From positions 186,001-250,000 of the forward strand of contig NZ_AKKU01000001.1 in the NCBI RefSeq assembly GCF_000272005.1: a DNA stretch of 64,000 nucleotides, written 5' to 3'. A program made the translations under genes and the position numbers. This document shows, in pieces, positions 1 to 64,000 of this stretch; position 1 is the first letter of the stretch; the number at the start of each line of letters is the position of its first letter. The stretch is from Alishewanella agri BL06. GTDB taxonomy: Bacteria; Pseudomonadota; Gammaproteobacteria; Enterobacterales; Alteromonadaceae. Below the pieces are notes generated by a model. That model did not search any database, was not told the DNA's origin, and saw nothing but the letters and a program-made list of their open reading frames with translations.

Positions 1-618
1 CTCACTATCCTGCATGATATCAGCCTGACAATCAATCGCGGGGAGTCGGTTGCTATTGTGGGCGCGTCCGGCTCAGGCAAGTCAACCTTACTTAGCTTAC
101 TGGCAGGTTTAGACCAACCTACGGCTGGGGAAGTGTATTTAGCTGGTCAGCCGCTACATCAACTGTCGGAAGATCAGCGGGCCGCCGTGCGGGCCAGTCA
201 GGTAGGCTTTGTATTTCAATCCTTCTTATTGTTGCCGGCACTGACGGCGCTGGAAAATGTCACTTTACCGGCCGAACTGGCCGGGGATCGCCGTGCCCGT
301 TCCCGCGGACTGGAGCTATTAGCCTTGGTTGGCTTGAGTGAACGTGCGGATTTTTACCCGTCACAGCTGTCTGGCGGTGAACAACAACGGGTAGCCATTG
401 CACGGGCTTTTATAACCCGGCCCGCCATTTTATTTGCGGATGAGCCATCGGCGAATCTTGATGCGGTTACCGGGCAACGTATTGAAGACTTATTATTTGA
501 GCTTAATCAGCAGCAGGGAACAACCTTAGTATTAGTGACGCATAGTGACGCCTTAGCCAAACGCTGTCAGCGACAGCTGAAGATGCAGGCTGGTCGCTTT
601 ATCACTGAGGAGCAATAA
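1..618 (+). CDS. ybbA: ABC transporter ATP-binding protein, YbbA-like (5' end outside window)
   Basis: The frame is open from base 1, so the start lies before the window; the GTG at 58 is internal, inside the Walker A region. Visible motifs are Walker [10 protein letters not shown], the Q-loop region FVFQSFLLL, signature [14 protein letters not shown], Walker [13 protein letters not shown] and the H-loop THSD. These define a complete nucleotide-binding domain of the LolD/MacB/YbbA type. The next gene, an FtsX-like permease, begins 1 bp after the stop, so the two are probably co-transcribed and form an inner-membrane complex. In E. coli, ybbA and ybbP are paired the same way. The substrate is not known. 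The family call is firm; the YbbA name rests on the partner. Confidence 0.9.
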
Positions 619-619
619 A

Positions 620-3106
620 ATGGCAACCGCAATCGCCTGGCGCCTGTTCTGGCGCGAACTAAAACGCGGTGAGCTGTGGGTAATCGCCTTTGCGCTGTTC
701 TTAGCCGTATTTTCAGTGGTCAGCCTGAGTGGCATTACGCAAAGCGTAAAATCGGCGTTAGAACAACGCAGTGCGCATTTTATTGCCGCAGACAGAGTCT
801 TGGGTTCCAGCCAGCCGTTTGATGAGCAGATTTTTGCACTGGCAGCAGAGTCGGGCATTGCCAGTGCCCGACAAATGCAATTTGACTCGATGTTATTCAG
901 TAGCGCGCAAATGCAGTTATCGACAGTTAAAGCGGTGAGTAACAGTTATCCGCTGCGGGGCGACTTGATACTGCAGCGTTCCGATAACCTGTTAACGGGT
1001 GAAGCCGGTGAGTTAGTACCGGGCACAATTTGGCTGGAGCCGAGGCTGTTTGATTTGCTGCAGGTTGAGGTTGGGCAGAGCCTGGAGTTGGGGAATACTC
1101 AGCTGTTGGTTGGTGGGGTTATTGTCAACGAGCCCGATGCACCACTCAGTGTATTCGGCGGCAATCCAAGGGCGATAATGCATATCGACGATGTGGCCGC
1201 CTCCGGGATAGTGCAACCGGGCAGCCGCATCAGTTATCGCTATCTGTTTGCCGGCAGCAATAGTGAATTGGATGCCTTTAGCCAGGCAGTGACCCCGCTA
1301 TTGACGGTGCATCAACGCTGGCGGGATCGGGATCGCCAGTCGGCGTTAGGCAGCGCCTTGGATCGCGCCGAACGCTTCCTGCTATTAGCCGGTTTATTGG
1401 GTATCGTACTGGCTGCTTGCGCAGCGGCAGTCGCTGCCAGCCGCTATAGCCAGCGCCACTCGCAGGCTGTGGCAATTATCAAAGCGCTGGGTGCTACAAC
1501 GCAGCAGGTTAGAGTGATCTATTTTGGTCACTTGCTGCTGGTCGTGCTCTTTAGTCTGGTACTGGGTTTAGCCGTAGGCCAGGTCGCGTTAACCGGCGCA
1601 GAGCTCGGTATTAAGCACTATGTCGGTGATTTTCGCCCCGAGTTTAGCTGGCGGCCCCTGTGGTTGGGGGCCTTAACCTGTGTGTTATGCGCCTTGTTGT
1701 TTGCCGCCCGGCCATTATTGCGATTAACGGTAACGCCTGCGATCCAGGTATTAAAGCAACCGTTGCAGCAAATGACTATCGACAGACTACAGCTGCTAAC
1801 CGGTGCTGCCGCCGTATTCGGCCTGATGTGGCTATTTGCCGGCGACTGGTTTATCAGTTTAGGGCTATTTCTGATTTGCGCCGTCTTCGTGGCGATTTTA
1901 CTGGGTGGTGCGATGTTACTGGTTAAGGCTGCCAAACCGGTTGCTGCGGGGCAAAGCAGTGCCGGTAAGCTGGCGCTGGCGAATTTACGCCGCCGGCTAT
2001 GGGCCAATAGCTTTCAGCTGATTACTTTTACGCTGGCGTTGTTTCTGGCCTTGCTGCTGTACTTCGTCCGCGCTGAGTTAATCGGGCAGTGGCAGCAGCA
2101 GATCCCACCAGGTGCTCCCAACCACTTTTTAGTCAACGTCTCTGAAGCGCAGCGTAGCACACTGGCAGACTTTGCGGCGGAACATCAGTTGCAAACGGAT
2201 ACCTTTTACCCGGTGGTAAGAGGGCGGCTGGTGCAATTAAACGATGAAGTGTTCCGTGAGGAAGCAACCAAGGAAGATCGCAGCGAGCAGCGCACCGGCA
2301 TCGGGCGGGAACTGAATTTGACCTGGCTGACTGAACTGCCGCCAGCGAACAAGGTTATCGCCGGAACCTGGTTTGGCAGCGACGCAACGGCCGAGGTCTC
2401 GGTCGAGCAAGAACTGGTTGAGCGTTTAGGCCTGAAATTAGGCGATACGTTGCATTTCTCTATTGGCGGGCAAGCCGTAACAGCACAATTGACCAGCATC
2501 CGTCAGGTTGACTGGAACAGCTTACAGCCGAACTTTTACATGATTTTAAGCCCGGATCTGCTGGCAGATTTCCCCGCCAGTTATATCACGGCGTTTTATC
2601 TGGAGTCAGAACGTTATCAGTTGGTGAACCAGTTATCACGGTTGATGCCCACTGTAACGGTAATCAGTGTTGAAGCCATTATTCGCCAGGTGCAGGATAT
2701 TATTGCTCAGGTGACGCTGGCGCTAAGTTTTATTCTGATTATTATTGCGCTGTCAGCGGTACTGGTGTTAGTGGCTCAGGTACAAGCCACACTAGAGCAG
2801 CGGGAGCAGGAGCTGGCGATTTTACGTACTCTTGGCGCCCGTTATGCCTTTTTGCGTAATGCCTTGTTACTGGAGTTCACCTTTCTGGGCATTCTGGCCG
2901 GCATTTTTGCGACGGTGCTGGCCGAGGTGTTGTTACTCACCTTGCAACAACGCCTGTTTGAGTTACCCTTTAGCCCACATTATGCGCTATGGTGGTTAGG
3001 ACCACTGGCAGGTGCCGTTATTGTGTCGTTATTGGGCTGGTGGCAACTACGTAAACTACTACGAATTCCTGGTGCGGTACTGATCCGGCGGGTTATTCAA
3101 AGTTAA
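620..3106 (+). CDS. ybbP: FtsX-like ABC permease, YbbP-like
   Basis: This 828-residue membrane protein starts 1 bp after the ABC ATPase stop, behind GAGGAG. It has an N-terminal membrane anchor (about residues 20-45), a large extracytoplasmic domain, a first FtsX-type membrane block around 250-375, further helices at about 390-435 and 465-485, a second extracytoplasmic domain, and a C-terminal FtsX block (about 700-815) containing the characteristic segment ELAILRTLGA. A matching segment, QAVAIIKALGATTQQVR, lies in the first block. Two FtsX blocks in one chain are typical of the YbbP/YbbO family (E. coli YbbP is of similar size). With the ATPase it probably works as a mechanotransmitting or lipoprotein/substrate-releasing complex, but the substrate is unknown. 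Confidence 0.9.
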   Translation: MATAIAWRLFWRELKRGELWVIAFALFLAVFSVVSLSGITQSVKSALEQRSAHFIAADRVLGSSQPFDEQIFALAAESGIASARQMQFDSMLFSSAQMQLSTVKAVSNSYPLRGDLILQRSDNLLTGEAGELVPGTIWLEPRLFDLLQVEVGQSLELGNTQLLVGGVIVNEPDAPLSVFGGNPRAIMHIDDVAASGIVQPGSRISYRYLFAGSNSELDAFSQAVTPLLTVHQRWRDRDRQSALGSALDRAERFLLLAGLLGIVLAACAAAVAASRYSQRHSQAVAIIKALGATTQQVRVIYFGHLLLVVLFSLVLGLAVGQVALTGAELGIKHYVGDFRPEFSWRPLWLGALTCVLCALLFAARPLLRLTVTPAIQVLKQPLQQMTIDRLQLLTGAAAVFGLMWLFAGDWFISLGLFLICAVFVAILLGGAMLLVKAAKPVAAGQSSAGKLALANLRRRLWANSFQLITFTLALFLALLLYFVRAELIGQWQQQIPPGAPNHFLVNVSEAQRSTLADFAAEHQLQTDTFYPVVRGRLVQLNDEVFREEATKEDRSEQRTGIGRELNLTWLTELPPANKVIAGTWFGSDATAEVSVEQELVERLGLKLGDTLHFSIGGQAVTAQLTSIRQVDWNSLQPNFYMILSPDLLADFPASYITAFYLESERYQLVNQLSRLMPTVTVISVEAIIRQVQDIIAQVTLALSFILIIIALSAVLVLVAQVQATLEQREQELAILRTLGARYAFLRNALLLEFTFLGILAGIFATVLAEVLLLTLQQRLFELPFSPHYALWWLGPLAGAVIVSLLGWWQLRKLLRIPGAVLIRRVIQS

Positions 3107-3125
3107 AGCGAGATGCTACTTAAGT

Positions 3126-3150
3126 AAAAACCGGCTTGTGCCGGTTTTTT
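3126..3150. terminator. Rho-independent terminator, probably bidirectional
   Basis: Inverted repeat AAAAACCGGC - TTGT - GCCGGTTTTT with T runs on both strands. It lies between the ends of the convergent ybbP-like gene (3106) and yfcH-like gene (3174), so it can serve both. Confidence 0.85.
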
Positions 3151-3173
3151 ACCAGGTTCGATCCAGGGCGTGA

Positions 3174-4055
3174 TTAAAGCGCTAACGCAGCCAGTGCCTG
3201 CTGTAAATTGGGATAGCGAAATTGAAAGCCGGCGTCTAACAGTTTTTTCGGGATCACCCGCTGGCCGTACAGCAAAATATCCGACATTTCACCAAACAAC
3301 AGTTTTAACACCGGCGCGGGCATTGGCAGCAGCGCGGGGCGTTTTAGGCGTTTAGCCAGCTCAGTACTGAATATCGCATTGGTGACTGGTTTGGGGGCTG
3401 TTGCATTGACCGCACCGCTGATCTGGTCGTTATGTAGCAGAAAGTCAATTAGTGCCACCATATCATCCAGATGGATCCAGGACATATACTGGTCACCGGA
3501 GCCAATTTTGCCTCCCAGGCCGAGTTTGAACGGTGGTAACATCTTTTTCAAGGCACCACCATCTGCGGCCAGTACCACTCCGGTTCTGATTAGGCAGACC
3601 CGGGTCTGTGGGCTGTTAGCCTGCCATGCCAGGTTCTCCCAGCGTGCACAGATATCATGGCTGAACTCGGGAAAAAACGCCTGATACTCTTCGCTGATCT
3701 CCTGCTCGCCCTGGCGCCCATAAAAACCAATAGCCGAGCCACTAATGAGCACAGCCGGCGGTGTGCTGGCAGCCGTGATATGCTGCACCAGCTGTTCTGT
3801 GAGTTGCCAGCGGCTTTGGCAAATCCGGTCTTTTTGGGCATCGGTCCAACGTTTGTCAGCTATCGGTTCACCGGCGAGATTAATCACGGCATCCAGCTGA
3901 TTAAAATCAACCTTAGCCAGGTCGGTAATATACTGTACCGCGCTGCTGCCGGGACGCACAGTCCGGGTTAGCACGGTTAGCTGATGCTCATTTTGCCAGT
4001 GCTTTAGCAGGGCACTGCCAATAAGACCGGTACCACCGGTTAGCAGGATCCGCAT
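3174..4055 (-). CDS. yfcH: TIGR01777-type NAD(P)-binding epimerase, YfcH family
   Basis: This is a 293-residue extended-SDR-like protein. The N-terminal dinucleotide-binding motif TGGTGLIGSAL comes first, followed by VINLAGEPI and the RW...R segment typical of the TIGR01777/YfcH family. The C-terminal DUF1731-like tail is seen as a KxLLDAGFxFRYPxLxxAL pattern. The length agrees with E. coli YfcH (about 297). It lies 42 bp downstream of folX on the same strand; folX-yfcH adjacency is also seen in E. coli. The substrate and reaction are not established for the family. The start ATG at 4055 is preceded by an AGGAGT-like ribosome site. Confidence 0.9.
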   Translation of the reverse strand: MRILLTGGTGLIGSALLKHWQNEHQLTVLTRTVRPGSSAVQYITDLAKVDFNQLDAVINLAGEPIADKRWTDAQKDRICQSRWQLTEQLVQHITAASTPPAVLISGSAIGFYGRQGEQEISEEYQAFFPEFSHDICARWENLAWQANSPQTRVCLIRTGVVLAADGGALKKMLPPFKLGLGGKIGSGDQYMSWIHLDDMVALIDFLLHNDQISGAVNATAPKPVTNAIFSTELAKRLKRPALLPMPAPVLKLLFGEMSDILLYGQRVIPKKLLDAGFQFRYPNLQQALAALAL

Positions 4056-4097
4056 AGCGGCACTCCTTAATGGCTTAATCTGTTAAGTATAGCTGCT

Positions 4098-4463
4098 TTA
4101 GGGCTTGTTGACCGATAAGGTCAAAGATACCGAGTCTGCGAAGCGCAGCGCATGGGGTTTATCCACTTCAACTTCAGCATAGCTGACACTGGGATGCGCG
4201 CTGGCCAGCGCCAGCACGTCGGCGGTTAATTTTTCCAGCAGTGCAAAGCGATTGTTTTCAACCAGGGCAATAATCTGCTTGGTAATAGTGCGGTAATTCA
4301 GAGCCTTGTCCATTTCATCACTATTAGCTGCAGCCTCGGCGCTATATTGAATACGGGCATTAATCACCACGTCCTGCTTATTTTTAATTTCGTCCTCATT
4401 GATGCCAATAAAGGTACGTAGACGGAGGTTTTTAATTTTAATCACGGCTGGGTTCAGCGCCAT
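4098..4463 (-). CDS. folX: Dihydroneopterin triphosphate 2'-epimerase FolX
   Basis: A 121-residue FolB/FolX-type protein of the T-fold superfamily. The N-terminus [16 protein letters not shown] and the segments [23 protein letters not shown] and [15 protein letters not shown] follow E. coli FolX closely, closer than to FolB. FolX converts 7,8-dihydroneopterin triphosphate to the monapterin form. The product feeds tetrahydromonapterin synthesis, used by some bacterial hydroxylases. It is placed 54 bp after phoQ and before yfcH, all on the minus strand. The motif agreement with FolX rather than FolB is seen directly; the activity is inferred from the family. Confidence 0.92.
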
Positions 4464-4517
4464 AACAGAATCCTTAAGTTGTTTTGCGATCCTTTACGCC
4501 GGGCGGACCTAAAGCGA

Positions 4518-5834
4518 TCAGCTGTCTTGTGGTAATTGCAGCGTAAAGCGGGCGCCTCCCAGCGGGCTATCGTCGATATGGATCGCTCCGGAGTAAGAGT
4601 TGACTAATTCAGCAACAATCGACAAGCCCACGCCATGCCCCTCCTGATAGGTATCCAGCCGGGTGCCGCGTTGAAACAATTCAGCCCGCCGTGCTTTGGC
4701 GATCCCCGGGCCATCATCTTCAATCACCAGCGTAAAGGGAGTGGTTTGCACCTCGAGTTTTACCTGACGCCGACAGGCCTTACAGGCATTATCAAGCAGG
4801 TTACCGAGGATCTCCATCAAATCGGTCTCATCGCCACGGAAAAAGGCGTCGGGCGCGCACTGTATCTCAATCTGACAGCCTTTATCCTGATAAATCCGGC
4901 GCAGCGCGTTGCTGACTTTTTCGACTACCGGTAGCATCGGGGTTTGTTTTTTCCAGATATCCTGACCAGAGCTACTGGCTTTTTTTAACTGATGCTCAAT
5001 CATCACCGTAATGCGATCAATTTGTTCTTTGAGCTCGGGTTGTTGCGCCAGTGGCGAAGTGCGTAACACGGCGACCGGTGTTTTCAGCGCATGAGCTAAG
5101 TCACTTAAATGGTTACGATAGCGCAGTTTCTGCCGGTTCTGGTTTGCTAACAGCAGATTCAGATCCTCTTTAATCCCTCTGAGTTCTGATGGGTAATTCC
5201 CAGTCAGATGGTCCTGACGACCTTTTTCCAGTTGGCGGATCTCGTGATCCAGCCGGGTTAACGGCTTTGTCGTCCAGTAGTATGCCAGAATACTCAACAG
5301 TGTCAGGCCTGCCGCTATACCGGTAAACCAACGCAAAAGGGTAGAGCGGAAACTCTGGTGCGGCGCCAGCAACAGTTGTTCGCTTTGCACCACATGGATC
5401 GTCAAGGGTCTGGCGCTTTCACCGGTGTCGAACAAAAAGGCGATACTGAGCACCTGATAATTTTGTTCCTGTTCCACCGCATAAAAAATATGCTGACCGG
5501 GCGTCAGTTCAATATCGGGCAGGTTAAAAGACTGATTTAAAGAAGAGTCTGATTGCCATAGCAGTTGCTGACCATCTGTGACGTAGGCGGTTAAACCTGA
5601 ATCCGGGCGGTAGAAGTCCGGCGCCAGGGTATTGTTGGTCAATTCTATTTTGTCATCAACCAGATTTAACTCGGACAAGATGGCGTACATATGAACTTCC
5701 ATCTTTTGCTCGGCACCGGTCAGGAGTTGCTTATAAAACGCTTGCTCAATGGCGACAAAGGAACTGGGCAATAACAACACCAGCAATACGGCACTCACCA
5801 GTCCCTGTCGCAGTTTAAGTGGGATAACTCTCAT
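4518..5834 (-). CDS. phoQ: PhoQ-like sensor histidine kinase
   Basis: A 438-residue membrane sensor kinase. One N-terminal membrane helix (about 10-30) is followed by a short periplasmic sensor domain of about 130 residues and a second helix (about 168-187). Then come a HAMP-like linker, the dimerisation/phosphoacceptor box LAHALKTPVAVLR with the phosphorylated His, and a HATPase domain with the N-box LLDNACKAC and G-boxes DDGPGIA and GHGVGLSI. The HALKTP box and the pairing with PhoP are characteristic of PhoQ. I do not see the strongly acidic cluster known from enterobacterial PhoQ in the sensor domain, so Mg2+ sensing in the classical manner is uncertain. It starts directly after the phoP stop, so the two are coupled. 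Confidence 0.88.
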   Translation of the reverse strand: MRVIPLKLRQGLVSAVLLVLLLPSSFVAIEQAFYKQLLTGAEQKMEVHMYAILSELNLVDDKIELTNNTLAPDFYRPDSGLTAYVTDGQQLLWQSDSSLNQSFNLPDIELTPGQHIFYAVEQEQNYQVLSIAFLFDTGESARPLTIHVVQSEQLLLAPHQSFRSTLLRWFTGIAAGLTLLSILAYYWTTKPLTRLDHEIRQLEKGRQDHLTGNYPSELRGIKEDLNLLLANQNRQKLRYRNHLSDLAHALKTPVAVLRTSPLAQQPELKEQIDRITVMIEHQLKKASSSGQDIWKKQTPMLPVVEKVSNALRRIYQDKGCQIEIQCAPDAFFRGDETDLMEILGNLLDNACKACRRQVKLEVQTTPFTLVIEDDGPGIAKARRAELFQRGTRLDTYQEGHGVGLSIVAELVNSYSGAIHIDDSPLGGARFTLQLPQDS

Positions 5835-6512
5835 TTATTCTACAGTCAGGTTAAAGCGATAACCCCGGCCACGTAAGGTCTCGATCGGTTTGAGTTCGCC
5901 ATCCGGATCCAGCTTTTTGCGCAGGCGTAAAACAAAGACCTCAATCACGTTACTGTCTAAATCAAAATCCTGATCGTAGATATGCTCCGTCAACTCGGTT
6001 TTCGAAATCACCTTGCCCGGGTTGAGCATAAAATACTCTAAAACCTTGTATTCGTATGCGGTCAGACTAACTTCATCATCGGCCAACCAGACTTGCTGTG
6101 TGCGGCTATTTAACGATATTGGCCCGGAGCGTAATAACGGATCCGGCTGACCGGCTGCACGACGGATCAGCGCGTTACAACGTGCCAGCAGCTCTTCGTT
6201 GTGAAAGGGTTTGGTCAGGTAGTCGTCGGCGCCAGCATCCAGGCCTTCTACTTTTTCCTGCCAGCTACCGCGGGCGGTCAAAATAATGATCGGTGTTTTT
6301 ATTTCCTGTTTACGGGCTTTACGGATCACCGACAGGCCATCTAATTTTGGCAAGCCCAAATCAATAATCGCCAGATCATAGGGGTACTCGGACAATTTAA
6401 ACCAGCCATCCGCGCCATCTGTCGCCAGATCGACGCTAAATTGCTGTAGTAACAACTGTCCTTTAATTTGTTCCGCTAACAGTTTTTCATCTTCAACCAC
6501 TAATACCCGCAT
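5835..6512 (-). CDS. phoP: PhoP-like response regulator
   Basis: A 225-residue OmpR/PhoB-family regulator. It has a receiver domain with acidic pocket VVEDE, phosphoacceptor Asp in LAIIDLGLPKLDG, the Thr in IIILTARG and Lys in YLTKPFH. A C-terminal winged helix carries SLTAYEYKVLEYFMLNPGK and ending LRGRGYRF. The length and LGLPKLDGL segment match PhoP. It lies in the order pepSY-phoP-phoQ with 2 bp and 0 bp spacing, so a single transcript is expected. It probably activates genes under low divalent cations, acid or antimicrobial peptides, as in other gammaproteobacteria; here that is inferred. Confidence 0.92.
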   Translation of the reverse strand: MRVLVVEDEKLLAEQIKGQLLLQQFSVDLATDGADGWFKLSEYPYDLAIIDLGLPKLDGLSVIRKARKQEIKTPIIILTARGSWQEKVEGLDAGADDYLTKPFHNEELLARCNALIRRAAGQPDPLLRSGPISLNSRTQQVWLADDEVSLTAYEYKVLEYFMLNPGKVISKTELTEHIYDQDFDLDSNVIEVFVLRLRKKLDPDGELKPIETLRGRGYRFNLTVE

Positions 6513-6514
6513 AC

Positions 6515-6793
6515 TTATTCTTCCCTTTGTACCCGGCCATTGCGGCCATCAACTACCACATTGACTACTCTGCCATCGGACTGCATCACCCGGACTTTAA
6601 ATTGTCTGCTGTCTGACTGCACTTTTAATACCCGGCCCGGATAACGCTCCTGTGCCAGACGGGTTGCTTTTTCTTTATTGATCTCACGTTTTACCGGATG
6701 TTGCTGTTGCTTAGGATCCGCTTTCGGTTCCGGTGCGGCCAGTAACGGCGGCGAAACCCATAACATGGCCAAGATCACTAATACAAATTTCAT
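6515..6793 (-). CDS. PepSY domain periplasmic protein in phoPQ operon
   Basis: A 92-residue exported protein. An N-terminal signal peptide of about 19 residues (MKFVLVILAMLWVSPPLLA, then APEP) is followed by a basic stretch and a PepSY-type domain with pattern ATRLAQERYPGRVLKVQ...DGRVVNVVVDGRNGRV. The ATG is preceded by AGGAGG with 6 bp spacing, an excellent ribosome site. It is the first gene of the pepSY-phoP-phoQ operon. PepSY domains are known to inhibit proteases or modulate sensors. A role in adjusting PhoQ signalling is inferred from position only. Confidence 0.85.
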   Translation of the reverse strand: MKFVLVILAMLWVSPPLLAAPEPKADPKQQQHPVKREINKEKATRLAQERYPGRVLKVQSDSRQFKVRVMQSDGRVVNVVVDGRNGRVQREE

Positions 6794-7301
6794 AACATCC
6801 TCCTACCTCTGGCCGGCAACGTTAGCACATGCAGCAGGCCTGCCAGATACTGTTCACCAAGGGGAACGGCAACTAAAACTTCGACATTTCAACAGCTAGC
6901 GTTATTGTAGCGCTTACCTAACCACTTTATCAGCTGTACTGTACTTAATTCTGAACCAGGCGGCAATCTGCAAAATGACATTCCCAAGCCCTAGCGCTCT
7001 TTGCAATTAGCATCGAATTCATCATTGATTACTTATTGCAAAGAACACTAGCACGAAGCATAGCGTTCATAGCCTTAATTGCTGCTGAATCATTTTGTAA
7101 ATAATTTGGTAAATTTAGTTTTAATAAAGTTGCAAAAATAAAAATTAAGGCTAATTTTATTGTGGTTGGTATGTTAAGGCTTGTCACTGTGGCTGCAATG
7201 CCTGATCTCGTCGCCCTGTAATGCCAACCTGGAGCGACAGGATCTGGTTGCAGGCAGCTGTGAGCAGCAGCGCTGACAGCCGTTTCGGGAGGAAACATAA
7301 C
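6794..7301. other. 508-bp intergenic region between divergent pepSY-phoPQ and comEA
   Basis: There is no convincing gene here. The left part must hold the promoter of the minus-strand pepSY-phoPQ operon; a TACAAT-like -10 can be read on the minus strand at 6904-6909. The middle holds the 61-bp palindrome at 6991-7051. The right part is A+T-rich and leads into GGGAGGAAA (7287-7295), the comEA ribosome site. The minus-strand reading frames at 7029-7417 run through promoter and repeat sequence and have no family features. Confidence 0.6.
6991..7051. repeat. 61-bp CTAG-bounded imperfect palindrome
   Basis: The left arm 6991-7007 (CTAGCGCTCTTTGCAAT) and the right arm 7035-7051 (ATTGCAAAGAACACTAG) are reverse complements at 15 of 17 positions. 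The 9-bp core CTTTGCAAT/ATTGCAAAG is perfect, and the arms are separated by 27 bp. Both ends are CTAG. It is not followed by a T run and is far from gene ends, so a terminator role is unlikely. It resembles a small REP/MITE-type unit. Confidence 0.65.
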
Positions 7302-7610
7302 ATGAAACATCTACTTATTTCTGCTTTCCTGGCAGCCCTGGTGATTGGTGCGAATGTCAGCCTGGCTAATACCAATACCCAGCAAGTCAGTAAAACCGCC
7401 GCCGCCGAAGCCAGCACTAAGCTGAAATTGAATCAGGCCAGTGCTGAACAACTGGCTGCAGTTCCTGGCCTGGGTAAGGTCAAAGCGCAGGCGATTGTCG
7501 ACTATGTGCAGCAACATGGTGCGATTAAAAGTGAGGCCGATCTGACCAAGGTAAAAGGTATTGGCAATAAACTGGCGGCTAAGGTCGCAGAGTACGTCAG
7601 TTTTGACTAA
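7302..7610 (+). CDS. comEA: ComEA family helix-hairpin-helix DNA-binding protein, exported
   Basis: A 102-residue protein with a signal peptide (MKHLLISAFLAALVIGANVSLA) followed by a short linker and one (HhH)2 domain: LNQASAEQLAAVPGLGKVKAQAIVDY and LTKVKGIGNKLAAKVAEY. The ATG at 7302 was chosen because GGGAGGAAA ends 6 bp before it and because the signal peptide begins there; an upstream in-frame Met at 7221 would add a non-signal extension. Small periplasmic ComEA proteins bind DNA and help pull it in during natural transformation, as known in Vibrio. No other competence gene is nearby. Confidence 0.9.
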   Translation: MKHLLISAFLAALVIGANVSLANTNTQQVSKTAAAEASTKLKLNQASAEQLAAVPGLGKVKAQAIVDYVQQHGAIKSEADLTKVKGIGNKLAAKVAEYVSFD

Positions 7611-7619
7611 ACCGGAACC

Positions 7620-7645
7620 GGCCTTAGGCAAGCTCGCCTAAGGCC
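7620..7645 (+). terminator. Possible terminator hairpin after comEA
   Basis: Perfect 10-bp inverted repeat GGCCTTAGGC - AAGCTC - GCCTAAGGCC. It begins 10 bp after the comEA stop and extends into the last codons of the convergent EAL-HDOD gene. There is no long T run (only TT follows), so termination strength is uncertain. Confidence 0.5.
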
Positions 7646-8859
7646 TTCATTTGCTCATTTGCCCATTGCACGGCATGATGGTAGGCATCAGGAATTTTAT
7701 TAGCGGGTAATTTCAAGGTATTAATAAGCTGCGTCGCCTGTTCCCAGTCCGCATTTTCATAACACTCAATCAGTCTGATATAGGTAGCCAGTACACCGCT
7801 GCGCTCCACTAACGCAACCTTAATTTCAGCCGCCAGTGGTAGCTTTTCCATTACACTTTGAATCGGCTCATCGAGAATGGCATCCATCAACGACATCATC
7901 CCGGTGAGATAAGCTTTATCTTGCGGTACATTGCTCGATAACGCCGCTAAACCTTCTGCAAAGCAGGCGCGGGTCATCGCCATGCGCAGCAATTCAGCCG
8001 GTTTGTCGGTACTAATTTGCGCGGTAAAGAGTAGCGAGAGGAATTTCTTCAGCTCTGCCTGACCTAACACCACCAGCGCATGTTTAATGGTTTCAATCTC
8101 TGCCCGGCGCCGAAAAATGGCTGAATTACTGTAACGCAATAATTTGTAGGAGAGGGTGACGTCACGTTTAAATACCTCGGTGATCTTCACCAGATCAATT
8201 TCTGCCTTCGAGGTTTCATATAACAGCTCTGCCAGGGCAAGTTGTGCTGGTGACAGGGCTCGAGTCTGCAGAATTTCCGGCTTTGAGAAAAAAAAGCCCT
8301 GAAAATAGTCGAAACCTTGCTTCAAAGCATGTTGGAAGGCTTCATTAGTTTCGACTTTTTCTGCCAGTAACTTAATATGTGGAAAATCGGTAAGCGCCTG
8401 CTTAATCTCATCGATAGTTTCGTCGCTGGTGGTGCGAACATCGATTTTGATGATGTCTACATACGGATAGAAATGGCGCCAGACATTGCGATGCACATAA
8501 TCATCTAATGCCAGCGTGTAGCCCTGTTCTTTTAGTTCCTGACATTCGGCCAGTAAGCGTTTACCAGGTTGAATGGTTTCCAGTACTTCTACCACAATTT
8601 GCTCGCGCGGCAGCATGCTGGGATATTTTTTAACCAGGGTTTCTAAAGTAAAGTTGATAAAGCCGGGTTTATCGCCAAGAAAATCATCCAGGCCAAAACT
8701 AAATTGGCTACCTTCAATCATTTTAGAGGTAGCCTCGTCGCCATCAATGTTCGGGAAGGCATTAACCAGACCGTCCCGAAACAACAATTCGTAACCAAAT
8801 AACTGTTTATTTTTATCCAGAATTGGCTGGCGCGCGGCATAAAAATACATAACCAACAA
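7624..8859 (-). CDS. EAL-HDOD signalling protein (YuxH-like), EAL probably degenerate
   Basis: A 411-residue cytoplasmic protein; a start at the fourth residue (MYFYAARQPIL) is equally likely and common in the family. Residues about 5-200 form an EAL-like domain: RQPILDKNKQLFGYELLFRD, then LALDDY, IIKIDV, LLAEKVET and GFDYFQGFFFSKPE. The EAL signature is ELL and the second catalytic motif DDFG is DDY without the following Gly, so diguanylate phosphodiesterase activity is doubtful. Residues about 205-400 form an HDOD domain (VTLSYKLLRYSNSA, LGQAELKKFLSLL). Proteins of this build are known signalling or motility regulators. It lies about 100 bp downstream of putP. Confidence 0.88.
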   Translation of the reverse strand: MLVMYFYAARQPILDKNKQLFGYELLFRDGLVNAFPNIDGDEATSKMIEGSQFSFGLDDFLGDKPGFINFTLETLVKKYPSMLPREQIVVEVLETIQPGKRLLAECQELKEQGYTLALDDYVHRNVWRHFYPYVDIIKIDVRTTSDETIDEIKQALTDFPHIKLLAEKVETNEAFQHALKQGFDYFQGFFFSKPEILQTRALSPAQLALAELLYETSKAEIDLVKITEVFKRDVTLSYKLLRYSNSAIFRRRAEIETIKHALVVLGQAELKKFLSLLFTAQISTDKPAELLRMAMTRACFAEGLAALSSNVPQDKAYLTGMMSLMDAILDEPIQSVMEKLPLAAEIKVALVERSGVLATYIRLIECYENADWEQATQLINTLKLPANKIPDAYHHAVQWANEQMKALGELA

Positions 8860-8888
8860 GTCTCCGGTAACATAGCGACAGCGCTATT

Positions 8889-8918
8889 GTTATTGCCAGC
8901 CTGAAAACTGGCAATAAC
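8889..8918. terminator. 11-bp inverted repeat between putP and the EAL-HDOD gene
   Basis: Perfect arms GTTATTGCCAG (8889-8899) and CTGGCAATAAC (8908-8918) with an 8-bp loop lie 44 bp after the putP stop on the minus strand. There is no T run, so it may be a weak or Rho-assisted terminator, an mRNA-stabilising hairpin, or an operator for the EAL-HDOD gene. Confidence 0.5.
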
Positions 8919-8961
8919 TATTATCCCTACAGCTAGTTTAGCATCGCTTAATTGTTGTGAG

Positions 8962-10455
8962 TTAACTGTTTTTTATTTGCTGCTCCATTTTGCCGAATAA
9001 TTGTCGGATCGACGGGGCGGGAGCTTTAGTGCATAAACTCACGCCAACAATAGCGAGCGTACTGAGGATAACACCAGGCACAATTTCGTACATTAACTGG
9101 CTAAGCCGTTGGCCATCGACGGTAACAGGGGCGTAGATCCAAATCAGTACCGTCAGTGCACCGACAATAATACCGCTCAGCGCACCAGCAAAGGTCATTC
9201 GCGACCAGTACAGGCTAAGGATAATTAACGGACCAAAGGCCGCACCAAAGCCTGCCCAGGCGTTACTGACCAGCTGCAATACCGAGCTGTTGCGGTCAAA
9301 CGCGAGGGCAATGGCAACCAGTGCTACCAGTAATACCGACAACCGGCCAATAACCACCAGCTCAGTCTGCGACGCGTTACGTTTGACAAAGGCTTTATAA
9401 AAGTCTTCGGTCAGTGAGCTTGAGGTGACCAATAACTGTGATGAAATGGTGCTCATAATTGCTGCCAGGATCGCAGCCAGCAGGAAGCCACTGATGAGCG
9501 GATGAAACAGAAATTGTGAGAACACAATGAAAATAGTTTCCGGATCATTCAGTGTCATTTCGGTTTTTGCGACATAGGCGATACCAACAAAGCCGGTCAT
9601 GACAGCGCCGACAATGGTCACCAACATCCAGCTCATACCGATACGTCGTGCGACCTTAATATCTTGTACTGAGCGGATCGCCATAAAACGTACAATAATA
9701 TGCGGCTGGCCGAAATAGCCAAGCCCCCAGGATAAGGCTGAAATAATGGCTAATGCTGAGCTGGCACCCACCCAGCTTAGTAAGTCCGGATTGATCCGAT
9801 TCACGATTTGGTTAACTTCGGTCATGCCGCCTAAATGATCAATTGCGACTATCGGAACCAGCACTAACGCCAGAAACATCAGACAGCCTTGCACAAAGTC
9901 GGTTAAGCTCACCGCCATAAAACCGCCAATCAGGGTGTAAATGACTACCACACCGGCAGTAATAAACAGACCGAGTTCATAGTTAAGCCCAAAGGAGCTC
10001 TCAAATAATTTACCGCCGCCGACGACGCCGGATGACGTATAAAGGGTAAAAAATACCACTATAACCAGTGATGATACTATGCGCAGTAAGCGTGTTTTAT
10101 CTTCAAAGCGTTTTTCAAAGTAATCCGGAATGGTGATCGCATCCTGAGCGATTTCGGTGTACACCCGCAACCTGGGGGCAACCACCAGGTAATTCAGATA
10201 GGCTCCGATTAATAAGCCCACGGCGATCCAGGTGCTACTTAATCCAGAAATATACATCGCACCGGGCAAGCCCATCAGCATCCAGCCGCTCATATCGGAA
10301 GCACCGGCAGAAAGCGCCGTAACACTGGGGCTGAGTTTCCGGCCGCCGAGCATATAGCCTGATACGTCGTTGTCGGTTGTTTTATAGGCATAAAGCCCGA
10401 TAGCAATCATCGCCAGAAAATAAATGGCGAGCGCAACAAGGGTGGCAGTTTCCAC
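8962..10455 (-). CDS. putP: Sodium/proline symporter PutP
   Basis: A 497-residue, roughly 13-helix member of the sodium:solute symporter family. The N-terminal GRKLSPSVTALSAGASDMSGWMLMGLPGA segment contains the Na+-site signature of PutP. The lengths (E. coli 502) and the segments IPDYFEKRFEDKTRLLR and SWGLGYFGQPHIIVRFMAI agree with PutP. It imports L-proline with Na+ for use as carbon, nitrogen or compatible solute. No putA proline dehydrogenase is in the window. The ATG at 10455 is preceded by AGGAGC, a good ribosome site. Confidence 0.94.
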   Translation of the reverse strand: METATLVALAIYFLAMIAIGLYAYKTTDNDVSGYMLGGRKLSPSVTALSAGASDMSGWMLMGLPGAMYISGLSSTWIAVGLLIGAYLNYLVVAPRLRVYTEIAQDAITIPDYFEKRFEDKTRLLRIVSSLVIVVFFTLYTSSGVVGGGKLFESSFGLNYELGLFITAGVVVIYTLIGGFMAVSLTDFVQGCLMFLALVLVPIVAIDHLGGMTEVNQIVNRINPDLLSWVGASSALAIISALSWGLGYFGQPHIIVRFMAIRSVQDIKVARRIGMSWMLVTIVGAVMTGFVGIAYVAKTEMTLNDPETIFIVFSQFLFHPLISGFLLAAILAAIMSTISSQLLVTSSSLTEDFYKAFVKRNASQTELVVIGRLSVLLVALVAIALAFDRNSSVLQLVSNAWAGFGAAFGPLIILSLYWSRMTFAGALSGIIVGALTVLIWIYAPVTVDGQRLSQLMYEIVPGVILSTLAIVGVSLCTKAPAPSIRQLFGKMEQQIKNS

Positions 10456-10637
10456 GCAGAAAGCTCCTGTTTGTTCTAGGTTTTAGTAAAGTGAGCTGAC
10501 GTTTGCTGACGACACTGAGTAGGCAGCGCATCAGCAAAGGTCAATTCGCTTTAAATGCTAACAAGATGTGCCCGGGGTTGCCAGCGCTTTTATGCTGACT
10601 TAACTTGCCGGGCCGGGGATCTGACGAATATTCCGGA

Positions 10638-12281
10638 TTATTCCGGATAGAGCGCAGTCAATGCAGAGCGTTGCGAAGTTGCAGTCGCTTTGGGTAATTG
10701 CTGCCAGGCCTGATACAGCATATCGCCTTGCCAGGGCGTATTTTGCTGACCATAGAGCTGTTGTTCCAGTTGTAACAGTGCGTCAGCAAAGGCGGGGGTA
10801 CCGGCGTGGCGGCGCAATTCGCCCAGACTTCTTGGCGCTGGTTGAAAACGCTGTTTGCCCCAATACAATAACGCTTGCGCCGCCGCCTTTGCGTCGCCAG
10901 TCTGACACGCGCGTTGCAAGGCTTTGGGGCTATAGCTGGCATCGGATTGGCTTGTTGGTGCTGTACGGGCAATAGAAGCACGCCGCTGCAGCAGATAGCC
11001 AACCAGCAAGAGTGAGCTTAACCACAAACCAGCTAACAGATTGCTGGTGTAGTTCCATTGCCAGTGGTTAGCGGTGGGCGTCTGAGTTTGCACTTTAGTT
11101 TGGATTACTGGCGCCGGACTTATTGGCTGTTGCGCCTGACCGCTGACTTGGAGGGTCCGCTCTGGCAGTACCGCATAGTCTAGCTGGTTGGTCTGATTAT
11201 TCCACCACGGCAGTCGGATTTCAGGCAGGACAAGGCTGCCATTGCTGCTGGCGATAAGGGCTGTGGTATAGACTTTTTGCGCGACCATCCGCCCGCTGCG
11301 TTCAGCACCCCGGCTTTGCGGTTGCTCCTGATAAGCTCTGATCCCGTCGGGGTATTGTTGACTTAATTCGGGTAACTGGTTTGCTGCGACATCAACTGCC
11401 GACAGGGTAATAATCCGGGTTACCGGCTCACCGGCTTTTAGCTCAGCGCCTTCTGGCTGCCATTCTTCGGTTAGCGTGACCAGGCCAGCAACCAGCCAGT
11501 TACCGGGAAAGTTGTCCGGTTGCGGTTTAATTTCCAGCCGCACGGGCTCTGCTTCGGCCATCACGGTTTTACTGCGCGAAAAATAGTTATAGCGGCTTGG
11601 ATCGCGATCAATCATGTCACCGGTAAAGAGGGGGGGCTGGATACTCAGGTTACCGCTTTGCTGCGGTGTAATGGCATAACGCCGGGTAATAGTGCGGTAG
11701 CGTACACCATCAACCAGTGCTGTCCCTTCGACATCCGGACCCAGCCGCTGAATTTCAGCGCCCTCCAGTGCCGGCTCAGTTAAGTTGCCGCGCTGCAGGT
11801 CACCGCTGAAATAAATCACCACATCGTAGTACAGCATCTGCTGCACATAGACTGACGGATAGCCGGAGAGCTTCGCCTCCAGAAAGATATCTTGTTTGGT
11901 TTGGCTCTGTGCTTGTTCGATAACTTCGAGTGCAATAGGGGTTGAGCTAATGCCATTAATCGTAAAAGCCGGGATCCGAAAACTGCCGGTACTCCTTGGA
12001 AACAGCGTCAGACTCCAGCTGGTACTATGACTGGTGCGGCCATTAATTACCTGAGTGCTTTGACTTACCGCCGGCACCATAACCCGAAAGTCCTGTTGTA
12101 GCTCACGATAATCAAGCGCATCGGCGCTAAGGCGGGCGTCAGCAGTGACGACCAGAGTAATAGCTTCGCCAAGCATCGCCGGATTTTTATCCACCGAACT
12201 TTGCAGGCTGCTAAACGCCATCGCTGCACCGCCAAATAGCAATTGGCTAAACAAAATAACGACAAGTAAGCGGGTTACCAT
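10638..12281 (-). CDS. batD: BatD family protein
   Basis: A 547-residue exported protein. An N-terminal signal (LLVVILFSQLLFGGAAMAF) is followed by repeated Ig-like beta-rich segments of the BatD type (LQSSVDKNPAMLGEAITLVVTADARLSADALD; DVVIYFSGDLQRGNLTEP). A single membrane helix lies near residues 415-433 (LLAGLWLSSLLLVGYLLQ), with a short cytoplasmic C-terminal helical domain after it. Its start overlaps the previous gene by 7 bp, making it the last gene of the moxR-batABCD operon. Bat proteins are linked to aerotolerance and envelope stress in Bacteroides and spirochaetes; the molecular role is not settled. Confidence 0.88.
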   Translation of the reverse strand: MVTRLLVVILFSQLLFGGAAMAFSSLQSSVDKNPAMLGEAITLVVTADARLSADALDYRELQQDFRVMVPAVSQSTQVINGRTSHSTSWSLTLFPRSTGSFRIPAFTINGISSTPIALEVIEQAQSQTKQDIFLEAKLSGYPSVYVQQMLYYDVVIYFSGDLQRGNLTEPALEGAEIQRLGPDVEGTALVDGVRYRTITRRYAITPQQSGNLSIQPPLFTGDMIDRDPSRYNYFSRSKTVMAEAEPVRLEIKPQPDNFPGNWLVAGLVTLTEEWQPEGAELKAGEPVTRIITLSAVDVAANQLPELSQQYPDGIRAYQEQPQSRGAERSGRMVAQKVYTTALIASSNGSLVLPEIRLPWWNNQTNQLDYAVLPERTLQVSGQAQQPISPAPVIQTKVQTQTPTANHWQWNYTSNLLAGLWLSSLLLVGYLLQRRASIARTAPTSQSDASYSPKALQRACQTGDAKAAAQALLYWGKQRFQPAPRSLGELRRHAGTPAFADALLQLEQQLYGQQNTPWQGDMLYQAWQQLPKATATSQRSALTALYPE

Positions 12282-14068
12282 TCCTGTTGAGCTCCTGGCG
12301 GCGGGGCAGTGCGCCGTTTTTGTTGTTCCAGTAACATGCGGTTGCGCAGCAGCAGACCCGGATCGTCCTGCACTTTGCGCAATAAATTTTCAAGTTGTTG
12401 CTGTTGCTCTGGCGTGGCATTGGGCCAGGGCTCGGTGATTTGCCGCTGCGGTTGCGGCTCAGCAGACAGCTCTTCAGCTTCGCCCGCGTCACCGGCAGGG
12501 CGTGGCTGAGCTTGTTTAGCTTGCTCTTCGCCTGCTGCTGGTGCGGCATCTTGTTGAGTCTGGGTGTTGTCTGCTTGCTGCGGCTCAGCTTCGCCCTGTT
12601 CTGCCGGCTGGTTTTGCTCGGCCGATTGCGGATCACCCTGCTGGTCTTGTTGATCCTGCTGTGATTGTTGGTTTTGCTGTTGTTGTGCTTGCTGCTGTTG
12701 CTCTTTTAACAGCTGTTGCATCAACTCGGCGTTTTTACGTGCATTTTCATTATCAGGTTCGAGTTCTAACGCCTGCTGATAGGACGAGAGCGCCTGCTCG
12801 AACTGCTGCTGCATGGCCTGGGCATTGCCGAGATTCTGCCAGGCGGCAGCATTGGGTTGCGTGCTCAGTGCTTGTTGATAGGCGCTGGCGGCTTTGGCAT
12901 AGTCCCCGGCGCGGTAAGCGGCATTACCTTGCCACAAGGGATCGGTAAATTTTTGTTGGGCAGCGCTAAAGTCACCTTGTTGATAATCAGCAATGGCTTG
13001 TTGCTGTTTGTTTTGCCATAAATCACGCCAGCTCACCGCTTCAGCCGGTGGTAAATACACTAACAGGCAGACCAGCAGGACAGCCGATCGCCGTCCCAGC
13101 CACAGCGCCAGCGGCAGCAGCAACCACACCAGATAGACGGCAGCATCCTGCCAGTTATCTCCCAGCCTGGCTTCAGTATTATCCCGGGTATCTTCAGGTT
13201 GGCTAAAGCCAGCCAGCAGCGCCTGCAAATCACTGTTATCGGCGCCGGCTTGCTGATACTCGCCACCACCCTGTTTGGCTAAAATACTCAGTTGCTGTAG
13301 TGGTACTCTTGGTACGACGACAGCTCCCTGACTGTTTTTTAGTAACTCGCCGTTTTCCAGACGAACTACCGCCCCCTCGGCCTGGCCAAACGCCAGAATG
13401 GATAACCGGTGCGGGTAATTATTGAGCAGTTGCTGCAATGCATGATAGCTGTCTTGATCAAAGCCATCGGTAAACAACATGACTTCACCGCGGCTGTAGC
13501 CTGCCTGTCGCAGCACCTCGTCAGCTAATTGCAGCGCATGCAGCACATTAGAACCCTGGCCCGGTAGTAATTCGGGTTTTAAATTCGGGATCTGCAGTCG
13601 GATATTATTGTAATCGATGGTCAGCGGCGAAATCACAAAGGCTTCCGCGGCATAGCTGATCAATGCCAGGTCACCCTCGCGTAATTTATCAACAAAATCC
13701 AGTGCTTTAAAACGTTGTTGAGTTAAGCGGTCTGGCACCATATCGGTTGCCCGCATCGACATCGACATATCCAGAATCAACACCGTCGCTTTTTTTACCG
13801 CCAGCGCCGGTTGCGGCAGTTTTTGCCAACTTGGACCACTTAGCGCCAGTACGGCTAACAACCAGCACAGAGCCAGTATGGGGAGAGCCCAGGGCTGTTG
13901 ACGCTTTAATTGTTCACCCAGCAACACCACGGGCTGAAGATGGCGGGCAATCAGATTTTGCCACAGGCTGTGTTGCTGGCGGTGACTACGTAACAACAGC
14001 CAGAGCAATACTGCGGGTACCAGCGCGAGCAGCCAATAGGGTCGTAATAAATGTAAATCAGCGAGCAC
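12275..14068 (-). CDS. batB: BatB/BatC fusion: VWA domain with TPR and Gln-rich tail
   Basis: A 597-residue protein. Two N-terminal membrane helices come first, then a von Willebrand A domain (about 88-290) with MIDAS motif LDMSMSM and VMLFTDGFD. A third and fourth helix near 310-350 (VYLVWLLLPLALWL; AVLLVCLLVYL) follow, then TPR repeats (about 375-455: NAAYRAGDYAKAASAYQQAL; AWQNLGNAQAMQQQFEQALSSYQQALELEPDNENA). The tail of about 140 residues is very rich in Gln, Glu, Ala and Pro. Other bacteria encode BatB (VWA) and BatC (TPR) separately; here they are one chain. It overlaps batA by 11 bp and batD by 7 bp. The minus strand is low in complexity at 12400-12720 because of CAG/CAA runs. Confidence 0.9.
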   Translation of the reverse strand: MLADLHLLRPYWLLALVPAVLLWLLLRSHRQQHSLWQNLIARHLQPVVLLGEQLKRQQPWALPILALCWLLAVLALSGPSWQKLPQPALAVKKATVLILDMSMSMRATDMVPDRLTQQRFKALDFVDKLREGDLALISYAAEAFVISPLTIDYNNIRLQIPNLKPELLPGQGSNVLHALQLADEVLRQAGYSRGEVMLFTDGFDQDSYHALQQLLNNYPHRLSILAFGQAEGAVVRLENGELLKNSQGAVVVPRVPLQQLSILAKQGGGEYQQAGADNSDLQALLAGFSQPEDTRDNTEARLGDNWQDAAVYLVWLLLPLALWLGRRSAVLLVCLLVYLPPAEAVSWRDLWQNKQQQAIADYQQGDFSAAQQKFTDPLWQGNAAYRAGDYAKAASAYQQALSTQPNAAAWQNLGNAQAMQQQFEQALSSYQQALELEPDNENARKNAELMQQLLKEQQQQAQQQQNQQSQQDQQDQQGDPQSAEQNQPAEQGEAEPQQADNTQTQQDAAPAAGEEQAKQAQPRPAGDAGEAEELSAEPQPQRQITEPWPNATPEQQQQLENLLRKVQDDPGLLLRNRMLLEQQKRRTAPPPGAQQEW

Positions 14069-15044
14069 CTGATATTACTCCTGTCCAGTCAATACGCCGC
14101 GCCGCCAGCCAGAATGAGCAAAGCAAAGCCAGGGCCAGGGGGTAATGCAGTAAACTCCGCTGTGGCCGGTAGGTGAGTTGTTCTCGTTCAATCGGCTCCA
14201 GTTCATCAAGCAACTGATAAATTTGCCGCAGCTCTGCCGGACTGCGGGCACGGAAGTAGCGCCCGCCCGTTTGCTCTGCGATTTGGATTAATAAGGGCTC
14301 ATCCAAATCCTGTGATGGATTAATTACGCGCTGGCCGAAAATACTATTTTGCACCATTTGCTCGGCGCCCAAACCGACAGTATAAATCCTGATCCCAGCC
14401 GCTATGGCGAGTTTCAGCGCTTCCTGCGGCTGAATGTCGCCAGCGTTATTGGCACCATCACTGAGTAAAATCAACACTTTATTGGTGGTGTCGTAACTAT
14501 TCAGGCGCTTTACACTGAGGCCAATAGCCTCACCGATCGCAGTACGTTGCCCGACCAGACCCATTACCGCATCGTCCAGAAATTGTTGTACTGTCGCTAA
14601 ATCGAAGGTTAACGGGGCTTGCTGATAAGCGGCATCGGCAAACAAGATTAAGCCGACGCGATCGCCTTGCCGCGCCTGAATAAAATCCCGCAATACGTTT
14701 TTCATTGCTTCCAGGCGGGTAAAACGTTGACCATTTAGCTCCATATCCGGAATATCCATCGAGCCGGAGAGATCCAGTGCCAGCATCAATTCCCGGCCCT
14801 GTTGCGGCAGTGCCACCGGCTCACCCAGCCAACGCGGTTGGCTGGCACTAAACACCAGTAAACACCAACACAATAGCAATACCAAACGACTACTCAGCGG
14901 AGCCGCAGCTGCTTCGCGCTGCTGCTGGCCGAGTTTGGCCAGCGCCGGCAGTTTGAGCGCCCGGCCGGCAGGTTGCGGTAGCTTTCGTATTAACCAGGGC
15001 AGGGGCAAGGCTAACAACAACCAGGGATAGCTCAGATCAAACAT
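14058..15044 (-). CDS. batA: BatA-like VWA domain membrane protein
   Basis: A 328-residue protein with an N-terminal BatA-type hydrophobic region (FDLSYPWLLLALPLPWLI), a second helix near 60 (LVLLLCWCLLVFSASQ), then a VWA domain with canonical MIDAS residues LALDLSGSM, GLILFADAAY and LILLSDGANNAG. A C-terminal helix (LLHYPLALALLCSFWLA) follows. The start at 15044 was chosen over the longer frame to 15140 because GGAGG lies 5 bp upstream and homologues start MF(D/E)xxxP. It overlaps the DUF4381 gene by 8 bp. It probably sits in the inner membrane with BatB as metal-dependent adhesion-type partners for the MoxR ATPase. Confidence 0.9.
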   Translation of the reverse strand: MFDLSYPWLLLALPLPWLIRKLPQPAGRALKLPALAKLGQQQREAAAAPLSSRLVLLLCWCLLVFSASQPRWLGEPVALPQQGRELMLALDLSGSMDIPDMELNGQRFTRLEAMKNVLRDFIQARQGDRVGLILFADAAYQQAPLTFDLATVQQFLDDAVMGLVGQRTAIGEAIGLSVKRLNSYDTTNKVLILLSDGANNAGDIQPQEALKLAIAAGIRIYTVGLGAEQMVQNSIFGQRVINPSQDLDEPLLIQIAEQTGGRYFRARSPAELRQIYQLLDELEPIEREQLTYRPQRSLLHYPLALALLCSFWLAARRIDWTGVISGAR

Positions 15045-15537
15045 GCTGGCCTCCGCTGGAGAGGATCGGGCTAAGTTTAGTCGCGTTAAAGGCTTGCAGA
15101 TACAGCCGGGCTGCGTGATACAGCTGTTGTCGGTCTGCAACGCTATGTTGCGACGGGGCCTGATATAACAACACGCTCAGATCCGGTAAGCGTACATCCG
15201 GTGGTAAGCACTGTTGCCAATGCTGCTGCCAATCCGCTGTGCCAGCGCTGAGTAGCGGATGACTTGGCCAGTAGCTTTTCAGCAAACGTTTTAAAAGTTG
15301 ATTCAGCTGAGTCGCCAGTAGTTCATCCTGTGGATCTAAGCGCTGAAATTCACGCCAGGCCTGTCGTTTTGCTGCCTGCTGCTGCCAGCGGCGCCACAGA
15401 TGATAGCTCAGCATAGCTAAACCCAGGGCCGCGAGTGCAATCAGCAACCAGTGCCCGGGTGCCAGCAAGGGCGTATCAGGGTAGGGCGGCTCGTTAATAT
15501 CGGCCAGTAAACTAAGCAGTTGTGCCTGATCAGTCAT
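15037..15537 (-). CDS. DUF4381 membrane protein of the Bat operon
   Basis: A 166-residue protein with one membrane helix (about 29-47, HWLLIALAALGLAMLSYHLW) and a cytoplasmic helical domain with the NQLLKRLLKSYWP pattern common to DUF4381. It overlaps the DUF58 gene upstream by 8 bp and batA downstream by 8 bp, the conserved place for DUF4381 in moxR-bat operons. No catalytic motif is visible. The function is unknown; an accessory role linking the DUF58 and VWA proteins is inferred from position only. Confidence 0.85.
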   Translation of the reverse strand: MTDQAQLLSLLADINEPPYPDTPLLAPGHWLLIALAALGLAMLSYHLWRRWQQQAAKRQAWREFQRLDPQDELLATQLNQLLKRLLKSYWPSHPLLSAGTADWQQHWQQCLPPDVRLPDLSVLLYQAPSQHSVADRQQLYHAARLYLQAFNATKLSPILSSGGQHV

Positions 15538-16477
15538 GATAAGCTCCGGCCAGTTGCGACAATAAGGGTGCGGCGCTACTCAGCGTTAACCACTGACAGC
15601 CCTGGCGCAACAGTTTGGCTTTGCACGCGGCAAGAGCTTGCTGTTGTTGTTGTTGATAGCGCTGTTTTAGTTTGTTGTTTAAATCCACTACGGCGGGGCT
15701 GCCTTGTTGGGCACTGACTAATGCCTCGCCATACAGGTTGTCGGGCAGGTTCAGTTCCAGCGGATCGGAAAACTGACAACAATGAATTTCGTTATGTTGT
15801 TTTAACACCTGTAAATGTCGTAACGCCTCATCATCAAGCTGATTAAAGTCGGATAAAATATACAGCAAACTGCCTGGCCTTAATACCCGGCGCAGTTCAG
15901 CCAAGGCGTTGGCCAGCGTCATGCCCTGATTAGTCTGTTGTTGCTGATGCACATCCAGCAGTGCCTGCAGGTAGCGCAGTACGCCTTTACTTCTGCCAAG
16001 CGGTTTGAGTAAAACATGTTGCTGTTCACTAAATACCAGGCCGCCGAGTTTATCGCCCTGGGCTTTACAGTGCCAGCCGAGCAGTGCCGCCAGATGCGCT
16101 GCCTGTACAGATTTTAACAGCAAGGTGGAGCCAAAACGCATGGTTTCGCTTAGATCGGTCAGAATAAATACCGGCCGCTCCCGCTCTTCGCGGAACAACT
16201 TGGTATGCACCCGACCGGTGCGGGCAGTAACACGCCAGTCGATAGCCCGGACGTCATCACCGGGTTGATAATGCCGCACTTCATCAAATTCCATACCGCG
16301 GCCTTTACTGCGGGCCAGATAGCTCCCAGCCAGCTTACTCTGGGCGTTACGCCCCGGTTTTAAATCCAGCAACCGGGTATGGCGCTGATACCATAACAAT
16401 TCTGGCAGGGCTAACTGTACGCCAGTCGCCTGCAAACTCTGGAACCAAGTTGTCGGATCAAAGACCGGGTTACTCAT
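15530..16477 (-). CDS. DUF58 domain protein of the Bat operon
   Basis: A 315-residue soluble protein. It shows the DUF58 core pattern GMEFDEVRHYQPGDDVRAIDWRVTARTGRVHTKLFREERERPVFILTDLSETMRFG (about residues 62-118), in which the DLSETM part is a VWA-like MIDAS. The ATG at 16477 is 1 bp after the moxR stop and is preferred to an in-frame TTG at 16492. DUF58 proteins accompany MoxR ATPases almost everywhere and may act as their chaperone substrates or adaptors. The biochemical role is unknown. Confidence 0.9.
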   Translation of the reverse strand: MSNPVFDPTTWFQSLQATGVQLALPELLWYQRHTRLLDLKPGRNAQSKLAGSYLARSKGRGMEFDEVRHYQPGDDVRAIDWRVTARTGRVHTKLFREERERPVFILTDLSETMRFGSTLLLKSVQAAHLAALLGWHCKAQGDKLGGLVFSEQQHVLLKPLGRSKGVLRYLQALLDVHQQQQTNQGMTLANALAELRRVLRPGSLLYILSDFNQLDDEALRHLQVLKQHNEIHCCQFSDPLELNLPDNLYGEALVSAQQGSPAVVDLNNKLKQRYQQQQQQALAACKAKLLRQGCQWLTLSSAAPLLSQLAGAYHD

Positions 16478-16478
16478 T

Positions 16479-17435
16479 TCAAGGTACTGCAACCAGTTCT
16501 AGGATGTCAGTCAGTACCTGGTCGGTACTGATACCCTCAGCCTCGGCGGCGTAGGTCAGAATTAAGCGATGGCGCAGCACATTATGAAATACGGCCTGAA
16601 TATCTTCCGGCGTAACAAAATCTCTGCCGGCTAACCAGGCGCGGGCGCGGGAACAACGATCCAGGGCAATTGTTGCCCGTGGGCTGGCGCCATAGCCGAT
16701 ATAGCTGGCCAGTTTGGCGCTGTAGGCTGCAGGTTGGCGGGTGGCCATCACCAGTTGCACCATATAGTGCTCCAGGCTCTCAGCCAGATGCAGTTTTAAT
16801 ACCTGCTGGCGGGCAGCGAAAATATCCGCCTGACTGATGGGGGCCGCTTTAACCGGTGTTTCATGGCGGGCTTCGGCGCGGGTTAAGCGCAGGATCTCCA
16901 GCTCGGTCGCGCTATCCGGGTAATCCACCTTTAAATGCAATAAAAAGCGGTCAAGCTGAGCTTCCGGCAGCGGATAAGTGCCTTCCTGCTCCAGTGGGTT
17001 TTGCGTCGCCATCACCAGAAACAGCTCCGGCAGTTTATAAGTATTGCGACCCACGGTGACCTGTTTCTCTGCCATCGCTTCCAGTAGCGCAGACTGAACC
17101 TTGGCGGGGGCACGGTTAATTTCATCCGCCAGAATTAAATTATGAAACAATGGACCGGATTGAAAGGCAAAGGCGCCGGTCTCCGGCCGGTAGATATCGG
17201 TGCCGGTCAGATCAGCCGGCAGTAAGTCAGGCGTAAACTGAATACGGTGAAATTCGGCTTCTACACCCTGCGCCAGCGCGTTCACTGCCCGGGTTTTCGC
17301 CAGACCTGGCGGGCCCTCGACCAACAGGTGACCATTGGCTAATAGCGCCAGCAAAATGCCTTCGGTTAATGCTGGTTGTCCCAGTACCTGACTATCCAGA
17401 TAAGATTTTAATGACGCAAAAGCCTGTACCATCAT
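16479..17435 (-). CDS. MoxR family AAA+ ATPase
   Basis: A 318-residue AAA ATPase: Walker A EGPPGLAKT, Walker B LILADEINRAP, sensor 1 LVMATQNPLEQEGTYPLPEAQLDRF, and a C-terminal lid with GASPRATIALDRCSRARAWLAGRDFVTPEDI. This is the standard MoxR arrangement. It is the first gene of the six-gene bat operon on the minus strand, so its promoter must be in 17436-17658, shared with the divergent fadI. Alternative starts at the first or second Met are adjacent. It likely remodels or activates the VWA proteins downstream. Confidence 0.93.
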   Translation of the reverse strand: MMVQAFASLKSYLDSQVLGQPALTEGILLALLANGHLLVEGPPGLAKTRAVNALAQGVEAEFHRIQFTPDLLPADLTGTDIYRPETGAFAFQSGPLFHNLILADEINRAPAKVQSALLEAMAEKQVTVGRNTYKLPELFLVMATQNPLEQEGTYPLPEAQLDRFLLHLKVDYPDSATELEILRLTRAEARHETPVKAAPISQADIFAARQQVLKLHLAESLEHYMVQLVMATRQPAAYSAKLASYIGYGASPRATIALDRCSRARAWLAGRDFVTPEDIQAVFHNVLRHRLILTYAAEAEGISTDQVLTDILELVAVP

Positions 17436-17594
17436 GATTTCTGTCTTATTCTTTAAAAGTGGTTGATTTATGACCGCTTTATCCGGCCTGACTATGGCGA
17501 ATAGCGACGTTAGGACTCATAACTCTTTATAAGGTTCCCACTATGCTAATACAAGAGTTTTAAAACAACTGTTTTAATTTCGGTAGACAGTGGT

Positions 17595-17627
17595 TACAAT
17601 CGGATGAATATCAGAGGTCTGACCTGT
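17595..17627 (+). promoter_or_regulatory. Candidate fadIJ promoter with FadR operator
   Basis: A TACAAT -10 hexamer at 17595-17600 is followed by the palindrome AGGTCTGACCT (17615-17625), about +8 to +18. Its core GGTCTGACC agrees with the gammaproteobacterial FadR consensus (TGGTCNGACCA). The outer Thr-contact bases differ (AGG...CCT instead of TGG...CCA). The -35 region is weak. Placement just downstream of the start point fits a repressor. FadR itself is encoded at 39144. Binding is inferred. Confidence 0.55.
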
Positions 17628-17658
17628 AATCAGGCCATCAGAAAACAAGAGGATAACT

Positions 17659-18969
17659 ATGGCAGCGCCTATCAACCTGAGAACCCGTGATGGTGAGCGG
17701 ATTGCGATCGTCTCCGGGCTTCGTACGCCTTTCGCTAAACAAGCTACTGAGTTTCATGGCGTATCCGCCCTGGATCTGGGTAAGTTGGTGGTTAACGAAC
17801 TGCTGATCCGGGCTGAGCTGGATCCGGCTCTGGTCGAGCAGGTGGTATACGGTCAGGTGGTACAAATGCCGGAAGCACCGAACATTGCCCGCGAAATCGT
17901 GCTCGGCACCGGCATGCAGGTGCATACCGATGCCTTTAGTGTTACCCGGGCCTGTGCCACCAGTTTTCAGTCAGTAGTCAGTGTTGCCGAATCCATGCTG
18001 GCCGGTGTTACGCAGATCGCCATTGCCGGTGGTGCGGACTCCAGTTCGGTATTACCAATAGGTGTGAGCAAGAAACTGGCGCGCGCCCTGGTCGATGTTA
18101 ATAAAGCCAAGACCCTGGGCCAGAAACTGGCAATTTTCCGCCGCTTGGGCCTGAAAGACTTACTGCCGGTTCCACCAGCGGTAGCCGAATACAGCACCGG
18201 CCTGTCAATGGGCGATACGGCTGAACAAATGGCGAAAAGCCATGGTATCAGCCGGGCGGCTCAGGATGAACTGGCACACCGCTCGCACACCCTGGCGGCG
18301 GCTGCCTGGCAAGCCGGCAAGCTGGCCGATGAGGTTATGACCGCCTATGTTGAGCCGTACAGCCGCTATTTAAAGATCGATAACAATATCCGGATGGAGT
18401 CGAAGCTTGACTCCTACGCCAAATTAAAGCCGGTATTTGACCGGGTGCATGGTTCAGTAACGGCGGCAAACAGTACGCCGCTGACCGATGGTGCTTCTGC
18501 GGTACTGATGATGACCGAAGGCCGCGCCAAGGCGCTGGGTTATACCCCCTTGGGTTATCTGCGCAGCTACGCCTTTTCGGCCATTGGCGTACATGAAGAT
18601 ATGCTGATGGGCCCGTCTTATGCGACGCCGATCGCGCTGGATCGCGCCGGGATGAAACTGTCGGATCTGACGCTGATTGAAATGCATGAAGCCTTCGCTG
18701 CTCAGGCGCTGGCCAATATGAAGATGTTTGGCAGCCGTAAATTTGCCGAAGAAAAGCTGGGCCGCAGCGAAGCCATTGGCGAAATTGATATGGATAAGTT
18801 TAACGTTAACGGTGGTTCACTGGCTTATGGCCACCCCTTTGCCGCGACCGGCACCCGCTTAATAGTGCAAACCCTGAATGAATTAAAACGTCGTGGTGGT
18901 GGCATCGGCCTGACCACTGCCTGCGCCGCCGGCGGTTTAGGTGCAGCGATGATTGTGGAGACCGAATAA
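17659..18969 (+). CDS. fadI: 3-ketoacyl-CoA thiolase FadI
   Basis: A 436-residue thiolase matching FadI in length and N-terminus ([28 protein letters not shown]). The acyl-accepting Cys is in VTRACATSF (residue about 99). [15 protein letters not shown] carries the catalytic His, and [13 protein letters not shown] near the end carries the second Cys. It releases acetyl-CoA in the last step of beta-oxidation and pairs with FadJ in a membrane-associated trifunctional complex. The ribosome site AGAGGA lies 6 bp before the ATG. The stop overlaps the fadJ start (TAATG). Confidence 0.96.
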
Positions 18970-21104
18970 TGACTGACACAGTAAGCAGCTTTAGCTTAAG
19001 CATCCGCGATGACAAGGTGGCCGTGATCACCATGGATATTCCGGGTGAAAGCATGAATGTCCTGAAAGCCTCGTTTGCCGATGAAATTGATGCCATGCTG
19101 AAACAGCTGGCTAACGACAGTACCTTAAAAGGCGTGGTCTTTATCAGTGGCAAAAAAGATTCCTTTATTGCCGGCGCCGATATCAGCATGCTCGATGCCT
19201 GTCAGACGGCAGAGCAGGCGGAAACCATTGCCGCGATGGGACAACAAATGTTCGACCGGCTGGAGCAACTGCGCCTGCCGGTCGTTGCTGCGATCCATGG
19301 CCCTTGCTTAGGTGGCGGTCTGGAGCTGGCACTGGCGTGTCATGCCCGGGTTGCCAGCAGCAGCCCGAAAACTGTGCTGGGTTTGCCGGAAGTACAGCTG
19401 GGCTTACTACCCGGCAGTGGTGGTACCCAGCGTTTACCGAAGTTAGTTGGCGTGCAAAAAGCGCTGGATATGATCCTGACGGGTAAGCAATTGCGTGCTG
19501 CCCAGGCGAAAAAGCTCGGTCTGGTCGATGAAGTGGTGCCAGAGAGCATTCTGCTGGATGCCGCAGTGAAAAAAGCACTGGCCGGTAAACCCCGGCGCGA
19601 AGCGAAAAAGCAGAGCCTGCTGGATAAACTGCTGGAAAATACCGGACCAGGTCGCAAACTGGTGTTTTCACAGGCGCTAAAACAAACGCTGAAGAAAACC
19701 CAGGGCAATTATCCTGCCGCCCTGCGGATTATTGAAGTGATTCAAACCGGCGTCGAGCAAGGCTATCAAAAAGGCCTGGCCGCAGAGGCCAAAGCCTTTG
19801 GCCAGCTTTGTATGACGTCAGAGTCGGCGGCACTGCGCAGTATTTTCTTTGCCACCACTCAGATGAAGAAAGAAAGCGGTGCCGGTGATGCTAAACCGCG
19901 TAAGGTGCGCAAAGCCGCAGTGCTGGGCGGCGGCCTGATGGGCGGCGGTATTGCCAATGTCAGCGCCACCAAAGCCGGTGTACCGGTGCGGATCAAAGAT
20001 ATCGCTGAACAGGGTATTAATAATGCGCTGAAATACAGCTTTGATATCCTGAACAAAAAATATAAAAAGCGCTTTATCAGCAAGGCCGAGATGCAAAAGC
20101 AGCTGCTGTTGATCACTGGCACTACCGATTACAGTGGTTTCCATAATGTCGATATCGTGGTTGAGGCGGTATTTGAAGATCTGAGCTTAAAGCAGCAAAT
20201 GGTGGCCGATATTGAACAGCACTGTGCGGAGCATACCATCTTTGCCAGCAATACCAGTTCGTTACCTATTCACAAAATTGCCGAAAAGGCAGCACGGCCG
20301 GAAAATGTGATCGGTCTGCATTACTTCTCACCGGTAGATAAAATGCCGCTGGTAGAAGTGATTGCGCATGACAAAACCTCTGCGGAGACCATCGCTACTA
20401 CGGTTGCTTTCGCCCGTAAGCAAGGCAAAACGCCGATCGTGGTCAAAGACGGTGCCGGTTTCTACGTCAACCGTATTCTGGCGCTGTATATGAATGAAGC
20501 GGCCAATATTCTGCTTGCCGGTGAGCCGGTAGAGAAAATTGACCGTGCGCTGGTCAAATTCGGCTTCCCGGTCGGCCCGGTGACGCTGCTGGATGAAGTG
20601 GGTATTGATGTTGGCGCCAAAATTTCGCCGATTTTAACGGCTGAGCTCGGTGAGCGCTTTGCCGCACCAGCTGCCTTTGACAAACTGCTGGCCGATGGCC
20701 GTAAAGGCAAGAAAACCGAAAAAGGGTTTTATCTTTATGGTAAGGCGGCGAAAAAAGGTAAAAAGCTGGTTGATGAGTCGGTGTATGCAGTGCTTGGCGT
20801 AACACCGGCGCCGGCGCTAAATAGCGATGAAATTGCCAGCCGCTGTACCGCGCAGATGTTAAATGAGGCGGTACGTTGTCTGGAAGAGGGTATTATTGCC
20901 TCGGCCCGGGATGGGGATATTGGTGCCATCTTTGGTATCGGTTTCCCGCCGTTCCTTGGTGGTCCGTTCCGCTATATCGATAATCTGGGTGTCAATAATC
21001 TGGTGGCGACCTTACGGCAGCTGGAAAGCCGCTTTGGTAGCCGCTTTACGCCGTGCGATACCTTGTTAAAAATGGCGGAGCAAGGCGAGCGTTTCTATTC
21101 ATAG
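18969..21104 (+). CDS. fadJ: Multifunctional fatty acid oxidation protein FadJ
   Basis: A 711-residue two-part enzyme. The first 190 residues or so are an enoyl-CoA hydratase/isomerase domain ([50 protein letters not shown]) with the two catalytic Glu regions. From about residue 315 a 3-hydroxyacyl-CoA dehydrogenase begins with the NAD motif [11 protein letters not shown]. It continues with [30 protein letters not shown] and the C-terminal domain repeats. It overlaps the fadI stop by one base. It is named FadJ rather than FadB by the fadI-fadJ order and the length (E. coli 714). Confidence 0.96.
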
Positions 21105-21153
21105 CTTCACCGCTTCCCAGTAACAATCATTAATTGTTACTGGTCGAACTATT

Positions 21154-21175
21154 AAAGGGCCTGCGGGCCCTTTTT
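21154..21175 (+). terminator. Rho-independent terminator after fadJ
   Basis: Stem AAAGGGCC - TGCG - GGCCCTTT followed by further T residues, 50 bp after the fadJ stop. A second perfect 8-bp inverted repeat (GTAACAAT / ATTGTTAC, 21120-21140) precedes it. Confidence 0.85.
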
Positions 21176-21276
21176 GCTGCCTTTTTTGTATAAAAATGCA
21201 ACTAAAGGATAACAGCAAGACGTCTGGATTGCTGATATAATCGCCAGCTCAGATTGCGTTGTAGAGGAGTGACCAG

Positions 21277-21474
21277 GTGTTATTGGTTCCGGTAGTTTGG
21301 TTAATGGTAGCAGTGGGGGTTTATATTGCAGCACTACGCAGTGGCATGGCCGCGTTGCGTTGGGCGGTTGCAGCCATCTTTACCGGTCCGTTATTGTTAC
21401 CGCTGTTTAACAGCCACAAGCGCTTATTATTGCGTCGCGCCCGTGGCCGCAATGCCGGTTTATTCCGCCCCTAA
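21277..21474 (+). CDS. Small membrane protein, GTG start
   Basis: A 65-residue frame starting with GTG 8 bp after GAGGAG. It has one clear hydrophobic stretch (LLVPVVWLMVAVGVYIAAL) and a second (LRWAVAAIFTGPLLLPLF), ending in a very basic tail (HKRLLLRRARGRN). The topology suggests two membrane passes with a positive-inside C-terminus. The end overlaps the convergent hdfR gene by 15 bp. I do not recognise a family. The good ribosome site and membrane pattern speak for a real gene; no homology evidence is available. Confidence 0.55.
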   Translation: MLLVPVVWLMVAVGVYIAALRSGMAALRWAVAAIFTGPLLLPLFNSHKRLLLRRARGRNAGLFRP

Positions 21475-22281
21475 GGTCAGTAGCTGTTGACTGATCTGTT
21501 TAATCAGATTGTCTTCACGTCGCTCCCGATGGCATACCAGGTAATAAGGTAATACCAGGCAGGGAAGTTGTGGCATGGGTTGTAATTGCTTGCTGCTCAG
21601 ATATGGCTGCAGTAACGGCGCCGGTAAGTAGCTGTAAACCGCCTGGTGTAATACTGCGTCTAATGCCAGCTCACAACTGTTAGTGCGCAGGGTGGTCCGG
21701 TTTGCCGACGGATGGCCCGGATGATTGCCCCAATCCAGATGGCAGTACGCCAGCTCGTCCACCACCGCCGAACCCTGGCATACCGCTAGCAAAGTAACTT
21801 GTCCTTGCGCAACAGCATACAACTCGTCGGTTTTTGCCGGTTCGGTTAGCAGCGCCAGATCCAGCTGTTGGCTCAGTAGCTGTTGACTCAGGTGCTCCCG
21901 CGACAACAAATCGATACGCAGATTCAATTCTGGCAGCCGTTGTTGTAACGCCCTGAGCGGTGCTGCGAGCAGCGAATTGACAAACAGTGGTGCTACCCCA
22001 AGTTGGAAATAACAGGGCTCATTGACGCTGTTGGCAACGTCCTGGCGGGCTTTTTGTAGCGCTGCCAGCATGGTTTGCGCATGTGGCAACAAACGTTCCC
22101 CTGCGGCTGTTAACTGAATGTTATTGCGATGTCGGATAAAGAGATTTACCCCCAGTTGTTGCTCCAGTTGACGGATCCGAAAACTCACCGCAGATTGCGT
22201 GAGGTATAAATTTTCAGCAGCCTTACCAAAATGGCGGGTGCGCTGTACTTCCAGGAAGGTTTTCAGTAAGTCAGTATCCAA
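21460..22281 (-). CDS. hdfR: LysR-type regulator HdfR
   Basis: A 273-residue LysR family protein whose N-terminal helix-turn-helix region (MDTDLLKTFLEVQRTRHFGKAAENLYLTQ, ...SFRIRQLEQQLGVNLFIRHRNNIQLTAAGERLLPHA) is close to E. coli HdfR. The effector-binding domain is much more divergent. It is divergent from maoP, as in E. coli, where HdfR activates maoP and represses flhDC. The conserved neighbourhood supports the name strongly. The 128-bp gap to maoP must hold both promoters and the HdfR site. Confidence 0.9.
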   Translation of the reverse strand: MDTDLLKTFLEVQRTRHFGKAAENLYLTQSAVSFRIRQLEQQLGVNLFIRHRNNIQLTAAGERLLPHAQTMLAALQKARQDVANSVNEPCYFQLGVAPLFVNSLLAAPLRALQQRLPELNLRIDLLSREHLSQQLLSQQLDLALLTEPAKTDELYAVAQGQVTLLAVCQGSAVVDELAYCHLDWGNHPGHPSANRTTLRTNSCELALDAVLHQAVYSYLPAPLLQPYLSSKQLQPMPQLPCLVLPYYLVCHRERREDNLIKQISQQLLTLGAE

Positions 22282-22409
22282 GCTAGCCTCAAATTAAATT
22301 TATCGTAACCATAAAAAACTTTTGTTTTACGACAGGAATTTTGTTAACCATACTCCGCACAGTTTAAACAGGCTGGCTTGATATTCAACGACATGAGAGG
22401 AAAAAAGTG

Positions 22410-22757
22410 ATGCAGCAAAGTTTTGTCGCTAATCGTCGCTTTTTCGATGACCGGAATTTCCCGCGTGGTTTTACCCGGTCCGGGCGCTTTACCCTGGCAG
22501 AGGGCAATCTGCTGGAGAAACACGGTTTAGCAATGCAGGAACTGGAGCAGGGTGCGAGACAGCCAGCTAACGACGAAGAACAGCGCTTTGTGCTGGTGTG
22601 TCGTGGTGAGGCGGAAGCCACTTCAGTCTATGAAAAAACCTGGCTAAAGTATAAACAACGGCTGGCTGAGAAGCGTAAGTTCCACACAGTGTTTGGCAAA
22701 AAGCGTATCGCTGATGGTTCGGACGACTTTTCTTACGTCGAGACCGATGCCGATTAA
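22410..22757 (+). CDS. maoP: MaoP (DUF413), Ori macrodomain organisation protein
   Basis: A 115-residue protein with the DUF413 pattern: N-terminal NRRFFDDRNFPRGFTRSGRFTLAEGNLLEKHG, then FVLVCRGEAEATSVYEKTWLKYKQR and KFHTVFG. This follows E. coli MaoP/YifE. MaoP works with the maoS site next to it to organise the Ori macrodomain in enterobacteria. ATG 22410 was chosen (GAGAGG 9 bp upstream); a GTG one codon earlier is an equal choice. The divergent hdfR neighbour is conserved. Confidence 0.9.
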   Translation: MQQSFVANRRFFDDRNFPRGFTRSGRFTLAEGNLLEKHGLAMQELEQGARQPANDEEQRFVLVCRGEAEATSVYEKTWLKYKQRLAEKRKFHTVFGKKRIADGSDDFSYVETDAD

Positions 22758-22780
22758 AAAAAGCCCGTCAGGGCTTTTTT
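22757..22780 (+). terminator. Rho-independent terminator after maoP
   Basis: Stem AAAAAAGCCC - GTCA - GGGCTTTTTT, overlapping the last base of the maoP stop region and ending in six T residues. Confidence 0.9.
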
Positions 22781-22791
22781 ACGGCTGTAAC

Positions 22792-23062
22792 CTAGGGCGT
22801 GTTGACGTTTGCTGCTTGTTTTTGCAGCCGTTTGGCTGGTGTTTATACAAGGCAGAGCTTGTGATGTGTAGTTATTCTACATGAACAAGCGATAACGCAG
22901 TAGAAACGCCAGCCAAACGCTGCCCGAAGGGTTCGCGCTGGCGGCGCTTTGCTCTTTGTCACTCGTCACTTATTTAGAATAACTAAACTGCGCTCCTCGT
23001 TTCGCGATCAAAGCGCCGCCAGTGCGAACAAAATCTAAGCAGCAAGCGTCAACACGCCCTAG
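22792..23062. repeat. 271-bp double-foldback (MITE-like) element
   Basis: The termini are 24-bp inverted repeats with one mismatch: left 22792-22815 begins CTAGGGCGTGTTGACG and right 23039-23062 ends CGTCAACACGCCCTAG. Inside lie two more foldbacks. One has arms 22824-22844 and 22904-22923 (core GTTTGGCTGG/CCAGCCAAAC). The other has arms 22931-22951 and 23009-23029 (21 bp, one mismatch, core CTGGCGGCGCTTTG). Each is tipped by a small hairpin, TGTAG-TTATT-CTACA at 22867-22881 and TTTAG-AATAA-CTAAA at 22973-22987, which are near reverse complements of one another. There is no open frame of note. It sits between the maoP terminator and the end of a GGDEF-EAL gene. A lone tip copy is at 32772-32795. 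Confidence 0.85.
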
Positions 23063-23073
23063 ATTAACGAGTC

Positions 23074-25326
23074 CTAAAGCAACGCGACCTTAGGGCGTTG
23101 TTTCTTTTGCTCTACCAGAAAGGCGGCAAAGTCTTCCGCCGACAGCGGCTTGCTATAGTAGTAACCCTGAATAATTTCGCAGCGCAGCTTACGCAGTTGT
23201 TCCAGTTGTTCGTGGGTTTCCACGCCTTCAGCTACGACACTTAAGCTCAGGTTGTGGGCGATAGTGACAATGGTATCAACCATATTGCGACCACGGGCAC
23301 TGCTCATATCGTCAATAAAGGCTTTATCGATCTTCAGCGTATTCAGTGGGAATTGTTTCAGATAAGCCAGCGAGGAGTAACCGGTGCCAAAGTCGTCCAT
23401 CGCCAGGTGAATGCCGCGGGCACGCAGTTTTTTCATGGTATCAATCGCCAGTTTTGGCGACTGCATTACCGTACCCTCAGTAATTTCCAGCTCCAGATGA
23501 TAAGAAGGCAGATCGGTTTGCTGCAGAATATCGTCAATCTGGTCACACAAAAATGGCAGCATAAATTGCTTAGCCGACAGGTTCACCGCGACGCGGCCAT
23601 GGAATAATCCCTGAGCAATCCAGCGTTTTACATCGATACAGGCTTTACGTAATACCACGGTACCGATATCGACAATCTGGCCGGTTTCTTCGGCAACCGG
23701 AATAAAGCTGCCTGGGCTGACCAGGCCACCTTTTGGCGTGATAAAGCGCACCAGCGCTTCCATCCCGACCACCTTGCCGCTGAGCAGATCCATCTTCGGT
23801 TGATAAAACACCGTAAAATAATCTTCTTTCAGGCCATGACGGATCAGGTTTTCAATTTGCAGTCGTTTTACCGCCTGTTTGTTCATGGTGTCATTAAAAA
23901 ACAGATAGCGGTTGGCGCCTGAACTCTTGGCGTGGTACATGGCCGTATCAGCGTTACGTAGTAACGCCTGCGGATCCTTACCATCCTCCGGGAATAACAC
24001 TATACCAATACTGCTGGTAACGGCTAATTCGTGCTGATCAACGGCAAAAGGCTTATTGATTTGCTCCAGCAGGCTTTTCGCCAGACTGGTAATGGCGTGG
24101 ATATCGTTAGTATTGTCCAGTAACACCGCAAACTCATCACCACCCAGCCGGTACAGTTTCTGGCGGAACAATTTGTTGTTATGCAGGCGCTCGGCCAGTT
24201 TGCAAAGCAGGGCGTCACCCAGCTCGTGACCCAATGAGTCGTTAATCTTTTTAAAGTTATCCAGATCGAACACTAACAGTGCATGTTCGGTTTTGTCGGT
24301 TACCAGGCTGGCCAGTTTATTCATAAAGACCGCGCGGTTGGGCAAGCCGGTCAGGGTGTCACTGTTGGCCAGCCGGCTTAGCTCAGCTTCGCGTCTCTTG
24401 CGGTCAGAGATATCGGAAAATACTGCCACATACTGCGTAATAAAGCCTTGCTCGTCTTTGATCACGTCAAAGGTTAACTCTGCCTGGTAGTAATCGCCGT
24501 TGGTTTTCAGTTCCCGGATCTCACCACTCCAGCGCCCGTCTTTAACCAGTTTCTTTTCAATTTCTTGGATAAAGCGCGGCGGATACAACGAAAGCTGAAA
24601 GCGGCTTTGTAACACTTCATCGCGACTCTTGCCGGTGATGACGCTGAAGGCCGGGTTAACTTCGATAATATTGAATTTGGTATCACAGATCAGCACCGCA
24701 TCGGAAATGTTTTCCAGACAGCGGGCAAACAGTTGCATTCGTGCTTCAGCTTGCTTTAATTGGCTGATGTTTTTCAGGGTACCGGTCATCCGTTGCGCTT
24801 TACCGGTCTCGTTATATGAGACAACCTTGCCGCGGTCTAACACCCAGATATAGGTTTCATCCGCGGTTTTAACCCGGTAACTGGCTTCAAAAAACGGGCT
24901 GTTACCGGCCAGATGTTGCGATAGCGCGTGGCTGACCCGTTCCAGATCCTGAGGATGAATCAGCTGTTTATTCGGTGGGAAATCTTCAGTCTTTGGGGCT
25001 ATCGCCAGCGGCTCAAGCCAGGCACTGGAGCGATAAAGTTCGCCGGTTTCAATGTTCCAGTCCCAAAGTTCATCACCGCTGCCCCAAATCGATAAGCGTA
25101 AGCGTTCTTCGCTTTTCGCCAGCGCCTGATGGTAACGCCGCATCCGCCGCAAACTGAGTTGAGCTAATAGCAGTCCGGTAAGTGCCAACGCGAGTAAAAC
25201 GTGGAATAAATAAGGCTGTACAGCATCCCAGCTAAGGGCCGCTGCAGCGAGGGGCAAGAAGAATAACGTTGCTAGCGTTAGCCCCAAAAGTGTCAGGGTA
25301 AGAAAAGTAATTGTTTTATCGCGCAC
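23074..25326 (-). CDS. Membrane PAS-PAS-GGDEF-EAL protein
   Basis: A 750-residue protein. Two N-terminal membrane helices (about 8-30 and 38-58) are followed by two PAS domains (about 75-190 and 200-315; each with the PAC-type ending YNETGKAQRMTGTLKNIS and QGFITQYVAVFSDIS). A GGDEF domain comes next (about 325-480; YRLGGDEFAVLL, intact GGDEF, no RxxD inhibitory site at the usual place). The EAL domain (about 495-735) has EALVRF, NLSAKQF, ELEITEG, DDFGTGYSSL, KIDKAFI and AEGVET, so the phosphodiesterase residues look complete. It probably makes or breaks c-di-GMP in response to a small ligand or redox signal. Its stop lies 12 bp from the foldback element. Confidence 0.93.
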   Translation of the reverse strand: MRDKTITFLTLTLLGLTLATLFFLPLAAAALSWDAVQPYLFHVLLALALTGLLLAQLSLRRMRRYHQALAKSEERLRLSIWGSGDELWDWNIETGELYRSSAWLEPLAIAPKTEDFPPNKQLIHPQDLERVSHALSQHLAGNSPFFEASYRVKTADETYIWVLDRGKVVSYNETGKAQRMTGTLKNISQLKQAEARMQLFARCLENISDAVLICDTKFNIIEVNPAFSVITGKSRDEVLQSRFQLSLYPPRFIQEIEKKLVKDGRWSGEIRELKTNGDYYQAELTFDVIKDEQGFITQYVAVFSDISDRKRREAELSRLANSDTLTGLPNRAVFMNKLASLVTDKTEHALLVFDLDNFKKINDSLGHELGDALLCKLAERLHNNKLFRQKLYRLGGDEFAVLLDNTNDIHAITSLAKSLLEQINKPFAVDQHELAVTSSIGIVLFPEDGKDPQALLRNADTAMYHAKSSGANRYLFFNDTMNKQAVKRLQIENLIRHGLKEDYFTVFYQPKMDLLSGKVVGMEALVRFITPKGGLVSPGSFIPVAEETGQIVDIGTVVLRKACIDVKRWIAQGLFHGRVAVNLSAKQFMLPFLCDQIDDILQQTDLPSYHLELEITEGTVMQSPKLAIDTMKKLRARGIHLAMDDFGTGYSSLAYLKQFPLNTLKIDKAFIDDMSSARGRNMVDTIVTIAHNLSLSVVAEGVETHEQLEQLRKLRCEIIQGYYYSKPLSAEDFAAFLVEQKKQRPKVALL

Positions 25327-25392
25327 TTTATTATTTTTTTATACTGCTTTTGGGCTAAGTTAACCAAGAAAAACGGTACTGTCAAAAGCAAT

Positions 25393-28158
25393 TTACTGCC
25401 GTTGCAATATTTTCAGTAATTCAGCTTTATGCAAAGATTGTACATAATTATTTTCCGGCGCACTGTCTGTCGCCAGAATCAACACCGGATAGTCTTTCGC
25501 CAGCAATTGTTGTAAGAACGCCAGAAAGTCGCTGGCGGTTAACGCATTTAAACAACTAAGAATTTGCTGATTTAAATCAAACTGATAGTCAGCCTGGCCC
25601 AGCGCCAGCCAGAAACGTTTGGCACGGGCGCTCAGGCTGGTATCCCGCTCACAAAGCTGAGCCGCCAGCCCTTGCTTTAATGATTGAAACTCGTCGTTAT
25701 CCAGTAAACTTAACTCGCTCACGCATTGCTGAAAAAACTGCACTGTTGCCTGGTAGAGTGCGGCGGCAGGATAAGCCGGTGACTGAACATAAAACGCCAT
25801 GCCGGGCAGGGTGTTGACCGGCACATAACCGGTGCCGACCAGATATCCAAGCTGTTGCTCGGTGCGCAGTTGATGAAAATAGCGCGGCGCCAGTAAGTGG
25901 TTCGCTAACATAAAGCGCGCCATCTGTGCCGGTGACTTGTCAGTCGCTGCCAGATAGGCGACCAAAGCATGGTCCGCCTGATGCGGATTGGCACTGCATA
26001 ACCAAACTGGTCCGGGCTGAGCATAGCGATATTGTACAGCGCTGAGCGCCTGGCCCGCAGCCCCCTGAGCGCCTTGCCAATCGGTTAACAGTGTCTGCAG
26101 CTGTTGGGCATCTGCCGGACTCCAGTTGCCGAGCAGCAAAGCTTCAAGATGTAACTGTTGCCACAATTGCTGCCTGAACAACGAAAAGTCGGCAAAGCTT
26201 AACTTAGCAAGGGCTTGCGCCAGCTCTTCCGGTTCAGGGTTTTGCGGTTGTAGCAGCGCAGACAGTTGACTGAATAACCGGGCAACAGGTTTGTTCTTGC
26301 TACTGTTTTGCCAGTGCCGGCATAGCTGTTGTTTTAACTCCGCAAAACGCTGCGGACAAAACACCGGATCTGGCAGTTGGCGCAGCAAATCGGCAAACAG
26401 CGCTAATTGGTTCGCAGTTAAACCGTTGGTTTGCAAACTGATCCCTTGCCGGTGCACGTGTAAAAAGTAATTTAAACCCGCAGTCGTTGCCGCGTATAGT
26501 TGTTGGTTAAAGCGATCCAGCAGTAGTTCTACCCATAGCCGGCTGGCTGCTTGTTGCCGGATAGTGGCACAGCTTTGTGGTAAGGTAATTTGCAAATAAA
26601 TATGACCTTTGGGACTGGCAAAGTCGGTGTCTGCTTTGTACCACAACTGCAGTGCCGGCTGGTTACAAAAGTGTTGCGGGCTGGTCATATGCGCCGCTTT
26701 ATCCAGTAATTTGAGTTCAGATTGCAAATACGGATTAGGTAGTGGCAAGCTTAGTTCTGGCAAGGGCGATTGAGTATCCAGCGTGGTTAACCAGTTCGGA
26801 TCCAACGGCTGTAACTGATAAGGCGTGTGATACCAGCGTGCCTCGCGATCTGTGGTGACATCATCTGCAACTAACATCAGTCGCAGGTTACGGCTGCAAA
26901 AATAGTCCAATAACTGGCGATATAGCGCCTCGGGTGGCACTTCCATCCGGTAGTCACCGAACAGCACATCCTGCAGTGGATAGTGCTGCATATTCAGCGC
27001 CAGATCGGTCGCAGTTTGTAACACTGTCGCCGGCTCATAAAAGCGGTAAGCCCAGTTTAATAATTTCTGGCGCTCGGCAAATAAGTTGGCCGGGAAGGGG
27101 CTGTCTTTTAGTAAACGCACTTTGGCAAACAGTGCTTGCACGATTTGTCGGTACTGTTGTCGTCCGGCCACAGTGAGTTCAAATGCCAGAGTAAAGTCTT
27201 TGTAGTTACTGCCGTCAATACCACCGCCGGCACTCAGCTGATTAACCAGCCCCTGCTGTTTTAGCAGCGCCAGTAATGAACCCGGGCCCTCATCACCGAG
27301 CAGATGAGCGACAAAACTGACTACTTTATAGCGATACCAGGGTTGGATATCCGGTAGCGCAAAGCTGATGACCAGCCGGTTACTGCTTTTGTGCGGCTTA
27401 ATGTTTAGTTGTAACTGCTGCTGTTGCTCCAGGTATAGCGGGACTTGTAACGGTGCTTTCGCTGGCAGGTGATCACTGATCTGACTGAAGCTTTGTATTG
27501 CCAGAGTGCGCAGCTCGGCCAGGCTTTGCGGGCCAATCAGACAGACACTCATTCTTTGGGCACTATATTGCTGGTGGAAGAACTGACTGACGGCCTGTTG
27601 CAAGCTGTCGCCGGGGCGATCAGCCAAAGTTTGGGCGTTGCCAACAGAAAATTTGGCAAAGGGATGCGCCGGATTAATGCTTTCTTTGTGCACCTGATAA
27701 ATTCGCCGGCTATCGTCTTTCAGCTTTAAAGAGAACTCAGCTTCAATAGCCTGACGTTCTTTTTCGACATAGTCACTACTGAACAGCGGTTCGCTAAACA
27801 TGGCAGCGAAGCGGCTTAAACCGGCGGCAAAGTGCTGCTGCTCGATATCAAAATAGAATTGACTGTGTTCGGTACCGGTCCAGGCGTTGTGACTGCCGCC
27901 ATGCTCACTGATAAAGTGTTGTAACTCGCCGGCTTGCGGGTAGGCGCGACTGCCCAAAAACAGCATATGCTCCAGAAAATGAGCCAGGCCTTCCCGGTCT
28001 GCAGGATCGTCAAAGTGGCCGACGTTGACTGTCAGCGCGGCGGCGCTTTTTTCACTATCAGCCTGATGAACCAACAGCACGGCCAAACCGTTAGACAATT
28101 TCAGGTATTCAAATTGTCTGGGATCATTCGGGCTTTGCAGGATAGATGTGCTTGCCAA
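25393..28158 (-). CDS. M16 family zinc peptidase (insulinase/protease III-like)
   Basis: About 921 residues of a full M16A peptidase. It has the inverted zinc motif HFLEHMLFLG with the downstream Glu (in AIEAEFSLKLKD), the catalytic N-domain, and three further M16 domains with the C-terminal RTEQQLGYLVGTGY substrate-binding segment. E. coli protease III is 962 residues with a signal peptide; none is seen here, so the enzyme is probably cytoplasmic. The TTG at 28158 was chosen because AAAGGA lies 6 bp upstream. An in-frame ATG at 28221 has no ribosome site and would add 21 residues of unlikely sequence. It probably degrades small peptides. Confidence 0.9.
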   Translation of the reverse strand: MASTSILQSPNDPRQFEYLKLSNGLAVLLVHQADSEKSAAALTVNVGHFDDPADREGLAHFLEHMLFLGSRAYPQAGELQHFISEHGGSHNAWTGTEHSQFYFDIEQQHFAAGLSRFAAMFSEPLFSSDYVEKERQAIEAEFSLKLKDDSRRIYQVHKESINPAHPFAKFSVGNAQTLADRPGDSLQQAVSQFFHQQYSAQRMSVCLIGPQSLAELRTLAIQSFSQISDHLPAKAPLQVPLYLEQQQQLQLNIKPHKSSNRLVISFALPDIQPWYRYKVVSFVAHLLGDEGPGSLLALLKQQGLVNQLSAGGGIDGSNYKDFTLAFELTVAGRQQYRQIVQALFAKVRLLKDSPFPANLFAERQKLLNWAYRFYEPATVLQTATDLALNMQHYPLQDVLFGDYRMEVPPEALYRQLLDYFCSRNLRLMLVADDVTTDREARWYHTPYQLQPLDPNWLTTLDTQSPLPELSLPLPNPYLQSELKLLDKAAHMTSPQHFCNQPALQLWYKADTDFASPKGHIYLQITLPQSCATIRQQAASRLWVELLLDRFNQQLYAATTAGLNYFLHVHRQGISLQTNGLTANQLALFADLLRQLPDPVFCPQRFAELKQQLCRHWQNSSKNKPVARLFSQLSALLQPQNPEPEELAQALAKLSFADFSLFRQQLWQQLHLEALLLGNWSPADAQQLQTLLTDWQGAQGAAGQALSAVQYRYAQPGPVWLCSANPHQADHALVAYLAATDKSPAQMARFMLANHLLAPRYFHQLRTEQQLGYLVGTGYVPVNTLPGMAFYVQSPAYPAAALYQATVQFFQQCVSELSLLDNDEFQSLKQGLAAQLCERDTSLSARAKRFWLALGQADYQFDLNQQILSCLNALTASDFLAFLQQLLAKDYPVLILATDSAPENNYVQSLHKAELLKILQRQ

Positions 28159-28320
28159 GTGATATCCTTTGGAGTGGCTGGGAGTACCTTGCCTCTCATA
28201 GCGATAAGTAATAACCAGCATGAGTCTTATGCTTTAATAGCAGTTACGCTGGCCGCTGACTTTCATTATCATAGCGCACTATTTTCACCTGACGCATGCT
28301 TATTTGCTAAACAGCCGACC

Positions 28321-28354
28321 AGATGGGACAGACAGACCACCGAGATGGGACAGA
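28321..28354. repeat. Direct repeat in the sixA leader
   Basis: AGATGGGACAGA occurs at 28321-28332 and again at 28343-28354, a 22-bp period (two helical turns), just upstream of sixA. It may be a tandem binding site or a small duplication. Confidence 0.6.
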
Positions 28355-28377
28355 TAGAGTAGTATGGTAACAACTTC

Positions 28378-28866
28378 ATGGTAAATATCGTGATTATGCG
28401 TCACGGCGAAGCCGAGCCGCCAGCAGTTGACGATCAGCAGCGAGCTCTGACCACACAGGGGCGCGGTGAAGTTCAGCAAATGGCAAACTGGTTGGCGCAG
28501 GCATACCCGGCCTTTGATTACCTGTGGGTCAGCCCCTATTTGCGAACCCGGCAAACGGCGGCACTGATGTTGGAAGCGCAGCAACGCGGATGTCAGTTGC
28601 AGGTGATGCAGCAGTTAGTACCCGATGGTAAGGCAGAACAGGTGAAAACCGCTCTCGATTTATTGCTCGCTGAACAACCTGATGCCAGAGTGTTATTGGT
28701 ATCGCATATGCCGTTGGTAAGCTTTCTGGTGGAAAGCCTGACCGAAACCGGCAGAGCGCCGATCTTTACCACTGCAGCCTTGTGCTGTATCGACTATCAG
28801 ACGGCACGGGGCGGAAAATTGCTGGAGCAAAATTCGCCACTCGAATTGACGTTGTTAAAAAGTTAG
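28378..28866 (+). CDS. sixA: Phosphohistidine phosphatase SixA
   Basis: A 162-residue histidine phosphatase-family protein with the catalytic RHGEAEP near the N-terminus (residues 8-14), the second Arg region WVSPYLRTRQTA and the second catalytic His in LLVSHMPL. The length equals E. coli SixA (161). SixA removes phosphate from His in the HPt domain of ArcB and in NPr of the nitrogen PTS. Its last 4 bases overlap the convergent smrB. The ATG is not preceded by a strong ribosome site. Confidence 0.93.
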   Translation: MVNIVIMRHGEAEPPAVDDQQRALTTQGRGEVQQMANWLAQAYPAFDYLWVSPYLRTRQTAALMLEAQQRGCQLQVMQQLVPDGKAEQVKTALDLLLAEQPDARVLLVSHMPLVSFLVESLTETGRAPIFTTAALCCIDYQTARGGKLLEQNSPLELTLLKS

Positions 28867-29447
28867 CGCCGGCCAGCAGCGGGCAGTTCGCGAAATTGCT
28901 GCTCGGTACTTTGATTAATTTTAAGCAATAACAACAGCGCACCATGCTTGCCCCAGCTTTTTGGGGCGGTGTGAAAGGCGCGTACATTTGGATGTTGCAC
29001 CAGCCAGTTTGGTACCTTACGTGCCAGTATGCCCAGCCCCTTGCCATGTACGACGCAGGCGCAATTAAATTGCTGCTGCTGGCAATAATCCAGTAAGCCA
29101 GCCAGCTGTGTTTTCGCTTCATTGGCTGTCATGCCGTGTAAATCCAGTACCACCTGCGGTTCTAATTCACCGCGGCGTAAGCGGCCGGCCAGCATCGGAT
29201 CGTCACCCTGCTGCACATAAGACAAGCTGCCGCTGGTGTCGGTAATGGCTTCATATTCATCGGAGAAAAAGAACAGTTTTTGCGCAGATAGCTCAGCGGC
29301 AGCTGTCGGCAGGCGTTTTTGCTTGCTGCGTCTGACAACTGGCGGTATCTTGTCCTGCTCAAGCGGGCGGGCACCGGCGACACTGTCGCGAAACAGGGCT
29401 CGCTCTTCGACGCTGAGTGCATCGGGCTTCGGCTTTTTTTGCTGCAT
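28863..29447 (-). CDS. smrB: Ribosome rescue endonuclease SmrB
   Basis: A 194-residue protein. An N-terminal helical region containing [16 protein letters not shown] (a typical SmrB hook/linker feature) is followed by an Smr domain with the [11 protein letters not shown] motif, [18 protein letters not shown] and [19 protein letters not shown]. SmrB cleaves mRNA between collided ribosomes. The neighbour arrangement smrB / prmB / aroC (divergent) is conserved in enterobacteria. The short gap to prmB (50 bp) must hold both promoters. Confidence 0.93.
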
Positions 29448-29497
29448 CGGCCTTAATCTATACTATCTTATTAGCTGCTACCGGAGCCAAGGATACC

Positions 29498-30454
29498 ATG
29501 TCTGACACCTTACCCGCACCCTTTAGTCCTGAATTACTGGACCGCGCCTATAGCGAACTGCAGACCCTGCATGACTGGTTACGTTGGGCCGTTAGCCGGA
29601 TGCATCAGGGTGGGGTCTATTTTGGCCATGGTACCGATAACGCCTGGGATGAAGCCGCAGTGATGTTGTCGCATGTGTTGTACTTGCCGCCCCTGCGTGA
29701 TGAAAAGTTATTTAGCGTGCGCCTGACATTAGATGAGAAACAGCAATTTGTCGCGCTGTTAGAGCAGCGAATTACCCAGCGCATTCCAGCTGCCTATCTG
29801 ACTCAGCAAGCCTATTTTTGTGATCTACCGTTCTATGTCGATGAGCGGGTGTTGATCCCGCGCTCACCGATTGGCGAGCTGATTAAGCAGCAGTTTCAGG
29901 GGCTGTTACCGGCTGGCAGCAGCCCGGCACAGATTCTGGATCTCTGTACCGGCTCGGGCTGTATTGCCATTGCCTGTGCGGTGGCTTTCCCGGAGGCGCA
30001 GGTTGATGCCGTCGATATCAGTGAGGATGCTCTGGCCGTATGTGAGCTGAATATTGCCGAGCATCAGCTGCAGGAGCGGGTCTACCCCATTCTGTCAGAT
30101 GGCTTTAGTGCCCTTGCCGGTCAGCAATATGATTTAATTGTCACTAACCCGCCTTATGTCGATGCTGAAGATATGGCTGATCTGCCGGATGAATACCGGC
30201 ATGAACCGGAACTGGGGCTGGCGTCAGGTATCGACGGCTTGGCATTAACGCGGCAGATCCTGCGCGATGCGGCCGCACATTTAACCGAGCAGGGTATTTT
30301 AGTTTGTGAAGTGGGCAATAGTATGGTTGAATTGCAGTATAGATATCCAGACGTCCCATTTCGCTGGCTGGAGTTTAGTGCCGGAGGCCTTGGCGTCTTT
30401 GCACTGAGCAAAGCACAACTTGTCGCTTGCCAGCATTTATTCGAGGAAAGTTAA
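29498..30454 (+). CDS. prmB: 50S ribosomal protein L3 glutamine methyltransferase PrmB
   Basis: A 318-residue SAM-dependent methyltransferase of the HemK/PrmB group. It has SAM motif [21 protein letters not shown], and the catalytic NPPY in [13 protein letters not shown], followed by [15 protein letters not shown]. The longer frame to 29417 was rejected: ATG 29498 has AAGGA 5 bp upstream and homologues begin near MS(D/E). It methylates a Gln in ribosomal protein L3. aroC starts immediately after the stop. Confidence 0.94.
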
Positions 30455-31561
30455 ATGGCAGGTAACAGCATCGGCCAGTTATTTAAAGTTACGACTTTTG
30501 GTGAAAGTCATGGCCCGGCGATTGGCGGCATTGTCGATGGTTGCCCGCCCGGTATGGCATTAACTGCCGACGATTTACAATTGGATCTTGATCGGCGCAA
30601 GCCCGGCACGTCGCGCTACACCACACAGCGCCGCGAAGAAGACAGTGTCAAAATCCTCTCTGGTGTGTTCGACGGTCAGACAACCGGTGCCAGTATTGGA
30701 TTATTGATTGAAAATACCGATCAGCGGTCGCAAGACTATGCCAATATCGCCACTCAGTTCCGGCCTGGCCATGCCGACTATACTTACTGGCATAAATTCG
30801 GCATTCGTGATTACCGCGGCGGCGGCCGCTCGTCGGCGCGCGAAACGGCAGTGCGGGTCGCGGCCGGTGCCATTGCTAAAAAGTATCTCGCTGAGCACTG
30901 CGGTATTGAGATCCGCGGCTATTTACAGCAACTGGGGCCGATTAAGGCCGAGCAGCTGGATTGGTCACAGGTGGAACAAAACGCCTTTTTCTTCCCGGAT
31001 GCGACTAAGCTTGAGGCGCTGGATGACTATATGCGGCAGCTGAAAAAAGACGGTGATTCGGTTGGCGCGCGGGTTAATGTGGTGGCAACCGGGATGCCGG
31101 TCGGTCTGGGTGAGCCGGTGTTTGATCGTCTGGATGCGGATATCGCCCATGCGATGATGAGTATCAATGCCGTTAAGGCAGTGGAAATTGGCGATGGTTT
31201 TGCGGTAGTTGAGCAGCGTGGCTCCACCGGACGTGATGAGCTGACACCGCAAGGCTTTACGGCGAATCATGCCGGCGGTACCTTAGGTGGGATTTCCAGT
31301 GGCCAGGATATTCTGGTCAGCATGGCGTTAAAACCGACTTCCAGTATCAGTATTCCGGGCAAAACCATTAATACCGCCGGTGAAGTGGTGGATGTGGTTA
31401 CCAAGGGTCGACACGATCCCTGTGTCGGTATCCGTGCAGTACCGGTAGCCGAAGCCATGCTCGCCATTGTGCTACTGGACCATCTGCTGCGCCATCGCGC
31501 CCAAAATGCCGGGGTACAGGTCGGTACGCCGGATATCGCGGCACTGGCACGGCAACAGTAA
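30455..31561 (+). CDS. aroC: Chorismate synthase AroC
   Basis: A 368-residue enzyme. It begins with [32 protein letters not shown] and has the family signatures [37 protein letters not shown] and [16 protein letters not shown]. It makes chorismate from 5-enolpyruvylshikimate 3-phosphate using reduced FMN. It directly follows prmB and is probably co-transcribed with it. The ribosome site GAGGAAAG overlaps the prmB end. Confidence 0.96.
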
Positions 31562-31607
31562 AGTAATTAATACCGCTTTTTAATCACACTAGTTTAACGG
31601 AACAGTC

Positions 31608-32795
31608 GTGTTAACACTTGCCACCAAGCCAGCCCTTGCGCTGGCTTATTTTGCTTATTTCGGCGTCTTAGGCCTGTTTGTGCCTTATTTCGGGCTGTTT
31701 TTGGATGGCCGCGGCTTAAGCTCGGCGCAAATTGGCTTATTGCTGGCGCTGGTCACGGCGACGCGGATCGTTGGCCCGGCGCTGTGGGGCACGCTGGCTG
31801 ATAAAACCGCCAGGCCGCTTAGCATTATGCGCTTTGGCGCCATTATCGCGATCCTGGCCTGGTGCAGCAGCTTTGTTGATGCCGGCTTTTGGCCCTTGCT
31901 GGCCGGTTTCGCGCTGTTTAGTTTTTTCTGGACTGCTATCTTACCGCAGCTCGAAGTCTGTACCTTCCATGCGCTGAACGATGATGCCGGTGCTTACAGC
32001 CGCATCCGCACCTCCGGCAGTGTCGGTTATATCATTCTGGTGCTGCTCGGCGGTTATTTATTTCAGCGTTTTGGCAGTGAGTTTATGCCGGCGACAGCGC
32101 TACTGTTTTTAGGCTTACTGCTACTGAGCTTATTTAAACTACCGCCGCTGCCTAAGTTGTCAGCCAGTCAACAGGTGCACTTATCCTGGCGTCAGTTATT
32201 CAAAAGTAAGGTACTGTGGCTCTTTATGGGCGCCGCCTTAATGTTGCAGATGAGCTTTGCGCCCTACTATGGTTTTTTTACACTATATTGCCGCGATCTG
32301 GGCTATAGCGGCACTGTTACCGGCTTGCTGATTGGCGTGGCGGTGGCGGCGGAGATCGTCGCCTTTTATTTTGCCGGCCGCATTTTGGGCCGTTTCAGGC
32401 TGGGGCATTTACTGGCTGCCTGTTATGGCTTAACCGCGCTGCGCTGGTTAATCGTTGCTTACCTTGGTGATCAGCCGCTGGTGCTGGCAGCCAGTATGCT
32501 GTTACATGCCGGTAGTTTTGCCATTGCTCACAGCGGTGCCATGCAGTTTATTCAGCAGTTTTTCCCCAAGGCGCAGCGTGGCCGCGGTCAGGCGTTTTAT
32601 GCCGGTATTATCTATGGCGGTGGCGGGGCTATCGGCGCCTATATTGCCGGTATCAGCTGGCGCGATGGGGCTGGCGCCAGTGCTACCTTTACGTTGGCAG
32701 CACTGGCAGCGGCAATAGCGATGCTATTGGCGCTAAGTTTACCGCGCACTATGCCGCGAGCGGATGATAAAGCCGCAAACATCAACACGCCCTAG
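31608..32795 (+). CDS. MFS transporter, HcaT/LacY-like (MFS_1-like)
   Basis: A 395-residue, 12-helix transporter beginning with a GTG. The N-terminal ALAYFAYFGVLGLFVPYFGLFLDGRGLSSAQIGLLLAL and LWGTLADK are typical of the 3-phenylpropionate transporter/MFS_1-like group. The substrate is not predictable. The last residues (AANINTP and the TAG stop) are encoded by a lone copy of the foldback element tip (32772-32795). The gene ends in the same CTAG as the convergent aldehyde dehydrogenase. It follows aroC by 46 bp. Confidence 0.85.
   Translation: MLTLATKPALALAYFAYFGVLGLFVPYFGLFLDGRGLSSAQIGLLLALVTATRIVGPALWGTLADKTARPLSIMRFGAIIAILAWCSSFVDAGFWPLLAGFALFSFFWTAILPQLEVCTFHALNDDAGAYSRIRTSGSVGYIILVLLGGYLFQRFGSEFMPATALLFLGLLLLSLFKLPPLPKLSASQQVHLSWRQLFKSKVLWLFMGAALMLQMSFAPYYGFFTLYCRDLGYSGTVTGLLIGVAVAAEIVAFYFAGRILGRFRLGHLLAACYGLTALRWLIVAYLGDQPLVLAASMLLHAGSFAIAHSGAMQFIQQFFPKAQRGRGQAFYAGIIYGGGGAIGAYIAGISWRDGAGASATFTLAALAAAIAMLLALSLPRTMPRADDKAANINTP
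32772..32795. repeat. Solo terminal repeat of the foldback element
   Basis: Matches the reverse complement of the left terminus of the 22792-23062 element at 22 of 24 positions (ending CAACACGCCCTAG). It covers the last 7 codons of the MFS gene and both overlapping stop codons. The rest of the element is absent. Confidence 0.75.
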
Positions 32796-34189
32796 CGTAT
32801 TAACCACTTAAGCAGTGCTTTAAACAGCGGCCGGTTAAAGGGCGGGTAAATCAGAATGCTGCTACTAAAGCGGCCTTTCTGGTGTACCGCCTTGGCGTGG
32901 GAAAAACGCCAAAAGCCCTCAGGGCCATGGTAGTTACCCAAACCTGATGGCCCGATGCCACCAAAGGGTAAGTCCTCCTGTGCCACATGCAGCAGCGTAT
33001 CGTTAATGCAAACGCCACCGGCATGGGTTTGGGTTAATACTCGCTGTTGCAACCGCTTATCTTCACTAAATAAGTACAGCGCCAGCGGCCTGGGTCTGGA
33101 TTTAATATAGTCAAGCGCCTGCTCAAAGCTGTCGTAGCCGATAATCGGCAACAAGGGACCGAAAATTTCCTGCTGTAAAATCTGACACTCCTCGGGCACA
33201 TCAACCAGCAAGGTTAGCGGTATCCGGCGCTGTTGTTGTTGCTGCTCGCTGACCATCACTGCACAGGGATAAGCGGTTGCGCCTTTAGAGAGAGCCTCGC
33301 TTAGCAGCTGCTGTAAGCGCTGATAATGCTGCGTATTGATCACCGCGCTGTAATCGGGGTTAGTCGCAAAATCAGGATAGAGCTTGGCAAAGTCGGCTTG
33401 CAGTTGGTTAATCAAAGCCGTGATCCGAGCCTTAGGCACTAACACATAATCGGGCGCGACACAGGTTTGGCCGGCATTGGCGGTTTTGCCAAATAGTAAG
33501 CGTTGGCTAAAATGCGCTAAGTCGGTATCCGCTGCCAGCAGCGCCGGGCTTTTACCGCCCAGCTCAAGCGTCACTGGGGTAAGATTGGCCGCCGCGGCCT
33601 GCATTACTTTGCGCCCGACGCCGGTAGAGCCGGTAAACAACAGATGATCAAAGGGTAGGGCGGCAAAATCGGCGGCAACCCCAGCATCGCCCTGAACCAC
33701 ACTAACACAGTCAGTTAAGCCCTCTGCAAGCATTTCAGCCAGCACCGCATTGGTTGCCGGAGTAAATTCCGACAGCTTCAGCATCACCTGATTACCGGCA
33801 GAGAGTGCCGCCATAAGCGGGCTAAGTGCCAGAAAAATGGGGTAATTCCACGGCACAATAATACCAACCACCCCTAACGGCTGCGCCAGCACAAAGTTTT
33901 TTGCCGGCGCAAAAGTATAGTGCACGGCACGGCGCTGCGGTTTTAGCCAGCCTTTAAGCTGTGACAACTGATATTTGATGCCCTGCAAACTGGGCGCAAC
34001 TTCCAACAGTTGCGTCTCAACCCTGCTGCGCTGGCCAAAATCGCTGGCCACGGCTTGTTGCAACGCGGTGTTGTATTGTTGCAGCAATTCGGCCAAACGC
34101 TGCAAGCGTTGCTTGCGTGTAGCAAGTGACGGATAGGGTTCGGCATTAAACTGCTGTTGATGCTGTTGAAACAGGCTTTCTATGCTCAT
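32792..34189 (-). CDS. Coniferyl-aldehyde-dehydrogenase-type ALDH
   Basis: A 465-residue aldehyde dehydrogenase. It has PWNYPIFLALSPLMAALSAGNQVMLKLSE (NAD region), FTGSTGVGRKVM, the general-base Glu in LELGGKSPALL, the nucleophile Cys in NAGQTCVAPDYVL, and the C-terminal FPFGGIGPSGLGNYHG-like segment (DLPFGGIGPSGLGNYHGPEGF). A hydrophobic C-terminal end (FNRPLFKALLKWLIR) resembles the membrane-near tail of the fatty/coniferyl aldehyde subgroup. It acts on long-chain or aromatic aldehydes; the exact substrate is unknown. It ends in the same CTAG as the MFS gene. Confidence 0.9.
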   Translation of the reverse strand: MSIESLFQQHQQQFNAEPYPSLATRKQRLQRLAELLQQYNTALQQAVASDFGQRSRVETQLLEVAPSLQGIKYQLSQLKGWLKPQRRAVHYTFAPAKNFVLAQPLGVVGIIVPWNYPIFLALSPLMAALSAGNQVMLKLSEFTPATNAVLAEMLAEGLTDCVSVVQGDAGVAADFAALPFDHLLFTGSTGVGRKVMQAAAANLTPVTLELGGKSPALLAADTDLAHFSQRLLFGKTANAGQTCVAPDYVLVPKARITALINQLQADFAKLYPDFATNPDYSAVINTQHYQRLQQLLSEALSKGATAYPCAVMVSEQQQQQRRIPLTLLVDVPEECQILQQEIFGPLLPIIGYDSFEQALDYIKSRPRPLALYLFSEDKRLQQRVLTQTHAGGVCINDTLLHVAQEDLPFGGIGPSGLGNYHGPEGFWRFSHAKAVHQKGRFSSSILIYPPFNRPLFKALLKWLIR

Positions 34190-34348
34190 CAGAACTCACT
34201 ACTTTTCAGAACACGCTGGGTTATGCCGGTACTCTAAAGTAGTCCAACCAGTGGAGCAAGCGTTGTCGAGCAGCACAGCGCTGGGCAAGCCGCAGTCAAA
34301 TCGCTACAATGCGCAGCAATTTCGAAAGCTGTCACACAGGTGAGGTCG

Positions 34349-35479
34349 ATGACAACGCAGTTTCGCTTGGGTTTGATTGTTAATCCGTTGGCTGGTTTAG
34401 GCGGCAGTGTCGGTTTAAAAGGCAGTGATGGCATGGCGGAGCAGGCGCTGGCGCTCGGCGCGGTACCAATGGCGCAGCAGCGAGCCAGGCAGAGCCTGGG
34501 GCAACTGCTGCCGCTACGCGACAAGGTGCAAATCGTCACCGTCGCAGGCGAGATGGGGCAGCAGCTTTGTCAAGAGCTGGGTTTTGATTATCAGCTGTGT
34601 TATACCCCGGCGACTTTACCCACTACGGCCGACGACACCGAGCAGGCCGCTGCCGTGATTGCCGAATCCGGTGTTGATTTACTGCTGTTTGCCGGTGGTG
34701 ATGGTACAGCGCGTAATGTCTGTAGCGTTGTCGGTGATAAAACTACTGTCTTAGGTATCCCTGCCGGTTGTAAGATCCATTCCGGCGTGTATGCGATTTC
34801 GCCGCTGGCCGCCGGTAAGCTGCTGGCGAAACTGGTCGCCGGTGAGCTGGTCAGTCAGCAGGAAGCCGCAGTGATGGATATTGATGAAAGTGCCTTTCGT
34901 CAAGGGGTCGTTAAAGCCCGCCGCTATGGCGAGATGCGCATTCCGGCAGAGCTGCGTTATGTACAAAGCGTAAAAATGGCTGGCAAGGAATCAGAAGAGC
35001 TGGTACTGGATGATTTAGCGGCCTATGTCGCTGGTTTAATGGAACCAGATGTGCGTTATGTGATGGGCTCTGGCTCGACGGTTGCCGCTGTGATGGCGGA
35101 ACTGGGGCTGGACAATACCCTGCTGGGTGTTGATGTGGTCGAAAATGGTCAGCTGCTGGCCAAAGATGTGACCGCAGCGCAGCTGCTGGAGCTGGTGCAG
35201 AATACCCCCAGTAAATTGATTATTACCTTAATTGGCGGTCAGGGCCATGTGTTTGGCCGCGGTAATCAACAACTCTCGCCGGCCGTGATCCGCTCCATTG
35301 GCCGCGACAATATTCTGCTACTGGCGACTAAGAGCAAGCTGCAGCAACTGAATGGCCGGCCATTACTGGCCGATACTGGCGATCCGGTGTTAGATCGCGA
35401 GTTACAGGGCTTAATCCCGGTGCTGACCGGTTACAACGATTATGTGATTTACCGCTTAGGTTATGAGGACGAAGCATAA
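34349..35479 (+). CDS. ATP-NAD kinase family protein (COG3199)
   Basis: A 376-residue protein with the NAD-kinase/DAG-kinase fold signature: N-terminal LGLIVNPLAGLGGSVGLKGSD and LLLFAGGDGTARNVCSV (the GGDGT phosphate-binding loop), then VLGIPAGCKIHSGVYAISP and VMGSGSTVAAVM. This is the AcoX/COG3199 group, larger than classic NadK (about 290). A role as a nucleotide or sugar kinase is inferred; the substrate is not established. ATG 34349 was chosen over the GTG at 34340, which lies inside the AGGTGAGG ribosome site. It overlaps yfcL by one base (TAATG). Confidence 0.85.
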   Translation: MTTQFRLGLIVNPLAGLGGSVGLKGSDGMAEQALALGAVPMAQQRARQSLGQLLPLRDKVQIVTVAGEMGQQLCQELGFDYQLCYTPATLPTTADDTEQAAAVIAESGVDLLLFAGGDGTARNVCSVVGDKTTVLGIPAGCKIHSGVYAISPLAAGKLLAKLVAGELVSQQEAAVMDIDESAFRQGVVKARRYGEMRIPAELRYVQSVKMAGKESEELVLDDLAAYVAGLMEPDVRYVMGSGSTVAAVMAELGLDNTLLGVDVVENGQLLAKDVTAAQLLELVQNTPSKLIITLIGGQGHVFGRGNQQLSPAVIRSIGRDNILLLATKSKLQQLNGRPLLADTGDPVLDRELQGLIPVLTGYNDYVIYRLGYEDEA

Positions 35480-35778
35480 TGCAAGATAGCAATACCGAAC
35501 ACTGCAATACCGAATACTTTATTGCCCGGGCGGCGGAATTTTTTGATCAGTTAGTGCCAGTTGCCACTGACGATGAGCTGTTTGCCGCCGGCTATTTACG
35601 TGGTCATGTTGATTTAGCCGTCGGAACCCTGCAACTGACCGAACAACCTTTTAGCCTGGCCACCTTGCTGCAGCAGGTGAACAGCAGCCTACAGCAGGCG
35701 ATTGCCCAGGGCGAGCTAAACGCAACTGACGAATTGCTGGTGCAGGATATCTGGCAACGTTTACAACAGGCGGCCTGA
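35479..35778 (+). CDS. yfcL: YfcL family protein
   Basis: A 99-residue acidic protein. The TDDELFAAGYLRGHVDLAVG core and the C-terminal Q(A/E)IAQGELNATDELLVQDIWQRL match the YfcL family (E. coli YfcL has DDELFASGYLRGHLTLAI). The first 10 residues are poorly conserved. It is coupled to the upstream NAD-kinase-like gene through a TAATG overlap. The function is unknown; no membrane segment or metal motif is seen. Confidence 0.88.
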   Translation: MQDSNTEHCNTEYFIARAAEFFDQLVPVATDDELFAAGYLRGHVDLAVGTLQLTEQPFSLATLLQQVNSSLQQAIAQGELNATDELLVQDIWQRLQQAA

Positions 35779-35882
35779 GTTAAGGCGGCCTGAACAAGAC
35801 TTTTGGCGGTAATTGACGTAAGATACTTCCATCTTTTAACAGTGGTGCTGCCCGGCGGCACCCGTCAATATAAGTGAAACCC

Positions 35883-36497
35883 ATGTCAAAATTTACTACG
35901 TTAGAGCAGCACGCCAGCTACGGTATCGGCTTACAAATGGGTCAGCAACTGGCTGATCGTCCGTTCGATGGTTTAGATATTACTGCTGTCGCCGCCGGTT
36001 TAGCCGCTGCGTACAACGAGCAGGCGCCAGAAGTTAGCGATGAGCAGATCCGTGCTGCTTTTACCGTTATTAGCCAGCGCATGCAGGCGGAAGAGCAGGA
36101 AAAAGCCCAGGCCTTAGCAGAAGCCGGTGAAATGTTCCTGGCGGAAAATGCCAAGCGTCCGGAAGTAACCGTTACTGCTTCTGGCTTACAGTATGAAGTT
36201 CTGGTAGCCGCCGAAGGCGATAAGCCCACCGCAGCCTCGACCGTTCGTACCCACTATCACGGTACCCTGATTGATGGCACTGTGTTTGATAGCTCTTATC
36301 AACGCGGTGAACCAGCAGAATTCCCGGTATCCGGCGTTATCGCTGGCTGGACTGAAGCGCTGCAACTGATGGCGGTAGGTTCAAAACTGCGGCTATATAT
36401 TCCGCATAACCTGGCCTATGGTGAGCGCGGTGCCGGCAATGCCATCGCACCTTTCAGCACCCTGGTATTTGATGTAGAACTGCTGGCGATTCTGTAA
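35883..36497 (+). CDS. fklB: FKBP-type peptidyl-prolyl isomerase FklB
   Basis: A 204-residue protein: an N-terminal dimerisation domain (YGIGLQMGQQLADRPFDGLD...AAFTVISQRMQAEEQEKAQA) followed by an FKBP domain (about 115-204) with VRTHYHGTLIDGTVFDSSYQRGEPAEFPVSGVIAGWTEALQLM and LAYGERGAGNAIAPFSTLVFDVELL. The length fits E. coli FklB (206) and the lack of a signal peptide separates it from FkpA. ATG 35883 was preferred to GTG 35874. It folds proteins in the cytoplasm. Confidence 0.92.
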   Translation: MSKFTTLEQHASYGIGLQMGQQLADRPFDGLDITAVAAGLAAAYNEQAPEVSDEQIRAAFTVISQRMQAEEQEKAQALAEAGEMFLAENAKRPEVTVTASGLQYEVLVAAEGDKPTAASTVRTHYHGTLIDGTVFDSSYQRGEPAEFPVSGVIAGWTEALQLMAVGSKLRLYIPHNLAYGERGAGNAIAPFSTLVFDVELLAIL

Positions 36498-36522
36498 CCC
36501 TTAGTTTCCGCTTCCATGTGAA

Positions 36523-36543
36523 AAAGCCGGCGTTGCCGGCTTT
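36523..36543 (+). terminator. Terminator hairpin after fklB
   Basis: Stem AAAGCCGGC - GTT - GCCGGCTTT, 25 bp after the fklB stop, followed by TGTGCTTTT. Confidence 0.8.
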
Positions 36544-36676
36544 GTGCTTTTAATGCTGATAAAATTGCTGAAAAGATCAGCAAACAGTCGCCTAAGCCCC
36601 CAGTTTTTCTGCAGTTTTCTAAACAGACGTTATACTTTCAGCAGAGGTTTTTTATTCACCGAACTGAGAGTAGCTT

Positions 36677-38371
36677 ATGGCAAATTTGACCATTCAAACC
36701 CGTATCCTCCTGCTGGCGTTATTACCCAGCACCTTACTGGCAATAGTGCTGGTGACTTTTAGCTTAATGCAGGCGCGTAGCCTTGGCCAGCAGGGCGTGG
36801 ATGGCTTTGCAGAGGTGTATAGCCAAAGCCAGCAGGCAGTAATTAAAAACTATATGGAGCTGGGTAAAACTGCCATTGCTCATCTTTATAATGCCCCGGA
36901 TGCAGCGACCAATCCGGCTATTCGAGAGGAGGCGATTAATATTTTGCGCCAACTGCGTTTTGATGACAGTGGCAGCATGGGCTACTTCTTTATCTATGAT
37001 CAGCAGGGCGTCAATGTGATGCACGCCGCTAACCCCGCCTTGCAGGGCCGTAATCTGATGGAGCTAAAGGATCCTAATGGCGTTGAAGTGATTCGGGGCC
37101 TATGGAATGCCGCCCGCAGTGGCAAAGGTTACTTGTATTATCACTGGAATAATCCGGAAACCAATACCACGGATCCAAAACTGGGTTATGCCGAAGAGCT
37201 GACCAAATGGGGTTTAATGTTGGGTACCGGCTTTTGGATCGACAGCCTGGATAAACAGGTTGCAGTAATGCAGCAACGGGTCGATGACTCGCTGGCAACC
37301 AGCCTATGGAGTTCGATTGTTACCGCGGCTATTGCGTTAATTGTGATTACCTTGCTGGCGCTGGTGGTGGTACGCAGTATTATTACGCCGCTAAAATCGG
37401 CAGTAAGCGCCATGACCGACATTGCTCAGGGTGGCGGCGATTTACGGCATCGCTTAACTGCTGAGGGTAACGATGAATTGGCGCAACTGGCACAGGCTTT
37501 TAACCGCTTTGCCAGTCAGGTCCGGGATCTGGTGGCTCAGGTAGCGGGCTCAACCAAGACCCTGAATCACAGTGCCAATGAACTAAATGGTATTATGCGT
37601 CAGGCCGGGCAGGGCGTGGCACGTCAGCAATCTGAGAGTGATCAGGTGGCCACGGCAATGAACGAAATGGCGGCTTCGGCACAGGAAGTGGCAGATAGCG
37701 CGATGCGGGCGTCTGAAGCCGCGGCTAATGCCGAAGATCTGGTCAGTAACTCCAAGCAAACGCTACTGCAAACAGTGCGGGTGATTGATGGCCTGGCGGA
37801 GCAGGTTAGTCACGGTGTCTCGGTTATTGGCGATTTAAGCAAAGAATCCGACAGTATCGGCGGAGTACTGGATGTGATCCGCAGCATTGCTGAGCAAACC
37901 AACCTGCTGGCACTGAATGCGGCTATTGAAGCGGCGCGCGCCGGCGAAGCGGGTCGTGGTTTTGCGGTGGTTGCAGATGAAGTGCGTACTCTGGCCAGCC
38001 GCACCCAACAAAGTACCCAGGAAATTCAGCAGATGATCCAGCGGCTGCAAGCCGGTATTAAGGGCGCCATTGATCTTATCAGCCGGTTAAAACAAAGCAG
38101 CCAAAGTAGTGTTGACGAGATCCGGCAGGTTGAGCTGGCGCTGAATCAAATTAGTAGTGCGGTTAATACCATTAACAATATGAATGCGCAGATCGCCACC
38201 GCCGCCGAGGAGCAAACTCATGTTTCCGGCGCCATTAACGAGAACGTACATCAAATCGTGGTGGTCACCGAAGAAACCGCTGAGGGAACGCGCCGCGCTT
38301 CCAGCACCAGTGAACGCTTAAATGCGCTGGCCGCTGAACTGGATAGTCTGGTGGGGAATTATAAAGTCTAA
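36677..38371 (+). CDS. Methyl-accepting chemotaxis protein with single Cache domain
   Basis: A 564-residue receptor. TM1 is at about 10-30. A periplasmic sCache_2-type domain (about 40-205) contains [43 protein letters not shown] and [24 protein letters not shown]2 is at about 212-235, then HAMP and a signalling domain with the hairpin tip [39 protein letters not shown]. There is no C-terminal CheR-binding pentapeptide. sCache_2 receptors commonly bind small carboxylates; the ligand here is unknown. It starts behind GAGAGTAG at 36667-36674. Confidence 0.93.
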
Positions 38372-38392
38372 TTATCACAGGGTGAGTCAAAA

Positions 38393-38418
38393 ATTAAGGC
38401 CGCTGTTGCGGCCTTAAT
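38393..38418. terminator. Bidirectional terminator between the MCP and dsbB
   Basis: Perfect 11-bp arms ATTAAGGCCGC - TGTT - GCGGCCTTAAT between the convergent ends at 38371 and 38420. The flanking A/T runs are short. Confidence 0.75.
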
Positions 38419-38419
38419 G

Positions 38420-38956
38420 TTAACCCCGATAAGGATTACGTGAGAGCTTAGCCAACTGACTTAGCAGAATCAGCAGCGCGCTGAGTGCATAAGCTGCCAT
38501 TAATACCCGGCTCCAGCCCGCCATCGTTAAACCAGCAAACTGCCAATCAACACCGCCACAGGTACCGGTGACTTCAAATACTGCCGGTAGCCATTTATCT
38601 AACGCCAACCATGCCGGGAAATCCGCGAATAACGCACAGGTGGTAAAACCGCCACTGGCGAGTGTTTGTTCTATATTGACCAGCTCTTGTGCCTGAAATA
38701 AGCCATATAAGGCACTACCAAGCCAAAGTAAGGTGCCTGACAGACGCAACAGCAGCTGACGCGGCGCCAGTAATACTAATAAGGCGGCGACTAAGATCCC
38801 GGCAAAAGCGACCCGGATATAAATACATTTGATACAAGGTTGGTAATTAAGTTGGTATTGAAAATAGAGGCCGGCCAGCTCCATCGCCAGAGCGGTCAGC
38901 GCTAACAGTAGCCAGGGCCAGCGCTGCATTGATAAAGATTTCAGTGTTTTAAACAT
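38420..38956 (-). CDS. dsbB: Disulfide bond formation protein DsbB
   Basis: A 178-residue, four-helix membrane protein. The quinone-linked CxxC pair is in YQPCIKCIYIRVA. The second periplasmic pair is at C in FTTCALF and C in VTGTCGG, separated by about 25 residues, as in DsbB. It re-oxidises DsbA and passes electrons to ubiquinone. It is divergent from fadR with about 190 bp between them. Confidence 0.94.
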   Translation of the reverse strand: MFKTLKSLSMQRWPWLLLALTALAMELAGLYFQYQLNYQPCIKCIYIRVAFAGILVAALLVLLAPRQLLLRLSGTLLWLGSALYGLFQAQELVNIEQTLASGGFTTCALFADFPAWLALDKWLPAVFEVTGTCGGVDWQFAGLTMAGWSRVLMAAYALSALLILLSQLAKLSRNPYRG

Positions 38957-39071
38957 GGTTATTGGTATCTGTTGTTGTTGTTTTGTTGGCTAATCTAAGG
39001 GATTTCGACAAAATTCACAATGCGGCTACGACGTGAATAACCCGCTTGGCAAGCTATTTTTACATGCTGAC

Positions 39072-39099
39072 TTGTTAATGGCATCGGCTCTGGTACAAT
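39072..39099 (+). promoter_or_regulatory. Candidate sigma-70 promoter of fadR
   Basis: TTGTTA (39072-39077), 16-bp spacer, TACAAT (39094-39099). The start point would be near 39106, about 38 bp before the fadR ATG. Confidence 0.55.
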
Positions 39100-39143
39100 C
39101 AGTGGCAACTAATAAGAACATTTATTGACACGGATAACGGTGC

Positions 39144-39860
39144 ATGACCAATCTGATTAAAGCGCAAAGCCCGGCGGGTTTTGCCGAAGAATATATCGTC
39201 GATTCCATCTGGAATGGCAAATTTGCTCCTGGCTCCATTTTACCTGCAGAGCGTGAACTGTCTGAATTAATTGGTGTTACCCGCACGACGCTGCGCGAGG
39301 TATTACAACGTTTGGCCCGTGATGGCTGGCTTACCATTCAGCATGGCAAACCGACTAAGGTAAATAACTTCTGGGAAACCTCAGGTCTGAATATTCTGGA
39401 AACCCTGGCACGTCTGGACGAAGAGCGGATGCCGGATCTGGTCGATGAGTTATTATCGGCGCGGACTAATATCAGTGCTATCTATATTCGTGGTGCGATT
39501 AAAACCCATAAGCAGCAGGTGATTGATTTTCTGACCGGCTCCGAGCGCCTGGAAGATACTGCCGAAGCCTTTGCTGACTTTGACTATAATTTGAATCATG
39601 AGTTAGCTCTGCATTCGTCGAATCGTATTTATGTATTAATCTTAAATGGTTTCCGCGGCCTGTATAACAAAATTGCCCGCTTTTACTTCTCCAGCCCGGC
39701 AGCGCGGGAACTGGCCCGTCAGTACTACCAACAGCTAAAAGCGCTGGCACAGGCTGGCCGACACGATGACGTGGTGATGGCTGTGCGTAAATACGGTATC
39801 GATAGCGGTAAGATCTGGTCTGAACTGCGGCCGACCATTCCCCGTGATTTGATGGAATAA
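39144..39860 (+). CDS. fadR: Fatty acid metabolism regulator FadR
   Basis: A 238-residue GntR-family protein of the FadR subgroup (E. coli 239). N-terminal w[80 protein letters not shown]. The acyl-CoA-binding helical domain follows. It represses beta-oxidation genes and activates fab genes until long-chain acyl-CoA binds. The palindrome before fadI (17613-17627) is a possible target. Confidence 0.95.
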
Positions 39861-39877
39861 GTTACGCCGATACAAAC

Positions 39878-39910
39878 AAAAAAGCCGCAGCTTCGCTCTG
39901 CGGCTTTTTT
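39878..39910 (+). terminator. Rho-independent terminator after fadR
   Basis: Stem AAAAAAGCCGCAG - CTTCGCT - CTGCGGCTTTTTT, 17 bp after the fadR stop. Confidence 0.92.
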
Positions 39911-39994
39911 GTAGCTGGTCGAGCTGGGCCGAACTAATAAAATGATATAAGATATTCCCAATAGTTATATAGCTTACTGTGCACGGAGTCTGTC

Positions 39995-42235
39995 ATGCCA
40001 GCGGTACCTGAGACCTGTCGGAAACTGAGTGAAATTTATCTGGATAATAATGCCACCACCCCAGTATTGGCAGGTGCCGCGGCTGCGGTACAGCACTGCA
40101 TGCAGCAGGGCTTTGGCAATCCCAGTAGCAGCCACAGCACGGGTATTAAAGCGAAAGCCTTGCTGGAGCAAACCCGTAATCTGGCCCGGCAGTTATTGGG
40201 TGCCAGCAGTGGTGAGATTATTTTTACCTCTGGAGCAACAGAAGGGATCCAGACCTCAGTACTATCGGCGTTACTGGCGATCCGTGAGCGCGGTTTAGCC
40301 GGAGCCAATACCTTATTATTGTATGGCGCCACCGAACATAAGGCGGTACCTGAGAGCCTGAAACACTGGAATAGCGTGCTGCAGCTTGGTGCAAGCGTAA
40401 AGCCAATCCCGGTATTAGCAAACGGTTTACTGGATTTAACGGCGTTAGCGGAGCTGTTACCGAATGCGGCTCTGGTATGCACCATGGCTGCCAATAACGA
40501 GACTGGGGTGCAACAAGATTTACGCGCCCTGGAAAAATTAATCCGCAGTATAAAACCCGATGCTTACTGGCTAGTTGATTGTGTGCAGGCGCTCGGTAAG
40601 ATGCCGCTGCAGTTGGCGGCGACGACGATCGATTATGCGCCCTTTAGTGGACATAAACTGTATGCCCCTAAGGGTATCGGTTTTTTGTATGTGCGTAAGG
40701 GCGCACCGTACCAGCCCCTGATCACTGGTGGTGGGCAAGAGGGCGGTTTGCGTTCGGGTACGGAAAACCTGCCGGGTATTGCGGCACTGCATTATATTTT
40801 TGAGCAATTACTGAGTAATGAGCAAAGTGTTTTTGCCAGTAGTGAACAGCTACAGCAGTTTCGTCAACAATTACTGGCGGCATTGCAGCAGCTGTTCCCG
40901 TCCCTGGTGTTAAACAGTGAGTTACCTTATGCCCTGCCCACCACCCTAAACTTTTCGGTACCGGGGTTTTTCGCCAAAGATATTCTGGATCTTTTCGATG
41001 CCGCCGGGATCCGCGTCAGCTCAGGCTCAGCCTGTAGCTCGAAAGTCACAGGCAGCTTTGTTTTAGATGCAATGGGGTTGGCGCGTTGGCGCAGCGAGGG
41101 CGCGATCCGGTTATCCTTTGGTCCGGCGTTTACGGCGCAGGAATGTCAGCAGGCCTGTCAACGACTTATCGATTTAGTGCCGGTAGTACAACAACATGGT
41201 CTGGTGTTAACGGATGGCGACCCGTTGAATATTCCAAGTGCCAGTGGTCTGTACCAATTTAAATTTGATGCCTGTTGTACGTATATACTGCTGTGCCCAC
41301 AAAGCCGACAGGCGGTGATTATTGATCCGGTGCTGGCGTTAGCCGAGCGCTTATCCAATATTATCCAAAGCCAGCAGATTAGCCAGGTTTGGGTATTAGA
41401 AACGCATTATCATCAACAGCCCGGGCAAGCTGCGCAGCTGCTGCGGCAATTATTTAGTACGGCCGCAACGGATGTGTTTGGTTGGCCAGAGGCTGTCGCT
41501 GAGATAGCGGTTGATTCTTTTCTGTTACGACGGCTGGCGACACCGGGGCATAGTGATACGGCCTACAGTTATTTGTTAACGCAGCACGGTGATTTAAAAG
41601 CCGCCTTTGTCGGTGATTTGATTTTAGCCGGTGGCATTGGCCGCACCGACTTGCCTGGCAGTGATGCGCTGGCGCTGCAACAGAGTGTACAGCGGCTGGC
41701 GCAGCAGCTTTATCCTGACACGCTGCTGTTCTCCAGCCATGATTATGCGCAACGTTTTGTTACCCGCCTTGATCTGGCCTTGACCGAAAGCCCACTACTG
41801 GAAAAATTACTGGCTAATGCGCCAGAGCAGGAATGGCGACAGGCGCTTAATCAGCAATGTCAGCAGTTACAACAGGCCAGCAGTTATCTGTGTGGTTATG
41901 TTGAAGTGACAACGGATGATGCTATAGCGTTAGTTAAACCGGCACAGTTGCCGCAATTACTTAGTACGCAGCAGCCCCTGGTAATAGATGTACGTGAACC
42001 CTATGAACAAAGTGCCGGTGCTTTGAGCCAGTATTTACCTGCCAGCGCCAGGATCCAACAAGTACCGTTATCGCGTTTATGTGATGCCGTACTACAGCAC
42101 AGTTTAACGCCTGATTTACCTTTATTGTTAGTTTGTCGTAGTGGCAATCGTAGTTTGTTAGCTGCCAGAGTATTGCGGCGTCTGGGCTTTCGGCAATTGT
42201 GGAATTTACAGGGCGGTGTGGCTCTACTCAGTTAG
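39995..42235 (+). CDS. Cysteine desulfurase - MBL-like - rhodanese fusion
   Basis: A 746-residue chain with three parts. Residues about 10-395: class V PLP-dependent cysteine desulfurase (IYLDNNATTP; FTSGATEGIQ; MAANNETGVQQD; PLP Lys in FSGHKLYAPKG; persulfide Cys in SSGSACSSKV). Residues about 405-625: a metallo-beta-lactamase-like domain with THYH, TPGHSDTAY, VGDLILAGGIGRTDLPGSD and FSSHDY, closest in pattern to ETHE1-type persulfide dioxygenases though the HxHxDH motif is reduced to HYHQQP. Residues about 645-746: rhodanese with VIDVREPYEQ and the active loop CRSGNRS. Together the parts could make, oxidise and transfer sulfane sulfur. No isc/suf gene is adjacent. Confidence 0.88.
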   Translation: MPAVPETCRKLSEIYLDNNATTPVLAGAAAAVQHCMQQGFGNPSSSHSTGIKAKALLEQTRNLARQLLGASSGEIIFTSGATEGIQTSVLSALLAIRERGLAGANTLLLYGATEHKAVPESLKHWNSVLQLGASVKPIPVLANGLLDLTALAELLPNAALVCTMAANNETGVQQDLRALEKLIRSIKPDAYWLVDCVQALGKMPLQLAATTIDYAPFSGHKLYAPKGIGFLYVRKGAPYQPLITGGGQEGGLRSGTENLPGIAALHYIFEQLLSNEQSVFASSEQLQQFRQQLLAALQQLFPSLVLNSELPYALPTTLNFSVPGFFAKDILDLFDAAGIRVSSGSACSSKVTGSFVLDAMGLARWRSEGAIRLSFGPAFTAQECQQACQRLIDLVPVVQQHGLVLTDGDPLNIPSASGLYQFKFDACCTYILLCPQSRQAVIIDPVLALAERLSNIIQSQQISQVWVLETHYHQQPGQAAQLLRQLFSTAATDVFGWPEAVAEIAVDSFLLRRLATPGHSDTAYSYLLTQHGDLKAAFVGDLILAGGIGRTDLPGSDALALQQSVQRLAQQLYPDTLLFSSHDYAQRFVTRLDLALTESPLLEKLLANAPEQEWRQALNQQCQQLQQASSYLCGYVEVTTDDAIALVKPAQLPQLLSTQQPLVIDVREPYEQSAGALSQYLPASARIQQVPLSRLCDAVLQHSLTPDLPLLLVCRSGNRSLLAARVLRRLGFRQLWNLQGGVALLS

Positions 42236-42245
42236 TCGGGGCAGG

Positions 42246-42271
42246 CAAAAAAAACGCCGGCAAGGCCGGCG
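42246..42271 (-). terminator. Rho-independent terminator after chrR
   Basis: On the minus strand the stem CGCCGGC - CTT - GCCGGCG is followed by eight T residues, 27 bp after the chrR stop. On the plus strand it may also stop the desulfurase transcript. Confidence 0.85.
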
Positions 42272-42297
42272 CAAACATGCTGCATCAGGTTGTTTAC

Positions 42298-42972
42298 TCA
42301 GTAAAAAAACTGTTGGAGCGGGTTTAACAGCCGCGTTAAACCCTTATTAAACTTCAATGGCGCGCTTAGCACCGACAAACACAAGCAATCTTCATCCGCC
42401 CGGGTATGGGGAGTATGGGTATCTGCTGGCGTATTGATTAACAAATCCCCGGCACCATATTCACCGTTCTCGTCACAGATGGTGCCACTTAACACCAGCG
42501 TCATTTCCAAGCCGAGATGGGTGTGATTGGGTATTTCAGTACCTTTATCAATATAAAGCAAAGATACATGCATTTTATCACCAGCCGGTAACTTGGCTGT
42601 TGCCACACCACCTAGCTGTAACCATTTGCCATGCTGATTAGCCAGGCGGCTCAGCGCGCGTGGTACGCGAAACTCTCGACCATTAATGTTGACTGTCACG
42701 GCATCGCGTTGCTGCGTCTTACGCGGCTTTTCAAGCTGAGGCTCAGCGGTAATGGCGGAAAAAAGTGCAGCGAAATCGTCAGCCATCACTGGTGCATCAT
42801 CAGCAGCCAACGAGCTTGCCTGATCATTGTGAATATCCTGACACAGGCGCTGGCAATGCGGACATAAATCAATATGCGTTGCTACCGCCAAAGCGACATC
42901 AGGCGCCAGCGTACCTTCAACATATTGTTCCATTAACATCATACCGGGATGATATTTAACTGCGTGTGTCAT
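42298..42972 (-). CDS. chrR: ChrR family anti-sigma factor (cupin)
   Basis: A 224-residue protein. The N-terminal zinc anti-sigma domain has the H...HxxxCxxC pattern (ATHIDLCPHCQRL). The C-terminal cupin domain (about 110-205) holds metal ligands in IPNHTHLGLEMTLVLSG and PADTHTPHTR. It overlaps the preceding ECF sigma gene by 17 bp. In Rhodobacter, ChrR holds RpoE until singlet oxygen or organic peroxide acts on it; the same switch is expected here, as inferred from motifs and pairing. Confidence 0.92.
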   Translation of the reverse strand: MTHAVKYHPGMMLMEQYVEGTLAPDVALAVATHIDLCPHCQRLCQDIHNDQASSLAADDAPVMADDFAALFSAITAEPQLEKPRKTQQRDAVTVNINGREFRVPRALSRLANQHGKWLQLGGVATAKLPAGDKMHVSLLYIDKGTEIPNHTHLGLEMTLVLSGTICDENGEYGAGDLLINTPADTHTPHTRADEDCLCLSVLSAPLKFNKGLTRLLNPLQQFFY

Positions 42973-43615
42973 CTAATGCCTCTCTCAAACGATCCAGAGC
43001 CAACCGAATCCGGGACTTTACGGTACCAAGCGGGATATCCAGCTCTTCTGCTACTTCCTGATGTGATTTTTCTTCCAGATAAACTTTTTGCATTACCAGG
43101 CGCTGTGCGATAGGTAAAGCATCAAAATAAGGTGCCAGCTTTTCACTCAGCAACATGGTTTCCCACTGATCGCTGGACGATTCTTCCAACTCTGGATAAT
43201 CGCCATCGGCCCATAAATCATCGGCACTGATATCGTCTTTGCGGCTTTGTTTTTTGCGCAACATGTCAAAGCGCACATTACGGGCGATAGTAAAAATCCA
43301 GGTTGATGCGCAACCGCGGCTGGCGTCAAACAAGCGGGCTTTTTTCCACACATTCAGCATGGTGTCCTGCACCATTTCCAGCGCTTGTTGTTCATTACCA
43401 AACATTTTCATGCCAAAGGCTTTTAATCTCGGCGCGAAATAATTAAATAACTCAGCGTACGCAGCTTTATCAGCGTTTAACGCTACAAAGTTGAGTGAAT
43501 CTTCCCACTGCCCGCTGCGGATATGTGGCTCGGCACTAATGGTCATTCGTTCTGGCATCCTGGTCGCTGTTCCGGAGAGCTCATGATGCCTTGTCAGCGC
43601 GGTAGAATCCAACAT
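42956..43615 (-). CDS. ECF sigma factor partner of ChrR (ECF11-like)
   Basis: A 219-residue sigma-70 family protein. Region 2 is FNYFAPRLKAFGMKMFGNEQQALEMVQDTMLNVWKKARLFDASRGCASTWIFTIARNVRFDMLRKK; region 4 is LPIAQRLVMQKVYLEEKSHQEVAEELDIPLGTVKSRIRLALDRLREAL. It carries a 40-residue N-terminal extension before region 2. It overlaps chrR and heads this two-gene unit. It is divergent from azoR with 183 bp between. It probably drives a photooxidative stress regulon; the target promoters are not in evidence here. Confidence 0.92.
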   Translation of the reverse strand: MLDSTALTRHHELSGTATRMPERMTISAEPHIRSGQWEDSLNFVALNADKAAYAELFNYFAPRLKAFGMKMFGNEQQALEMVQDTMLNVWKKARLFDASRGCASTWIFTIARNVRFDMLRKKQSRKDDISADDLWADGDYPELEESSSDQWETMLLSEKLAPYFDALPIAQRLVMQKVYLEEKSHQEVAEELDIPLGTVKSRIRLALDRLREALDDTRS

Positions 43616-43798
43616 ATTTGACTTTCCTGGCTGTACCAGCTGTTAACTTATGGGTTCATGGTGTTTTACGCAGGCTGCTGCCGCCTGGTTTGTTTTTTAA
43701 ACTCTCAAAAAATAGAACGTATTTAGCAAAATAATCAGATTTTTTTTCTAAAAATTATAAGTAAACTGCTTTCATTAGATTCGCCAAAGGAGGCAAAG

Positions 43799-44401
43799 AT
43801 GAAAAACGTTCTGGTTATTAACAGTTCTATTAGCGGTGCCAACGGTAATTCGACGAAATTAGTCCAACATCTGTTAGCCCAGCTGCCACAGGTGCAGGTA
43901 ACAGAGATTGATCTGGGTGCTAAACCCTTACCTCATTTAGAAATGGCAGAAATCGGCGCCTGGATGACGCCTGCTGCAGAGCGTAGCGCAGAGCAACAAG
44001 CCCTGGCTGCTCACTCAGACGATTTGATTGCAAAAGTACAAGCTGCGGACGCCGTGATTTTTGGTGTGCCAATGTACAACTTCGCATTACCAAGCCAATT
44101 AAAGGCCTTGCTGGACCGTCTGGCCCGCGCTGGTGTTACCTTCAAATACACCGAAACTGGCCCGGTGGGGTTACTGCAAGACAAGCCGGTAATTTTTGCG
44201 CTGGCGCGTGGTGGTGTTTACGCCAATACGCCGGCTGACTCACAGGTACCGTTCCTGAAAACCTTCTTTAACTTTATCGGTTTAACCCAGCTGCATTTTG
44301 TTTATGCGGAAGGTCTGAATATGGGGCCGGATGCGGCTGAGAAAGGTATCAGTGCGGCACAACAGCAACTGACCGAACTGGCAAAGCAGCTATTCGTCTA
44401 A
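43799..44401 (+). CDS. azoR: FMN-dependent NADH:quinone oxidoreductase/azoreductase AzoR
   Basis: A 200-residue flavodoxin-fold protein. NSSISGANGNSTKLVQHLL (FMN phosphate loop), then VIFGVPMYNFALPSQLKALLDRLARAGVTFKYTETGPVGLLQDK and the GVYA segment follow E. coli AzoR. It reduces quinones and azo bonds with NADH and protects against thiol and quinone stress. The ribosome site is an excellent AAAGGAGG, 6 bp before the ATG. It faces the ECF sigma/chrR unit, a position in keeping with a stress role. Confidence 0.93.
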   Translation: MKNVLVINSSISGANGNSTKLVQHLLAQLPQVQVTEIDLGAKPLPHLEMAEIGAWMTPAAERSAEQQALAAHSDDLIAKVQAADAVIFGVPMYNFALPSQLKALLDRLARAGVTFKYTETGPVGLLQDKPVIFALARGGVYANTPADSQVPFLKTFFNFIGLTQLHFVYAEGLNMGPDAAEKGISAAQQQLTELAKQLFV

Positions 44402-44436
44402 GTTTGCCCGACGTTACACCTGTTACACCTTGTCAC

Positions 44437-44466
44437 AAAGCCGGCAGCTGCCGGCTTTATGTTTTT
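44437..44466 (+). terminator. Terminator hairpin after azoR
   Basis: A perfect 22-bp palindrome, half AAAGCCGGCAG followed by CTGCCGGCTTT, then ATGTTTTTT. Confidence 0.85.
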
Positions 44467-44562
44467 TAGCGTATCTGTTTTGCATTCAGCCGCATAAGGT
44501 TGCGTTCTGTTGGTAGCCTTTGTATAACTGTGCGGTCCTGTCACAAAGTAAGAATGAGAACA

Positions 44563-47031
44563 ATGAAAACTTTCCGCAAAGCCTTACTCTCACTGAGTCT
44601 GAGTGCATTGTGCTGGCATAGCACTGCTGTTCAGGCGAAAGCTGAAGTACAAACCTGGAATACCAATACCGTCACTGTCGAGCAGGTATTTACTGCTGAT
44701 CCTGGCATCCGTTTAACGATGGAACAAATTATGGCCGATCCGGACTGGCTTGGCCGGCAACCGGAAACGGCGTTTTGGGCACCGGATAGCAGCGCTGTTT
44801 ACTACCAACGCAAACGTGAAGGCAGTGAATTGCGCGACTGGTTTAGCCGCCCGCTGCAGGCAGAAGGTAATGGCGAACTGGTAAAACTGGCGCATTGGCA
44901 TCAGATGGGTGCGGCGCAGCTGGTTTATAACACCGACCGCAGTAAAGCAGCTTATGTGTTTGAAGGTAATGTCTTTGTGTTGCAAAACGGCGAGTTATTG
45001 CAGCTAACGCGCAGCAATAATAGCCACAGCCGGCCACAGTTTTTACTGGATGGTCGCCTGGTGTATCAGCAAGGCTGGGATTTTATCGCTTATGATTTCG
45101 CGAACGGCAGCCACAGCGAGATTGCCAGCCTGAAAACAGAGGATGCGCCAAAAGCGCCTGCAGTGCCGAAAGGCTACCTGGCACAGGAACAGCACAAACT
45201 GATTGAGTTTGTTGCTCTACAACAGCGTAATCAGAGCGAACGCTATCAGGCAGAGCAGCAATTACGGCAGGAAAATGCCAGCCTGGCTGCTGCGGCTATT
45301 TATGTCGGCAAAGGCCGGCAAATTGTTGATGCCAGTTTATCACCGGCCGGTACTCACCTGGTTCTGGCAACCCGCAAACAAAGCAGCCGTAATGAAAAAG
45401 ATATAATGCCGAATTACATCTCGGCGAGCGGCGATATTCTGGCGCAGCCGGTACGGCCAAGGGTGAATGATTTTAAACCCGAGCCACAGAAACTGATTCT
45501 GGTCGATTTGCGCGATGGCAGTCAGCATGAGCTTAGCTATACCAGCCTACCGGGTTACAATGAAGACGTGCTGGCTGATGTCAAAGCTGAAAATGCTAAA
45601 GCACGTGGTGAAACCTATAAAACCGCCAAAGTAATCCGCGATATCGGCCTAATGACCGACTGGTACTGGAGTCAGAGTGCGCTGCGCTGGCATCCGAACG
45701 GCCAGCAGCTGGCGGTCATGTTAAAGGCTTTTGATAACAAAGATCGCTGGATCGCGACTGTTGATCTGGCAGGCAAAAAGTTACAACCGCAGCACCGCTT
45801 ACATGACAAAGCCTGGGTAAATTATGCCTTTAATGACTTCGGCTGGCTCAACAACAGCGAAACACTGTATTTCTTGTCGGAAGAGAGTGGCTATTCACAC
45901 CTTTATACTAAGGGTTTGACAGATCGCAATGCGAAAAAGCTGACGGCTGGTACTTTTGAAGTTAGCAATCCGGTATTAACCCATAACGACCAATACCTGT
46001 ACTACACCGCCAACGTCAGTCATCCGGGGATCTACAATGTTTACCGGTTAGCGCTGGCGTCTGGTAAAACGGAACAACTGACTAACTTACTGGGTAGTAC
46101 TGAGTTTACCTTATCTCCGGATGAGCAAAAGCTGTTGCTGCGCCATTCGACTAACTTACTGCCGCCAGAGCTTTACGTCGCCGACGCGCGGCCGGGCGCA
46201 GCGCTGAAACAACTCACCAATACTGTATCAGAGGAATTCCGTAAGCTGCCGCTGGTAGCGCCTCAGGTGGTGGCGGTACCGTCCAGCCATGGTCAGCATC
46301 CGGTATTCAGCAAGGTTTATTTGCCGGCAGATTATCAGCAGGGTGAGCCACGTCGTGCTGTGATCTTTAACCATGGTGCCGGTTATCTGCAAAACAGTGA
46401 TCTGGGTTGGTCAGGCTATTTCCGCGAGTTCTTTTTCCATAACCTGTTGGTGCAACAGGGCTATGTGGTGATGGATATGGATTTCAGGGCATCAAAAGGT
46501 TATGGTCGTGACTGGCGTACGGCGATTTACCGGCAGATGGGCACACCGGAAATTCAGGATCTGGTCGATGGGGTTGAATGGCTGGTGAAAAATGCCAATG
46601 TTGATCGCAAGCGCATTGGCACTTATGGCGGCTCCTACGGTGGTTTTATGACCTTTATGGCGCTGTTTAAAGAACCAGAGCTATTCCAGGCCGGTGCCGC
46701 GCTGCGTCCGGTGAGTGACTGGGCCTATTATAACCACCCGTACACGTCGAACATTCTGAACACACCGGATATTGATCCTATTGCTTATGAACGCAGCTCA
46801 CCGATCTACTTCACCCAGGGCTTAAAAAAACCTTTGTTAATCAATGCACCAATGGTTGATGACAACGTGTTCTTCCAGGATGTGGTGCGGTTAGTGCAAC
46901 GTTTAATTGAGCAGGAAATTATCCACTTCGAAACGGCGATCTATCCGGTTGAACCACACGGTTTCCGGCAACCAAGCAGTTGGTTAGACGAATATCGCCG
47001 TATCCACAAACTGTTCGAACAAAACCTTTAA
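44563..47031 (+). CDS. S9 family serine peptidase (DPP IV-like), exported
   Basis: An 822-residue protein with a signal peptide (FRKALLSLSLSALCWHSTAVQAKA), a beta-propeller of about 500 residues and a C-terminal alpha/beta-hydrolase domain. Catalytic Ser is in TYGGSYGGFMTFMAL, Asp in MVDDNVFFQDVV and His in PVEPHGFRQPSSW, in the expected order. The ATG at 44563 begins the signal peptide; an ATG 9 bp upstream (44554) is equally possible, and longer starts would spoil the signal. It probably removes dipeptides from peptides in the periplasm. A FNHGAGYLQNS oxyanion segment is also seen. Confidence 0.92.
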   Translation: MKTFRKALLSLSLSALCWHSTAVQAKAEVQTWNTNTVTVEQVFTADPGIRLTMEQIMADPDWLGRQPETAFWAPDSSAVYYQRKREGSELRDWFSRPLQAEGNGELVKLAHWHQMGAAQLVYNTDRSKAAYVFEGNVFVLQNGELLQLTRSNNSHSRPQFLLDGRLVYQQGWDFIAYDFANGSHSEIASLKTEDAPKAPAVPKGYLAQEQHKLIEFVALQQRNQSERYQAEQQLRQENASLAAAAIYVGKGRQIVDASLSPAGTHLVLATRKQSSRNEKDIMPNYISASGDILAQPVRPRVNDFKPEPQKLILVDLRDGSQHELSYTSLPGYNEDVLADVKAENAKARGETYKTAKVIRDIGLMTDWYWSQSALRWHPNGQQLAVMLKAFDNKDRWIATVDLAGKKLQPQHRLHDKAWVNYAFNDFGWLNNSETLYFLSEESGYSHLYTKGLTDRNAKKLTAGTFEVSNPVLTHNDQYLYYTANVSHPGIYNVYRLALASGKTEQLTNLLGSTEFTLSPDEQKLLLRHSTNLLPPELYVADARPGAALKQLTNTVSEEFRKLPLVAPQVVAVPSSHGQHPVFSKVYLPADYQQGEPRRAVIFNHGAGYLQNSDLGWSGYFREFFFHNLLVQQGYVVMDMDFRASKGYGRDWRTAIYRQMGTPEIQDLVDGVEWLVKNANVDRKRIGTYGGSYGGFMTFMALFKEPELFQAGAALRPVSDWAYYNHPYTSNILNTPDIDPIAYERSSPIYFTQGLKKPLLINAPMVDDNVFFQDVVRLVQRLIEQEIIHFETAIYPVEPHGFRQPSSWLDEYRRIHKLFEQNL

Positions 47032-47053
47032 TCTCTACAACAGTTATCCACAG

Positions 47054-47100
47054 CACTCCGGTACCGGCCAGACCTCAGAGGTCATACCGGTACCGGAGTG
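47054..47100. repeat. CCGGTACCGG palindrome, copy 1
   Basis: Perfect 14-bp arms CACTCCGGTACCGG (47054-47067) and CCGGTACCGGAGTG (47087-47100). The 19-bp loop contains a further perfect hairpin GACCTC-A-GAGGTC (47071-47083). It lies between the S9 peptidase stop and the end of a convergent pseudouridine synthase and overlaps that gene's last codons. It is related to 60612-60668. Confidence 0.85.
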
Positions 47101-47780
47101 CGGTCTGACCAGTTGCCGTCGGCGCTGACAAAATCGGTGTCGGCGGTAAAGCAGAGTGGTTGTTTACTGTAGGGCTGCAACAGCTGCAGCTCTGCTGCAT
47201 GCAACAATAAGCGCGGTGCCGCAGCCGCTTGCGCCGGCGAGGCATAAAAATTATCCCCCAAAATCGGATGCCCGAGGGCTGCTAAATGTACCCGTAGTTG
47301 GTGCGATCTGCCCGTTACCGGTCTGAGTTCAACTAAGCTAGTGTTATTGCGAATCGCCAGCACCTGATAAAAGGTTTGCGCGGGTTTACCTGCGGCATCA
47401 ACTTTTTGCCGGGGCGGCTGCAGCGGATCAGCACTAAGTGCCAGGCTAATCTCTCCATTTGGTGATGTTATCTCACCGGCAACGACCGCCAGATAGCGCT
47501 TTTTCACCAGACGCTCGGCAAACTGGCGCTTTAACTCGCGTTCAGCATTGCGCCGCAAGGCAAAAACAACCACCCCCGAGGTGCCAAGATCAAGCCGGTG
47601 TACCAGTAGGGCGGTTGGGTAGATGGCCTGCACCCGGCTTAACAGGGAGTCCGCCAGCTGGTCAGCCCGTCCGGGGTTAGTCAGCAAACCACTGGGTTTA
47701 TTAACCACCAGTAAGTCTTTATCCTGAAACAGGATCTGTAACGGACTACTCGGTGGCTGATAGAATGAAAATTCAGACAT
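47082..47780 (-). CDS. RluA-family pseudouridine synthase, paralog
   Basis: A 232-residue protein. LQILFQDKDLLVVNKPSGLLTNPGR, the catalytic-Asp motif LVHRLDLGTSGVV, and PVTGRSHQLRVHLAALGHPILGDNFYA place it in the RluA family. ATG 47780 was chosen over 47801 because a GAG lies 8 bp upstream and homologues start close to it. The last residues (TPVPV) and stop codon come from the palindrome at 47054-47100. It faces another RluA-type gene, rluA, across 93 bp. Its target RNA is unknown. Confidence 0.9.
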   Translation of the reverse strand: MSEFSFYQPPSSPLQILFQDKDLLVVNKPSGLLTNPGRADQLADSLLSRVQAIYPTALLVHRLDLGTSGVVVFALRRNAERELKRQFAERLVKKRYLAVVAGEITSPNGEISLALSADPLQPPRQKVDAAGKPAQTFYQVLAIRNNTSLVELRPVTGRSHQLRVHLAALGHPILGDNFYASPAQAAAAPRLLLHAAELQLLQPYSKQPLCFTADTDFVSADGNWSDRTPVPV

Positions 47781-47873
47781 AACAAAGCTCAACTGCGGCA
47801 TTTAGCGGCAGCTTAATGGTTTTGGCGCTACCTGCAAGGCCTTTTTACGGCATAATAGCGCCAACAGAGAACA

Positions 47874-48560
47874 ATGAGACCCAGTATGAGTGCCGAGTTA
47901 GAACAATTAGCGGTATTAGCGGCCAGTCCGGAAGCCTATGAAATTCTGTATCAGGACGATGTGTTGCTGGTGGTAAATAAACCCTGCCAGCTGTTGACGG
48001 TACCTGGCCGGCATCCGGACAATCGGGATTGTCTGATTAGCCGGGTGCAGCGCGAGTTTCCGGGGGCTCAGGTGGTGCATCGGCTGGATTATGATACCTC
48101 GGGCATCATTTTATTACCGCTGACAAAACGGGCACTGTCAGAGCTGAGTAAGCAATTTCAGGCGCGCACTATCCGTAAGTTTTATCAAGCCCGGGTTGGC
48201 GGGCAGCTGGCAAACGGGCAAGGCGAGATCAACCTGCCGATTGCCGCGGATCGACAACGACGGCCACTGTATAAGATATGTCAGCACAGCGGTAAACCTT
48301 CGTTAACCCGCTATCGCGTACTGTCATACCGGGCGGCAGATAACAGTTCATTGCTTGAGTTAGAGCCGGTAACTGGCCGTTCACATCAGCTCAGACTGCA
48401 TCTGGCGGCGATTGGCCACCCGATCATCGGTGATCCCTTTTACGCACCGCCAGCGTTGGCCGAAGCGGCACCACGCTTACTATTGCACGCCGCCCAGCTG
48501 AGTTGTCAGCATCCGCTGACCGCAAAAGCACTAACCTTTAATGCCCCGGCCCTGTTCTAG
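47874..48560 (+). CDS. rluA: Dual-specificity pseudouridine synthase RluA
   Basis: A 228-residue synthase: YEILYQDDVLLVVNKPCQLLTVPGR, catalytic motif VVHRLDYDTSGIILLPLTKRAL, KICQHSGKPSLTRYRVL and EPVTGRSHQLRLHLAAIGHPIIGDPFYAP. The length and these segments resemble E. coli RluA (219), which modifies U746 in 23S rRNA and U32 in tRNAs. ATG 47874 has AGAGA 6 bp upstream; an ATG at 47886 is an alternative. Its end overlaps the convergent PAS gene by 30 bp. Confidence 0.88.
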   Translation: MRPSMSAELEQLAVLAASPEAYEILYQDDVLLVVNKPCQLLTVPGRHPDNRDCLISRVQREFPGAQVVHRLDYDTSGIILLPLTKRALSELSKQFQARTIRKFYQARVGGQLANGQGEINLPIAADRQRRPLYKICQHSGKPSLTRYRVLSYRAADNSSLLELEPVTGRSHQLRLHLAAIGHPIIGDPFYAPPALAEAAPRLLLHAAQLSCQHPLTAKALTFNAPALF

Positions 48561-49994
48561 CTGCAACAACACATTGATCCCGCTGGCACTTGGGTAAAGC
48601 CGCACGGTAGCGGGGTGCTCCTGATCAGGCAAGGTCAGGCTAAGGGTCTCGGTGCTTTGTTTGGCATAGCAACGCTGAATTGCTGTTGTTAAAGCGCTGT
48701 AGTCCTTACCTGGCCGGTACAATACCTCGGTAATAGACTTACCCAGCGCCGGGATTTTAGGATCGGTTAACAATTCCAGCGCTTTCTGGTTTATAAAAGT
48801 AAACGTCAGCTGGGTATCCAGCGCAAAGAAGGCATCGGTGGTCTCGTTTAGTGTTTGATATAAGGATAAGCGCAGATTATCGGTGTTTTGCCATAACGCC
48901 TTCTGTTGACTGATATCCATCGCCGAACCAAACCAATACATTACGTCGCCCTGCTCATTAAATATCGGTAAGGCTGAGGTTAAATGCCAGACATAGCTAC
49001 CGTCAGCACTTAAAATCCGAAACTCAATATTGTAAGGTACTTTTGCGCTGACACAGTGTTGCCAGTGGCTGAGTACAGGAGCCTGCTCATCCGGATGCAG
49101 TAACTGCAGCCAGTCGGCAACGATACTGGCGGCATCCTGGCCACTGAAACTGGCAAAGGTTTCTGAGACATAATCGATTCTGCCGTCTGCGGTGGCGGTC
49201 CATACTTTCACCGGTAAACTGTCAGCCAGCTGCTGAAAACGTCGTTGCTGGATTTGTAAGCGCCGGGCTTCATCATAGTGTTGCTGGATATCTTGTAAAA
49301 TACCCCGCAATACCCCCGGGCTGGCCGGATCGGCATAGGCGGTAAGTTTCACCCATACTGGCTGGGAGCTTTCTTGATGCAGCCTAAGTTCCAAACTCAG
49401 CGGATTGCTGGCTTCCAGCGTTTGCTCCAGCTGTAATTTAAGCTCTGGCCCGGCTTGTTGTTCAAAGCAACAAGCAAATTGCTCCAGCGTTAATTGCCGT
49501 ACGTTAAGGCCGAGCAAGCGAGCGCTACTTTCATCCAGTTGCACCATCTTCAGATGATCATCCAACCACCAATGGCTGATGCCGGCTACCTGATTAGCCA
49601 GTTGCAAATCGAGCCGGGTTTGACTGGCCAGCACATGCTGGTCATGTTGGCTTTGGCGTAATGTGATAGCCTGGTCGCCAAACCACCACATTAAGACAAT
49701 GGCTAAGCATGAGATACTGCGGTTTGCCAACACGTAAAACAAGGAAAAGTCTGCCGGGGCAGCCGGCGCGATAAAGAATCCCAGCCAAATGGCGATCAGT
49801 GAGACACTGGCGGTCAGAGTAAGCAGTTTACGCCGGTAACTTAGTCCAGCCAGCGCGACCAGCGGGGTGTAGAGTACACCATGGGCAAAACCCAGCTGGG
49901 TCAGACTATCAGCCAGTAAGATGGCACACAGCGCCAATAGCAGAAAGCCAGCGGCCAGATTATGATTTTGCATTAAGCGGATAAGTTTCGGCAT
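48531..49994 (-). CDS. Membrane PAS-repeat protein without output domain
   Basis: A 487-residue protein. Four or so hydrophobic segments at 10-110 form an MASE-like membrane region (AAGFLLLALCAILLADSL; VLYTPLVALAGLSY; LLTLTASVSLIAIWLGFFIA; LANRSISCLAIVLMWWF). Three PAS folds follow (about 125-240, 250-365 and 375-485); the middle one is best, with the RILSADGSYVWHLTSALPIFNEQGDVMYWFGSAMDIS PAC ending. No kinase, GGDEF, EAL or HTH follows: the chain ends right after the third PAS. ATG 49994 was chosen because AAAGGA is 6 bp upstream. It may pass its signal by protein contact, or be a shortened sensor. Confidence 0.85.
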   Translation of the reverse strand: MPKLIRLMQNHNLAAGFLLLALCAILLADSLTQLGFAHGVLYTPLVALAGLSYRRKLLTLTASVSLIAIWLGFFIAPAAPADFSLFYVLANRSISCLAIVLMWWFGDQAITLRQSQHDQHVLASQTRLDLQLANQVAGISHWWLDDHLKMVQLDESSARLLGLNVRQLTLEQFACCFEQQAGPELKLQLEQTLEASNPLSLELRLHQESSQPVWVKLTAYADPASPGVLRGILQDIQQHYDEARRLQIQQRRFQQLADSLPVKVWTATADGRIDYVSETFASFSGQDAASIVADWLQLLHPDEQAPVLSHWQHCVSAKVPYNIEFRILSADGSYVWHLTSALPIFNEQGDVMYWFGSAMDISQQKALWQNTDNLRLSLYQTLNETTDAFFALDTQLTFTFINQKALELLTDPKIPALGKSITEVLYRPGKDYSALTTAIQRCYAKQSTETLSLTLPDQEHPATVRLYPSASGINVLLQLEQGRGIKG

Positions 49995-50235
49995 TAGCAT
50001 CCTTTGATGGCTCCCGTAGCCGCTGTGTTAAATAGTCATACGCACAAAAAACACGGTCAGACGGTTGGCGGGAGAAATTTTCCGTTTAGCTAAAGCGTGC
50101 TACATTGCAACTGCCACTTAAGTTATAGCAGAGCCGCTTTGAAGTACAATAGCTTTGCTATTTATCTGTTATTTAATGTTAATTTCAGGTTTTGTTGCGA
50201 CATAAAACCGATCTCAGCCCGCCCGGAGTGAAAGC

Positions 50236-51246
50236 ATGAATAAAACCGTGTCTGTGAGTTGCGCATTGCTTTGGTTAGCGCTAAGCGCTGGTGTGACTGC
50301 CGCCAGCTGGCAACGTCTGACGCCGATGCCGCTACCGGTACAGGAAATCTATCCGGTATTGCATCAGCAGGAGCTGGTGGTCGCCGGCGGTTTAAGCAGC
50401 GAGTTATCTGGCGAGCAACCACCGGTTACCGCACGAGTCCAGCGGTTTTTGCCGGCATCCCAGCAATGGCAGGATGGTGTGGCCTTGCCGGAGCCGCGGC
50501 ATCATGGTTATTTGGTCTCAGTTGCGGATACGCTGTATTTGTTTGGCGGTTTTGTGATTTCGGAACAAGGCTGGTGGACCAATAGCCGGGATGTATTGCG
50601 TTTCGATGCGGCAAGCAATAGCTGGCAACGGGTTGCGCAGTTACCTGCTGCGTTAAGTGAAACAGTGGCCACCGTGATTGCCGGCAAAATCCATCTGGCA
50701 TCCGGGCGCACCGTTAACGAACCTGCCAATGGTCAATGGCGTGATAGTTTCGATACCGCTGAGCATTGGGTTTTCGATCCGGTAACACTTAGTTTCACTA
50801 AGGCTGCTGCGGTACCGACTGCCCGTAATAGTGCAGCCGGTGCGATGCTTAACGGTCGTTGGCATCTGGTTGGCGGCCGTACCGTCACGACTGGTAATCT
50901 TGCAGTACATGAAGTCTATGACCCAAAGGATAATAGCTGGAGCACCCTGGCGCCTTTACCCCAAGCTCAGGCAGGTTTGGCTGCAGTAGTGGTGAACAAC
51001 AGTTTGTTAGTCTTTGGCGGTGAGCACTTTGTGGATGGCGGTGGCGTATTTGACCAGGTTTGGCAATATCTGCCATCTGAGGACCGCTGGCAGGCCCTAA
51101 CGGTGTTACCCATAGCCCGGCATGGTCATGGCGTTGTGGTAATAGACGAGCAAATCTATGTGATTGGTGGTGCGGCAGAAGCTGGCTTAAAGGCAACATT
51201 GGGGCAGCTGGATCGGCTGCAGCTGGAGACTAAATCTGCAAATTAA
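50236..51246 (+). CDS. Exported Kelch-repeat beta-propeller protein
   Basis: A 336-residue protein with a signal peptide (VSVSCALLWLALSAGVTA) and six Kelch-type blades: VVAGGLSS, LYLFGGFVIS, IHLASGRTVN, WHLVGGRTVT, LLVFGGEHF and IYVIGGAAE, each followed by the usual Trp-x-x-(L/V)-x-x-(L/M)-P pattern. A Kelch six-blade exported protein can act as a sugar mutarotase (NanM type) or as a binding module; there are no sialic acid genes nearby, so no substrate is assigned. It starts behind CGGAGTGAAAGC and overlaps the convergent coiled-coil gene by 17 bp. Confidence 0.88.
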   Translation: MNKTVSVSCALLWLALSAGVTAASWQRLTPMPLPVQEIYPVLHQQELVVAGGLSSELSGEQPPVTARVQRFLPASQQWQDGVALPEPRHHGYLVSVADTLYLFGGFVISEQGWWTNSRDVLRFDAASNSWQRVAQLPAALSETVATVIAGKIHLASGRTVNEPANGQWRDSFDTAEHWVFDPVTLSFTKAAAVPTARNSAAGAMLNGRWHLVGGRTVTTGNLAVHEVYDPKDNSWSTLAPLPQAQAGLAAVVVNNSLLVFGGEHFVDGGGVFDQVWQYLPSEDRWQALTVLPIARHGHGVVVIDEQIYVIGGAAEAGLKATLGQLDRLQLETKSAN

Positions 51247-51703
51247 TAGCCAAGCCACTAACGGAGCCTGCCGGTTTGGCAATCGCATTAAACAAGGCAC
51301 TGGCGTTAAGATTCTGCGCCCGAGTGCTATCCGCATTAACAATGTTGATGCTATTGCTGGTGCTGGCTGCTTTGGTGTCATCGGCCTTGTTGGCATTGCT
51401 GCGTGACTGTTGCGCAGGCTGCAGCGCTGTATTTAACCGCTCAGTCAGTTGTTGCTGATTGATACTAAGCTGGTCCGCTGCAGCCAGATTTTGTTGTAAC
51501 ACCTTGGCTCGATTGGCAGCTTCCGTGGCTTCTGTATCGAGTTCACGCGCCGTTTGCTGCGCCTGACGCGCTTCACGCCTTTTAGCCGCTGCTTGTTGTT
51601 CCAGCGCTTGCGCTTGTTGCTCAGCTTGCTGCGCCTGACGCTCCGTTTGCTGACGCAACAGCTGATTCACCGGATATTGAGTATTGCTTATAGCGGGTAT
51701 CAT
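51230..51703 (-). CDS. Predicted coiled-coil protein, function unknown
   Basis: A 157-residue protein. Residues about 15-90 are almost purely Gln, Ala, Glu and Arg with a strong heptad pattern (LLRQQTERQAQQAEQQAQ...ARELDTEATEAANRAKVLQQ), so a long coiled coil is expected. The C-terminal part is Ser/Asn/Ala-rich and ends AIAKPAGSVSGLAINLQI. There is no signal peptide or membrane helix. AGGAGT lies 11 bp before the ATG. I do not recognise a family; the N-terminal MIPAISNTQYPV and C-terminal conserved look suggest a lineage-restricted cytoplasmic or surface-appendage protein. Confidence 0.7.
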   Translation of the reverse strand: MIPAISNTQYPVNQLLRQQTERQAQQAEQQAQALEQQAAAKRREARQAQQTARELDTEATEAANRAKVLQQNLAAADQLSINQQQLTERLNTALQPAQQSRSNANKADDTKAASTSNSINIVNADSTRAQNLNASALFNAIAKPAGSVSGLAINLQI

Positions 51704-51991
51704 CGCTGTTTATACTCCTGAACAGGGGTTAAAAAACCACCTGTTGAATATAGTCTGCTGCAGTAAAAAAGCCAAGTTTACATTCGTAGCGCTGCTCAGT
51801 GGTAAGCCGCGTAGATACTGCGCTGTAGCGTCATCTGCTGACCGGTTTTAATATGCTGCCCCTGGCCGTTTTGGCAGTTACCCCCCACGCTGGTTAACCA
51901 GTTAAAGTGAAATAGCTATTCGACTTTAGCCACATTGACCGTACCTGCTGTTGTTCCTAGGATGCGCCCATTGGTTTTTTTGGTGGTTTCT
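51704..51991. other. 288-bp leader between coiled-coil gene and DUF3360 gene
   Basis: The region is open in one plus frame from 51935 but without a ribosome site there. It contains a 12-bp perfect palindrome CTGGTTAACCAG (51890-51901) and a run of six C (51881-51886). Both divergent promoters are expected here. No riboswitch family could be assigned by eye. Confidence 0.5.
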
Positions 51992-53467
51992 ATGTCCGTA
52001 CAGCACAATTCTCCCTATCAACGACAACACCGGCCGCGTCAGCAGTTTTCCGATCGCAAAGCTTATTTAGAACACGAGCTGCAGGCTATGGCCCCCAGAC
52101 GCTGGCGGCCGAATCTGCCATTGCGGGATTACCGCTTTGAGTGGGAAGACTTAGTACCGGCAACTGCCGCGACCATTGGCAAGATTGTGATGGTGGCGGC
52201 AATTGTCGCTGCCTTTGCCGGACCTTTGGGGTTATCGGATGCGTTTGTTATTGAAAACGTGCGCTTCGAAATGCTGATCGCCGCAGTGCTGTTCGTGATA
52301 TTGGTCTCTGGCTTTTTAAATCCGGTTGCCAACCTGGCCGGAACCCATGGCCCGTTGATCCCACTAATCCCGCTCATCGTTGCCGCCGGCGGCCATCCGA
52401 TGGCGCTGGGAATTATGATTGGGGTGCTCGGGTTTCTATTGGGGATCACTAAGGGGGGCTCACTACTGGCTAAGCTTACCAGTAATGGTGTTTGTGGCGG
52501 CTTGTTACTTTATTTAGGATTTATCGGGCTGCAGGCGCAAATCAAGCATTTATTTAGTTGGGCCAATGGATTTGACATGGGCTATCTGGCTTTTGTGATC
52601 ATTCTGGCGGTCATTATACTGTATGCCTATTTGGAACATCTGCAAAAGCGTTGGCTGGCCATCCCGCTGGGAGCCGCACTTGCAGCTTTACTGGCCTGGG
52701 CTTTTGGTGCGCCTTTTGCGTTTCAGACAGAACCCGGCATCCCCAATCTTAACCCGGCGTTTTGGTGGGGTGAGGAGACCGGTTGGCAGCTTGGGTTGCC
52801 GAATGTGCAACATTTCCTGGCCGTTGCTCCTTTTGCGGTACTGGCCGTAGCTATGTGGTCACCGGATTTCCTGGGGCATCGGGTGTTCCAACAGTTAAAT
52901 TATCCAGCAAAATCCGAACGGGTGTTGATGAATATTGACGATACCATGTGTGCTGCGGCGACACGTCAGGTTACCGGAAGTTTGCTCGGCGGTGGCAATA
53001 TCGCCTCATCCTGGGGCACTTATATTATCCCGGCAGCGATAGCCAAAAGACCAATCCCCGCCGGCGCAGTGTTAACCGGGTTATTATGTATTGTCGCCGC
53101 GCTTTGGGGTTATCCGATGGATTTAGCGGTCTGGCCGCCGGTATTAAGTGTGGCATTGATGGTGGGTGTTTTCATTCCCTTATTAGAAGCTGGCATGCAA
53201 ATGACCCGTGAAGGCAAAACCACCCAGTCTGCGGCGATAGTGATCTTTTCATCCGCACTGGTCAATCCGGTATTTGGTTGGTCGCTAACCGTGTTACTGG
53301 ATAACCTCGGTATTATCGGTTGCAAAGAGCGAGGAAAAGATCTGGGACATCTGGGACGTTGGATAGTACCCGGCGTGGTTTTTGTGGTGCTTTGCGCAGT
53401 GATGGCGGCGATCGGAATGTTTCCGGGGATCCCGGCGTTACTCAGCGCTTTTCGAATCGAGCTTTAA
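51992..53467 (+). CDS. DUF3360 family membrane transporter
   Basis: A 491-residue protein with an 80-residue soluble, basic N-terminus (SVQHNSPYQRQHRPRQQF) followed by about 11 membrane helices. Segments such as NPVANLAGTHGPLIPLIPLIVAAGGHPMALGIMIGVLGFLLG, NIDDTMCAAATRQVTGSLLGGGNIASSWGTYIIPAAIA and SALVNPVFGWSLTVLLDNLGIIG resemble the uracil/xanthine permease-SulP (14-helix UraA-like) fold used by DUF3360. ATG 51992 was chosen; GGTGG precedes it by 6 bp. The substrate is unknown. It is not in an operon with any metabolic gene. Confidence 0.8.
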   Translation: MSVQHNSPYQRQHRPRQQFSDRKAYLEHELQAMAPRRWRPNLPLRDYRFEWEDLVPATAATIGKIVMVAAIVAAFAGPLGLSDAFVIENVRFEMLIAAVLFVILVSGFLNPVANLAGTHGPLIPLIPLIVAAGGHPMALGIMIGVLGFLLGITKGGSLLAKLTSNGVCGGLLLYLGFIGLQAQIKHLFSWANGFDMGYLAFVIILAVIILYAYLEHLQKRWLAIPLGAALAALLAWAFGAPFAFQTEPGIPNLNPAFWWGEETGWQLGLPNVQHFLAVAPFAVLAVAMWSPDFLGHRVFQQLNYPAKSERVLMNIDDTMCAAATRQVTGSLLGGGNIASSWGTYIIPAAIAKRPIPAGAVLTGLLCIVAALWGYPMDLAVWPPVLSVALMVGVFIPLLEAGMQMTREGKTTQSAAIVIFSSALVNPVFGWSLTVLLDNLGIIGCKERGKDLGHLGRWIVPGVVFVVLCAVMAAIGMFPGIPALLSAFRIEL

Positions 53468-53479
53468 CACGTCAGGTGC

Positions 53480-54472
53480 TTAATCCGCCCAACGCGCTTT
53501 AATGTCGAGGATTTTTGGTAGCTCCTGCAGCAGCAGGGGCACCAGAGCCGGATCAAAGTGTTTACCGGCTTGCTGCTGAATAAACTCCAGCGCCTGCTCT
53601 ACGCTCCAGGCCGCTTTGTATGGCCGCGCGCTGGTTAGCGCGTCAAATACATCGGTTAATGCCACTATCCGGGCCTCCAGCGGAATCGCGTCGCCGGCCA
53701 GACCATGCGGGTAGCCGCTGCCATCCCATTTTTCATGATGATAGCGGGCAACTTTGGCCGCCATCTGCATCAGGCTGGAGTCACATTGGCCAAGGATCTC
53801 GGCGCCTATTTCGGCATGCTGGCGCATAATCGCCATCTCGTCATCGGTTAGCCGCCCGGGTTTTAGCAGAATATGATCTGGTGTGCCAATCTTACCAATA
53901 TCATGCATCGGTGCTGCATGCAGCAGTTCTTCCGCCCACTCAGCCGGTAAGCCGGCAGCCAGTGCGATTAGCTGCGCATAGTGGCTCATCCGTTTGACAT
54001 GCATGCCGGTTTCATTGTCTTTGTATTCGGCGGCACGACCAAGCGATTCAATAACCTGTAAGCGGGTACGTTTTAATTCATCGGCCTTTACCAGCGATAA
54101 ATGCGTTTTTACCCTGGCTCTGACAATGGCGGGGCTGACCGGTTTGGTGATGTAGTCAACGGCGCCGAGCGCAAAGCCTTTGGCTTCATCAACTTCTTCT
54201 TTCAGGGCGGTGACAAAGATCAGCGGAATGGCACTTAGCGTTGGATCGGCTTTGAGTCGCTGGCACAAATCGAAGCCGGTTAGCTGCGGCATCATCACAT
54301 CAGACAAAATCAGATCCGGTCGTTGTTGTGCGACCAGTTGCAATGCCTGCTCGCCACTGGTGGCAAACATTAATTGATAGTCCTGTTGCAAAATCTGCTT
54401 CAGTACCCGCAAATTGACCGGTTCGTCATCGACCAGAAGCAAGCAGGGCTGATTGCTGGGCATACTAATCAT
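53480..54472 (-). CDS. HD-GYP response regulator
   Basis: A 330-residue protein. The receiver domain (about 8-125) has the acidic pair in LLVDDEPVNLRVLKQIL, phosphoacceptor Asp in DLILSDVMMPQLTG, and K in YITKPVS. The HD-GYP domain (about 150-325) has HDIGKIGTPDHILLKPG, HHEKWDGSGYPHGLAGDAIPLEARIVALTDVFDALTS, all key HD and GYP residues present. It probably hydrolyses c-di-GMP when phosphorylated. The start overlaps the upstream hybrid kinase stop (ATGATTAG); ATG 54463 is an alternative. It ends 12 bp from the convergent DUF3360 gene. Confidence 0.93.
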   Translation of the reverse strand: MISMPSNQPCLLLVDDEPVNLRVLKQILQQDYQLMFATSGEQALQLVAQQRPDLILSDVMMPQLTGFDLCQRLKADPTLSAIPLIFVTALKEEVDEAKGFALGAVDYITKPVSPAIVRARVKTHLSLVKADELKRTRLQVIESLGRAAEYKDNETGMHVKRMSHYAQLIALAAGLPAEWAEELLHAAPMHDIGKIGTPDHILLKPGRLTDDEMAIMRQHAEIGAEILGQCDSSLMQMAAKVARYHHEKWDGSGYPHGLAGDAIPLEARIVALTDVFDALTSARPYKAAWSVEQALEFIQQQAGKHFDPALVPLLLQELPKILDIKARWAD

Positions 54473-57400
54473 CTTGCTCTCGCAGTTGGGGTAACAGGGT
54501 CGCAATCTGTTTGCGCGCGTTGTTAAAGTCAAAGTCTTCAGTGTGCTGCACTATGGCGCTGACGGCAAGGTGCCAGCGGCCAGTGGCGAAGGGCGCCAGT
54601 TGTGCCAGTAACGCATCCTGATAGCCAAAGTTCTGTAGCTGCTGATCGAGTACTTGCAGCAGGGTTGCCAATGATTGCGTTGGCACCTCAGCTGTGGCTG
54701 GTTCGATATCGCTTTGCAGCGCGCTAATAGCCTTGCGGGTTTGGCTGGCGACTTCACACAGTTGCCGCAAGCGGGGTTGGATTAATTGTGGTTGCTGTTG
54801 CTGCAATACGTGCTCGAGGTTACCGCAGGCAGTACTCAGGGCCGGTAGTGCCAGATTACCACAGATCCCTTTGTAAGCATGGCTTTGCTGTAACAGCCGG
54901 CTGAAGTTCTGTTCGCTCTCCGCTGTCAGTAGATCTTCGCACAGATGCTGCAACGGGCCGGCGGCGAAGCGCTGTAATTCGCGCCGATGGGCCGCTTCAC
55001 TGCCCCACAGGGCACTACCATGGTCGCTATCCAACAGCTGGCTTGGCACACTGGCTGCAGCCGGCGTCGCGGCACGGGGGCTAAGAGGAAGTTGCAGCAC
55101 CCGGGCAATTTCGGCAAACAGCAGGCTGATATCAATAGGTTTAGTGGCAAAGCCATCCATACCGGCAGCGAATACGGCCTCACGATCTTCTGCCAGCGCA
55201 CTGGCGGTCAGCGCAATAATCGGTACTTTGGCCAGGCCCTGTTGTTGCTCGTTCGCCCGTCGCTGTTTACAGGCGGTCAGGCCATCCATTACCGGCATCT
55301 GAATATCCATTAGCACCAGATCCGGTGTTTGCTCTGTCAGTAACTGCAGTACCTCAGCACCATTGCGGGCGCGACGCACCTGATGCTGATCACGCTCCAG
55401 AATGGCGGTTAGTAAGTCAAGATTTTGCTCGATATCATCGGCAATAATCAGCTGTAACGGCGGCAGCTGTTGCGGGCTGCTGATCTGAGTACTCGCCTTG
55501 CCTGCGGTCAGTGGCAGGCTAACCGTAAAGCAGGAACCTTCGCCTGGCACACTGCTGGCTGTCAGAGCGCCGCCCATTAATTCGACCAGTTGTTTGCTGA
55601 TGGTTGTACCCAGGCCTGTGCCGCCAAAGCGTCGGCTCATGCTGGCATCTGCCTGAGTGAAGGGGTCAAAAATACGCGACAGACGCTCCGGAGCAATACC
55701 GATACCGGTATCGCGGATCGCAATTTGTACGCCGTTAGCTGAGGTACTGACCTCCATTGTCACAGTGCCACGCTCGGTAAATTTAATGGCATTACCCAGT
55801 AAGTTTAACAGTACCTGACGCAACCGGTCGGCGGCACCGAAGTAATAGGGTTTGAGCTTAGGATCAAGGATTAACTTTAGCTCGATTTGCTTGTTACGCG
55901 CTTCGACCCACAGTGTGGAAACCACGTTATCCAGTAACTCAGTCAGGTTAAAGTCAGTCTGCTCCAGCTCCAGCTTACCTTTTTCCAGTTTAGCGCTATC
56001 CAGAATATCGTTTAGCAACACCAGCAGCGACTTTGCCGATTGTTGCACCGTGGCCAAATAACGCGGTGCCTCCGACGTATTAGGATTTTCCCGCAGCAGC
56101 TCAGTAAAACCTATCACTGCATTGAGTGGAGTACGGATCTCATGGCTCATATTTGCCAGGAAGGTGGTTTTTACTTCTGCCGCCTGTTCAGCTTGTTGCT
56201 TCGCCAGACGTAACTGTTCTTCCATTTCCCGACGTTCAGTAATATCCATAATAAAGCCATCCAGCGCGATCAGGTTGCCCTGTTCATCGCGCAGTGCATC
56301 GCCGTGCTCCAGCATCCAGCGCACACTGCCATCCCGATGACGAATACGGTATTCCAACTGAAAGCTGCTATCGTGGCTGATAGCATTCACCAGCGTATTG
56401 TCTTCGTCTAAGATCAAATCAGCCCAGCTAAGCCGTGGGGTTGGCAGCAGAAAGTCATGCGCCGGATAACCACACAGGCTTTCAACTGCATCACTGATAA
56501 AGAGCATGCTCCAATATTGGTCAGGTAAGCAGCGGTAGGCGGCGCCCGGAATATTCTGGATCAGCGAGCGGAATTTCTGTTCACTGAGTTGCAGTGATTG
56601 CTCTGCCTTTAACTGGGCCGAAATATCGCTTAAACAGGCGACATACAGCCGTTGACCATTCAGTTCGGTGCGATTTAATGCCAGTCGCACCGGGCGCGGC
56701 TCGCCATCGTCGGTCAGGATACTCAGTTTCCGCTCAGTACCAAGCAGCCCGGAAGAGCTGGTTGACTGGCTTTGTGCCAGTATCGCTTGATAATCGGCGG
56801 CAATTTCCGGCGGCACCAGGGTAGAAAAATGCCTTCCCGCCAGGCTATGTTCGCTGCAGCGAAATAGCAGGCTGGCGGCTTTGTTGTAATCAACAATATG
56901 GCCACTTTGGTCGACAGTAAGAATAGCATCCAGCGCTGTATCCATAATGGCGCTGAGTCTGGCAGCACTATTCTCTGAGCTATGCTTGGCATGATAAAAC
57001 TTCATCACCGCTTGCAGCAATAACACCAGCAAGGTCACCAGAACACTAACACTGGTAACAATCAGAGCCATTTGCTGACTGTTTGCTACCTCAACGACGG
57101 CGGTAAAGCCGACCGGCGCGACAAAGCGCGCGGCCAGCATGCCAGTGTAGTGCATAGCACTGATTGCCAGGCCCATGACGATGCCGCTGAGTAGATTAAG
57201 TTGCCAGCTTGGCAGGCGGTTTTGCCAACTCCGCACCCCAAAGCGGATCCACAGTGCCAGCGTAGCCATGATGATGGCGACCACGATAGATAACGCAAAG
57301 TAGCCGGGATCGTAGCGTAACTGCACCGCCATTTGCATCGCCGCCATGCCGGAATAGTGCATGGCGCCAATACCAGCGCCGACCAGTACGCCGCCGCTAA

Positions 57401-57764
57401 TCAGTTGCAGCGCTTTAATTTGCTCGCGTTGCAATAAATTCAACGCCACCCAGGATGCCAGCACACTGGGCAGTAAAGATAACAAGGTTATATTGGCGGC
57501 GTAGTCAACCGGCGTGCATAAACGAAACGCCAGCATCCCGATAAAATGCATTGACCAGATGCCGATACCCAGGCTGATACTGCCAGCCAACAGCCCCAGC
57601 TGTTGTTGCCAGCGTAATGGGTTTTGCCGGCTCAGCTCTACTGAAACCAGGGCAGCTGCCGAAGACAAGATGGCGATCAATAATGACAGCAGTACCAGTG
57701 CCAGATTGTAACTGCCGTCCAGAAAAATACTGTCGGCAGGAATGCGGAAAAGCTCAGTAATCAC
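54465..57764 (-). CDS. MHYT-PAS-PAS hybrid histidine kinase with REC and Hpt
   Basis: A 1099-residue protein in order: seven-helix MHYT domain (about 10-245) with three signature motifs MHFIGM, MHYSGM and MHYTGM; PAS 1 (about 265-385) and PAS 2 (about 395-520); HisKA with MSHEIRTPLNAVIGF; HATPase (DGxGIxP-type G boxes TGIGIAPERLSRIF, GGTGLGTTI); receiver with phosphoacceptor Asp in LVLMDIQMPVMDGL; and a C-terminal Hpt with His in QQSHAYKGICGNL. MHYT may sense O2, CO or NO through copper. All phosphorelay residues are present. The adjacent HD-GYP regulator, overlapping by 8 bp, is its likely target. Confidence 0.94.
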   Translation of the reverse strand: MITELFRIPADSIFLDGSYNLALVLLSLLIAILSSAAALVSVELSRQNPLRWQQQLGLLAGSISLGIGIWSMHFIGMLAFRLCTPVDYAANITLLSLLPSVLASWVALNLLQREQIKALQLISGGVLVGAGIGAMHYSGMAAMQMAVQLRYDPGYFALSIVVAIIMATLALWIRFGVRSWQNRLPSWQLNLLSGIVMGLAISAMHYTGMLAARFVAPVGFTAVVEVANSQQMALIVTSVSVLVTLLVLLLQAVMKFYHAKHSSENSAARLSAIMDTALDAILTVDQSGHIVDYNKAASLLFRCSEHSLAGRHFSTLVPPEIAADYQAILAQSQSTSSSGLLGTERKLSILTDDGEPRPVRLALNRTELNGQRLYVACLSDISAQLKAEQSLQLSEQKFRSLIQNIPGAAYRCLPDQYWSMLFISDAVESLCGYPAHDFLLPTPRLSWADLILDEDNTLVNAISHDSSFQLEYRIRHRDGSVRWMLEHGDALRDEQGNLIALDGFIMDITERREMEEQLRLAKQQAEQAAEVKTTFLANMSHEIRTPLNAVIGFTELLRENPNTSEAPRYLATVQQSAKSLLVLLNDILDSAKLEKGKLELEQTDFNLTELLDNVVSTLWVEARNKQIELKLILDPKLKPYYFGAADRLRQVLLNLLGNAIKFTERGTVTMEVSTSANGVQIAIRDTGIGIAPERLSRIFDPFTQADASMSRRFGGTGLGTTISKQLVELMGGALTASSVPGEGSCFTVSLPLTAGKASTQISSPQQLPPLQLIIADDIEQNLDLLTAILERDQHQVRRARNGAEVLQLLTEQTPDLVLMDIQMPVMDGLTACKQRRANEQQQGLAKVPIIALTASALAEDREAVFAAGMDGFATKPIDISLLFAEIARVLQLPLSPRAATPAAASVPSQLLDSDHGSALWGSEAAHRRELQRFAAGPLQHLCEDLLTAESEQNFSRLLQQSHAYKGICGNLALPALSTACGNLEHVLQQQQPQLIQPRLRQLCEVASQTRKAISALQSDIEPATAEVPTQSLATLLQVLDQQLQNFGYQDALLAQLAPFATGRWHLAVSAIVQHTEDFDFNNARKQIATLLPQLREQDD

Positions 57765-57823
57765 AGATACTGCCTCGTACTACCTATTACGACATCAGGC
57801 AGCATAGCTAACTTTCGACAGCC

Positions 57824-60541
57824 TTACCAGAGCAGCTTTTTCTCCACTTCTACCAATAACATAATCAGCACAGCGGCGGCCAGCGACCAGAGCCAGTGTT
57901 GCAGGCTAAGGGGTTGGGTGCCAAACCACAATTGCAGCAGTGGGCTATAGACAAAGGCTAACTGTAATAGGAGCAGGATGCCAATCGCCAACCAGGCAAT
58001 CCAGTTGGTAAATAGTAGTGCGGGTTTCAGGCTAAAACTGTTTAAATGCCGGCTATTTAGCAAATAACCGGCCTGGGCGACCACCAGCGCCGTTACGGTA
58101 AGGGTGCGGGCGGAGGCCAGATCCAGGCCCTGTGCTAATGCCAGCTGAAATAGTGCCATGGCACTGCCACCTATCAATAAAGATACCAGCGTAATTCGGC
58201 GCAGAAAGGCGCTGTTGAGCAGAGCCTGACTGCTTTTTCTTGGCGGGCGCTGCATCACACCGGGTTCGGCCGGCTCAAACGCCAGTGCTAACGCCAACGT
58301 AATCGCGACCACCATATTCACCCATAAAATTTGTACGGGTGTCAGCGGCAGCGTCAGGCCAAATAATACTGCATAAAGCATCACTAAACCCTGAGCGCCG
58401 TTGGTCGGCAGAATAAACAAAATGGCTTTACGCAGGTTATCGTAAATGGTGCGACCTTCAGCCACCGCTGCTGCGATAGTGCTAAAGTTATCGTCAGCCA
58501 GCACAATATCCGCGGCTTCTTTACTGGCCTCCGAGCCTTTAATGCCCATCGCCACGCCAACATCAGCCTGTTTTAATGCCGGCGCATCATTGACGCCATC
58601 GCCGGTCATCGCCACCACTTCGCCCTGTTGCTGCAGCGCCTGTACCAGCCGCAATTTATGCTCAGGGCTGGTACGGGCAAAAATATCGCCGGCCAACGCC
58701 ATCTGCTGTAATTGTTCGTTACTGGCTTGCTCCAGCTGTTTCCCGGTATAGACCTTGAGCGTGGCATCGGCCGCTAAACCCATCTCCCGGCCAATGGCTT
58801 CTGCCGTACCGGCATGATCGCCGGTGATCATCTTTACCCGGATCCCGGCGGCCCGACAGGCGGCAATGGCGCTAATGGCTTCCGGGCGCGGCGGATCGAT
58901 AATACCAATCAGGCCATAAAAACAAAGCCCGGTTAGATCGCTAAGTCCCAGTTCGGTTTGTTCGGTATCACGGCCCGCAGCGGCCAGTACCCGCAGCCCT
59001 TGTGAGCTAAGTGTATTCAGTTGCTGCTGCCAGAATACCTCATTTAATGGCTCGGTTTGCCCCCGGGCATTCAGCTGCAGCGAGCAGCGCGGTAATAAGC
59101 GATCTGGCGCACCTTTTAGCAGCAATTGCCGGCTGCCGCTGCGGTGTTGCTCCAGACTGGCCATAAATTTATTTTCCGACTCAAACGGGATCACCGCTAA
59201 GCGCTGATGTTGCTCGCGTTCAAAGCCGGCTTTTTCCGCTAAACAAAGCAGGGCGCCCTCGGTAGGCTCGCCATGTACCAGCCACTGACCGTCTTTTTCC
59301 ACCAGCTGACTATCGTTGGCTACGGCGATCACTTCAATTAACGCTGCCAGCGCCGGATGTGCTGCCAGGTTTACCGGCTCTTCTGCCAAGCGCAGCTGCC
59401 CTTGCGGCTGATAACCGACGCCGCTAATCTGATACAGGCCTTGTACGGTGACGACTTCTTTGGCCGTCATTTCGTTACGGGTCAGGGTGCCGGTTTTATC
59501 CGAGCAAATCACCGTTACTGCGCCCAGGGTTTCCACTGCATTTAAGCGCCGGGTAATGGCTTTGCGATCTGCCATTTGTTTTACCCCCAGCGCCAGCGTA
59601 ATGGTCAGAATAGCCGGCAAGCCCTCAGGAATCGCCGCGACTGCAAAACCAATCGCCGCCAGAAACACCTCGGCGTGGCTATAGTCGTGTAGCAACATGC
59701 CGACAGCCAGCATTAACAGCGCCAGTAATGCAATTACCAGTGCCAGATAGCGGCCAAACTGGTTCATTTGCCGGGTGAGCGGCGTGGTAATACCCTGTAC
59801 TTCGGATAACAACTGGTTGATTTGACCAATTTCCGTTGCCGCACCGATAGCGGTCACCACGGCGATACCGCGCCCTGAGGTGACCAGGGTGCCGGAAAAA
59901 GCCAGACAACTGCGATCGCCAAGTGCCGCATCCGGCGCAACAGGTTCGGTTTGTTTGGCTACCGGCTGCGACTCACCGGTCAGCGCCGACTCTTCAATCC
60001 GCAGCTCAGTGGTATCTAATAAGCGTAAGTCGGCCGGAACCCGATCCCCAGAGCGGATCTTTACCACATCGCCCGGCACCAGCTGCTCGGCCGGCACTTG
60101 CTGCCACTGGCCATCGCGACAGACATTGGCATGCACCGACAACATCTGGCGGATCCCGGCCAAAGCCTGTTCGGCCTTACCTTCCTGAATAAAGCCGATA
60201 ACGGCATTAATAATCACCACCGCCAGAATCACTGCGGTGTCCAGCCAGTGGCCGAGCAGGGCCGTAACCGCAGCCGAAAATAACAGTACGTAGATCAGGG
60301 TGTCATGAAAGTGTTTAAAAAAGCGATACCACAGTGAGGGGCCAGCCGCCTGTGGCAGCAGGTTAGAGCCGTATTGCGCTGCCCGGTGCTGTGCTTGCGC
60401 CGCGGTTAAACCCTGCTCAGCGCTATTAAGCGTCGCCAGCACCTGAGCGCTGCTTTGGCTATGGGCGCTCTTGGGGCTATTGGCATTGATTGGGCTATGG
60501 GCATTCAGTGGTGCTGCCGTTGGTGGCTGAATAGTGGCCAT
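57824..60541 (-). CDS. P2-type cation-transporting ATPase
   Basis: A 905-residue pump. N-terminal cation ATPase domain (TAAQAQHRAAQYGSNLLP), TGES in EESALTGESQPVA, M4 motif AAIPEGLPAILTITLALG, phosphorylation motif CSDKTGTLTRNEMT, KGAPDRLLPRC in the N domain, TGDGVNDAPALKQADVGVAMG, and six C-terminal helices. PEGLP in M4 and the length place it among P2 Ca2+/Na+ pumps rather than P1 heavy-metal pumps. The N-terminus has an odd repeat-like run LNAHSPINANSPKSAHSQS. The ion is not certain. It is preceded by the 60612-60668 palindrome. Confidence 0.92.
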   Translation of the reverse strand: MATIQPPTAAPLNAHSPINANSPKSAHSQSSAQVLATLNSAEQGLTAAQAQHRAAQYGSNLLPQAAGPSLWYRFFKHFHDTLIYVLLFSAAVTALLGHWLDTAVILAVVIINAVIGFIQEGKAEQALAGIRQMLSVHANVCRDGQWQQVPAEQLVPGDVVKIRSGDRVPADLRLLDTTELRIEESALTGESQPVAKQTEPVAPDAALGDRSCLAFSGTLVTSGRGIAVVTAIGAATEIGQINQLLSEVQGITTPLTRQMNQFGRYLALVIALLALLMLAVGMLLHDYSHAEVFLAAIGFAVAAIPEGLPAILTITLALGVKQMADRKAITRRLNAVETLGAVTVICSDKTGTLTRNEMTAKEVVTVQGLYQISGVGYQPQGQLRLAEEPVNLAAHPALAALIEVIAVANDSQLVEKDGQWLVHGEPTEGALLCLAEKAGFEREQHQRLAVIPFESENKFMASLEQHRSGSRQLLLKGAPDRLLPRCSLQLNARGQTEPLNEVFWQQQLNTLSSQGLRVLAAAGRDTEQTELGLSDLTGLCFYGLIGIIDPPRPEAISAIAACRAAGIRVKMITGDHAGTAEAIGREMGLAADATLKVYTGKQLEQASNEQLQQMALAGDIFARTSPEHKLRLVQALQQQGEVVAMTGDGVNDAPALKQADVGVAMGIKGSEASKEAADIVLADDNFSTIAAAVAEGRTIYDNLRKAILFILPTNGAQGLVMLYAVLFGLTLPLTPVQILWVNMVVAITLALALAFEPAEPGVMQRPPRKSSQALLNSAFLRRITLVSLLIGGSAMALFQLALAQGLDLASARTLTVTALVVAQAGYLLNSRHLNSFSLKPALLFTNWIAWLAIGILLLLQLAFVYSPLLQLWFGTQPLSLQHWLWSLAAAVLIMLLVEVEKKLLW

Positions 60542-60611
60542 AACGTTGTTCCTTTTTTCACCAATTAAGCGCAGTATGCCAGAAAAATCCAGCCAATAGC
60601 CTGCGCTACAT

Positions 60612-60668
60612 CAAACGTCTCCGGTACCGGTAAGAGCTCAGACCTCCGGCCGGTACCGGAGACGTTTG
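60612..60668. repeat. CCGGTACCGG palindrome, copy 2
   Basis: Perfect 19-bp arms at 60612-60630 and 60650-60668 (core CTCCGGTACCGG / CCGGTACCGGAG) with a 19-bp loop containing GACCTC. It shares the 12-bp core and loop motif with copy 1 at 47054-47100, but its outer arm bases (CAAACGT/ACGTTTG) differ. It lies just after the catR stop and before the ATPase start and has no T run on the minus strand. Confidence 0.85.
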
Positions 60669-60674
60669 GATAAG

Positions 60675-61589
60675 TTACAGCTCTTCGCGGATATAGCGGA
60701 TGCGCTCGTCTTCGTATACCTGGTAGATGTTTTGCAATAATGCTTTTAAATCATCCGATTGTTCGCCCATGCGGATACTCATAATTACTGGCGACACCGC
60801 GCGCTGCTCGTCCAGATCCAGATAACTGACATCCTGGCGGATAAAGGCATGCATACTGCTGGGTACTATCGTCAGGCCTTCACCGGCGGCGACTAAACCG
60901 ATAGCAATTTGCAACTCCCGCACTTCAATCACCTTATTCGGCGTTAAGCCGCGATCATAAAACAGCGCCAGGATCTGGTCGGCAAAGCTCGGTCGCGGCT
61001 GCTTTGGGAACACCAATAAAGGCTGATCAATCAGATCACGCAGCGTCAGCTTCTGGCCTTTTTGGGCCAGTGCATGCGAGGAAGGCAGCGCTACCATTAG
61101 CGGCTCTTCGCGCAGCAAAATACGCCGGATACTGGGATCCTCGACCCTTAAGCGACCAAAGCCAACATCAATTTTGCCGGCTTTTAGCGCTTCAATCTGC
61201 TCTGAGGTGGTCATTTCGTGCAGGGTCAGCTCTACGTTGGCATGTTGCTCGCGAAACTGGCGGATAATCCGCGGCAGCAAGCCATACAGCGTAGTGGCAA
61301 CAAAACCAATCGATAAACTGCGCTCAATTTTGCCAACCCGCTGCGTCATGGTTTTGATTTCAGCACTTTTGGCCAGCAGCCGTTTGGCATGGGTATATAA
61401 AAATTTACCGGCTTCGGTCAGCTGCAATGGCCGGCTGCTGCGTTCGAATAAGCTGACGCCCAGCTCATCTTCTAATTGCTGAATTTGCCGGCTAAGTGGC
61501 GGCTGGGCAATAAAAAGCCGCTCCGCCGCGCGGGTAAAATTCTGCTCTTCTGCCACTGCGACAAAATACCGTAAATGCCGAATTTCCAT
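60675..61589 (-). CDS. catR: LysR-type regulator CatR/CatM/BenM-like
   Basis: A 304-residue LysR regulator. wHTH: MEIRHLRYFVAVAEEQNFTRAAERLFIAQPPLSRQIQQLEDELGVSLFERSSRPLQLTEAGK. The effector domain includes IGFVATTLYGLLPRI and VGFGRLRVEDPSIRRILLREEPLMVALPSSHALA. It is divergent from catBCA and faces an exact ATAC-N7-GTAT site. By analogy it activates catBCA on binding cis,cis-muconate and represses itself. The name CatR/CatM is supported by context and the CatM-style operator. Confidence 0.93.
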   Translation of the reverse strand: MEIRHLRYFVAVAEEQNFTRAAERLFIAQPPLSRQIQQLEDELGVSLFERSSRPLQLTEAGKFLYTHAKRLLAKSAEIKTMTQRVGKIERSLSIGFVATTLYGLLPRIIRQFREQHANVELTLHEMTTSEQIEALKAGKIDVGFGRLRVEDPSIRRILLREEPLMVALPSSHALAQKGQKLTLRDLIDQPLLVFPKQPRPSFADQILALFYDRGLTPNKVIEVRELQIAIGLVAAGEGLTIVPSSMHAFIRQDVSYLDLDEQRAVSPVIMSIRMGEQSDDLKALLQNIYQVYEDERIRYIREEL

Positions 61590-61594
61590 CTTTT

Positions 61595-61631
61595 ATACCT
61601 TTTTGGTATGGAGTTGATACCAACATAGTGT
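61595..61631. promoter_or_regulatory. CatR operator: two ATAC-N7-GTAT-type sites
   Basis: Site 1 is exactly ATAC-N7-GTAT (61595-61609; ATACC-TTTTT-GGTAT). Site 2 (61617-61631) is ATAC-N7-GTGT. Their centres are 22 bp apart, two helical turns. A third, weaker match ATAC-N7-ATAT overlaps the catB start (61680-61694). A TTGGAA (61631-61636) / TATTGT (61655-61660) pair with an 18-bp spacer could be the catB promoter. Confidence 0.75.
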
Positions 61632-61692
61632 TGGAACTGCGATTAACGCCGAAGTATTGTCCGGTTATCCGATTTAACTATACCGAAACGAT

Positions 61693-62805
61693 ATGATCAA
61701 GGCGATTGAAACAATTCTGATAGATATCCCGACCATCCGGCCCCACAAGTTGTCGGTAGCGACGATGAGCACCCAAACTCTGGTACTGGTGCAAATCCAA
61801 ACTGACGACGGTTACAGCGGCTGGGGCGAAGCGACCACCATCGGCGGCCTGAAATATGGCGACGAAAGCCCGGAAAGCGTAGCGGTGAATATTCGCCAGC
61901 ATATCGCGCCCTTATTACTGCAGCAAGATGAGCGTCAGGTCGGCGCCCTGATGTACCGCCTGCGCAAAAATATCCGCGGCAACCGTTTTGCCAAATGTGC
62001 GCTGGAAACTGCGCTGCTGGATATTCAGGCACAGCGTTTGAGTGTGCCAATGAGCGAACTTTTAGGTGGCCGCCTGCGTGACAGCGTACCGGTGCTCTGG
62101 ACTCTGGCCAGCGGCGATACCGTCAAGGATATCGATGAAGCGCAGATGATGCTCGACTTGCGCCGCCATAACAGCTTCAAACTGAAAATCGGTTTAAACA
62201 GCATTCAGCACGACGTTAACCATGTACTGGCGATTAAAAAAGCGCTCGGTGCTGACGTCAGTATCCGCGTTGACGTCAACCAGGCCTGGTCTGAACTGCA
62301 GGCCACCACCGCGATCCAGCAGTTACAGGATGGTGGTATCGACTTAATTGAGCAGCCACTAAAAGCGGAAAACCGCGCCGGCATGGCACGGCTGGCACAG
62401 CGCTTTAGCGTGGCCATTATGGCCGACGAAACCCTAAACGGCCCGCAGGATGCGTGGGAAGTGGCCCGCCTGAATGCCGCTGATGTGTTTGCGGTAAAAA
62501 TTGCTCAGTCCGGCGGCCTGACCCAGGCCAAAGAGCTTGGCACCATCGCCCGTTTAGCCGGCATTAGCCTGTACGGCGGCACCATGCTGGAAGGCGCTGT
62601 TGGCACTATGGCCTCGGCCCAACTGTTCGCCACCTTCGATGAGCTGGAATTTGGTACCGAATTGTTCGGCCCGCTGCTGCTAAAGCAGGACATTCTGGCC
62701 GAGCCACTGCAATACCGTGATTTTGCGCTGCAACTGCCGACCACTCCGGGTCTGGGGCTGGCGCTGGATCTTGACAAAATTGCTGCCTGGCGTCGCCCGG
62801 CTTAA
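61693..62805 (+). CDS. catB: Muconate cycloisomerase CatB
   Basis: A 370-residue enolase-superfamily enzyme. It has N-terminal IETILIDIPTIRPHKLSVATM, catalytic KxK in SFKLKIGLNS, metal ligands D in IRVDVNQAW, E in DLIEQPL and D in IMADETLNG, and Lys in VFAVKIAQSGGL. It converts cis,cis-muconate to muconolactone in the catechol ortho-cleavage pathway. The start has only a weak GAAACG ribosome site. It is the first gene of catBCA, with catC 11 bp downstream. Confidence 0.95.
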   Translation: MIKAIETILIDIPTIRPHKLSVATMSTQTLVLVQIQTDDGYSGWGEATTIGGLKYGDESPESVAVNIRQHIAPLLLQQDERQVGALMYRLRKNIRGNRFAKCALETALLDIQAQRLSVPMSELLGGRLRDSVPVLWTLASGDTVKDIDEAQMMLDLRRHNSFKLKIGLNSIQHDVNHVLAIKKALGADVSIRVDVNQAWSELQATTAIQQLQDGGIDLIEQPLKAENRAGMARLAQRFSVAIMADETLNGPQDAWEVARLNAADVFAVKIAQSGGLTQAKELGTIARLAGISLYGGTMLEGAVGTMASAQLFATFDELEFGTELFGPLLLKQDILAEPLQYRDFALQLPTTPGLGLALDLDKIAAWRRPA

Positions 62806-62816
62806 GGAGCTTTAGC

Positions 62817-63107
62817 ATGTTATTTCAAGTACGGATGGATGTAAGCATCCCCGCCCATTTAAGCGAAACCGAGGTCAACGACCTCAAAAGCCGCGAAAAA
62901 GCGCTGGCGCAGCAACTGCAGCAAAGTGGCAAATGGCGCCATCTATGGCGCATTGCCGGCCAGTATGCCAACACCAGTATTTTTGATGTAGCCAGTAACG
63001 AAGAGCTGCACAACCTGCTGCTGTCGTTGCCGCTGTATCCCTTTATGCAGATTGAGGTCACACCGCTATGCCGGCATCCGTCCTCGATCCATGACGACGA
63101 CCGTTAA
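62817..63107 (+). CDS. catC: Muconolactone delta-isomerase CatC
   Basis: A 96-residue protein, the family's usual length. MLFQVRMDVSIPAHL, SREKALAQQLQQSGKWRHLWRIAGQYANTSIFDVASNEELHNLLLSLPLYPFMQIEVTPLCRHPSS follow CatC closely, with the conserved KW(R/P)xLWR(I/V)xGxYAN core. It converts muconolactone to 3-oxoadipate enol-lactone. AAGGAG lies 8 bp before the ATG, which is the best ribosome site of the operon. Confidence 0.95.
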   Translation: MLFQVRMDVSIPAHLSETEVNDLKSREKALAQQLQQSGKWRHLWRIAGQYANTSIFDVASNEELHNLLLSLPLYPFMQIEVTPLCRHPSSIHDDDR

Positions 63108-63151
63108 ACCACGCTCTCACTAATAATTTGATACCGACAGGGGACAACACC

Positions 63152-64000
63152 ATGACACATAACGAAATTGACCAGTTAGTAAAAGGCTTTATTATCGACG
63201 CCGCCCAATCTGCAGCGAACCCGCGGGTACAGCAAATTGTACTGCGCTTGGTAAGTGACTTATTCAAAGCGATTGAAGATCTGGATCTTAGCGCCAGCGA
63301 AGTATGGAAGGGCTTAGAGTTTCTGCAGGAAGCCGGCGGCCGCATGGAGCTGGGCTTAATTGCCCCGGGCATCGGCTTAGATCGCTTCCTCGATATCCGT
63401 TTTGACGAAGCCGAAGCCAAGCTTGGTATCACCGGTGGCACGCCACGTACTATCGAAGGTCCGCTGTATGTGGCCGGTGCGCCTGTTGCCAAGGGCTTTG
63501 CGCGACTGGATGACGGTACTGAGTCTGAGCAAGGCAAGGTGTTGTTTATGCAGGGCACCGTCTATGGCGCCGATGGCAAGCCGCTGCCGAACAGCCAGGT
63601 TGAAGTTTGGCATGCCAACCTGCTCGGTAACTACTCATTCTTTGATAAATCGCAGTCTGATTTTAACCTGCGCCGCACCATCATTACTGACGACAACGGC
63701 CGTTATCAGTTCCAGAGCATCGTACCTAAAGGCTACGGCTGTCCGCCAAATGGCAGCACCGCCAAATTACTGGGGTTATTAGGTCGTCACGGTCAGCGCC
63801 CGGCCCATATCCACTTTTTTGTCAGCGCCGCCGGTCATCGCAAACTGACCACCCAAATCAATATCGACGGCGACGAATACCTGTGGGATGACTTTGCCTT
63901 TGCCAGTCGTGAAGGCCTGGTGCCGCCGGTGGTTGAAGTCAGCGATCCGGCTGAACTGGCCAAGCATGGTGTCAGCAAACCGTTCGCCTCAATTGATTTT
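63152..64000 (+). CDS. catA: Catechol 1,2-dioxygenase CatA (3' end outside window)
   Basis: The frame is open to the last base (283 codons, no stop), so the last part of the gene (family about 305-310 residues) is outside. An N-terminal helical linker (about 1-95) precedes the intradiol beta-sandwich. The four Fe(III) ligands are visible: Tyr in LLGNYSFFD, Tyr in VPKGYGCPP and the two His in RPAHIHFFV. It opens catechol to cis,cis-muconate, the inducer for CatR. GGGGA lies 10 bp before the ATG. It is the third gene of catBCA. Oppositely oriented frames over it are shadows. Confidence 0.95.
   Translation, partial: MTHNEIDQLVKGFIIDAAQSAANPRVQQIVLRLVSDLFKAIEDLDLSASEVWKGLEFLQEAGGRMELGLIAPGIGLDRFLDIRFDEAEAKLGITGGTPRTIEGPLYVAGAPVAKGFARLDDGTESEQGKVLFMQGTVYGADGKPLPNSQVEVWHANLLGNYSFFDKSQSDFNLRRTIITDDNGRYQFQSIVPKGYGCPPNGSTAKLLGLLGRHGQRPAHIHFFVSAAGHRKLTTQINIDGDEYLWDDFAFASREGLVPPVVEVSDPAELAKHGVSKPFASIDF

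Follow-up and report, generated by a model that had tools for sequence, protein, structure and literature searches.

The 265-bp element at positions 22795-23059 of the analysed stretch of Alishewanella agri BL06 DNA (64,000 nucleotides, hereafter the window) is best explained, with a probability of about two in three, as a MITE of the IS5 type whose core has been selected as a folded single strand, probably as RNA of read-through 3' untranslated regions (3' UTRs), a function that we infer for the core. The element would accordingly be a non-autonomous DNA transposon of the IS5 family. Both the pairing and the internal-loop bases of its core persist phylum-wide, usually in elements of about 265 bp.

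Extent of the element, terminal repeats and target site

The boundaries of the element proper, a non-coding sequence on the + strand, have been established through comparison of its copies and of empty sites. Its outermost bases are GGG at 22795 and CCC at 23059. The first-pass annotation had delimited a foldback element of 271 bp (22792-23062); the element itself is upheld, and that span additionally takes in the target bases C, TA, TA and G. Repeat search identified the left terminal inverted repeat, GGGCGTGTTGACGTTTGCTGCTT, at 22795-22817 (+) and the right one, with one mismatch to the left, at 23037-23059 (-). Together with the flanks, the terminal arms reach 30 nt with 93% complementarity (22788-22817 and 23037-23066). 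Earlier these repeats had been given as 24 bp with one mismatch; the arms and the mismatch are found as described, and the element's own arms measure 23 bp.

On either side lies one unit of a 2-bp target duplication, the left TA at 22793-22794 and the right TA at 23060-23061, in the arrangement C/TA...TA/G, i.e. a TA duplication within CTAG. The same can be seen in a set of 89 paired-end elements, which includes a few probable chance pairs: (i) TA is present on both sides of 69 of them; (ii) C or T precedes the TA on 160 of 178 sides; (iii) an exact direct repeat of 3 bp or longer occurs in 0/89. The targets are YTAR/CTAG sites, with duplication of TA. No open reading frame (ORF) of at least 80 aa within the element is present in the ORF list, in line with the earlier observation that it has no coding frame, and the closest listed ORF ends are at 22757 and 23074.

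Internal architecture and predicted fold

The layout of the element is end, hairpin, CCCnnnGGG, inverted hairpin, end. Hairpin 1 (22824-22923, +), recognised by covariation and by the match of its covariance model, named R1, contains the internal loops CAAGGCAGAG and GATAACGCAG and the apical sequence GTAGTTATTCTAC at 22868-22880; the R1 match itself covers 22816-22935 (+). Hairpin 2 (22931-23029, -), with the apical sequence TTAGAATAACTAA at 22974-22986, is the reverse-complement homologue of hairpin 1, and R1 matches it on the - strand at 22919-23037 with 48.6 bits and an E-value of 6.7e-13. Between both long hairpins is located a small central hairpin, CCCGAAGGG, at 22923-22931, identified by alignment and covariation. 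Two long internal foldbacks, and TAG-loop-CTA hairpins nearly the reverse complement of each other, had already been read in the first pass; repeat search places the foldbacks at 22829-22848/22900-22919 and 22931-22954/23006-23029, and the TAG-loop-CTA hairpins are found at 22866-22882 and 22972-22988. The inverted pair is not restricted to the window copy: in 51 of 73 chosen loci the first R1 match is accompanied by an adjacent one in the opposite orientation (a separate sample comprised 100 loci). Since hairpin 2 is the inverted homologue of hairpin 1, whichever strand is read, the first hairpin from its 5' end is a sense hairpin, and any transcript entering from either side would meet that sense hairpin first.

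Kissing of the two apical loops was considered and rejected. The loops are complementary in the window copy, but Vibrio-type rows do not keep the pairing (alignment by eye), and complementarity would be expected in any case of two hairpins that are inverted copies of each other.

The predicted RNA fold has an energy of -147.6 kcal/mol against a mean of -83.8 for shuffled sequences (sd 4.86; z = -13.1), with none of 200 shuffles equal to it, and yields the three-stem, cloverleaf-like shape that had been described from the letters alone. The DNA fold is as exceptional as that of the RNA (z = -12.7). A rival explanation is that the hairpins work at the level of single-stranded or cruciform DNA, e.g. 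when exposed by replication, and aid excision, the pairing of the ends or binding of a host protein that recognises them, with RNA irrelevant. Such a role would be served by one sense hairpin per DNA strand, a symmetry that requires no transcription, and G.T and sheared G.A pairs form in DNA too. It is nevertheless rather unlikely, as the same core is kept with differing terminal repeats, hence presumably with different transposases, and a purely DNA role does not predict the bias of the copies to gene 3' ends.

Size variants of the element have also been recorded. Those of about 311-405 bp (L007, L008, L113, L115, L128, L145, L174, L206 and, in hairpin 2, L210) carry extra modules of about 47 bp, which add two hairpins of the types CUACAUGGAUGUAG and GCGNGAGCAGGACGC. 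Among the loci from L112 upward, the pattern of these hairpins was met in 8 distinct cases inside a paired-end MITE and in 1 outside. The GGA loops of the variant hairpins presumably resemble CsrA/RsmA sites.

Conservation and covariation of the core

Elements of the 264-bp size class, from Vibrio, Shewanella, Pseudoalteromonas, Endozoicomonas, Rheinheimera, Thalassotalea and others, have been aligned and show constant length with changing stems. For the alignment 49 of the 89 paired-end elements were taken by length, 2 were dropped, then rows at least 95% alike, and 28 were kept. Across these 28 sequences and 83 pairs, 95.3% of the cells are paired, with two-sided change in 49 pairs. The covariation score is 0.376 versus 0.143 for shuffled alignments (0/500) and at most 0.092 for slid controls. 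On the tree, 118 two-sided events were counted versus 2-5 in four slid controls, and the one-sided gains (40 to G.U and 24 to A.C) are fewer than the two-sided ones. The terminal stems covary as well, with 20 tree events. The internal loops, e.g. CAAGGC and AACGC, contain bases that rank with the most conserved columns. The proposal of a structured RNA or DNA site gains support from the covariation of the fold across genera and the recurrence of the hairpin across the phylum.

A strand signal has been sought in the proportion of G.U to A.C cells. After removal of rows at least 85% alike, 44 of 73 rows were kept for hairpin 1 and 45 of 57 for hairpin 2; 6 of the 57 second matches are other elements, and hairpin 2 was recounted on the 51 adjacent opposite-strand matches, of which 39 were kept. 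Read on its own strand, hairpin 1 has 113 G.U versus 29 A.C cells (44 rows), and hairpin 2 has 84 versus 23 (39 rows). Without one G.U pair present in most rows (29 of 44 and 30 of 45), the proportions are 84 to 28 (44 rows) and 74 to 25 (45 rows), respectively. Counted as tree events, the excess of G.U is weaker than in the cell counts: G.U:A.C is 66:36 for hairpin 1, with one of eight slid controls reaching 98:51, and 53:16 for hairpin 2, above all eight slid controls. When hairpin 2 is read on the + strand, in the RNAalifold structure of the 28 sequences, 47 G.U and 14 A.C cells are obtained, which taken alone speaks against the own-strand reading; 27 of these 47 come from one position that is unpaired in R1 and 18 from one apical pair, and by tree events the + strand gives 3:7. 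In the wide sample hairpin 2 thus gives a good strand signal, whereas that of hairpin 1 is no more than suggestive. All these data fit RNA and single-stranded DNA equally.

Distribution of the core and exchange of ends

Genome scans with R1, in which at most nine candidates were scored per genome, revealed matches in 54 of 369 class genomes, representing 46 of 272 genera (E up to 0.001), and in 64 of 398 phylum genomes (E up to 1e-5); both counts include the own genome, and the class and phylum sets share some genomes. Of the 64 matching phylum genomes, 28 lie outside the class and belong to four families, 25 of them to a single one. Of 42 R1 loci, 36 are bordered by inverted repeats that agree at 15 or more of 18 positions, compared with 1 of 80 control places taken from these loci, and 25 of those 36 span 262-267 bp; this count covers only the 42 loci from L252 upward, and the finder can overshoot (275 bp given for L001). 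The end types differ among R1 loci, with GGGCGTGTTGA, GGGCCTGTTAACACTA, GGGCGTGTCGTCATGAGA, TCCATGAATAAATCATCCC and others represented. As the terminal repeats differ between lineages around one core, the core outlasts any single set of ends. One genome of 4.5 Mb (G407, contigs C1-C19) has 76 + 74 exact TAGGGCCTGTTAACACT ends, which are of the second type named here and belong to the GGGCCTGTTAACACT-ended branch; they fall into at least three spacing classes of about 231, 269 and 296 bp, with the flanking TA counted in.

Palindromes can acquire covariation without function by template-switch self-correction. Two-sided changes outnumber one-sided ones, as self-correction predicts, and covariation alone is thus no proof of function. 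An ordinary MITE of an old and successful family, with a functionless core whose stems are kept paired in this manner, would also fit the covarying terminal stems and the existence of a copy without most of hairpin 2 (G000:C17:1589-1766, which matches 1-143 and 237-271 of the query). This explanation is unlikely, for it leaves three features unexplained: (i) the conserved unpaired bases of the internal loops; (ii) one G.U pair common to 29 of 44 rows of hairpin 1 and 30 of 45 rows of hairpin 2; (iii) the retention of the 262-267 bp length in loci with exchanged ends. Selection of the core as a folded single strand is preferred.

At gathering score, the search of Rfam gave no match anywhere in the window, and even at E up to 1 none falls on the element. 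In 15 divergent loci, four matches at E up to 0.5 were returned, all outside the core. A known Rfam family was ruled out by the lack of any match on the element.

Copy number and mobility

In silico analysis of the own genome revealed six full-length copies at 98-100% identity, the window copy included (the five others at 98-99%). Additionally, there are two 312-bp variants at 84%, a 239-bp copy with Ns (L009) and more pieces, several of them at contig ends. As contigs C2, C3, C7, C10, C11 and C21 of this genome begin or end inside the element, the true copy number probably exceeds the count. A 16-base end pattern with at most 2 mismatches gave 23 forward and 23 reverse matches versus 3 and 1 for the reversed control. 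Among the other relatives, 26 of 59 have a match to the element. In addition, two very short foldbacks with little beyond both terminal repeats, at G000:C15:361585-361630 and G000:C11:837-863, are possibly end-only remnants.

The window locus is empty in all 18 other genomes of the genus in which the flanks were found, and the joined flanks leave no room for a 265-bp insert; of the five alignments inspected, the cleanest are those of the pair of genomes nearest to the own one, with flanks at 87-89% identity. Genome G016 lacks a second copy, L002, at the orthologous place, where 10 bases lie between the flanks. At the same place the flank gap is about 685 bp in G003, and one flank was matched in G010. 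The first-pass annotation had proposed a MITE-type element, with the reservation that a single copy in all relatives and no empty sites would argue against it. The element has proved to be multicopy and 18/18 window sites empty; together with the TA duplication and a short non-coding sequence bordered by terminal inverted repeats, these results agree with a MITE, and the mobility of the element is well supported. A fixed, non-mobile structured RNA gene or host regulatory site, to which the strong conserved fold would be suited, is most improbable in view of the multiple copies, the private insertion, the TA duplication and the Rfam results given above, and as a host RNA gene it is refuted at the window locus by the empty sites.

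Carriage by phages was considered, and no match was found in 50,697 phage records. Plasmid records with a match number 15 (Pseudoalteromonas 9, Vibrio 4 and Catenovulum 2), and 13 of the 15 replicons are larger than 600 kb.

Candidate transposase partner

The earlier remark that no transposase lies nearby agrees with the lack of any match to the partner transposase at E up to 1e-20 within the window; the nearest match, G000:C1:162727-163479 on contig C1 of the own genome, is about 45 kb from the element. A search for a transposase gene with matching terminal repeats, which had been recommended, yielded a candidate. The own genome contains three 879-bp elements with an IS5-family transposase gene, scoring over the cut-off of NF033580. 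Their ends, GGGCTTGTTGATCTTTCG and GGGCCTGTTGATCTTTGC, are similar and not identical to the MITE ends, and they likewise lie at TA targets. The transposase genes of these three elements, relatives at 63-64% identity, have frames free of stops.

The paired-end scan of loci further revealed elements of 848-885 bp that have the same paired ends as the MITE and come from Psychromonas, Vibrionales, Alteromonas, Agaribacter and others, and the frames were checked in those of Psychromonas and Agaribacter. The Psychromonas element (L176) is an 882-bp IS which shares its GGGCGTGTTGATCTTTC ends with the MITE and encodes a 253-aa DDE transposase; this protein contains the Pfam domains DUF4096 and DDE_Tnp_1 and matches NCBIfam transpos_IS5_3 (NF033580) with an E-value of 5.8e-82. 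In the Agaribacter candidate (L190) the transposase frame is broken. These findings suggest that the IS5-family transposase of the resident 879-bp IS, or a relative of it, would supply movement of the MITE in trans.

Within the 369 class genomes, 54 contain the core, 43 have an IS5_3 transposase match and 11 have both, versus 6.3 expected, which is a weak association. Genome G407 is not among the 43, and among the places listed in it there is no forward-reverse pair of GGGCCTGTTAACACT ends about 1 kb apart that could represent an IS partner. An origin of the MITE as an internal deletion derivative of the IS was rejected, as the IS loci gave no sign of the core within the IS: over 23 loci with a known or suspected IS, R1 gave one match, of 9.7 bits and E 1.8, outside the IS. 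The MITE interior is no remnant of that gene.

Genomic position and stop codons

The window copy lies between two convergent ORFs. The upstream neighbour (22407-22757, +; 116 aa), which we take to resemble MaoP/YifE, has its stop 38 bp from the element, and the neighbour on the other side (23074-25326, -; 750 aa), presumably GGDEF/EAL-like, has its stop 15 bp from it. Positions were counted for 76 of the 89 paired-end elements, a few of which represent one insertion recorded twice (L127/L225 and L143/L229 share flanks, and L141 is counted twice). By a crude ORF test, 1 of the 76 is inside an ORF. The neighbours of the 71 elements with one on both sides are codirectional in 36 cases, convergent in 20 and divergent in 15. 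Hairpin 1 is oriented like the gene at 22 of the codirectional places and opposite to it at 14, without a strong orientation preference.

Flanks facing a gene 3' end are within 50 bp of it in 52 of 76 cases versus 420 of 1331 other intergenic YTAR sites in the same loci, an odds ratio of 4.7. This enrichment of the copies at 3' ends, shortly behind stop codons, may be due to survivorship. An open frame of at least 100 codons terminates at the junction TAG itself on 13 of 152 element sides versus 22 of 1486 CTAG sides and 52 of 16,710 YTAR sides, and in L034 and L038 both neighbours end in the junction TAG. The CTAG target, the TA duplication and the leading G of the element rebuild TAG on both sides, so that a gene need not be harmed by an insertion at its TAG stop.

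A solo MITE terminus is also present in the window at 32769-32795, with a match to the 13-bp pattern, with one mismatch, at 32780-32792. It forms the end of the ORF 31608-32795 (+), supplying the C-terminus KAANINTP and the stop, and the convergent ORF 32792-34189 (-) stops at the same CTAG.

According to the preferred explanation, the hairpin would be kept as a folded single strand, most likely as RNA at the 3' ends of read-through mRNAs. There it would decide what becomes of the mRNA end, by nuclease block or entry or by protein binding, in either orientation of insertion. A broader reading, held tentatively and judged doubtful, is that of a phylum-wide superfamily of mobile elements built on one RNA domain with varied IS5-type ends, i.e. 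an orientation-independent, portable 3'-UTR module spread by transposition.

Relation to known elements and significance

The IS427 group of the IS5 family has GGGC.TGTTGA-type ends and a TA duplication, as does the MITE; the resident IS is of 879 bp, and the assignment to this group is by ends, length and direct repeat (DR) and is not tree-based. A listing of IS427-group elements for Paracoccus gives 832-865 bp and a DR of 2 bp, in one of them 4 (PMC3281130). Unlike the IS of this group, the MITE lacks a transposase gene, and the search of the IS loci did not find its core.

The bcr1 repeats of the Bacillus cereus group are described as interspersed, with characteristics of mobile elements and a conserved structure (PMC2267715). 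Compared by description only, they are likewise an interspersed, structured mobile repeat, of another host group. We know of no inverted pair of the same hairpin in bcr1. ERIC and Correia (NEMIS) elements are presented as foldback MITEs found in transcripts; Correia RNA is cut by RNase III at the terminal inverted repeats, and ERIC at gene 3' ends alters transcript levels (PMC10969869). The cleavage of Correia RNA and the 3'-end effects of ERIC are precedents for the proposed RNA role. Both differ from the window element in ends, lengths and internal sequence. Repeats of Borrelia are reported to show compensatory stem changes and to be sited just behind or across stop codons, a placement cited there for other MITEs too (PMC2674063). 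They differ in being single stem-loops of 34-60 nt, on plasmids and without IS5-type ends. REPs are given as 20-40 bp (PMC3733652). They are intergenic hairpins likewise, whereas the window element is 265 bp long with terminal repeats and a TA duplication; identity with a REP palindrome was rejected on account of this length and these repeats. In the open literature, including queries with the end sequences, no description of the element was recognised; ISfinder, most subscription journals and preprints were outside this scope and may catalogue it.

In this MITE the conserved part consists of two structured hairpins in inverted arrangement, and no Rfam family covers it. Bacterial MITEs are usually viewed as IS derivatives defined by their ends; here the interior is conserved, the ends vary by lineage across the phylum, and the symmetric design presents a sense hairpin from either direction. 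The family would give annotation an RNA/MITE family missing from Rfam. If the core works as DNA, a large group of transposons would have a requirement in cis that has gone unrecognised; if it works as RNA, transposition would have been supplying many genes with one and the same RNA module at their 3' ends.
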